The notes under the pieces were generated by a model that searched no databases, was not told the origin of the DNA, and was given only the letters and a program-made list of their open reading frames with translations. This document shows positions 1-36,801 of a DNA stretch of 36,801 nt, in pieces. The position numbers and the translations under genes were made by a program. Numbering within the stretch: position 1 is the first letter of the stretch; each line of letters begins with the position of its first letter. The DNA is from Phycisphaerae bacterium. Lineage in GTDB: Bacteria; Planctomycetota; Phycisphaerae; JAAYCJ01. The stretch lies in the NCBI GenBank assembly GCA_012729815.1, contig JAAYCJ010000360.1:1-36801 (forward strand). Direction: 5' to 3'.

Positions 1-66
1 CCCGACTGCTACAACCGTGTCGAGCCCATCGAACCCGCTGAACCCGTGCCGGAGGGCCATTCGTGA
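1..66 (+). CDS. C-terminal fragment of an unknown protein
   Basis: Frame 1 is open from the first base and ends at the TGA at 64-66, giving 21 residues that finish in a proline/glutamate-rich tail (NRVEPIEPAEPVPEGHS). The stop overlaps the GTG start of the next gene as GTGA, the usual arrangement of translationally coupled genes, which is the main reason for calling this a real gene end. No function can be assigned from this fragment. Confidence 0.5.
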   Translation, partial: PDCYNRVEPIEPAEPVPEGHS

Positions 67-410
67 CGGCGGCCCGCCTCGTCCATTTTCCAGCCTTCGT
101 CGATCCCGTCACCTTCGCCCAAAACGTCTACGCCCTGGTCGGCTGCTGGATATGGGTCTTCTTCCTGGTCCTTCTCGCCATTCTGGCTTGGACGGCGGCC
201 AAGATGCTGGCCTGGCGGGCGGAAAAAGAGCATTACGCGATCCGCGCCCGGCGGGAGAAGATCGGTCCCGACGGCCAACCCTATCCGCCCACCGGACGCG
301 GCATCTGCGCCGCGTGCAGCCGCACGTTCGAAAAGGTCTTCGTCCTGCCCTCGGGCCAGAAACTCTGCCGCGACTGCTACCACCGCCGCATCGGCCGCGA
401 CGGCCAATAG
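63..410 (+). CDS. small membrane protein with C-terminal zinc ribbon
   Basis: This is a 115-residue protein. The GTG start is chosen because GGAGGG lies six bases upstream and because it overlaps the previous stop as GTGA; the next in-frame ATG would cut into the membrane segment. Residues about 24-48 form one hydrophobic helix, followed by a basic stretch (WRAEKEHYAIRARREK). The C-terminal part holds two cysteine pairs, CAAC and CRDC, about 18 residues apart, which resembles a treble-clef zinc ribbon exposed to the cytoplasm. The family is not recognised. It sits 57 bases upstream of the PilT-like ATPase gene and could share a transcript with it, but the ATPase gene has its own extended -10 sequence. 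Confidence 0.7.
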   Translation: MTAARLVHFPAFVDPVTFAQNVYALVGCWIWVFFLVLLAILAWTAAKMLAWRAEKEHYAIRARREKIGPDGQPYPPTGRGICAACSRTFEKVFVLPSGQKLCRDCYHRRIGRDGQ

Positions 411-427
411 CGTTTCCTTGCGCCCGG

Positions 428-436
428 TGGTATACT
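428..436 (+). promoter_or_regulatory. extended -10 promoter before the PilT-like gene
   Basis: TGG immediately followed by TATACT (-10 at 431-436) matches an extended -10 element. There is no good -35 at 16-18 bases upstream. The ATG at 468 follows 31 bases later, with GAGGA at 457-461 as ribosome binding site. Confidence 0.4.
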
Positions 437-467
437 CAGCGCAGCCGTCGGCAAGCGAGGAACCACC

Positions 468-1619
468 ATGTCCGAAAAGCCCACAATCGACACGCCCCTC
501 TACCGCAAAGGCGACGACCGCCAACTGAGCATGCACAACCTGCTCGAATACTTCTCGCAGCAGGGCAAGCTGCGGGTCTCCGACCTGCACCTGAAGGCCG
601 GATGCCCGCCGGTCTACCGGGTCGACGGGCGGCTTCAGCGGATGAAGGGCGAGCCGATGGACAAACAGACCGTCGACGCCCTGGCCCGCGTCCTGCTCTC
701 GGACGCCGAACAGGAACGCCTCGCCGAAGGCGGCTCCGTCGATACCTCCTACATCACCGAGTCGATGCAGTTCCGGATCAACGTCTTTCGCGACAACGAC
801 GGCCTCTGCGCCGCCGTCCGGGCTCTCGAAGCCTCCGCCCCGCCCGTCGAGGAAATCGGATTTCCCAACGGCGTGTGGCGCGACATCGTCAATCGCCAGT
901 GGGGACTGGTCCTGATCACCGGGATCACCGGGGCCGGTAAGTCGACCACCATTGCTTCGCTGATCGACCGGATTACCCAAACCCACCCGCGGCGCATCAT
1001 CACCCTCGAAGACCCGATCGAATACCGCCTCCACAGCCACAAGGCGATCATCTCCCAACGCGAGGTCGGCCGCGACGTCCCCGGCTTTGCCCGCGGTCTG
1101 CGCGACTGCCTCCGCGAAGACCCGGACGTCATCTTCGTCGGAGAAATGCGCGACCGCGAGTCCACCACCTGGACCCTCTCCGCCGCTGAGACCGGACACC
1201 TGGTCTTCTCCACCCTCCATACCCGCGACGTTCGCGGCACCATCACCCGCATCCTCGACATGTTCCCCCCCGACCAACAGGAAGAGGTGGCCAGCCAACT
1301 GTCGCTTGGTCTTGCTTATATTATATCGCAAAAGCTTATCCCAAAGGCCGACGGCGAGGGACGCGTCGTCGCCATGGAGATCCTTAACAATACCTATGCC
1401 ATGGCCAACCTCATCCGCCTCCGCAAAGCCGAGATGATCTACTCCCTCCTCCAGACCCGCACCAAGGACATCCCCGAAGAGCGGATGGTCACCCTCGAAC
1501 GCTCGCTGGCCCGCCTCTGCCGCGAAGGCCTGATCGCCCCCCTCGAGGCTGAGCAGTGGGCCAATCACCCCTCAGCCTTCCTCGACGAAATGCAGCAGGT
1601 GGGACTGCGCGTTTCCTGA
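468..1619 (+). CDS. PilT/PilU-like type IV pilus retraction ATPase
   Basis: A 383-residue cytoplasmic AAA-type secretion ATPase of the PilT/PilU family, which normally powers pilus retraction as a hexamer. The N-terminal domain has the usual start (VSDLHLKAG...PPVYRVDGRL). Walker A is GITGAGKSTT at about 152-161 (canonical GPTGSGKST), an Asp box follows (TLEDPIEY, about 178-185), Walker B is DPDVIFVGEMRD near 218-229, and the His box is GHLVFSTLHTRD near 243. The C-terminal segment NLIRLRKAEMIYSLLQT corresponds to the PilT motif NLIREGK..Q..S.IQT but has diverged. Length fits the family. No other pilus assembly gene (pilB, pilC, pilD, pilQ) is in the window. The next gene cluster contains a pseudopilin, so a functional link is possible but unproven. 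PilU, or a paralogue serving pseudopilin secretion, is an alternative. Confidence 0.88.
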   Translation: MSEKPTIDTPLYRKGDDRQLSMHNLLEYFSQQGKLRVSDLHLKAGCPPVYRVDGRLQRMKGEPMDKQTVDALARVLLSDAEQERLAEGGSVDTSYITESMQFRINVFRDNDGLCAAVRALEASAPPVEEIGFPNGVWRDIVNRQWGLVLITGITGAGKSTTIASLIDRITQTHPRRIITLEDPIEYRLHSHKAIISQREVGRDVPGFARGLRDCLREDPDVIFVGEMRDRESTTWTLSAAETGHLVFSTLHTRDVRGTITRILDMFPPDQQEEVASQLSLGLAYIISQKLIPKADGEGRVVAMEILNNTYAMANLIRLRKAEMIYSLLQTRTKDIPEERMVTLERSLARLCREGLIAPLEAEQWANHPSAFLDEMQQVGLRVS

Positions 1620-1657
1620 TCGCCCGCTACGGCTTCCGACTCGCCCCGACAAAGGGG

Positions 1658-1686
1658 TTGACACAGAAGCCCGAAACAGTTAGGAT
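1658..1686 (+). promoter_or_regulatory. consensus sigma70-type promoter of module 1
   Basis: A perfect -35 TTGACA (1658-1663), a 17-base spacer and -10 TAGGAT (1681-1686). The transcript would start about 30 bases before the regulator ATG at 1723, which has AGGA at 1713-1716. The DNA from 1685 to 1720 is AT-richer than its surroundings and could hold the regulator's own operator; ATCGAT (1703-1708) is the only palindrome there and is too short to call. Confidence 0.6.
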
Positions 1687-1722
1687 GCAAATTAGATACA
1701 AGATCGATTCACAGGATCGCCA

Positions 1723-2868
1723 ATGGTCACCACTTCACGTCATCAAGCCAGATTGAAGGTCCGCGACTACCTGGAAAAGCAATTGGTCTCGCTCCGGGCC
1801 GGCGAGCCGTTGCCGCCGATACGAACTCTGATGCGGGAGAGCGGGGCCAGCCTGGCCCGCCTCAACGGAATTCTCGATGATCTGGAGGCCCAGGGCCTGA
1901 TCGAACGGCGTCCGCGGCAGGGGATTTTCAAAGCCGCCGACCTTCGCAGCGGTTCGACCCTCGAACCCTTCGTCGGCCGCTCCGGCGGGTCCGCAACGCT
2001 GACCATCGGCGTCATCCTCGACAGTTGGCCGCACGGCGTCAACAACGCCTATCTGGCTGACCTGTTCCGCTATCTCAAGAGACATCTTCGCCGATCCCCC
2101 CGGCCGTGCCGATTGGTCTACGAGTTTGTGGAGGCGTTCGGAGAGGAGGGGGGTGAAACGCCGAGACTTCTGACCTCGCCGGGGATCGACGGGGTGATCT
2201 TCATGCCGTTCACGCGAGGAGGCTTGGAGTTCCTCAACGGGTGGCGACCGGCCAGCCGACCGGTGGTCTGCTTCGGTCGCGAGCTCCGAAACGATCAGGT
2301 CCCGCAAGTCTATGTCGATCACCGCCTCGGCGGGGCCAAGGCGGCTGAGTATCTGCTTCAACTGGGTCACCGGCGGATATGCACCGTCTCATCCGCGATG
2401 TTCGAGGGCAGCCCGGACGATCTGCGGCTTCGCGGTTATCGCCAGGTGCTCGAACGATCGGGCGTGCCGATCGACCCGAATCTGACCGTCGAGGCGGAAA
2501 ACCGCTACGACCAGGTCAATCAGCGGTTGGCCCGCGTCTTCGACCGCGCATCGTCGCCGACCGCGGTGTTCGTGACCGGCGGTGTGCTGATGCCGGCCGT
2601 CCTGCACGCACTCGCGTCCCTCGGCAAGACGGTCCCCGCCGACCTCTCGCTGCTCTCGTACGACGACACCGAGGAGAGCCGGACCTACCACCCGCCGATT
2701 ACCGTGGTCCGTCAGCCGTTGGATCAGGCGATGGGCGTGTTGCTGAATGAAATGCTCAACTGGATCGAGGGCGGACACGACGGCCGAAGGCGGGTAATGC
2801 TGCCGCCGGAACTCGTGGTGCGCGAGTCATGCGCGCCCGTGCGGGAAACTGACAATGCTCCGAATTAA
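1723..2868 (+). CDS. GntR-type HTH / LacI-type sensor transcriptional regulator (module 1)
   Basis: A 381-residue chimeric regulator of the same architecture as Bacillus AraR. Residues about 8-70 form a GntR-like winged helix-turn-helix ([40 protein letters not shown]). Residues about 84-375 resemble the periplasmic-binding-like sensor of LacI/GalR proteins ([53 protein letters not shown]). Such proteins usually repress sugar-use genes and are released by a sugar ligand, which cannot be named here. The DNA-recognition helix is degenerate compared with classical GntR ([15 protein letters not shown]). A consensus promoter lies directly upstream. The stop overlaps the pseudopilin start by 14 bases, so the two genes are translationally coupled. 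Its likely targets are this operon and itself. Confidence 0.88.
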
Positions 2869-3565
2869 CGGTTGCCGAAGACTCCGCGGATTCACGCTGA
2901 TCGAACTGCTGGTCGTCGTCGCGATCATCGCGGTCCTGGTGGCCATGCTGCTTCCGGCCCTACAGGAGGCCCGCCGCCAGGCCCAGGCCACCCAGTGCGC
3001 AGCTAACTGGCGCCAGGTGGGAATGTACCTGTCCATGTACGAGAGTGACGAAGGCGGCTATCCCCAGTGCCGCTACCCGGAATACCGCTCGGTCTATTAC
3101 GGCGGATACAAGGGCTTCGGACTCCTTAAGCCATACGTGGCAGATCCCAGTTGGGTCGACGTGCTCTCGAACGTCAAAGACAGTTGCCTCAAGCGGGGAC
3201 CGTTCTCCGACCCGACCGGCAAGCCGGACTTCGGCTTCGGTGACCTGATCAACGTCCTGTACGTCCTGCCGTTCACCTCGCCCGGTGCTCAACCGTCCTG
3301 GCGGGGCGGCGTGCCGCCGTTCCCGTGGCCGACCCTCGGCTATCGCGACCGACCCAGCACCACCGCATCGAGCGTCTGCGACCTGCGAACCAGTGCAAAT
3401 CCTTTCTCAGCCGTTCCCCTGATCCCTTACGCCCACAGCGGTGCCGGGGTCAATATCCTTTTCGTCGACGGCCACGTCCGCTGGAAACCGACCGACCTGT
3501 TCAAACACGTCGGCTTCTCGGTGCCCGATCCGTGGGTCAAGTACCAGTTGGCGTTGAATGACTGA
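2855..3565 (+). CDS. prepilin-type pseudopilin with H-X-DG C-terminus (module 1)
   Basis: A 236-residue pseudopilin. A short basic leader ([12 protein letters not shown]) ends in Gly and is followed by the class III signal sequence [18 protein letters not shown], with Glu at +5; a prepilin peptidase would cut after Gly12. The hydrophobic helix runs on into [12 protein letters not shown], typical of planctomycete and lentisphaeral prepilin-like proteins. Near the C-terminus is [17 protein letters not shown], the H-X9-DG signature with one additional residue between His and Asp. Such proteins are thought to be processed and held at the inner membrane; their partners are mostly unknown. The start overlaps the regulator stop by 14 bases, and the secreted-protein gene follows 49 bases later on the same strand. 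Confidence 0.85.
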
Positions 3566-3614
3566 TGCTTGACCCGTACGCGGCCTTGCAGCACGAATTC
3601 ACAGTAGAGGAAGT

Positions 3615-5459
3615 ATGATGAAACTGGTGACGATTGCGGTACAGGTACTGACGATAGGCCTCATCTGCGGTGCGGCGGAGGCCCTGACGATCGAGGTGCG
3701 GACGCCCGAATGGAGCGACCGGAAACTCGCGATGTACCCGCCGCGGGGCATGGCCAAGACGGTTTTCGCGGGCGATGTGGTGGTCCGTGACGCCGCCGAG
3801 CCGGTCGAGCTGTGGCTGGTCGTCACGGACGAGAAGAACCGGGAACGCAAGCTTGAGCAGGGAAAGGGCCTCGGCGTGCGGCGCTGGAACGATGGGCTCT
3901 ATACGCTGCAACTCTACGGCCACGTGCTCAAGGAGTACGGAACCTACCGCGTCTCAGCCTTCGCCAAAGACGCGACGGGAACGACCGCCGAGGCATCGGA
4001 CTTCGGCACCATCACCTATGCCGAAAAGAAGTACGAACAACCCGAGGACGATCCGATGCGGGCGTGGCCCATGTGGCCGCCGTATCCGCAGTACAACCTC
4101 CACCGCCAGGTCTCTCGCAACCAGGCCCAGCCGTTCGTGATCGCCCCGCTCAACCTGACCGACAAGATCACCGACGACTGGTCGATCGAGTTTGATCTCC
4201 CGCAAGGAGTGGCGATCATGGACGCGGTCGGCCGCGAAAGCGACTTCTCCCGGCCGACGGTTTCCGCCCCCGAGCCGGTCGATCACGACGGTGTCCACCG
4301 TTTCCGGCAGTCGGTCCGCCTGCCCAAGGTCCGGCCCAGTGGACCCAAGACCCGCGAAGCCGACTACGCCCAGCGCGGCGGCATGTGGGCGGTCTGCACC
4401 CTGGCGACCGACGAGAGCGCCTCGCTCGGCAAGCACGCCGCCTACTGGCGCGAGACCGTCCCGCCCGCGACCGAACCGGGCCCGTGGCGGGAAATGACCA
4501 TCGAGGTGCTTCCGCGGGCGGTAGGGAACCCGGACAAGGGGCTGGAGGTCGAAATCTGCAGTTCGTGGCTCCACGTGGTCAGCCCACCCGAACAGGAGGC
4601 GATCCTGCGGACCTGGAAGGATATCGGCGTGACGGTGGTCGAATGCGGTCCGCCTTACCAGCGATACCGCACGCGGGGCTTCAAGACGCTCTTCAAGATC
4701 GAGCATCCTCTCCTGGTCTGCTGGGACAAGGATCCCAACCACGCCCGAATCAACCGCGACGGCAAAGCCGATGCCAAATGGTGCTGCCCGTCGTACTTCC
4801 TCACCGATCCCGCCCGCGAGGTGCTCAAAACGCGGCTGACCGAACTCCTAACCCCGCCTCCCGACGCCTTGCACTACATCGCTGAGAACGCCTCGCCGTG
4901 CTACTGCCCGCGCTGCGTCGAAGGCTTCCGCGCACAACACAAAATCGCTCCGGACGCCAAACTCGACGCCGAAACCCTCGACGGCCACTACCACCAAGAC
5001 TGGCTGACCTTCAACTGCAAACACCTGGCCCAGGTCGCCGCCGCCACCAAGACGGCTATGGCCCGGATCGACCCGAAGATGACCCTCTGGGCCTTCTCCT
5101 ATCCGCAGATCGACTACGCCCGCAAACGCGGGACCGACTGGCGGTTCCTCGCCGATCCGGTGGACGTGGCCATGATCCCCTGGGGCGTGGGCGAAAAGAC
5201 CCGCGAGATCATCGGCGGCCGCGCCACGATCCTGGCCCGAGTGATCTTTGCCCCCACACCAGCCGAATACCACCAGTACTTCGACAACACGCTGGCCCGC
5301 CACGAGTGCGCCGTTCAGGAACTTCGCCGCTACGTCGAAGCCTCCGGCGGCAACGGCCTGCGCCTGTTTACCTGGCTGAGCATGGAGGGCGGATGGTATC
5401 ACGCGGTGGCCACGGCCTCCCGCCAAGGCGCCAAGCCTGCGGCCAAGCCCGCCGGATGA
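3615..5459 (+). CDS. secreted protein of unknown family, glycosidase-like barrel (module 1)
   Basis: A 614-residue exported protein. The tandem ATG at 3615 follows GAGGAAG at 3607-3613. The N-terminus is a Sec signal peptide (MMKLVTIAVQVLTIGLICGAAEA, likely cut near residue 23). Residues about 25-130 look like a beta-sandwich (..YTLQLYGHVLKEYGTYRVSAFAKDATG). Residues about 300-590 show alternating strands and helices suggestive of a TIM barrel (GLEVEICSSWLHVV, DIGVTVVECGPPYQRY, ALHYIAENASPCYCPRCVEGFRAQHK, MTLWAFSYPQIDYAR, VDVAMIPWGVGEK, GLRLFTWLSMEGGWYH). The Cys-rich CYCPRCVEGF followed by a helix is like a motif in some uncharacterised glycosidase-like barrels. Acidic residues that could be catalytic (E in IAENAS, E in MEGGWYH) are visible, but no known family is recognised. 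It is probably regulated with the two upstream genes and acts outside the cytoplasm. Confidence 0.75.
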   Translation: MMKLVTIAVQVLTIGLICGAAEALTIEVRTPEWSDRKLAMYPPRGMAKTVFAGDVVVRDAAEPVELWLVVTDEKNRERKLEQGKGLGVRRWNDGLYTLQLYGHVLKEYGTYRVSAFAKDATGTTAEASDFGTITYAEKKYEQPEDDPMRAWPMWPPYPQYNLHRQVSRNQAQPFVIAPLNLTDKITDDWSIEFDLPQGVAIMDAVGRESDFSRPTVSAPEPVDHDGVHRFRQSVRLPKVRPSGPKTREADYAQRGGMWAVCTLATDESASLGKHAAYWRETVPPATEPGPWREMTIEVLPRAVGNPDKGLEVEICSSWLHVVSPPEQEAILRTWKDIGVTVVECGPPYQRYRTRGFKTLFKIEHPLLVCWDKDPNHARINRDGKADAKWCCPSYFLTDPAREVLKTRLTELLTPPPDALHYIAENASPCYCPRCVEGFRAQHKIAPDAKLDAETLDGHYHQDWLTFNCKHLAQVAAATKTAMARIDPKMTLWAFSYPQIDYARKRGTDWRFLADPVDVAMIPWGVGEKTREIIGGRATILARVIFAPTPAEYHQYFDNTLARHECAVQELRRYVEASGGNGLRLFTWLSMEGGWYHAVATASRQGAKPAAKPAG

Positions 5460-5543
5460 GACGTCGGTCATCCCCGCTGCAAACGAAGGAACGATATTTC
5501 CCTGGAACATCGCACACTCCCAATTCCGCCGCCGCTTTTGACG

Positions 5544-5572
5544 TTGCCTGCGCCCCGTCGCCGCACTATCAT
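5544..5572 (+). promoter_or_regulatory. promoter of the MBOAT gene
   Basis: TTGCCT (5544-5549), a 17-base spacer and TATCAT (5567-5572). The gene start at 5602 lies 29 bases downstream. The 142 bases between module 1 and this gene hold nothing else that I can recognise. Confidence 0.5.
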
Positions 5573-5601
5573 GGCCGGCGGTCTGATCTGGCGGTTATTC
5601 C

Positions 5602-6903
5602 ATGCGTTTCTACCAACACCCGGTATTCGACATCACGCTGCCCGAATGGTGGCGCTATCAGGGCCAGATGCCGCCCGGCGTCGCCTTCTTCGCGCTGCCC
5701 GCCCTCGGCGCGCTGCTGGTCCCTCAGCGGTGGATGCGGCCATATCTTCTTGTGACCAGCCTGCTGATACTCTGGCTGACCTTCGGGCATGGCTTTACCC
5801 TCGGCATTCTCGCCGCCTGCGTCCTGGCCTGGCTCCTGTGCCTGCTCGCCCGCGCCGCCGTGCGACGAGGCGCCGGTCCGGCGCGCCTGGCCCTGGCGGG
5901 GGGGTGGCTCATCGCCAACGGCATCTACTTCGGCCTCTTCGCCACACCGGTCAATCGCGTGCTCGCCGACGCCGGCCACCTCGATATCCTCCTGCTCTGT
6001 GGCCCGGCGTTCTTCCTCATCCGGTTCCTCGGCCTCTTTTCCGACATCTGCCGCGGCAAACCCGTTGGTTCGCTGCGGCCCGACCGTTTCGCCCTCTTCT
6101 TCCTCTACGCGCCCACCTTCCGACTCGGCCCGGTCACCTACTACGCCTCCATGAACGAACAGATCGACCACTGCAAATCGCGGATCAACAGCCGAAATCT
6201 CCGCTTGGGCGGACTGCTGATCGCCCTGGGAATCGGCCAACTGGTCCTCGTGGATGAAGTCATCAACGAGTGGCTGGTCAACCCGTACCACGAGCGGACC
6301 TTCTTCTTCACCCTCGGATTCTTCAACGACGCCGCCAACCTGACCTTCGGCCAGGCCCTCCTCGGAACCTATCTGATCGCTTTCCGCTTCCTGCTGGGCT
6401 TCTCGGGCTACACCCACCTGGCCATGGGCATCAGCCGCCTCATGGGCATCGATGTGCCGCGCAACTTCGAACGGCCGTACCTCGCCAGCAACATCCGAAC
6501 GCTCTGGCATCGCTGGCACATCAGCCTCAGCCAGTGGCTCCGCGACTACATCTACATCCCCCTCGGCGGACGAAACCGCCGACTCCTCGCCACCCTCGCC
6601 GTCTTCGTCTACTGCATGATGTGGCACCAGCCGACCCTCAACATGCTCATCTTCGCTCTGATCCACACGGGAGCGGTGACAGGCGTGCACGTGTGGCGCG
6701 GATGGCTGGAACGCGAAGAGCCCCGTCCGAGTGTGGCCCGGCTGCGGGCGGCACTGGCCAGCCCCGCAGGCTATCTGCTGGGCGTGGCCGCCACCTTCCA
6801 TTTCTGGTGCCTGACCCTCCTGGTCATGTTCGATCCCAACCACCTGGGCTTGGGCGTCATGCGACGTCTTTTTGTTGATCCCTTCGCAGCGATCCTGCCA
6901 TAG
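5602..6903 (+). CDS. MBOAT family membrane O-acyltransferase
   Basis: A 433-residue polytopic membrane protein with about ten hydrophobic helices. The family signature is clear: LWHRWHISLSQWLRDYIYIPLGG near residues 299-321, as in AlgI and DltB, which transfer acyl groups to extracellular polysaccharide or teichoic acid. The invariant histidine is in MMWHQ (H342), and a second His is in LIHTG (H355). The usual motif is WHG, so Gln replaces Gly after the histidine. The typical partner, an AlgJ/AlgX-like or DltD-like periplasmic esterase, is not adjacent, so the acceptor is unknown. It has its own promoter and stands alone between module 1 and an amidohydrolase gene. The ribosome binding site is weak (GGCGG). 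The exact start could be one of several in-frame codons, but this ATG fits the promoter. Confidence 0.85.
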   Translation: MRFYQHPVFDITLPEWWRYQGQMPPGVAFFALPALGALLVPQRWMRPYLLVTSLLILWLTFGHGFTLGILAACVLAWLLCLLARAAVRRGAGPARLALAGGWLIANGIYFGLFATPVNRVLADAGHLDILLLCGPAFFLIRFLGLFSDICRGKPVGSLRPDRFALFFLYAPTFRLGPVTYYASMNEQIDHCKSRINSRNLRLGGLLIALGIGQLVLVDEVINEWLVNPYHERTFFFTLGFFNDAANLTFGQALLGTYLIAFRFLLGFSGYTHLAMGISRLMGIDVPRNFERPYLASNIRTLWHRWHISLSQWLRDYIYIPLGGRNRRLLATLAVFVYCMMWHQPTLNMLIFALIHTGAVTGVHVWRGWLEREEPRPSVARLRAALASPAGYLLGVAATFHFWCLTLLVMFDPNHLGLGVMRRLFVDPFAAILP

Positions 6904-6932
6904 CTCGGAGAACCATCGAGCGCATCTGCGGA

Positions 6933-6961
6933 TTGTCAAACAGGTATCCCCTGCCTACAAT
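6933..6961 (+). promoter_or_regulatory. promoter of the amidohydrolase gene
   Basis: TTGTCA (6933-6938), a 17-base spacer and TACAAT (6956-6961); both boxes match consensus at five of six positions. The ATG at 7000 follows 38 bases later. Confidence 0.6.
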
Positions 6962-6999
6962 GGACGGGAACTGTGGCTCAAGCGGCAAGGAGAAGACCC

Positions 7000-7878
7000 A
7001 TGGCCCGGCGCATCATCGACGTCCACAACCATCCCAATTGGCACGGACACACCATCGACCGTCTCGTCGAGAACATGGATCAATACGGCATCGAAAAGAC
7101 CTGGCTCCTCTCGTGGGAAATCCCCGACGACGAGTACAACGTCGAGCCCGGATACCACGAGGTCATGGACCCGCGCGGACGAGGCGCCGAGTTCTGGATG
7201 ATCGTCGAAGGCCTCCAGAAGTACCCAAACCGCTTCATCGGAGGCTGGGCTCCCGACCCCCGCAGCCGATCCGCCCGAGCCCGCCTCCAGGCCGCCGTCA
7301 ACCTCTACGGCATCAAGGTCTACGGCGAACTCAAGCTGCGAATGCGCTACGACAACCCCGACGCCATCGCCATGTACCGCTTCTGCGGCGGCCTCAAGCT
7401 CCCGGTCCTCTTCCACCTGGAACTGCCGCGGTGCGCCATGGACCGCCTCTGCGAAGACCATCGCCAGTGGCCCGCCTGGTACGGCGGTGACATCACCGTG
7501 GTCGGCAACATGTGCCGCCAGTGTCCCGAAACGATCTTCATCGGCCACGGACCCGGCTTCTGGCGCGAAATCTCAGCCGACGCCGAAGCCGACCAGAGCA
7601 GCTATCCGTCCGGCCCCGTCCAAGCCCACGGCCGCATGACCGAACTGCTCCGCCGCCATCCGAACCTCTACGCCGATCTCTCCGCCGGCAGCGGCGCCAA
7701 CTCTCTGGAACGCGACCTCGACCACGGCCGGCAATTCGTCCTCGAATTCCAGGACCGAATCCTCTTTGGCCGCGATTACTTCGACCGCCGCCAACTCGAC
7801 GTCCTTGAAAAACTCGACCTGCCCGACCCGGTGATGGACAAGGTCCTCTGCCAGAACGCCTTGCGGCTCATCGGTTAA
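7000..7878 (+). CDS. amidohydrolase-2 family metal-dependent hydrolase
   Basis: A 292-residue TIM-barrel hydrolase of the amidohydrolase superfamily, cytoplasmic, without a signal peptide. The ATG at 7000 is preferred over an in-frame GTG at 6973 because AAGGAGAAG (6987-6995) precedes it at ideal distance. Metal-binding residues are visible in order: HxH in VHNH (H9, H11), a Lys or strand-end position in GIKVYGE, His in VLFHLELP, His in FIGHGPGFW, and the conserved late Asp in ILFGRDYFD (D259). The family covers decarboxylases and lactonases (ACMSD-like), and the substrate cannot be told. It is transcribed from its own promoter and seems monocistronic. The N-terminal half of the fusion protein at 29445-31757 belongs to the same superfamily but lacks the late Asp. 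Confidence 0.85.
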   Translation: MARRIIDVHNHPNWHGHTIDRLVENMDQYGIEKTWLLSWEIPDDEYNVEPGYHEVMDPRGRGAEFWMIVEGLQKYPNRFIGGWAPDPRSRSARARLQAAVNLYGIKVYGELKLRMRYDNPDAIAMYRFCGGLKLPVLFHLELPRCAMDRLCEDHRQWPAWYGGDITVVGNMCRQCPETIFIGHGPGFWREISADAEADQSSYPSGPVQAHGRMTELLRRHPNLYADLSAGSGANSLERDLDHGRQFVLEFQDRILFGRDYFDRRQLDVLEKLDLPDPVMDKVLCQNALRLIG

Positions 7879-7923
7879 CGTCCTCAACGCGACGACCGCG
7901 CCGCGGCGATTTCCGATCGTCCC

Positions 7924-7951
7924 TTGCCCTTGGATCGAAACCCGTTACAAT
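7924..7951 (+). promoter_or_regulatory. promoter of the superoxide dismutase gene
   Basis: TTGCCC (7924-7929), a 16-base spacer and TACAAT (7946-7951). The start codon at 8008 lies 56 bases downstream with GGGAGGA at 7996-8002. Confidence 0.5.
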
Positions 7952-8007
7952 GGCGTTCAGGAACATGGCTTGCCAAAGGGTTTCTTGTCCAAAACGGGAG
8001 GATCGAC

Positions 8008-8748
8008 ATGTCGCGAATGGGGAGACTTCTGGCATTGACGGTGCTGATGACCTTCCTGGTATTCCTGGTAGGAGCCGATCAGGTGAATTCGCAAGAGAAC
8101 CAACAGCAAGGGCAACAGGCCCAAACGCCCAAACGGGCCGACGTCTACCAGGTCCGCGACTTCTCGCACCTGCTGGGCGCCGAAGGCCTTAACGACAACC
8201 TGCTGCAGAACCACTTCAAGCTCTACGAGGGCTACGTCAAGCACACCAACAAGTACCTGCAACTGTTCAGGCAGCTTGACCCGTCCTCCACCGAGTTCGC
8301 CGACGTCAAACGCCGCTTCGGCTTCGAATTCGACGGCATGCGCCTGCACGAGCTGTACTTCGAAAACATGGCCAAAGACGCCAAGACGCCGGCCGAAAAC
8401 TCCCCGCTCCTTAAGGCCATCGCCCAGGAATACGGCGGCTTCGACCAGTGGAAGACCCGTTTTCTGGCAGTGGGGGCCATGCGCGGCATCGGCTGGGCCA
8501 TCCTCTACGTCGATCCGCGGACCGGCCAACTCGTCAACGATTGGGTCAACGAGCACCACCACAACCACATGGCCGCCTGCGCGCCGCTGCTGGTGATGGA
8601 CGTCTGGGAGCACGCCTACCTGACCCAGTTCGGCCTGGACCGCAAGCAGTACATGGACGTGTTCTTCAACCATATCGACTGGGACGTCGTCGCCCAGCGC
8701 TACCAGGACGTCCAGCGGCAGTGGAAGGAAAAAGAGCCTCAACCGTGA
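8008..8748 (+). CDS. exported Fe/Mn superoxide dismutase
   Basis: A 246-residue protein that should convert superoxide to hydrogen peroxide and oxygen. The ATG at 8008 follows GGGAGGA; an upstream in-frame start at 7924 would put the promoter inside the gene and is rejected. Residues 1-29 are a Sec signal sequence (RLLALTVLMTFLVFLVGADQVNSQ), so the enzyme acts outside the cytoplasm. A Gln-rich linker (about 29-40) precedes the mature domain. Ligand candidates are H69 (NHFKLYEGYV), H114 (RLHELYFEN), D198 and H202 (DVWEHAYL), the last two being the family signature. In Escherichia coli SodB the first ligand His lies eight residues before the Tyr of the YV pair; here the spacing is seven, so this is a variant form. 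No sod-linked genes adjoin. It converges on the alcohol dehydrogenase gene with only 13 bases between the stops. Confidence 0.88.
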   Translation: MSRMGRLLALTVLMTFLVFLVGADQVNSQENQQQGQQAQTPKRADVYQVRDFSHLLGAEGLNDNLLQNHFKLYEGYVKHTNKYLQLFRQLDPSSTEFADVKRRFGFEFDGMRLHELYFENMAKDAKTPAENSPLLKAIAQEYGGFDQWKTRFLAVGAMRGIGWAILYVDPRTGQLVNDWVNEHHHNHMAACAPLLVMDVWEHAYLTQFGLDRKQYMDVFFNHIDWDVVAQRYQDVQRQWKEKEPQP

Positions 8749-8761
8749 GAAGTGAGGCGTT

Positions 8762-9775
8762 TCACCCCGGCACAATCTGAATCTTGTAGCTCTCCGGCCG
8801 TCCGAACGTCTCGATGGCCTCACCGAACTCATCGAGCGCAAACGTGTGGCTGATCAACGGCCCCAACTCAAGCCGCCCGGCGTTCAACAGATCCACCGCC
8901 GCCTGCGTCGTGTTCGGATTGATGAACGAGCCCCGAATTGTCCACTCGTTGACGTAGACCTCGAACGGACTGACCGAGATCCGCTGGTCCGGCGGCGCCA
9001 CCCCGAAAAACACGATCGTTGCCCCGCGCTTTGCCGCCGTCATTGCCTGCCTCGCCGTTACCGCCAGGCCCGCCGCCTCGATCACCACGTCCGCGCCCTG
9101 CGGATCGACTTTGCGGATCTCCTGCGCGGGATCCTGCGACGACGGATCGACCGCCCGGTCGGCTCCGAGTTTCAGCAAGAGCTCCCTTCGCCGCTCGATC
9201 GGCTCCGAAACCACCACCGCCGCCGCACCCGCCAGCCGCGCCAACTGGGCTAGAATCGCCCCGATCGCCCCGCCCCCGAGGATCATCACCGTCTGCCCCG
9301 GCCGAATTCCCGCCTGCTCTATGCCACGCAACGTGCACGCCAGCGGCTCCACCATCGCCGCGTGAGACAGCGCCACCTGCTCGCCCACGCGGTACACCTG
9401 CGACCGCGGCGCCGCGCAGTACTCCGCGAACCCGCCGTCGCGCTTCACCCCGATCGGGTCCAGCTTCTCGCACAAATGCACCTTGCCCGCCCGGCAGTAC
9501 CCACAGCGGCCGCACACGATGTTCGGGTCCACGCACACCCGATCGCCGGTCCGCAGATCGTCCACACCCGGTCCCACCGCCGCTACCGTCCCCGCCAGTT
9601 CATGCCCGGGAATCAGCGGAAAATCGGCTGGATACTCCCCATGCAAAATGTGCAGATCGGTCCCGCAAATCCCACACGCCGCCACCTCGATCAGCACCTC
9701 GCCTTCGCCCGCCTCCGGCCGAGGCGCGTCATCCACCGAAAACTCGCCCGCCGACCCAAAAACCACCGCCTTCAT
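8762..9775 (-). CDS. zinc-dependent medium-chain alcohol/polyol dehydrogenase
   Basis: A 337-residue MDR-superfamily dehydrogenase of the sorbitol/threonine dehydrogenase type, oxidising an alcohol with NAD(P). The ATG at 9775 is taken because AAGGGA lies just upstream (complement of about 9780-9785) and MKAVVF is the usual N-terminus; a GTG seven codons upstream is less likely. Catalytic zinc residues are C37 (CGICGTD) and the His of PGHE; the four structural-zinc cysteines are in CGRCGYCRAGKVHLC. The Rossmann motif is GGGAIGA, followed by the acidic strand end in VVVSEPIERR; a Glu there favours NAD over NADP. The substrate is probably a sugar alcohol or threonine but is not determinable. 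The gene is divergent from the large kinase gene and convergent with sod. Confidence 0.88.
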   Translation of the reverse strand: MKAVVFGSAGEFSVDDAPRPEAGEGEVLIEVAACGICGTDLHILHGEYPADFPLIPGHELAGTVAAVGPGVDDLRTGDRVCVDPNIVCGRCGYCRAGKVHLCEKLDPIGVKRDGGFAEYCAAPRSQVYRVGEQVALSHAAMVEPLACTLRGIEQAGIRPGQTVMILGGGAIGAILAQLARLAGAAAVVVSEPIERRRELLLKLGADRAVDPSSQDPAQEIRKVDPQGADVVIEAAGLAVTARQAMTAAKRGATIVFFGVAPPDQRISVSPFEVYVNEWTIRGSFINPNTTQAAVDLLNAGRLELGPLISHTFALDEFGEAIETFGRPESYKIQIVPG

Positions 9776-9845
9776 GGTATTTCCCTTATAACCCACCAGT
9801 GCCAGTCATCCCGATCCTGATGCCGATCGCACCGACGCCTGACAC

Positions 9846-9874
9846 AGCATAAAGACGGATTTAACGCGATGCAA
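9846..9874 (-). promoter_or_regulatory. candidate promoter of the dehydrogenase gene
   Basis: On the minus strand TTGCAT (9874-9869), a 17-base spacer and TATGCT (9851-9846). Both boxes are imperfect matches. The start codon is about 70 bases downstream. Confidence 0.3.
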
Positions 9875-9916
9875 CACCGCTGTCGCAGGTTTGTCCAGCA
9901 CCCGTGACGGCGTATT

Positions 9917-9928
9917 ATTACAAGTAAT
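9917..9928. promoter_or_regulatory. small inverted repeat, possible operator
   Basis: ATTAC AA GTAAT is a perfect 5-base inverted repeat with a 2-base centre, AT-rich within GC-rich DNA and placed between two divergent genes. It may bind a dimeric regulator, but its size is compatible with chance. Confidence 0.25.
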
Positions 9929-10128
9929 GACAAGAGAAGGGGGATCGGACTGGAGTTGAGGTAGCCGCCGGGTTAAAATGAGACGTAGCCGGGGGTTCGG
10001 CAATCCGCCCTGGGTGGCCCTCGGTCAAGATACGCCCGGATTTGTGGCGCTGGGCAGATCGTCGGTTGAGGACGGTACGACCCTTCTGCCGGTCCTACAA
10101 ACGCAAGGGGCAAACTCGGGGGTTGGAC

Positions 10129-13100
10129 ATGGCCGCGGAAGTCGCGAACAAACCGTCAGGTGCCGGTCGGACCGGACCAACCCTCGGCGGCATGCCGGCT
10201 CTGATATGGCTCCTGCCTCTGGTAGTCTTCGTCCTGCTGCTGATCCGCAGCCTCTCGAACTACCGCAGCAGCCAGAATTCAGCCGCCGAACTGACCCGCG
10301 ACTATACGAGCATGCTGGCTGAGCAGACCGCGCGGCACTGGCAGGCCGTCCTGGAACAACAGGCGGGCGATCTGGCTCTCTTGGCCGATCTGCTCCAGAA
10401 CCCCTCTGACGATGCGCGCCGTCTGGTGGCCGAAGAGGCCAAGGCTATCGTGGCCCGCGACCCGCCTACGTTTGAGATGATCGGATTCACGCCCGCCGCC
10501 CAGCTGGCATCGCCTTCCCATGGCCTCCTGGCTAGCCGGGGAACGCTGCAGTTCGCGGAGACCGAAGACTGCCGCGATGTCCACGATCGCCTGAGCCAAA
10601 CCGGCAAACCCTGGGCGTGCCGCTCAGCCGAAGCAGTCGGCGGACGCCCGGGAATCACCATTTGGTATCCGGTGTTCTTCCGCGACGGCGGCTCGCAGCG
10701 CTACGCCGGGGCGATCACCGGATCCTTCCTGGCCGACCTGCTGATCGGCCAGACCGTCAGGCCTCTCGGTCCGTCGGATCCCTGGTTGACCCTCCGGCTG
10801 GATGAACGGGACGTCTACAGCACTAAGGACAAAGGCGTCCGTGTGCCCCAGCCGCTGGCCGAGCTTAAAGCGACTACCACCGTGACCGCTCTGGACCGGC
10901 ACTGGCAGGTCCAAGCCATGCCCCGGCCCGGCGGGAAGCTCGGCCGTCTGGCTCAGGACAACGCCCGGCGGCTGACCGCCAACGTCGTCCTGTCGCTCCT
11001 GATCGTCGGACTGATCGCCTTCTCCTTTGTGGCCATCGGAAAAGCCCGTCGAGGAGAGGTGGCCCTCAGAGAATCGGAACGGCGATACCGGAGTATCTTC
11101 GACAACGCCGCCGACGCGGTTCTGCTGCACGATTTCCAGGGCCGCATCCTCGACGCCAATCCGGTCGCTTGTCGGCGCCTCAACTACACGCTCCAGGAGC
11201 TTCTCGGCAAGACGATCCTGGAGGTCGACTCACCTGAATCCGCCCGGCAATTCCTGCGGGATATCGAGCGGTTGCGCCGCGAGGGAAGCATCCTCTTCGA
11301 AGGCGAACATCTGACCCGCAACGGCCGGCGGGTGCCGGTCGAAATCAATGCCCGGGTGATCGACTATCAGGGAACGCCGACCGTCCTGAGCATCATTCGG
11401 GACATCAGCGAACGCAGACACGCGGAACGCGCCCTGCGCGAAAGCGAAACGCGGTTCCGCGAGCTCTTCGGCAGCATCCGCAGCGGCGTGGCGGTCTTCG
11501 AAGCCGTGGACGAGGGTGAGGACTTCCTGATCCGCGATCTTAACCCCGCCGCTGAGCAGATCGAGGGCCGGTCCAAAGACCAGATCCTGGGCCGGCGGGT
11601 GACCGAGGCGTTTCCCGCCATTCGGCACATCGGCCTGTTGGAGGTCTTTCGACAGGTCTGGCGCACCGGAACTGCTGCGCACCACCCAGCCGCCTACTAT
11701 GACGACGGACGGATACGCGGCTGGCGAGAAAACTACGTCTACAAGCTGCCGTCCGGCGAGGTTGTGGCGGTCTACGACGACGTGACTGAGCAGAAGCAGG
11801 CCGAGGAACGGCTGCGGCTGACGCAGTTCTCGGTGGACCGGGCCGAGATATCCGTCTTCTGGATCGATAAGGATGCTCAGTTCCTCTATGTCAACCAGGC
11901 CGCTTGCCGCTCCCTCGGCTATACGCGCGAGGAACTCGAGTCGATGGGCGTCTATGATATAGACCCCGAGTTTCCTCGTGAGACGTGGTCGGACCACTGG
12001 GAAAGCGTCAACCAAGCGGGTTCCCGCACGTTTGAGACCGTCCATCAGGCCCGGGACGGGCGGATCTTTCCCGTTGAGATCACCGCCAACTACCTGGAGT
12101 TCCGTGGCCGGTCGTGCCACTGTGTCTTCGCCCGCGACATCACCGAACGCAAACGCGTCGAAGAGGCTCTGCGCCAAAGCGAGGAACGCTTCCGCCGGGC
12201 CGTCACCGACGTCCCGTTGCCCGTCATCATCCACGCCGAGGACGGCGAAATCCTCCAGGTCAACCGGGCCTGGATCGAAATCTCCGGCTATTCGTCCGAG
12301 GACATCCCGACCGTCGCCGACTGGACGGCCAAGGCCTACGGCGGCCAGCGCGAAATGGTCCGGGCCGCCATCGATCATCTCTACCAGCTCGACCGGCGCG
12401 AGGCCCAAGACGAATTCGAAATCACGACCCGCAGCGGCGAGAAGCGAATCTGGGATTTCAGCTCCGCCCCGCTGGGCCGTCTGCCCGACGGCCGACGCAC
12501 CGTCATCAGCATGGCCATGGACGTCACCGAACGCCGCCGCGCCGAAGATGAGTTGGCCAGCCGAAAGAAGTTCATCGAAACCGTCCTCGAAAATCTGCCC
12601 ATCGGGGTCATGGTGATCTGCGCCGAAACCGGCCCCATCCTGTACCTCAACGCCGCGTTCGTGCAGATGCACGGCTGGCCTCGCGAAGCGCTCCCCGACC
12701 GGGAACAACTGCTCGAGTGCCTCTTCCCCGATCCGGAGGCCCGCAGACAGACGCGGGAAAGAATGGATCAAATGATCCTTGCCGTCCCGCGTAAACCGGT
12801 CGATTGGGGCGACACCTGCGTCACCACCAGCACCGGTGAGAAGAGAATTATCACCGTGACCGGCATTCCTCTGCCGGAACGAGACACGTGGGTCTTCGCC
12901 ACGTTGGACGTGACCGAGGAAAGACGCGCCGAACAGGCCCTGCGGGAAAGCGAAGGCAAGCTCCGGAGCATCTTCCTCGCCGCTCCGACCGGCATCGGCG
13001 TCGTCCGCCGACGCGTCATTGTTCAAGTGAATGAACGGCTGTGCCAAATGCTCGGCTATGCCGGCGACGAACTCGTCGGAAACAACTCGCGCATGCTCTA

Positions 13101-14538
13101 CCCGACCGACCAGGAGTTCGAACGCGTCGGGCAGGAAAAGTACCGCCAGATCAGCGAAACCGGTGTCGGGACCGTCGAGACCCAGTGGGTGCGAAAGGAC
13201 GGTCGATTGATCGACGTCCTGCTCAGCTCCGCCAAAATGGACCCAGCCGACCCCGACACCCCCGTCAGCTTCACCGCCCTCGACATCACCGAGCGCAAGC
13301 GGGCCGAGGCCCAACTTCACCGCCACATCCAGGAACTCCTCCTGCTCAGCAGCATCACCCGCCAGGCCACCGTCGCCAGATCCATGAACGAAGTCGCCGA
13401 CGTCGTCCTGCGCGAAATCGTGAACGCGACCGAAGCCGAGGTGGGAATCCTCTATCTGCGGGACAATGATATCCTCCAGCTTCAACGGGTCTACCCTCAG
13501 GACGCCCGGTACGCCCAGGTCGGCGCCGGCCTCCACAAGGTCGGCCAGTGCCTCTGTGGACAGGCCGCTGAGGGCAAGGCCGTCTACTCCACCGACATTC
13601 ACGGCGACCCGCGGTGCGTGTTGACCGAATGCAAGCGGGCGGGCCTGCGGTCCTTCGCCGCGCTGCCCCTGGCCAAGGAGGGGCGGATCATCGGCGTCCT
13701 GGGCTTCGCCTCATTCCAGGAACATGATTTCTCCCAGCGTGCGGCGTTTCTCGAAACCGTGGCCAACCAGATCGCCATCATCATCCAGAACGTGCTGCTC
13801 CACGAGCGGCTCGCCAGTTACGCCCAGGAACTGGAACAGCGCGTCCCCGAGCGGACGGCCAAGCTCCAGGAGGCCAACCAGGAACTCGAAGCCTTCGCCT
13901 ACTCCGTCAGCCACGACCTGCGGGCCCCCCTCCGCAGCATCGTCGGGTTCAGCAGTATCGTGATGAACGAAGCCGCGCAAAAACTCGACTCCCGCGACCG
14001 CGAAAACCTCCAGCGGGTGGTCGCCGCCAGCCGACATATGAACGAGTTGATCGAGGGCATGCTCCAACTCTCCCGAATGAGCAGGGCCGCCATGCACCGC
14101 CGCCAGGTCGATCTCAGCGAGATGGCCCGCGGTATCGCCAAGGAACTCCGCGAACGCAATCCCGATCGCAACGTCGAATTCAGCATTCAGCCGGACGTCA
14201 CCGTCACCGGCGACGCCACCCTCCTCCAGGTCGTCATGGAAAACCTCCTCGAAAACGCCTGGAAGTTCACCTCCAAACGCGACGCCGCCCGCATCGAATT
14301 CGGTGCCGAATCCTCGAACGGCGAGCAGGTCTGCCACGTCCGCGACAACGGCGCCGGCTTCGACATGGAGTACGTCGGCAAGCTGTTCATCCCGTTCAGC
14401 CGCCTGCACACCGCCGGCGAATTCGAGGGCACCGGTATCGGCCTCGCCACCGTCCGCCGTGTCATCCAACGCCACGGCGGGCGAATCTGGGCCGAAGGCC
14501 GACCGGACCAGGGAGCCACCTTCTACTTCACCCTCTGA
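10129..14538 (+). CDS. membrane sensor histidine kinase, six PAS domains plus GAF
   Basis: A 1469-residue sensor kinase. The ATG at 10129 after a G-run is preferred to a TTG at 10042. Residues about 23-42 and 285-305 are membrane helices that enclose an extracytoplasmic sensor of about 240 residues (CHASE/Cache-like position, family not recognised). Six PAS repeats follow, starting near residues 321, 441, 568, 686, 814 and 943, most ending in a D[IV][ST]ER-type PAC tail. A GAF domain lies at about 1069-1230 with a Cys-rich CLCGQAAEG segment typical of ligand-binding GAF. Then comes a HisKA with YSVSHDLRAPLR (phospho-acceptor H1262), and a HATPase with N-box NLLENAWKF, G1 DNGAGFD and G2 GTGIGLATV. 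No response regulator is encoded nearby. The last 16 bases overlap tail-to-tail with the flippase gene. The kinase core aligns without gaps to the other two kinases in the window. Confidence 0.9.
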   Translation: MAAEVANKPSGAGRTGPTLGGMPALIWLLPLVVFVLLLIRSLSNYRSSQNSAAELTRDYTSMLAEQTARHWQAVLEQQAGDLALLADLLQNPSDDARRLVAEEAKAIVARDPPTFEMIGFTPAAQLASPSHGLLASRGTLQFAETEDCRDVHDRLSQTGKPWACRSAEAVGGRPGITIWYPVFFRDGGSQRYAGAITGSFLADLLIGQTVRPLGPSDPWLTLRLDERDVYSTKDKGVRVPQPLAELKATTTVTALDRHWQVQAMPRPGGKLGRLAQDNARRLTANVVLSLLIVGLIAFSFVAIGKARRGEVALRESERRYRSIFDNAADAVLLHDFQGRILDANPVACRRLNYTLQELLGKTILEVDSPESARQFLRDIERLRREGSILFEGEHLTRNGRRVPVEINARVIDYQGTPTVLSIIRDISERRHAERALRESETRFRELFGSIRSGVAVFEAVDEGEDFLIRDLNPAAEQIEGRSKDQILGRRVTEAFPAIRHIGLLEVFRQVWRTGTAAHHPAAYYDDGRIRGWRENYVYKLPSGEVVAVYDDVTEQKQAEERLRLTQFSVDRAEISVFWIDKDAQFLYVNQAACRSLGYTREELESMGVYDIDPEFPRETWSDHWESVNQAGSRTFETVHQARDGRIFPVEITANYLEFRGRSCHCVFARDITERKRVEEALRQSEERFRRAVTDVPLPVIIHAEDGEILQVNRAWIEISGYSSEDIPTVADWTAKAYGGQREMVRAAIDHLYQLDRREAQDEFEITTRSGEKRIWDFSSAPLGRLPDGRRTVISMAMDVTERRRAEDELASRKKFIETVLENLPIGVMVICAETGPILYLNAAFVQMHGWPREALPDREQLLECLFPDPEARRQTRERMDQMILAVPRKPVDWGDTCVTTSTGEKRIITVTGIPLPERDTWVFATLDVTEERRAEQALRESEGKLRSIFLAAPTGIGVVRRRVIVQVNERLCQMLGYAGDELVGNNSRMLYPTDQEFERVGQEKYRQISETGVGTVETQWVRKDGRLIDVLLSSAKMDPADPDTPVSFTALDITERKRAEAQLHRHIQELLLLSSITRQATVARSMNEVADVVLREIVNATEAEVGILYLRDNDILQLQRVYPQDARYAQVGAGLHKVGQCLCGQAAEGKAVYSTDIHGDPRCVLTECKRAGLRSFAALPLAKEGRIIGVLGFASFQEHDFSQRAAFLETVANQIAIIIQNVLLHERLASYAQELEQRVPERTAKLQEANQELEAFAYSVSHDLRAPLRSIVGFSSIVMNEAAQKLDSRDRENLQRVVAASRHMNELIEGMLQLSRMSRAAMHRRQVDLSEMARGIAKELRERNPDRNVEFSIQPDVTVTGDATLLQVVMENLLENAWKFTSKRDAARIEFGAESSNGEQVCHVRDNGAGFDMEYVGKLFIPFSRLHTAGEFEGTGIGLATVRRVIQRHGGRIWAEGRPDQGATFYFTL

Positions 14539-16013
14539 CGCATTCTGTTCGCGATAACGTCCCGCTCCTCGCGGCTGAACACCACCGTCGTCGCCGTTCC
14601 CAAAACCGCCAGGCCCGCCGCGCCCGCCACCATCGCCGCATCCGGAAGCAACAGCAGCAGCGAAGCCGCCGTCAGCAGCACCAACCCGCGCGACACCGGC
14701 TGACCCTCCGCCCGCACCAGCACAAGACATACCGCCACCGCCGGCAGACACGATATCGCCGCCGACAGCACCGCCCCGCTCAGCGGATGCTCCGGCCGAA
14801 CCAACCAGATCACCAGCGCCACGTTAGACCCCAATCCCACCAGCCAACTCCACAGCATCAACCGCGTCTTTTCCACCAAAGCGAAATGCACCGCCAGAAA
14901 GCCCAGCGCCGAGGTCAACTGGAAAAACACCACCACCTCCGCCAGTACCTCAGCCGCCGCGGCAAACTCCGACGGCAACACCAACACGATCAGATCGTCC
15001 GCCAGAACCAACACCAGCGACAGCGCCAGCAGCCCCGACAGGGCCAGCTTCGTGTAAAGGCCCAGCAACGCGTTCGCCTCCTCCCGCGACCGCGACTCCC
15101 ACGCCGCAAATGCCGCCGTCGTCACGATCCCCGTCATCGCTGCCGCCAGAATAATCACCACCTGCCCAATCAATCGGGCCCCGGCAAATGCGTCGCTCGC
15201 CGCCGCGAACCCGAGCTTCGCCAGATACCACAGCGAGTAGATCTGCCACGCCTGCCAAACGATCCCCGATAGCGCCGCCCACGTCCCAAAACCCAACAGC
15301 TTGCCGCCCAGACCCTCCGCGTCCGCCGCCTCCCCCTCCGCCGAACCGTCCGGCAACCCGCGACGCAAAAACGCCCCCCAGATCACGCTCGGAACCACCA
15401 TCGCCACCAGGTACGCCCACACCACGCTCGCCGCCGTCGGCGCCACCGCCCACGCCGCCACCAGCGACAACACCAGGAACAGCACGCCGTGAACCACCTC
15501 CATCGCCGCCAGCGCCGGGAACATCCGCAGCCCCTTGAGCACCGAGACCACCAGGAAGTACACCACGATCGCACCGATCGCGCCCGCCGTCGCCCGCCCC
15601 AGCGAAGCCGCCGCCACCGCGTCGAACTCCGGCGATCCGAACAACATCGCCCCCAACGGACCCGCCAGCACCACCAGCACCGCCACCGACGGCCCCGCAA
15701 TCAGCGCCAGCAGAACAACCGATCGCCGCAGAAAACCCCTCAGCCGACCCCGCTGCTCGTACTGCGGTGCGTACCGCGTAATCGCCTCATTGATCCCCAG
15801 CGACACCAGCGGAGCCAGGATGTTGATCACCTGCGTCGCCACCGCCAGCAGGGCGAACTGACCGGCGCTGCCCGCCAGCAGCCACGCCAGAACCAACCCG
15901 CGAACGAAACTGATCCCACGGTACAGGAACGTCGCCGGGACGTACGTCCGCAACGACCGTCCCACCCCGGCCGACGCGAACATCCCGCCGCTGCTGATCT
16001 GCTTGCCGTCCAT
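14523..16013 (-). CDS. polysaccharide flippase (Wzx/MATE-like, MOP superfamily)
   Basis: A membrane protein of about 496 residues with 12-14 hydrophobic helices and short polar loops, resembling O-antigen/oligosaccharide flippases of the MOP exporter superfamily that move lipid-linked sugars across the inner membrane. The segment SLRTYVPATFLYRGISFVRGLVLAWLL and APLVSLGINEAITRYAPQYEQRG are characteristic of the N-terminal half. Charged loops (FSREERDVIANRMRQR) end the protein in the cytoplasm. No glycosyltransferase or polymerase genes adjoin, so the substrate is unknown. The start is uncertain: the ATG at 16013 lies 8 bases after a good -10, implying a leaderless message; an in-frame ATG at 15980 is the alternative. 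The 3' end overlaps the kinase gene by 16 bases. Confidence 0.82.
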   Translation of the reverse strand: MDGKQISSGGMFASAGVGRSLRTYVPATFLYRGISFVRGLVLAWLLAGSAGQFALLAVATQVINILAPLVSLGINEAITRYAPQYEQRGRLRGFLRRSVVLLALIAGPSVAVLVVLAGPLGAMLFGSPEFDAVAAASLGRATAGAIGAIVVYFLVVSVLKGLRMFPALAAMEVVHGVLFLVLSLVAAWAVAPTAASVVWAYLVAMVVPSVIWGAFLRRGLPDGSAEGEAADAEGLGGKLLGFGTWAALSGIVWQAWQIYSLWYLAKLGFAAASDAFAGARLIGQVVIILAAAMTGIVTTAAFAAWESRSREEANALLGLYTKLALSGLLALSLVLVLADDLIVLVLPSEFAAAAEVLAEVVVFFQLTSALGFLAVHFALVEKTRLMLWSWLVGLGSNVALVIWLVRPEHPLSGAVLSAAISCLPAVAVCLVLVRAEGQPVSRGLVLLTAASLLLLLPDAAMVAGAAGLAVLGTATTVVFSREERDVIANRMRQRVK

Positions 16014-16021
16014 CAACAACG

Positions 16022-16050
16022 ATTATCGGCATCCGACCCCGCCCTGACAA
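16022..16050 (-). promoter_or_regulatory. promoter of the flippase gene
   Basis: On the minus strand TTGTCA (16050-16045), a 17-base spacer and GATAAT (16027-16022). Both boxes match consensus at five of six positions. Transcription should begin at or within a few bases of the ATG at 16013. Confidence 0.55.
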
Positions 16051-16064
16051 GACGGCAAATCCGA

Positions 16065-16093
16065 TTGGCCCAGCCGCCCGCCTCCTCTATAAT
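16065..16093 (+). promoter_or_regulatory. promoter of ligA
   Basis: TTGGCC (16065-16070), a 17-base spacer and a perfect TATAAT (16088-16093). It lies back-to-back with the flippase promoter, the two -35 boxes being 14 bases apart. The ligA ATG is 38 bases downstream. Confidence 0.65.
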
Positions 16094-16095
16094 AA

Positions 16096-20434
<4,339 letters not shown>

Positions 20435-20560
20435 TACCGCTATCCCCGTTCGCAGCGATCCTGACAAAACGCCAAAGCCCGCTTAAGGCGCCCGCGACCG
20501 CCGCGCTGGACTATTGAAATCATATCCCTCACCCTCCCGGATTTCCGCGTAAGCGCCATC

Positions 20561-22432
20561 CTATAGTGTGAAGTGGAACGTGGCGCCTGCGCCCACCCGC
20601 CCTTCGGCCCGGATCGATCCGCCGTGCCGCCGGATGATCCGCTGCACCGTGGCCAGCCCAACCCCAGTGCCCTCGAACTCCGAGACGCTGTGAAGCCGCT
20701 CGAACGGTTTGAACAGCTTGTTCGAGAACGCCATGTCGAACCCCGCCCCGTTGTCCCGGACAAAAAAACTCCGACCGTTCGATGAGGCCTCCAGGCCGAA
20801 CTCGATCCTCGCCTTCTCCGTCTTGGCGGTGAACTTCCACGCATTGCCCAGCAGGTTCTCCAGTACGATCCTCAGCAGGTGCGAATCCCCCTCCACCGTC
20901 AGGCCCGGCTCGATCACAAACTCAGCCTCCCGCTCCGGTTGGCCGGCCAGAAAGCCTTCCGCGATCGCCTGGGCCATCGCGCTCAAATCCACCTGCTCCT
21001 GCTCCATCGCCATCCGCGTCACCCTCGCCAGCTCCAGCAGGTCGTCGATCAACTGCGCCATGTACTGGCTGTTGCGACGCATCCGTTCCAGATAGCCTCT
21101 CCCCTCTTCGTCAAACGCACCCCCGTACTCGTCGAGCAGGATCTTGCTGAACCCGTCGATGATCCGCAGAGGAGCCCGCAGGTCGTGCGACACCGAGTAC
21201 GAAAATGACTCCAGCTCCCGGTTCGCCTCGCGAAGCTCCGCCGTCCGGGCCGCCACCCGCCGCTCCAGCTCCTCGTTGAACTGCCGAACCTGCTCCTCCC
21301 GCTCCTTGATCTCGGTCAAATCCGTCATGATCAGCCCCATCCCGTCGCCGACCTTGAACGCCTTGACCGCCATCCGACGCTCGCCCGCCGCCGACGCCAC
21401 CCGCACGTCCTCCGCATAAAACGGCTGACCCGTCCTCACCACGTTCGCGTACAGGCTGTAACGCCCGCTGGTTCTGAGTTCCGGAACCACCTCGGAAAAA
21501 TGCCGCCCCACCAGATCCTCCCGCGAACGCCCCGACAGCCGCAACCCCGCCTCGTTGACCTCCACGATGTTCAACTCCGAGTCGAACAGGGCGAACACGT
21601 CCGTCGCCGAAGCCATGAAACCCGCCAGTCGTTCCTCGCTCTCCCGCAGCGTCGCCTCCACCCGCTCCCGCTGTCCGATATCCGCCCCCAATTGCGCCAC
21701 CGTCCCGGCCAACTTCGCCGACATCGAATTGATGCCTTCCTGCAGCATGCCGATCTCGTCCCGCGAATTGACCCGGCAGATCGCCGCTCCTAATTCCCCG
21801 CCCTCCACCCGCTTAACGCACGCCAGAGTGTCCCCGATCCGCCGCGTCACCACCCGCCGCATCAGCAGAACCTCCACCGCCGACGTCGCCAGCACGCAAA
21901 TCGCCGTCCCCGCCCAGAACAGCAGCGAAATCATCCGTTTCTTCGCCTGAGCCTGGGCCAGGCTTGACTTGATGTACAGGAACCCGATCAGCCGCCCGTC
22001 CTCCAGCCGCAGCGGAGTCAGACTGACCAGCACCTCCGCCTCGCCGTCCCCGCTCGGAACCACCTGCGGGGCGAACACGTTCGCGCTCAGCATGTCCGGC
22101 CACTCCACCGCCGCGACTTCCGAAATCCGCCGGCCGATATGCGCGGGATTCAGCGAGTAGTACACCTGCTGGTTCATCCCGATCACCATCGCCTCCATCA
22201 GCTCCCCGCCCACCAGATCCTCCATGACCTGCTCGCTGTTGACCGACTCGTAGCTCAGCACCCCCTGCATCATCAACTCGCCCGGAATCCGAATCCGCGA
22301 CACCGTCCGCCGATCCACCTCGTCGCTGAACCGCTGAATGTACCAGTACCCCATCCCCAGCAGCGCGATCAGCTCAACGCTGACGATGATAAAACCGATC
22401 TTGAAAATCAGACTATCGCTCAGCCGTCGCAT
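20561..22432 (-). CDS. transmembrane sensor histidine kinase (HAMP-PAS), paired with a binding protein
   Basis: A 623-residue kinase. Membrane helices at about 8-31 and 168-190 enclose a periplasmic sensor of about 135 residues (VLSYESVNSEQVMEDLVGG...VVPSGDGEAEVLVSLTPLRLEDGRLIGFLYI, resembling a Cache-like fold). HAMP follows at about 191-245 (RRVVTRRIGDTLACVKRVEGGELG...DEIGMLQEGINSM), a PAS at about 265-385, a coiled linker, HisKA with H416 in YSVSHDLRAPLR, and HATPase with NLLGNAWKF, DNGAGFD and GTGVGLATV. Its start lies only 9 bases after the stop of the solute-binding protein gene, and the ribosome binding site AGGGCGAG overlaps that stop, so the two are made together. The binding protein probably presents a ligand, likely a sugar, to this sensor. 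The output regulator is not in the window. Confidence 0.9.
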   Translation of the reverse strand: MRRLSDSLIFKIGFIIVSVELIALLGMGYWYIQRFSDEVDRRTVSRIRIPGELMMQGVLSYESVNSEQVMEDLVGGELMEAMVIGMNQQVYYSLNPAHIGRRISEVAAVEWPDMLSANVFAPQVVPSGDGEAEVLVSLTPLRLEDGRLIGFLYIKSSLAQAQAKKRMISLLFWAGTAICVLATSAVEVLLMRRVVTRRIGDTLACVKRVEGGELGAAICRVNSRDEIGMLQEGINSMSAKLAGTVAQLGADIGQRERVEATLRESEERLAGFMASATDVFALFDSELNIVEVNEAGLRLSGRSREDLVGRHFSEVVPELRTSGRYSLYANVVRTGQPFYAEDVRVASAAGERRMAVKAFKVGDGMGLIMTDLTEIKEREEQVRQFNEELERRVAARTAELREANRELESFSYSVSHDLRAPLRIIDGFSKILLDEYGGAFDEEGRGYLERMRRNSQYMAQLIDDLLELARVTRMAMEQEQVDLSAMAQAIAEGFLAGQPEREAEFVIEPGLTVEGDSHLLRIVLENLLGNAWKFTAKTEKARIEFGLEASSNGRSFFVRDNGAGFDMAFSNKLFKPFERLHSVSEFEGTGVGLATVQRIIRRHGGSIRAEGRVGAGATFHFTL

Positions 22433-22441
22433 CGTCTCGCC

Positions 22442-23875
22442 CTATCGGCACAACGCCATGATCCGATCGTACGCCTCCTCCGCGCTCGTCTCGCCGGTCA
22501 GAATAAGGATCAACTCCGCCTCGATCTCCCGCTGCAATCCCCAGTTCTCCCGTCCCAGCAGATACCCAGCCGTCGACGAGTAATCCACCCGCGAGACGTA
22601 CCGCCGCCCGACGTCCTCCACGAACCGCTCGAACACGTCCGAACTCCACGCCGGACTCGCCAGATGACCGCGCAGGCCCGTCGGATTCTTCGTGTAACGC
22701 ACCCACTTCTCCGCGATCGCCGGACGACTCCAGAACATCACCAGATCGATCGCGTGCTCCCGGTTCGCAGTCGCCTTCATCACCGCCCACGTCGGCAGGT
22801 ATCCGCCCAGATAGTGATCCGTCTCACCGAATGCCGGCAGCTCCACCGGCGCCATCTTCTTCATCTTCTCCGGATTCATACCCCGCCAATGGCTGTACAT
22901 CCACGTCCCGTTCACGTAAAACAACGCCGCGTCGTTCAGCACCAGCCCCCGCGTCGCGAACCACTGGTTCTCCCCGTGCGACGCGATCAGCGGATCGTAC
23001 CGACCCAACGCCTCGAACGCCGCCAACGTCCGACGCAAAGCCGCCAGCTTCTCCGGTGACGACTCCTCCCGTTTGCCCTCCTCAAAGCTCAGTAGCGACT
23101 TGACCAGACGCTGGAACAAAATCTCCATCGTAACCCAGTCCGACGATTCGTAAAACGCCGCCACTCCCTCCTTGTGGTTCCGGTTGTACTCGGCGACCGC
23201 CCGCACATATCCCAGCAAATCCTCGAACGTCATTCCTGCCGGCTTGATCGTCAGGCCCAGACGCCGCGCCACGTCCTGGTTGTACCACAAAGCATAGTAG
23301 TACCCCTCGATGTACGGCCCGGTCAGGATCCCGCCCGTCTGGTTGCGATACGCCGGATCGGCGATGATGAACGGCTTCTGCGTCTCGGCGAACCCCGGTA
23401 TCTCCCTGAAATCCACCAGGTGCTTCGCTCCCCAATCCGGGTCGCTCAGTTCCTCCGCGACGTATTCATAGGTCCGCGGCTCAAGCCACAACACGTCCCA
23501 CTCAACCCGTCCGCTGCGGATCATCGCCGCGACAAACCGCGCCGTCTCCAGGTGCCCGCGAGACCCCATGATCTCCTGCGGAAACTTCAGGTTCACCTCG
23601 ATCCCCTGGTGCAGGAACCCGAACTCCGCTGCGACCTCGCGAACCAGCGACTCCCGCTTGTCCTCGCCCAGCCAGTGGCCCATCCAGTTCACCCGGCCCC
23701 TCGGCTCCGACGGAACTGTCGCCAGGCCCGCCGGCCAGCAGAACGGCTCGAACCCGCCCGAAGGCCCCCGTTCCCCGGGAGTGCTCCATATCCATAAGGC
23801 GGCCACGACGATCGCTCCGAGCGCCGTCCCTCCCGCGATCATCAGAACCCGCAGTGGTTTCCCTCGACGTCCCAT
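22442..23875 (-). CDS. membrane-anchored extracellular solute-binding protein
   Basis: A 477-residue protein of the ABC-transporter family 1 solute-binding type, usually for sugars. The ATG follows GGTGGAG. Residues about 9-30 form a hydrophobic helix (VLMIAGGTALGAIVVAALWIW) with no lipobox Cys and no obvious signal peptidase site, so the protein may remain anchored with its binding domain outside. Family features: RVNWMGHWLGEDKRESLVREVAAEF near the start, an early strand IEVNLKFPQE, WDVLWLEPRTYEYVAE, GILTGPYIEGYYYALWYNQDVARRLGL, a hinge GMTFEDLLGYVRAV, and FYVNGTWMYSHWRG...GYLPTWAVMKATANREHAIDLVMFW. No permease or ATPase genes adjoin. Instead it is 9 bases upstream of a histidine kinase gene, which suggests sensing rather than uptake. 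I saw no convincing promoter upstream on this strand. Confidence 0.82.
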   Translation of the reverse strand: MGRRGKPLRVLMIAGGTALGAIVVAALWIWSTPGERGPSGGFEPFCWPAGLATVPSEPRGRVNWMGHWLGEDKRESLVREVAAEFGFLHQGIEVNLKFPQEIMGSRGHLETARFVAAMIRSGRVEWDVLWLEPRTYEYVAEELSDPDWGAKHLVDFREIPGFAETQKPFIIADPAYRNQTGGILTGPYIEGYYYALWYNQDVARRLGLTIKPAGMTFEDLLGYVRAVAEYNRNHKEGVAAFYESSDWVTMEILFQRLVKSLLSFEEGKREESSPEKLAALRRTLAAFEALGRYDPLIASHGENQWFATRGLVLNDAALFYVNGTWMYSHWRGMNPEKMKKMAPVELPAFGETDHYLGGYLPTWAVMKATANREHAIDLVMFWSRPAIAEKWVRYTKNPTGLRGHLASPAWSSDVFERFVEDVGRRYVSRVDYSSTAGYLLGRENWGLQREIEAELILILTGETSAEEAYDRIMALCR

Positions 23876-24167
23876 GACTCACTCCACCCCAATACCGGAG
23901 CAAGCCCGATTACCCGATGTCACGCAATCCCTTCGCCCGCAAACGTCGCAGCGAATCGATATGCGGATGGCGATCCCCCTCTTTCTTATTCTTAGCGTTC
24001 ATCGTCCGGCAATCAAACAATATCCACGAGAGCCAAAACAACTCGGCGGCCTTGGATTTGCAGCGGCTGGGACGAAAACGCCGGCTCCGCTGCACTTCCG
24101 CGAGAGCGGACATTTGCCTGCCGAAGCCCAGCCGGGTACAATAGCATCGAGACAGGGGGGCGTTGCG
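23876..24167. other. divergent intergenic region between binding protein and treY
   Basis: These 292 bases separate the minus-strand binding-protein gene from treY. The right end carries the treY promoter. The frame of treY is open through the region but has no start signal before 24168. No convincing minus-strand promoter and no large palindrome were seen. Confidence 0.5.
24114..24142 (+). promoter_or_regulatory. promoter of the treYZ operon
   Basis: TTGCCT (24114-24119), a 17-base spacer and TACAAT (24137-24142). The treY ATG at 24168 is 25 bases downstream, with a GGGGGG run at 24155-24160 as ribosome binding site. Confidence 0.55.
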
Positions 24168-26660
24168 ATGGCCGGACATGCGCTGCGGGGAACGTACCGT
24201 CTTCAGTTGGGCGGCGGATTTGGCCTCTCCGAGGCGGAGAACCTCGCCGACTACCTCTCCGAACTGGGCGTTAGCCATCTCTACACCTCCCCGCTGCTTC
24301 AAGCCGCTCCGGGCAGCGAGCACGGCTACGACGTGGTCGATCACCGAACCGTCAACCGCGAACTCGGCGGCCAAGCCGGTCACCAGCGTCTCGTCAAAGC
24401 TCTGGCACGCCGACGCCTCGGGCTCGTGGTCGACATCGTGCCGAACCACATGGGAATCGCCAGCCGCGAAAACCAACTCTGGTGGGACGTCCTGACCCGC
24501 GGCCGATCAAGCCCCTACGCACCTTACTTCGACATCCACTGGGACATCCAGTCGCCGGGACTGACCGGAAAAATCCTGCTTCCCATACTCGCCGATCACT
24601 ATGGCCTGGAACTGGAAAAAGGCGATCTTTGTCTGGCCCGGGCCGGCGACCAAGTCGTCGTCCAATACCACGACCACCAGCTTCCCCTCTCACCGGAAAC
24701 CCGGGCCGAACTGCACAGCGAGGGCGACGAACTGGACCGCCGGATCGCCGCCGTCAACCGTGACCTCGAACGCCTCGATGCCATCCTGCGCCGCCAGCAC
24801 TATCGCCTGGCCTGGTGGCGGCTGGGATCGGAGCTCCTGAATTACCGCCGGTTTTTCGCCATCGACACCCTCGTCGCCCTTCACATGGACCGCCAGGACG
24901 TCTTCGACTGCGCCCACAAGCTGCCCCTGGAATGGCTCGCCTCCGCCCAGGCCGACGGCCTGCGGGTCGACCATCCCGACGGCCTCCGCGACCCGCAAAG
25001 CTATCTCCAACGCCTGCGAAACCGCGCCGGCGATGCCTGGATTGTCGTCGAGAAAATTCTCGCCCCCGACGAGAAATTGCCGGCCGATTGGCCGGTGGCC
25101 GGAACTACCGGCTATGACTTCCTCAACCAGGTCTCCGGCCTCTTCGTCGATCTCGCCGCACGCCAGCCGCTGACCGACCTCTACGTCCGCTTCACCGGTG
25201 TCAAAACGAACTACGCGGAACTCGCCCGGCAGAACAAACTGCTCCTGCTGACCACCGAGTTCGCCCCCGACGTCGCGCGGGTAGGGGGGCTGCTGGCGGA
25301 AGTCTGTGAGGGCCATCGACGCTTTCGCGACTACGGCCCACGAACCCTTCAAGCGGCGGTCGCCGAACTCGCAGCCGATTTCCCCGTCTACCGCAGCTAC
25401 GCCGACCCACAAACCGGCCAGGTCAGCGATCAGGACCTCGCCAACATCCGCCAGGCCGTTGACCACGCCAAACGCCACCGCGCCGACCTCGACCCGCGGC
25501 TCTTCGAATCCCTCGCCGACCTGCTGACCCTCCGCCTGACCGGCCCGGCCGAAGCCGAATTCGTCTACCGCTTCCAGCAGCTCTCCGGGCCCGCCGCCGC
25601 CAAGGGCATCGAGGATACCGCCTTCTATCGCTACAACCGCCTCGTCTCCCTCAACGAGGTCGGCGGCGACCCCGACCGCTTCGGCACCCCGCTCGAGACC
25701 TTCCACGCCTGGTGCCGCCACATGCACCAACACTGGCCGCGCGGCATGCTGACCACCTCCACCCACGACACCAAACGCAGCGAGGACGTCCGGGCTCGCA
25801 TCCACGTCCTCACCGAAATGGTCCCAGCCTGGGATGACGCCGTCTCCCGTTGGTCCGCGATGAACCGCCAACACCGCACCGGCGACTGGCCCGACCCTAA
25901 CCTCGAGTACCTTCTCTACCAGAACCTGGTGGGGGCCTGGCCGATCACCGTCGACCGCATGACCGCCTTCGCCGCCAAGGCGATGCGCGAAGCCAAGGAA
26001 CACACCGACTGGAAAACCCCAAACCAAGCTTACGAATCAGCCGTCCTGCGCTTCGTCACGGCAGCGATGGAGTCTCGCGATTTCCGCGAAGACCTCGCCG
26101 CCTTCGTCGTGCACATGACAGTGCCCGGCTGGATCAACGCCCTCGCCCAGACCCTGATCAAGTACACCGCCCCCGGCGTCCCGGACCTCTACCAGGGAAC
26201 CGAACTCTGGGATCTGAGCCTCGTCGACCCCGACAACCGACGGCCGGTCGACTACGACTTGCGCCGAAAACTCCTGCGGGAACTGGCCAACCTGAGCATC
26301 GACGAAATCTGGACCCGCGCCGACGAAGGCCTCCCCAAACTCCTGGTCATCCAACGCGCGCTCGCCCTCCGCGCCCGACGACCCGAAGCCTTCGACAAAG
26401 GTCCATATCACCCGATCCAAGCCCACGGCGCCCGCCGCGAGCACGTCGTGGCCTTCACCCGCGGAGACGAAATCGCCGCCCTCGTGCCACGCCTGACCCT
26501 CCGCCTCGCGGGCCGATGGGACGACACATCAATCGAGCTTCCGACGGGCCGCTGGATCGACCAGTTCACGAACCACGAACACCGGGGCGGACGACGCCGA
26601 GTGGAAGACCTGCTGGCCCGCTTCCCCGTCGCCCTGCTCTCTCGCGAAGGGGGAAACTGA
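24168..26660 (+). CDS. treY: malto-oligosyltrehalose synthase TreY
   Basis: An 830-residue GH13 enzyme that turns the reducing-end alpha-1,4 bond of maltooligosaccharides into the alpha,alpha-1,1 bond of trehalose. The N-terminus is characteristic (RGTYRLQL..GFGL, YLSELGVSHLYTSPLLQAAPGSEHGYDVVD). The catalytic Asp is in GLRVDHPDGLRDP (near 265), the acid/base Glu in IVVEKILAPDEKLP (near 295), and the TreY signature STHDTKRSEDVRARI lies near 533. The C-terminal part has YTAPGVPDLYQGTELWDLSLVDPDNRRPVDY. The start at 24168 is set by the promoter and G-rich ribosome binding site; upstream open frame is antisense to the binding-protein gene. It is followed after two bases by treZ. Length is within the usual range. 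Confidence 0.95.
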   Translation: MAGHALRGTYRLQLGGGFGLSEAENLADYLSELGVSHLYTSPLLQAAPGSEHGYDVVDHRTVNRELGGQAGHQRLVKALARRRLGLVVDIVPNHMGIASRENQLWWDVLTRGRSSPYAPYFDIHWDIQSPGLTGKILLPILADHYGLELEKGDLCLARAGDQVVVQYHDHQLPLSPETRAELHSEGDELDRRIAAVNRDLERLDAILRRQHYRLAWWRLGSELLNYRRFFAIDTLVALHMDRQDVFDCAHKLPLEWLASAQADGLRVDHPDGLRDPQSYLQRLRNRAGDAWIVVEKILAPDEKLPADWPVAGTTGYDFLNQVSGLFVDLAARQPLTDLYVRFTGVKTNYAELARQNKLLLLTTEFAPDVARVGGLLAEVCEGHRRFRDYGPRTLQAAVAELAADFPVYRSYADPQTGQVSDQDLANIRQAVDHAKRHRADLDPRLFESLADLLTLRLTGPAEAEFVYRFQQLSGPAAAKGIEDTAFYRYNRLVSLNEVGGDPDRFGTPLETFHAWCRHMHQHWPRGMLTTSTHDTKRSEDVRARIHVLTEMVPAWDDAVSRWSAMNRQHRTGDWPDPNLEYLLYQNLVGAWPITVDRMTAFAAKAMREAKEHTDWKTPNQAYESAVLRFVTAAMESRDFREDLAAFVVHMTVPGWINALAQTLIKYTAPGVPDLYQGTELWDLSLVDPDNRRPVDYDLRRKLLRELANLSIDEIWTRADEGLPKLLVIQRALALRARRPEAFDKGPYHPIQAHGARREHVVAFTRGDEIAALVPRLTLRLAGRWDDTSIELPTGRWIDQFTNHEHRGGRRRVEDLLARFPVALLSREGGN

Positions 26661-26662
26661 CG

Positions 26663-28387
26663 ATGGAATTCCGCCTCTGGGCGCCGAACGCCGAACATGT
26701 GCGGGTGGTCATCGACGGACACGAACACGCCATGACCGCCGAACAACACGGCTGGTGGCGTGCGGATGTCCCAGCCCAGGCGGGCTCCGCCTACCAATTC
26801 CGCCTCGACGACGGCGAACCGCTGCCCGACCCGCGCTCGCCGCACCAACCGGACGGCGTGACCGGCCCGTCGCAACTGATCGACCACGCCGCGTTCCCCT
26901 GGACCGACAGCCGCTGGCAAGCTCCGCCCCTCGCCGGTGGCGTCATCTACGAACTCCACGTCGGCGCCTTCACCCCCGCCGGCACCTTCGACGCAGCCGT
27001 CGAACGCCTCGACCACCTGACCGACCTCGGCGTCACCCACGTCGAACTGATGCCGCTCGCCCAGTTCTCCGGCCGCCGAAACTGGGGATACGACGGCGTC
27101 TACCCCTACGCCCCACACAACGCCTACGGCGGCCCGCTCGCCCTCAAACGCCTCGTCGACGCCTGCCACGCCCGCGGACTGGCCGTCCTCCTCGACGTCG
27201 TCTACAACCACCTCGGCCCCGAAGGCAACCGCCTCAGCCGCTTCGGTCCCTACTTCACCGACCGCCACAAAACCGTCTGGGGCGACACCGCCAACCTCGA
27301 AAACCCCGGCTCCGACCACGTCCGCCGCTTCTTCATCGACAACGCCCTGATGTGGATCCGCGACTACCATCTCGACGGCCTCCGCGTCGACGCCGTCCAC
27401 GCCTTCGCCGACAACTCCGCCAGACCCTTCCTCGAACAGCTCGCCGACCAGGTCCACGCCCTCGCCGGTCCGCTCAACCGCCACGTCCTGATCATCGCCG
27501 AGAGCGACCTGAACGATCCCAGGGTCGTCCAATGCCCGGACACCGGAGGCTGCGGCTTCGACGCCCAATGGGCCGACGACCTCCACCACGCCCTCCACGC
27601 CCTCGTCACCGGAGAACGTACCGGCTACTACGCCGACTTCGGCCGCCTCGCCGACCTCGCCAAAGCCCTCCAAAACCCCTTCGTCTACGACGGCCGCTAC
27701 TCAGCCCACCGCGGCCGAACCCACGGCCGGCCCCCCGGATCCCTCAGCGGCCACCGCTTCGTCGTCTGCCTGCAAAACCACGACCAGATCGGCAACCGCG
27801 ACCAGGGCCGACGCATCAGCCATCTCGCCGACCTCGGCCGCGTCAAAGCCGCCGCCGCACTCATCCTCACCTCGCCCTACGTGCCGCTGATCTTCCAGGG
27901 CGAGGAGTGGGCCGCGACCACCCCCTTTGCCTACTTCTGCGACTTCCAGGACCCCGACCTTGCCAGAGACGTCCGCCACGGCCGAAAGGACGAATTCGCC
28001 TCCTTCGGCTGGTCGCCCGACGCCGTCCCGGACCCACAAGCCGACCAGACCTTCCAAAACTCCAAACTCCACTGGGACGAACCCGCCCGCGAACCGCACG
28101 CCTCCATGCTCCAATGGTACCGCCAACTGATCCGCCTCCGACGCGCCACGCCATCCCTGTCCGACGGTCGCCGAGACAACGTCCGCGCCCGCTTCGACGA
28201 GGACCAACGCTGGCTGATCATGCAGCGAGGCCCCATCGCCGTCGCCTGCAACTTCGACCAGACGACGCAGCAACTCAGCCTCGATGGCCACAGCCAACCG
28301 CTCCTGCAGTCCGACCCCGCCATCCGCATCGACGACGGCCTGGTGCGACTGCCGCCCGCATCCGTAGCCGTCCTGCGCCGCTCTTGA
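26663..28387 (+). CDS. treZ: malto-oligosyltrehalose trehalohydrolase TreZ
   Basis: A 574-residue GH13 enzyme that releases trehalose from maltooligosyltrehalose, completing the pathway begun by TreY. The ATG is two bases after the treY stop, and the ribosome binding site (AAGGGGGAAA) lies in the treY end, so the genes are coupled. Domains: N-terminal beta-sandwich (FRLWAPNAEHVRVVIDG, residues 1-90), then the barrel beginning VIYELHVGAFTPAGTFDAAVERLDHL. Catalytic residues are visible as Asp in LDGLRVDAVHAF (near 241), Glu in IIAESDLNDP (near 280) and the NHDQIGNR motif (near 372), which is diagnostic for TreZ. C-terminal small beta-domain ends SVAVLRRS. TreX, the debranching enzyme often found with them, is absent. 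Confidence 0.95.
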   Translation: MEFRLWAPNAEHVRVVIDGHEHAMTAEQHGWWRADVPAQAGSAYQFRLDDGEPLPDPRSPHQPDGVTGPSQLIDHAAFPWTDSRWQAPPLAGGVIYELHVGAFTPAGTFDAAVERLDHLTDLGVTHVELMPLAQFSGRRNWGYDGVYPYAPHNAYGGPLALKRLVDACHARGLAVLLDVVYNHLGPEGNRLSRFGPYFTDRHKTVWGDTANLENPGSDHVRRFFIDNALMWIRDYHLDGLRVDAVHAFADNSARPFLEQLADQVHALAGPLNRHVLIIAESDLNDPRVVQCPDTGGCGFDAQWADDLHHALHALVTGERTGYYADFGRLADLAKALQNPFVYDGRYSAHRGRTHGRPPGSLSGHRFVVCLQNHDQIGNRDQGRRISHLADLGRVKAAAALILTSPYVPLIFQGEEWAATTPFAYFCDFQDPDLARDVRHGRKDEFASFGWSPDAVPDPQADQTFQNSKLHWDEPAREPHASMLQWYRQLIRLRRATPSLSDGRRDNVRARFDEDQRWLIMQRGPIAVACNFDQTTQQLSLDGHSQPLLQSDPAIRIDDGLVRLPPASVAVLRRS

Positions 28388-28449
28388 CTTCTTCACGCAT
28401 GTCGCCAAGACTATCCGCCATCGCCCCGTGCGACACGCAAAGGAAGAAC

Positions 28450-29301
28450 ATGAAAATCACCTCCGACTGGCACATCCACACCCGAAACTCCTGCGACGAC
28501 GCCTGCCTCGCCGTCTCAACCCTCCTGGCCAGAACCGCCCAGCTCGGCATCACAGACTTCGGCATCACCGATCACCTCCACACCCCGTTCAACTGGCCCG
28601 ACATCGAAGCCTCGCGCCGCGAATTCCTGGCCAACCCGCAATCCCCGCGCTTCCACTTCGGCATCGAAGTCTCCTGCGTCTCACAATGGGAAATCGACCA
28701 GGTCGCCGCCGGCCGCCACGACCAGCCGACCTACGGCATCCGCCAGGGCGGACCGCCCGAAGCGCCTCTCGCCATCGCCCTCACCCCCGACCGGATCGCC
28801 GCCGCCGGAATCGAGTACGTCATCGGCGGAACCCACTGGCCCATGTACGTCCCCTACGAACGAGACGCCGTCATCCGCGACTTCCACCGCCAGAACATGT
28901 TCCTCGCCACCCACCCCCTGGTCACCATCGTCGCCCATCCCTGGTGGTGGCACAACCACTGGCAGGACCCCGACGGCCTCTACCGCACCGAACCCTGGCT
29001 CGACGACTTCGGCAAAATCCCGCAATCCATCCACGACGAGTTCATCGCCGCCGTCCTCCAGCACGGCAAGGTCGTCGAAATCAACGTCGAAGGCATGCTC
29101 CTCAACCGCACCTACGAGGACCGCTTCAAATGCCGATACCTCGACTACCTCGCCCAGCTCAACGACCGTCAAGTGCCCCTGAGCCTCGGTTCCGATTGCC
29201 ACGACGCCGCCTACGCCATCGACTTCCACTCCGTCTCCGCCATGCTCGACTCAATCGGCGTCGCCGACCAGGACCTCTGGACGCTCCCGCCCCGTCCCTG
29301 A
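28450..29301 (+). CDS. PHP-domain phosphoesterase (histidinol-phosphatase-like)
   Basis: A 283-residue metal-dependent hydrolase of the PHP family (polymerase and histidinol phosphatase), which removes phosphate from small molecules or acts as a nuclease. The ATG follows AGGAAG at 28441-28446. Metal ligands appear in order: HxH (DWHIHTRNSCDD, H8 and H10), D41-H42 in GITDH, Glu in FGIEVS, His in VIGGTHWP, His in TIVAHPWWW, Glu in VVEINVEG, and D and H in LGSDCHD. This full set indicates an active three-metal centre. It lies 62 bases after treZ and is probably part of the same transcript. A histidinol-phosphatase role is possible, but no histidine genes adjoin, and a phosphosugar substrate is a fair alternative given the neighbours. 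Confidence 0.87.
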   Translation: MKITSDWHIHTRNSCDDACLAVSTLLARTAQLGITDFGITDHLHTPFNWPDIEASRREFLANPQSPRFHFGIEVSCVSQWEIDQVAAGRHDQPTYGIRQGGPPEAPLAIALTPDRIAAAGIEYVIGGTHWPMYVPYERDAVIRDFHRQNMFLATHPLVTIVAHPWWWHNHWQDPDGLYRTEPWLDDFGKIPQSIHDEFIAAVLQHGKVVEINVEGMLLNRTYEDRFKCRYLDYLAQLNDRQVPLSLGSDCHDAAYAIDFHSVSAMLDSIGVADQDLWTLPPRP

Positions 29302-29368
29302 TCCCCGATGCTCCATGCCCAGCCTCCGGTTCCCCCGGAAAAACCGCGACTTTTCTCCCGTCCCACGG

Positions 29369-29386
29369 TATCATCTGTCATGACAG
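29369..29386 (+). promoter_or_regulatory. -10 box and perfect palindrome before the fusion gene
   Basis: TATCAT (29369-29374) is a -10-like box with only a weak -35 upstream (GCGACT, 29346-29351). It is directly followed by the perfect 12-base palindrome CTGTCATGACAG (29375-29386). The palindrome covers the expected start of transcription, 59 bases before the ATG at 29445, where a repressor would block initiation. TGT-N4-ACA symmetry is of the kind bound by GntR-family dimers. The rest of the 143-base gap shows nothing notable. Confidence 0.4.
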
Positions 29387-29444
29387 TTGGCCCAAAACGT
29401 CCCCGCCCAAACCGTGGCGGTACCATTGATTTCGAGGATCTCAA

Positions 29445-31757
29445 ATGGCTGCGACAGGCAATCTATCCAAAACCGATCGGGCAATGCTCGCCGAACTCAA
29501 AACCTTCCTGCCCCCGCAGGTCTACGACGTCCACGCCCACCTCTGCCACGCCCTGGCCCCCGACACCCATCAGCACCTCGCTGACCGCCTCAGCGGCGAA
29601 CTCACAGCCAAACTCTGGCACGCCGAAGTCTCCCGCCAACTCGGCAACGCCCAACTGGTAGGGGGGCTCCTCTCCGTCCTGCCTGGTCCCGACGGCGACG
29701 TCGAAGCGGCCAACGACTTCCTCCTCCAGCAACTCACGCGATTCCACGACTGCCGCGCCCTCGTCCTCATCTCGCGACACTCCGACCGCGCCCGCGTCGC
29801 CGAACTCCTCGAAACGCCCGGCGTCGCCGGCTTCAAACCCTGCCTCAACCCGCTCGACGCCGACGCTCGGCCCGCCCGCACCATCGCCGACCTTCTGCCC
29901 GACTGGGCCTGGAAAATCGCCGACGAGCAGGCCCTCGTCATCCTCCTGCACCTCTTCAAACGATTTGCCCCCATCACGCCCGCCGCCCGACAGGCCATCC
30001 GAAACCGCTGCCTCAAGCACACCGGCGCACGCCTCATCCTGCCCCACGGCGCCATCGGCTTCCACGACCCCTACGCCCTCGACGACCTCGCCGACTTCCG
30101 CAGCCTGCCCAACCTCTACGTCGAAACCTCCACCGTCTGTGACGCCGCCGTCCTCGTCTCCCTCCTCAACGCCTTCGGACCGAGACGTATCCTCTGGGCC
30201 AGCGGCTTTCCCGCCGCCGCCATCCGCGGAACCTCCGTCGCCGTCGGAAACGCCGCCATCTGCCTCGACGCCAAAGCCCTCGGAGCCGATCCGGCCGAAC
30301 CCGACCAGCAGCCGCCACTCCTCGGCCTTGAAGCCCTCCGCGCCCTACGCAAAGCCGCCGACCTCTTCGGACTCACCCAAGCCGACCTGACCGATATCTT
30401 CTCCGACAACGCACTGCGCCTCCTCGGCCTCAAGACCGAACCAGCCGGCCAGACCCAATCCCTCTACCGATACGCCAAAACCCGCATCCCCTCCGGCACC
30501 CAGCTCCTCTCCAAGCGTCCCGAAATGTTCGCGCCCAACCAGTGGCCCGCCTACTTCCGCGAGGCCCGCGGTTGTGAAACCTGGGACCTCGACGGCCGAC
30601 ATTACTACGATCTGACCACCAGCGGCATCGGCGCCTGCCTTCTCGGATTCCGCGATCCCGACGTCACCCGCGCCGTCCAACGACGCATCAGCCTCGGTTC
30701 CATGTGTACCCTCAATCCGCCCGAAGAGGTCGAACTCGCCGACCGCCTCTGCCAGATCCACCCGTGGGCACAGCAAGCCCGATTCGCCCGCAGCGGCGGC
30801 GAAACCGCCGTCGTCGCCGTCCGGATCGCCCGCGCCACCACCAGACGCTCCCTCGTCGCCATCTGTGGCTACCACGGCTGGCACGACTGGTATCTCGCCG
30901 CCAACCTCGGCGAAAGCGACAGCCTCGACGGTCACCTCCTGCCCGGCCTCGACCCCCTCGGCGTCCCGCGCGAACTCCGCAACACCACCCTCACCTTCCG
31001 CTTCAACAACCGCGACGAATTCCAGAAGGTCATCGACCGGCACGGCGACCAACTCGCCGCCGTCGTCATGGAGCCCATGCGATACCACATGCCCGAACCC
31101 GGGTTCATGGAGTTCGTCAAAACCAGAACCAACGCCGCCGGCGCGCTCCTGATCTTCGATGAGATCACCATCGGCTGGCGATTCACCTTCGGCGGCTCGC
31201 ACCTGAAGCTCGGCGTCAACCCCGACATCGCCATCTTCGCCAAGGCCCTCGGCAACGGCCATCCCATCGGTGCCATCATCGGAACCCGCGCCGCCATGGA
31301 AGGCGCCAACGCCTCCTTCATCAGCAGCACCTACTGGACCGAAAGCGTCGGACCCGTCGCCGCCCTCGCCACCATCCAGAAACTCCAGCAACTCGACGCG
31401 CCCACCCACGTCGCCCGAATCGGCGAGATGATCGCCGACCTCTGGCGACAGCACGCCAAGACTCATAGCCTGCCCGTCACCGTCGCCGACGGATTCCCCT
31501 GTCTCGCCCACTTCCAGTTCGACCACCCGCTCGCACAGGAACTCCGAACCCTCTACACCCAGCTCATGCTCGAAAAAGGATTCCTCGCCAACCTCGGCGT
31601 CTACCCCACCATGGCCCACAACGACGAAATCGTCGCCCGCTTCGGCTGCGCCATAGACGAAGTCTTCGGCGAAATCGCAGCCGCCCTCGACGCCGGCGAC
31701 GTCAAAGAACGCCTCAATGGCCCAACCGCCCACTCCGGCTTCCGCCGACTCAACTGA
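29445..31757 (+). CDS. fusion of amidohydrolase-like domain and class III aminotransferase
   Basis: A 770-residue two-domain protein. The ATG follows GAGGA (29434-29438). Residues 1 to about 335 form an amidohydrolase-2-like barrel: HxH in VYDVHAHL (H30, H32), Lys in GFKPCLNP, His in ILLHLFKRF, His in LILPHGAIGF. The late metal-binding Asp of the family motif (FGSDFP) is replaced by Gly in WASGFP (G254), so activity is doubtful. Residues about 345-770 are a PLP-dependent class III aminotransferase, closest in look to glutamate-1-semialdehyde aminomutase: GCETWDLDGRHYYDLTTSGIGACLLGF, SGGETAVVAVRIAR, YHGWHDW, Asp572 in LLIFDEIT and the PLP lysine K600 in IFAKALGNGHPIGA. A haem-pathway role is unlikely because no hem genes adjoin; amino-sugar or amino-acid metabolism is more likely. 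The frame is continuous through the junction. Confidence 0.85.
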   Translation: MAATGNLSKTDRAMLAELKTFLPPQVYDVHAHLCHALAPDTHQHLADRLSGELTAKLWHAEVSRQLGNAQLVGGLLSVLPGPDGDVEAANDFLLQQLTRFHDCRALVLISRHSDRARVAELLETPGVAGFKPCLNPLDADARPARTIADLLPDWAWKIADEQALVILLHLFKRFAPITPAARQAIRNRCLKHTGARLILPHGAIGFHDPYALDDLADFRSLPNLYVETSTVCDAAVLVSLLNAFGPRRILWASGFPAAAIRGTSVAVGNAAICLDAKALGADPAEPDQQPPLLGLEALRALRKAADLFGLTQADLTDIFSDNALRLLGLKTEPAGQTQSLYRYAKTRIPSGTQLLSKRPEMFAPNQWPAYFREARGCETWDLDGRHYYDLTTSGIGACLLGFRDPDVTRAVQRRISLGSMCTLNPPEEVELADRLCQIHPWAQQARFARSGGETAVVAVRIARATTRRSLVAICGYHGWHDWYLAANLGESDSLDGHLLPGLDPLGVPRELRNTTLTFRFNNRDEFQKVIDRHGDQLAAVVMEPMRYHMPEPGFMEFVKTRTNAAGALLIFDEITIGWRFTFGGSHLKLGVNPDIAIFAKALGNGHPIGAIIGTRAAMEGANASFISSTYWTESVGPVAALATIQKLQQLDAPTHVARIGEMIADLWRQHAKTHSLPVTVADGFPCLAHFQFDHPLAQELRTLYTQLMLEKGFLANLGVYPTMAHNDEIVARFGCAIDEVFGEIAAALDAGDVKERLNGPTAHSGFRRLN

Positions 31758-31920
31758 GGCCCAGCATCGCTCATCGGCCTGGAACTTGGCACGACATCCG
31801 GCGACTGCGGATTGTTTGCCTGACACCCGCAATTCCTAACCCGATCGCACCGACTTTCCACCAACAGATAGGTTGTCCTCTTCCTCTCTGGCTCATAAGT
31901 ACGGCCATTAAAAAGCGGGT

Positions 31921-31937
31921 AATACAATATAAGTATT
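31921..31937. promoter_or_regulatory. inverted repeat, possible operator of regulator 2
   Basis: AATAC and GTATT arms of 5 bases separated by AATATAA, about 45 bases upstream of the candidate -35. The regulator encoded downstream is of a type that often represses itself, so this is a possible binding site, but the arms are short. Confidence 0.25.
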
Positions 31938-31979
31938 CGCCGACGCCTACAATTGCCAACAGATCAGAGGTTTTTCCCT

Positions 31980-32007
31980 TTGCAAAAGTATACAATGACA
32001 TTAAAAT
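31980..32007 (+). promoter_or_regulatory. candidate promoter of module 2
   Basis: TTGCAA (31980-31985), a 16-base spacer and TAAAAT (32002-32007). The spacer contains GTATAC, a palindrome that could serve as an operator. The GTG start at 32047 follows 39 bases later with AAGGAA at 32035-32040. Confidence 0.4.
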
Positions 32008-32046
32008 ATATAGCAAAGTGGATAACTCCCAATCAAGGAACGGACT

Positions 32047-33156
32047 GTGACTACTGAACTTCCCAAAGTCGGCAAGACGGTTGGCATCCGCCACATGGTC
32101 CTCAGGCAGTTGCGTTCCGGTGACTATGCCCGCGGCGGCCGCCTCCCCTCGGAGCGGGCGCTGGCCGACAGGCTCGGCGTCAGCTACATGACCGTTCGCA
32201 AAGCAATCACCCAACTCGTCGACGAGGGGTATCTTGTGCGGCGGGTTGGGCAGGGAACGTTCGTCCGCCGCGATCTCTCCGAAGAACGCATGCAGAAGCA
32301 GGCGGCTCTCCTGGCGCCCGCGTGGCTCGACACCGCCCTGATCGGATTCGCCATGCACATGTTCGAACTCGCCGAGGCCCGTGGCTGGCAGCCGCGGCTT
32401 TACCACTACCGTTCCTGGAACGAGCGGCTGGTCCATGAAGTCATCGACCACTGCGATGCCCTCATGGTCGTGCCTTCCGGGCAGCGCCTCAACGACGAGG
32501 TCGCCAGTGTCTTTCGAGCCGGCCGCAAACCCGTCGTCTTCATCGGCGAGTCCATGCTCCCCCTCGGATTCGACTCCGTGGTCGGACGCCCGGACCGCGA
32601 GGTGGACGCCGCGGTTGACCATCTTGTGCAACTCGGCCACCGGCGGATCGCCCTGGCTTGGCAGACCGACTCCGCGGGCGACTACGTTCCCGCAGCCACC
32701 GGATTGGCCATCGATCGGTGGAAGAAACGTGTCCAACCGCTGATCGCCCCCGATCCGATCGATGATCTGGCCATGTTCGCGGACGTCCCGCGATTCCAGT
32801 GGCCGCAACAGGCCATCTATGACCGAATCGTTAGCCGGTACCGGCAGGGCGAGACCTTTTCCGCCATCATCTGCCCGCTCTGCTGGTTCTGGGCCGCTCA
32901 AGCCGCGGTCTGCGATCTGGGATTGGCCGTCCCCGATGACGTCTCCATCGTGGCCATCGGCGACTGGCACGAAGGACGATTCTTCCGACCCAAGCCCACC
33001 GTGGTCTTCGTCTCCGAGCAGGAGCATATCCGCGCCGCATGGGAACTCATCGACGCGCGAACGAGCGAGCCCAACCGACCAGCCGTACAGGCCGTCGTTG
33101 AGCCAGGGCTGATCCCAGGCCGCACCACCGCCCCAGCCCCCGAAACCAGGGCATAG
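32047..33156 (+). CDS. GntR-type HTH / LacI-type sensor transcriptional regulator (module 2)
   Basis: A 369-residue regulator with the same architecture as the module 1 regulator. The GTG start is supported by AAGGAA six bases upstream. Residues about 10-75 are a well-preserved GntR winged helix ([52 protein letters not shown]), closer to consensus than in regulator 1. Residues about 95-350 resemble the LacI/GalR sensor ([56 protein letters not shown]), but the domain is shorter and has lost some typical strands. Proteins of this build sense sugars or related metabolites. The pseudopilin gene starts 10 bases after its stop, so the two are co-transcribed. Likely autoregulated through the AT-rich upstream region. 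Confidence 0.88.
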
Positions 33157-33166
33157 GAGTAAACCG

Positions 33167-33913
33167 ATGTCACCTCCCAACTTCCATCCGGCGACGCGGC
33201 GAACCCCCAACGCGTCCTTCACCCTGATCGAACTCCTCGTCGTCGTCGCCATCATCGCCGTCCTGGTGGCCCTGCTGCTCCCGGCCCTCTCAGCCGCCCG
33301 CGACCAGGGCCGGACCCTTCAATGCCAAACTCTCCTTCGCAACATCGGTGCCGCCATGGTCGCCTACGCCAACGATCACCGCGACGAACTCATGCCGTGG
33401 GTCCAGGGCTCAGCCGTGGACGGCCGCGGCTGGAACCCCGGCGTCTGGTCCGGCGTGCTCGTCGGCGGATGGAACCGCGTCATCGACGGGACAACCACGA
33501 TTGGCTTTTCCGGACCCAACTACATCGGCCTCACGCCCTATCAAACCAATCCCTATCGCTGCCCAAAGGACATGCCCATCCTCGTCGGCGATGACGTCGA
33601 CCTGACCAGCAGCTTCGTCTACAACGACCAGGCGCCCTGGACCTACTCGCGCCAGCCCACCCGCAACATCACACGCTTCGACCGGCCGTCGGCCTTCGTC
33701 CTCATACCCGAGTGGTGGGGGGCCGACTGGAGCGCCGGCCTTGGATACACCATATTGCGCTACTGGGACGCCGACGGATGGAACTGGTACACCGGAAAAA
33801 CCCTCGGGTCGCACCACGGACGCGGGGCCAATGTACTCTTCGGCGATTTCCACGTCGGCCTCCTCGACAGTGACCGCTCCAACGATCCCGCCGTCGCCGA
33901 CTGGGGCTGGTAA
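33167..33913 (+). CDS. prepilin-type pseudopilin with H-X9-D motif (module 2)
   Basis: A 248-residue pseudopilin, start ATG after TAGGAGT (33154-33160). The leader [17 protein letters not shown] is basic, and the hydrophobic segment [18 protein letters not shown] is identical to that of the module 1 protein, with Glu at +5. The residue before Phe is Ser, not the Gly normally required by prepilin peptidase. After [18 protein letters not shown] the proteins diverge. The C-terminal motif is [17 protein letters not shown], matching H-X9-D but with Phe in place of the usual Gly. It lies between regulator 2 and a large secreted protein, as in module 1. It should be an inner-membrane protein with its globular part in the periplasm. 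Confidence 0.85.
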
Positions 33914-33955
33914 TCAGTTCGCAACGCATCTTCTCAACCGATCGGAGAATTGCCG

Positions 33956-36640
33956 ATGCTCAACGTACTGCTGGCGTTCGTGGCCGCCGCGGTGGCTGTC
34001 TCGCCCGCCCAGACCTGGACCTTCCCACAGGGATTCGATCCGCAAAACCCAAACGTATGGCGCGCCTGTCGCAGCCTCGACGCCAATCCGCACAACCGCG
34101 TCCCGCTGGACTGGGATCAGCAGCGCAACGCCTTCTCGCAAGACGGCGACCTGCCCAGAATCGCCCTCGACGCAACGATGATCGGCCGAAACCGCATTCC
34201 CAACCAGCAGACCGCCGAACTGGCGGTCCTCGAGTGGACCGCCCCGACCACCGGCGTCTACCGCGTCACCGCCACGCCCGCAAGGGTCCATCCCGCCGGC
34301 GGCGATGGCTGCAAGATCACGACGATCAAAGAAACAACCTGGGGAACCAGCGACACGCTCTACGAGCATCTCCTGATGCCAGGGACCGAACCGACGCCGC
34401 TGGATACGCAAGTGACGCTCGAAAGCGGCGACCATCTGCTCTTCACGCACTTCGCCGGCGACGACGCCGGCTTCGACGAAGTCCGGTTCGAACCAACCAT
34501 CGAACTGATCCGCCGCATCGACGATGCGCCGGCTCCGATCGACCTGCCGCTCACAACCGGCAAGATCACCGTCGATCCATCCAAACCCTTCGATCCCATC
34601 ACGCTGCACGCCAACGGCCAATCGCTCGTCCTGCTCAAGAACATCGGACCGATGATCGAGCACCAGGGGCAAACCCTTACTCCGGAAAGCTACACGCCCA
34701 AACTGTTCCGCCTCAGCCACGACCCACAAAAGAACCGCCTCTTCCTCGTCTACCGCATCGCCGAGATCAAGGCCCCGACCTACTACTGGATCACCATCCA
34801 GACCGATGGCCCCTTCGTATACCTCGACTTTGAGATGCGCGAGCCCCTCGCCTCAGCCATGACCGCCGGTCAACTGGCCGACCCGGATGCCTTCAAACCG
34901 TTCACCATGATGCGCCGCCTCCGCGAATCCTGGGAAGTCAATACCGTCCAAGCCGCCTTCCGCCACCGCGAAGGCAAATTCTGGGTCTACGGCCAGTTCG
35001 ACCTCGAACGCTCCAACGCCTGCGACGGCGGCGTCGGATGCATCCAAAAAGACCACTGGCCCACGCACCTCGCACCCGACGCCCACTACCCGCCTTACGC
35101 AGCGAACCTCCGCCGACCGCTCCGCGAACGCCTGACCATCGGCGTCGCCGACGACCTCTGGACCGCAACCGGATCCCTCGCCAATCCTCCCAGCCAGTAC
35201 GGCGCCGAACTCGGCGACTCCATGTTCCTCGACCTCTGGGGCGGCGGCACCACCCAAAAACTCGAATTCCTCAAGATGATGCGCGAGCGCACGGGCGGCC
35301 TCGTCCGCTTCTACACCATCGTCCAAACCTGGCAGGCCGGCGGATTCGACGGCATGGGGCCCGATGCCTTCTGGCCGGAGCGACTTATGCCCGCCGATCA
35401 ATACGGCTCATTTGATGAGCTCAAGGCCCTCGTGGATTTCGGCCTCACCTGCGGGCGGATCGGCCTGCGCACCAACTACAACTTCATCGTTCCAGACCAC
35501 TCGCCCAGCTTCAAGCACGCCCTCATCAAAGGATCGCTGGTCGAAGCGGCACCGGGCGGCGACGTGATGAGCGACGAAAACCGCCAGTACCAAGCCTCAA
35601 ACCGCCACGACTGGCTGCGACTCGCCCGATTCCAGGAAACCGACATCCACACCGCCTTCAACACCAACGCCCAGTTCGTCGATCAACTCGCCTCCGGCGG
35701 CGGAGCCGGTTTCCGCCAGGACCTCACCCCCTGGGAGATCGGCGCCGGGACCGCCCGCGCCGACGCCCGCCTCCTCCGCCAATTCGCCGACGCCGTCAAA
35801 GAAATCCACCACGGCCCCCTCAGCAGCGAAACCCTCAACAGTGAGTACCTCCTCGGCCGATGGTGCGACACCGGCGACTACGGCATCTTCAACGGCGACG
35901 ACCGCCTCGTCAGCCCGGAGTACAAACTCCACCGGCTGCACCACCTCAGCACCTTCCACGGCATGGGCCTCAGCTATCGCTTCTTCAGCTACCCGCAGCA
36001 GCACCAGCACAGCGGCGATTGGCTCGGCTACGGCAACGGCCGCTACTGGGGCCAGGAGCCCTGGGACTTCTACGAGGGCGCCGACGCCTACCGCGCCATG
36101 ACCGTCCTCTACGGCAACGGAGCCTACTACGATGCCGGCCTCGACTTCCCTCCAGCCCAACGTTCCGCCCGCGAACACGCCCTCACCGAGGCCCTCACCG
36201 TTGGTATCCTCCAGCCGCACTATGCCCTTCAGCCGGTCGAGCGCGTCCTCTACCGATGGAAAGACCAGTGGCTCACCCTCAACGACCTCATGGACGATCC
36301 GGATATCGCCTTCAAACCCGACGTCGACGACTGCCCCGCCTTCAAGACCATCCGCGTCCAGTACGCCAACGGCCTGACCGTTGTCGTCAACCGCAACGCT
36401 GCGCCGCTCGACCTGCGGATCAGCGACGCACTGACCCTCTCGCTCCCTCACGACGGCTGGGCCGCCTACACCGCCGACACCGACCTCCTCGTCTACTCCG
36501 CCGTCGGCCCGCTTGCCCAAAAACGCATCGACTTCGCCCAGGACAAAAACCGCCGTATCCGCTTCATCAACCCCCGCAGCCAATCCATCGACGGCATCGC
36601 CGAACCGACACTATGGATCGACAACAAGAAACTGGAATGA
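33956..36640 (+). CDS. large secreted protein of unknown family (module 2)
   Basis: An 894-residue exported protein. The ATG at 33956 follows GGAG (33944-33947); a TTG two codons upstream is less likely. The N-terminus is a Sec signal peptide (MLNVLLAFVAAAVAVSPAQT). Residues about 20-170 look like beta-rich carbohydrate-binding structure (LEWTAPTTGVYRVTATPARVHPAGGDGC, VTLESGDHLLFTHFAGDDAGFDEVRFEP). The middle (about 220-420) is a second beta-rich domain. Residues about 420-780 resemble a TIM barrel with many acidic and aromatic residues (DSMFLDLWGG, VRFYTIVQTWQAGGFDGMG, RIGLRTNYNFIVPDH, GPLSSETLNSEYLLGRWCDTGDYGIFNGDD). This layout fits a glycoside hydrolase or lyase on a large polysaccharide, but I do not recognise the family. 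A small beta domain ends the protein (VQYANGLTVVVNRNA). It is the last gene of module 2. Confidence 0.78.
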   Translation: MLNVLLAFVAAAVAVSPAQTWTFPQGFDPQNPNVWRACRSLDANPHNRVPLDWDQQRNAFSQDGDLPRIALDATMIGRNRIPNQQTAELAVLEWTAPTTGVYRVTATPARVHPAGGDGCKITTIKETTWGTSDTLYEHLLMPGTEPTPLDTQVTLESGDHLLFTHFAGDDAGFDEVRFEPTIELIRRIDDAPAPIDLPLTTGKITVDPSKPFDPITLHANGQSLVLLKNIGPMIEHQGQTLTPESYTPKLFRLSHDPQKNRLFLVYRIAEIKAPTYYWITIQTDGPFVYLDFEMREPLASAMTAGQLADPDAFKPFTMMRRLRESWEVNTVQAAFRHREGKFWVYGQFDLERSNACDGGVGCIQKDHWPTHLAPDAHYPPYAANLRRPLRERLTIGVADDLWTATGSLANPPSQYGAELGDSMFLDLWGGGTTQKLEFLKMMRERTGGLVRFYTIVQTWQAGGFDGMGPDAFWPERLMPADQYGSFDELKALVDFGLTCGRIGLRTNYNFIVPDHSPSFKHALIKGSLVEAAPGGDVMSDENRQYQASNRHDWLRLARFQETDIHTAFNTNAQFVDQLASGGGAGFRQDLTPWEIGAGTARADARLLRQFADAVKEIHHGPLSSETLNSEYLLGRWCDTGDYGIFNGDDRLVSPEYKLHRLHHLSTFHGMGLSYRFFSYPQQHQHSGDWLGYGNGRYWGQEPWDFYEGADAYRAMTVLYGNGAYYDAGLDFPPAQRSAREHALTEALTVGILQPHYALQPVERVLYRWKDQWLTLNDLMDDPDIAFKPDVDDCPAFKTIRVQYANGLTVVVNRNAAPLDLRISDALTLSLPHDGWAAYTADTDLLVYSAVGPLAQKRIDFAQDKNRRIRFINPRSQSIDGIAEPTLWIDNKKLE

Positions 36641-36699
36641 CACCGGCAAACACCCCGCCCCCGCGCGCCGATCAGCCCCGAAGGGGCGTAAGCCTATAG

Positions 36700-36719
36700 C
36701 CAGGGGCGCAAGCCCCTGG
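36700..36719 (+). repeat. GNRA-loop hairpin in repeat unit 1
   Basis: CCAGGGGC and GCCCCTGG form a perfect 8-base-pair stem around the loop GCAA, a GNRA tetraloop in RNA. The same unit also has the smaller hairpin with a GAA loop at 36675-36687. Confidence 0.75.
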
Positions 36720-36768
36720 TACAAAAGGCCCCCATGCGAATCAGCCCCGAAGGGGCGTAAGGATGTAG

Positions 36769-36788
36769 CCACGGGCGTAAGCCCCTGG
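36769..36788 (+). repeat. GNRA-loop hairpin in repeat unit 2
   Basis: CCACGGGC and GCCCCTGG pair at seven of eight positions around the loop GTAA, again a GNRA tetraloop. Compared with unit 1, the stem has one C:C mismatch. The accompanying GAA-loop hairpin is at 36744-36756. Confidence 0.7.
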
Positions 36789-36801
36789 TCCCGAAGGGGC
36801 G

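Follow-up and report, generated by a model that had tools for sequence, protein, structure and literature searches.

A probable pseudoenzyme barrel in a Phycisphaerae copy of a widespread amidohydrolase-aminotransferase fusion

The ATCase of P. aeruginosa requires an inactive dihydroorotase (pDHO) for both its activity and its assembly, and this pDHO has a homologue in an inactive domain of Ura2 from yeast (PMC7053772). The barrel considered here is predicted to share its fold with solved amidohydrolase-2 decarboxylases, lactonases and hydrolases, namely LigY (5vn5), 2,6-dihydroxybenzoate decarboxylase (2dvt), a COG3618 protein (4do7) and 2-pyrone-4,6-dicarboxylate hydrolase (4d8l), but is only 14-17% identical to them and lacks the aspartate of strand β-8. 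The aminotransferase to which it is joined has its closest counterparts, by both sequence and fold, in glutamate-1-semialdehyde aminomutase (GSAM), PctV and related transaminases. A literature search returned no paper on the fusion of these two domains and no characterised member of the family. The copy described below lies in a contig of a Phycisphaerae bacterium, of which a stretch of 36,801 nucleotides is referred to as the window.

The fusion gene occupies positions 29445..31757 of the forward strand as one uninterrupted frame of 770 codons, with no internal stop. An earlier sequence-only reading had recognised in it an amidohydrolase-2-like barrel followed by a class III aminotransferase, and the Pfam search bears this out: Amidohydro_2 (PF04909) matches residues 90-329 with 51.0 bits against a cut-off of 26.4, and Aminotran_3 (PF00202) matches residues 368-672 with 130.2 bits against a cut-off of 30.5. 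The degenerate TIM-barrel half extends over residues 12-330 (29478..30434, forward strand), and the conserved aminotransferase half over residues 338-770 (30456..31754, forward strand). Between codons 281 and 380 the sole in-frame ATG, GTG or TTG is that of M361, which already lies within the aminotransferase; the latter must therefore be translated through the barrel.

The gene is preceded by one for a PHP-domain-like protein at about 28450-29301 and followed by a GntR-type regulator at 32047-33156, and no obvious pathway partner was seen among its neighbours in the window. The PHP-domain-like protein is read in a frame that differs from the listed ORF at 28428-29429, and its match falls below the Pfam cut-off. 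The window has two copies of a gene pair in which a prepilin-like DUF1559-type protein comes immediately after a GntR/periplasmic-binding-protein-type regulator (1723-2868 with 2855-3565, and 32047-33156 with 33167-33913). Also clustered in the window, over about 12 kb, are three histidine kinases (10042-14538, 18128-20467 and 20561-22432), of which two carry several PAS domains.

The sequence-only reading implied that the fusion itself was notable, but it is neither new nor rare. A scan with one representative genome for each species recovered about 30 full-length fusions, from Armatimonadota, Lentisphaerota, Hydrogenedentota, Bacteroidota, Spirochaetota, Bacillota, Verrucomicrobiota, Acidobacteriota and Planctomycetota, and searches of the window's own phylum and class added further ones, including L125 and L126, which are 56-57% identical to the window protein. 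The resulting alignment comprises 50 other long-frame fusions and the window copy, 51 in all, with L014 clipped by a contig end. In the trees described below, named Planctomycetaceae are interspersed with rows from the window's own phylum, as would be expected if that phylum is Planctomycetota. The intact fusions (for example L125, L126, L006, L017 and L035) match the window protein in domain content and order and are of similar length, and in the rows compared their aminotransferase halves are 49-72% identical to that of the window; unlike the window copy, all of the other fusions keep D254 and nearly all other conserved barrel residues. What is unusual is hence the degenerate barrel of the window copy, which is known from a single lineage and a single sequence. 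No closer sister of the gene was found in the order (three genomes, the other two of which lack the gene) or in the family of G613, and plasmids yielded no full-length match.

The two halves are also encountered as separate neighbouring genes. They are 15 bases apart in L031 and overlap by 8 bases in L027, whereas the barrel gene is adjacent and divergent in L045, and in L036 it is encoded on the opposite strand some 2 kb downstream. A different amidohydrolase subfamily is joined to a class III aminotransferase in L139 (1429-3702), which is 27% identical overall to the window protein and apparently represents an independent second fusion. Together, the widespread fusion, the adjacent split pairs and this second fusion suggest a functional link between the two activities, perhaps within one pathway, across the family. 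The proposal that the two halves catalyse sequential reactions is thus plausible for the family at large, but probably does not extend to the window copy. Close relatives consisting of the aminotransferase only also exist, so this half can stand alone. Two other aminotransferase relatives are fused to different partners, judged by eye to be a cytidylyltransferase (L131, a 711-residue frame) and a Gfo/Idh oxidoreductase (L138, an 804-residue frame).

The aminotransferase half of the window copy has changed at only 2 of 116 near-invariant positions. D572 (31158..31160, forward strand) and K600 (31242..31244, forward strand), which by comparison with fold type I enzymes we take to be the aspartate facing the PLP ring nitrogen and the lysine forming the Schiff base with PLP, were correctly numbered in the sequence-only reading and are invariant in 51/51 fusions. 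The protein probably functions as a transaminase, to judge from its conserved residues. The nearest named families do not supply a specific name: the half scores 173.7 bits against the HemL cut-off of 527.3, and 205 bits against the PRK06209 cut-off of 486, so that, close as these groups are in sequence and fold, both equivalog thresholds are missed and an annotation as glutamate-1-semialdehyde aminomutase was rejected.

An attempt to name the substrate from gene neighbours likewise failed. The aminotransferase-only relatives lie in clusters of the nonulosonic-acid type, with cytidylyltransferase, NeuB, Gfo/Idh and aldo/keto reductase genes. The neighbours of the fusions are mixed and include BNR sialidase-like, Gfo/Idh, SDR, MFS, SSF, DHDPS, HpcH/HpaI, MTTB, URO-D and GH4 proteins. 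L125 and L126, the closest fusions, adjoin genes for an MTTB-type methyltransferase, a URO-D protein and a sodium:solute symporter in the regions L140 and L141; the domains around L125 were checked in L140, its larger region. A substrate related to sugar acids would be our guess.

The barrel half presents a very different picture. It retains the HxH motif (H30, A31 and H32; 29532..29540, forward strand), whose two histidines are invariant in 51/51 fusions, as well as D28, the invariant K131 at the end of strand β-4 (29835..29837, forward strand), the β-5 histidine H169 (29949..29951, forward strand) and the β-6 histidine H201 (30045..30047, forward strand). The motif histidines expected of a catalytic amidohydrolase-2 domain are thus all present, but the β-8 aspartate, which serves as metal ligand or general base, is replaced by G254 (codon GGC in the WASGFP motif; 30204..30206, forward strand). 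In the solved amidohydrolases 4dlf and 3cjp this column corresponds to the GSDWP and GTDMP motifs, and it carries Asp in 50/50 other fusions and in 14/14 stand-alone relatives, including L145 and L146 from the same genome. The glycine, which the sequence-only reading had also numbered correctly and whose conservation had been offered as a point to survey, is thus, among these sequences, specific to the window copy. The comparator originally chosen, a stand-alone amidohydrolase of the window (6973/7000-7878), does have the cited D259, counting from the ATG at 7000, but belongs to another amidohydrolase-2 subfamily, and the appropriate reference is provided by the fusions of other genomes.

Nor is the glycine the key change, since it is one of 17 losses among 50 near-invariant barrel positions, where no other fusion has lost more than 6. 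The full set is P111R, Y133C, H134L, E153D, V171F, N181A, P193T, A200P, R204I, D227E, A230T, E233D, G252A, D254G, F271A, W273C and S297A. Those on the catalytic face include Y133C and H134L, at neighbours of the retained K131, D254G, W273C and R204I, the last at a position that is Arg in all 50 other fusions and in the 14 stand-alone relatives. Losses were not significantly enriched on the catalytic face (11/24 against 6/25 elsewhere; Fisher p 0.14).

The disparity between the halves is equally evident in their rates of change. Relative to its nearest fusion, L125, the window copy is 36% identical in the barrel and 72% in the aminotransferase, while the corresponding values for the intact pair L125-L006 are 54% and 67%. 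In the barrel tree the window's terminal branch has a length of 1.3 against a median of 0.29, and it lies inside an 18-row clade composed entirely of fusions (support 98/94), together with L006, L008, L015, L125 and L126, although the exact place of so long a branch is uncertain by the tree program's own warning. In the aminotransferase tree the window branch is 0.36 against a median of 0.49; its nearest relatives are L125, L126, L015, L008 and L006, within a set of 24 rows (17 fusions, 6 solo and 1 split) with an SH-aLRT of 99. Both halves therefore group with other fusions, and replacement of the original domain by a foreign barrel was rejected, because the long barrel branch sits within the fusion clade beside the aminotransferase's own relatives. 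On the evidence of these trees, the barrel is a domain that decayed in place.

These observations are best accounted for if the barrel is a pseudoenzyme, and we regard it as probable that its ancestral activity has been lost while it stays on as a folded structural or assembly partner of a working transaminase. The ancestor would have been the widespread two-enzyme fusion of an N-terminal amidohydrolase-2 barrel with a C-terminal GSAM-like class III aminotransferase, both intact. In the window lineage the barrel would then have lost its activity along with the β-8 aspartate and several of its active-site neighbours, with the aminotransferase remaining under strong constraint. The barrel would have persisted as a folded N-terminal domain, probably in a structural or assembly role and possibly as a binding domain.

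It might be argued instead that the barrel is a functionless passenger in decay. Placed N-terminal to an aminotransferase that lacks its own start codon between codon 281 and M361, it would tolerate missense changes, and only stops and frameshifts would be selected against. The ability of close relatives of the aminotransferase to exist alone favours such a view, and so does the pattern of retention. Where the four nearest fusions share a barrel residue, the window copy retains it in 66, 65, 47 and 64% of cases over four conservation classes, whereas in the top class four control fusions retain 33-35 of 35 positions and the window's own aminotransferase 84/85 (99%); with retention flat over the classes, ancestral conservation no longer predicts what the barrel keeps. 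However, at the first and second codon positions the barrel is 0.55 and 0.63 identical to that of L125, far above the chance values of 0.29 and 0.25, and only the third is saturated, at 0.46 against a chance value of 0.42. Since silent sites are saturated and the first two positions are not, the barrel must have been under selection for a large part of its history. Its predicted fold also appears intact. AlphaFold2, one of the checks that had been proposed, gives two well-predicted domains for the whole protein (pLDDT 85, pTM 0.85) and a barrel for the N-terminal half alone (pLDDT 87, pTM 0.89), which Foldseek matches to amidohydrolase-2 structures with E-values of about 1e-9 to 1e-11 and query TM-scores of 0.55-0.62; as the models draw on intact relatives in the alignment, they constitute no more than moderate evidence of the fold. 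The barrel thus looks like a maintained folded domain, relaxed yet still constrained, and we consider its being a mere passenger rather unlikely.

Another possibility is that the barrel has become a regulatory or ligand-sensing domain that uses its surviving histidine-rich site to control or assemble the transaminase; it would then be a pseudoenzyme resembling pDHO, but within an unrelated pair of enzymes. The conversion of the barrel into a binding domain had been raised in the sequence-only reading, and in its general form it comes near to the reading preferred here, given the many near-invariant residues that are gone and the fold that is apparently kept. A specific ligand-binding role would go further, and we hold this version to be unlikely.

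A further alternative is that the barrel was repurposed for new catalysis or binding at a metal site formed by H30, H32, H169, H201 and K131, without the β-8 aspartate. As these residues are kept, the barrel could still bind metal, and their survival alongside 17 other near-invariant changes is suggestive; yet at 66% retention the chance of keeping all six residues, D28 included, is about 8%, which makes the signal weak. The loss of the aspartate does not by itself prove inactivity, because Asn takes this position in 6uvz, a solved amidohydrolase-2 protein, but in the window copy R204, Y133, H134 and W273 have gone too. E227, at the end of β-7, was considered as an alternative acidic ligand and rejected: it stands in place of a conserved Asp, and L127, L146, L151 and L154 likewise have Glu there and still keep D254, so it is not a new ligand. 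Repurposing of this kind strikes us as quite improbable. Finally, it is hardly credible that sequencing or assembly error mimics degeneration in an intact gene, for even though the source assembly consists of 367 contigs, base errors cannot produce 17 separate changes in an uninterrupted frame with an ordinary codon-position GC pattern and a protein branch of 1.3.

Seen as a probable pseudoenzyme attached to a functional transaminase, the window copy amounts to a natural experiment that separates the two activities of the fusion, and through it the non-catalytic support of a transaminase by a barrel might be probed, in a family that spans many phyla.

A parallel among known systems is that of pDHO and Ura2, which we draw strictly as an analogy. 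Those proteins are defined by dihydroorotase homology and an ATCase partner, whereas the present protein combines Amidohydro_2 with an aminotransferase: the amidohydrolase family and the partner enzyme are both different, and in P. aeruginosa the inactive barrel is a separate subunit. The likeness lies in the arrangement itself, with a barrel of the amidohydrolase superfamily, inactive in pDHO and Ura2 and probably so here, being retained together with a working partner enzyme.
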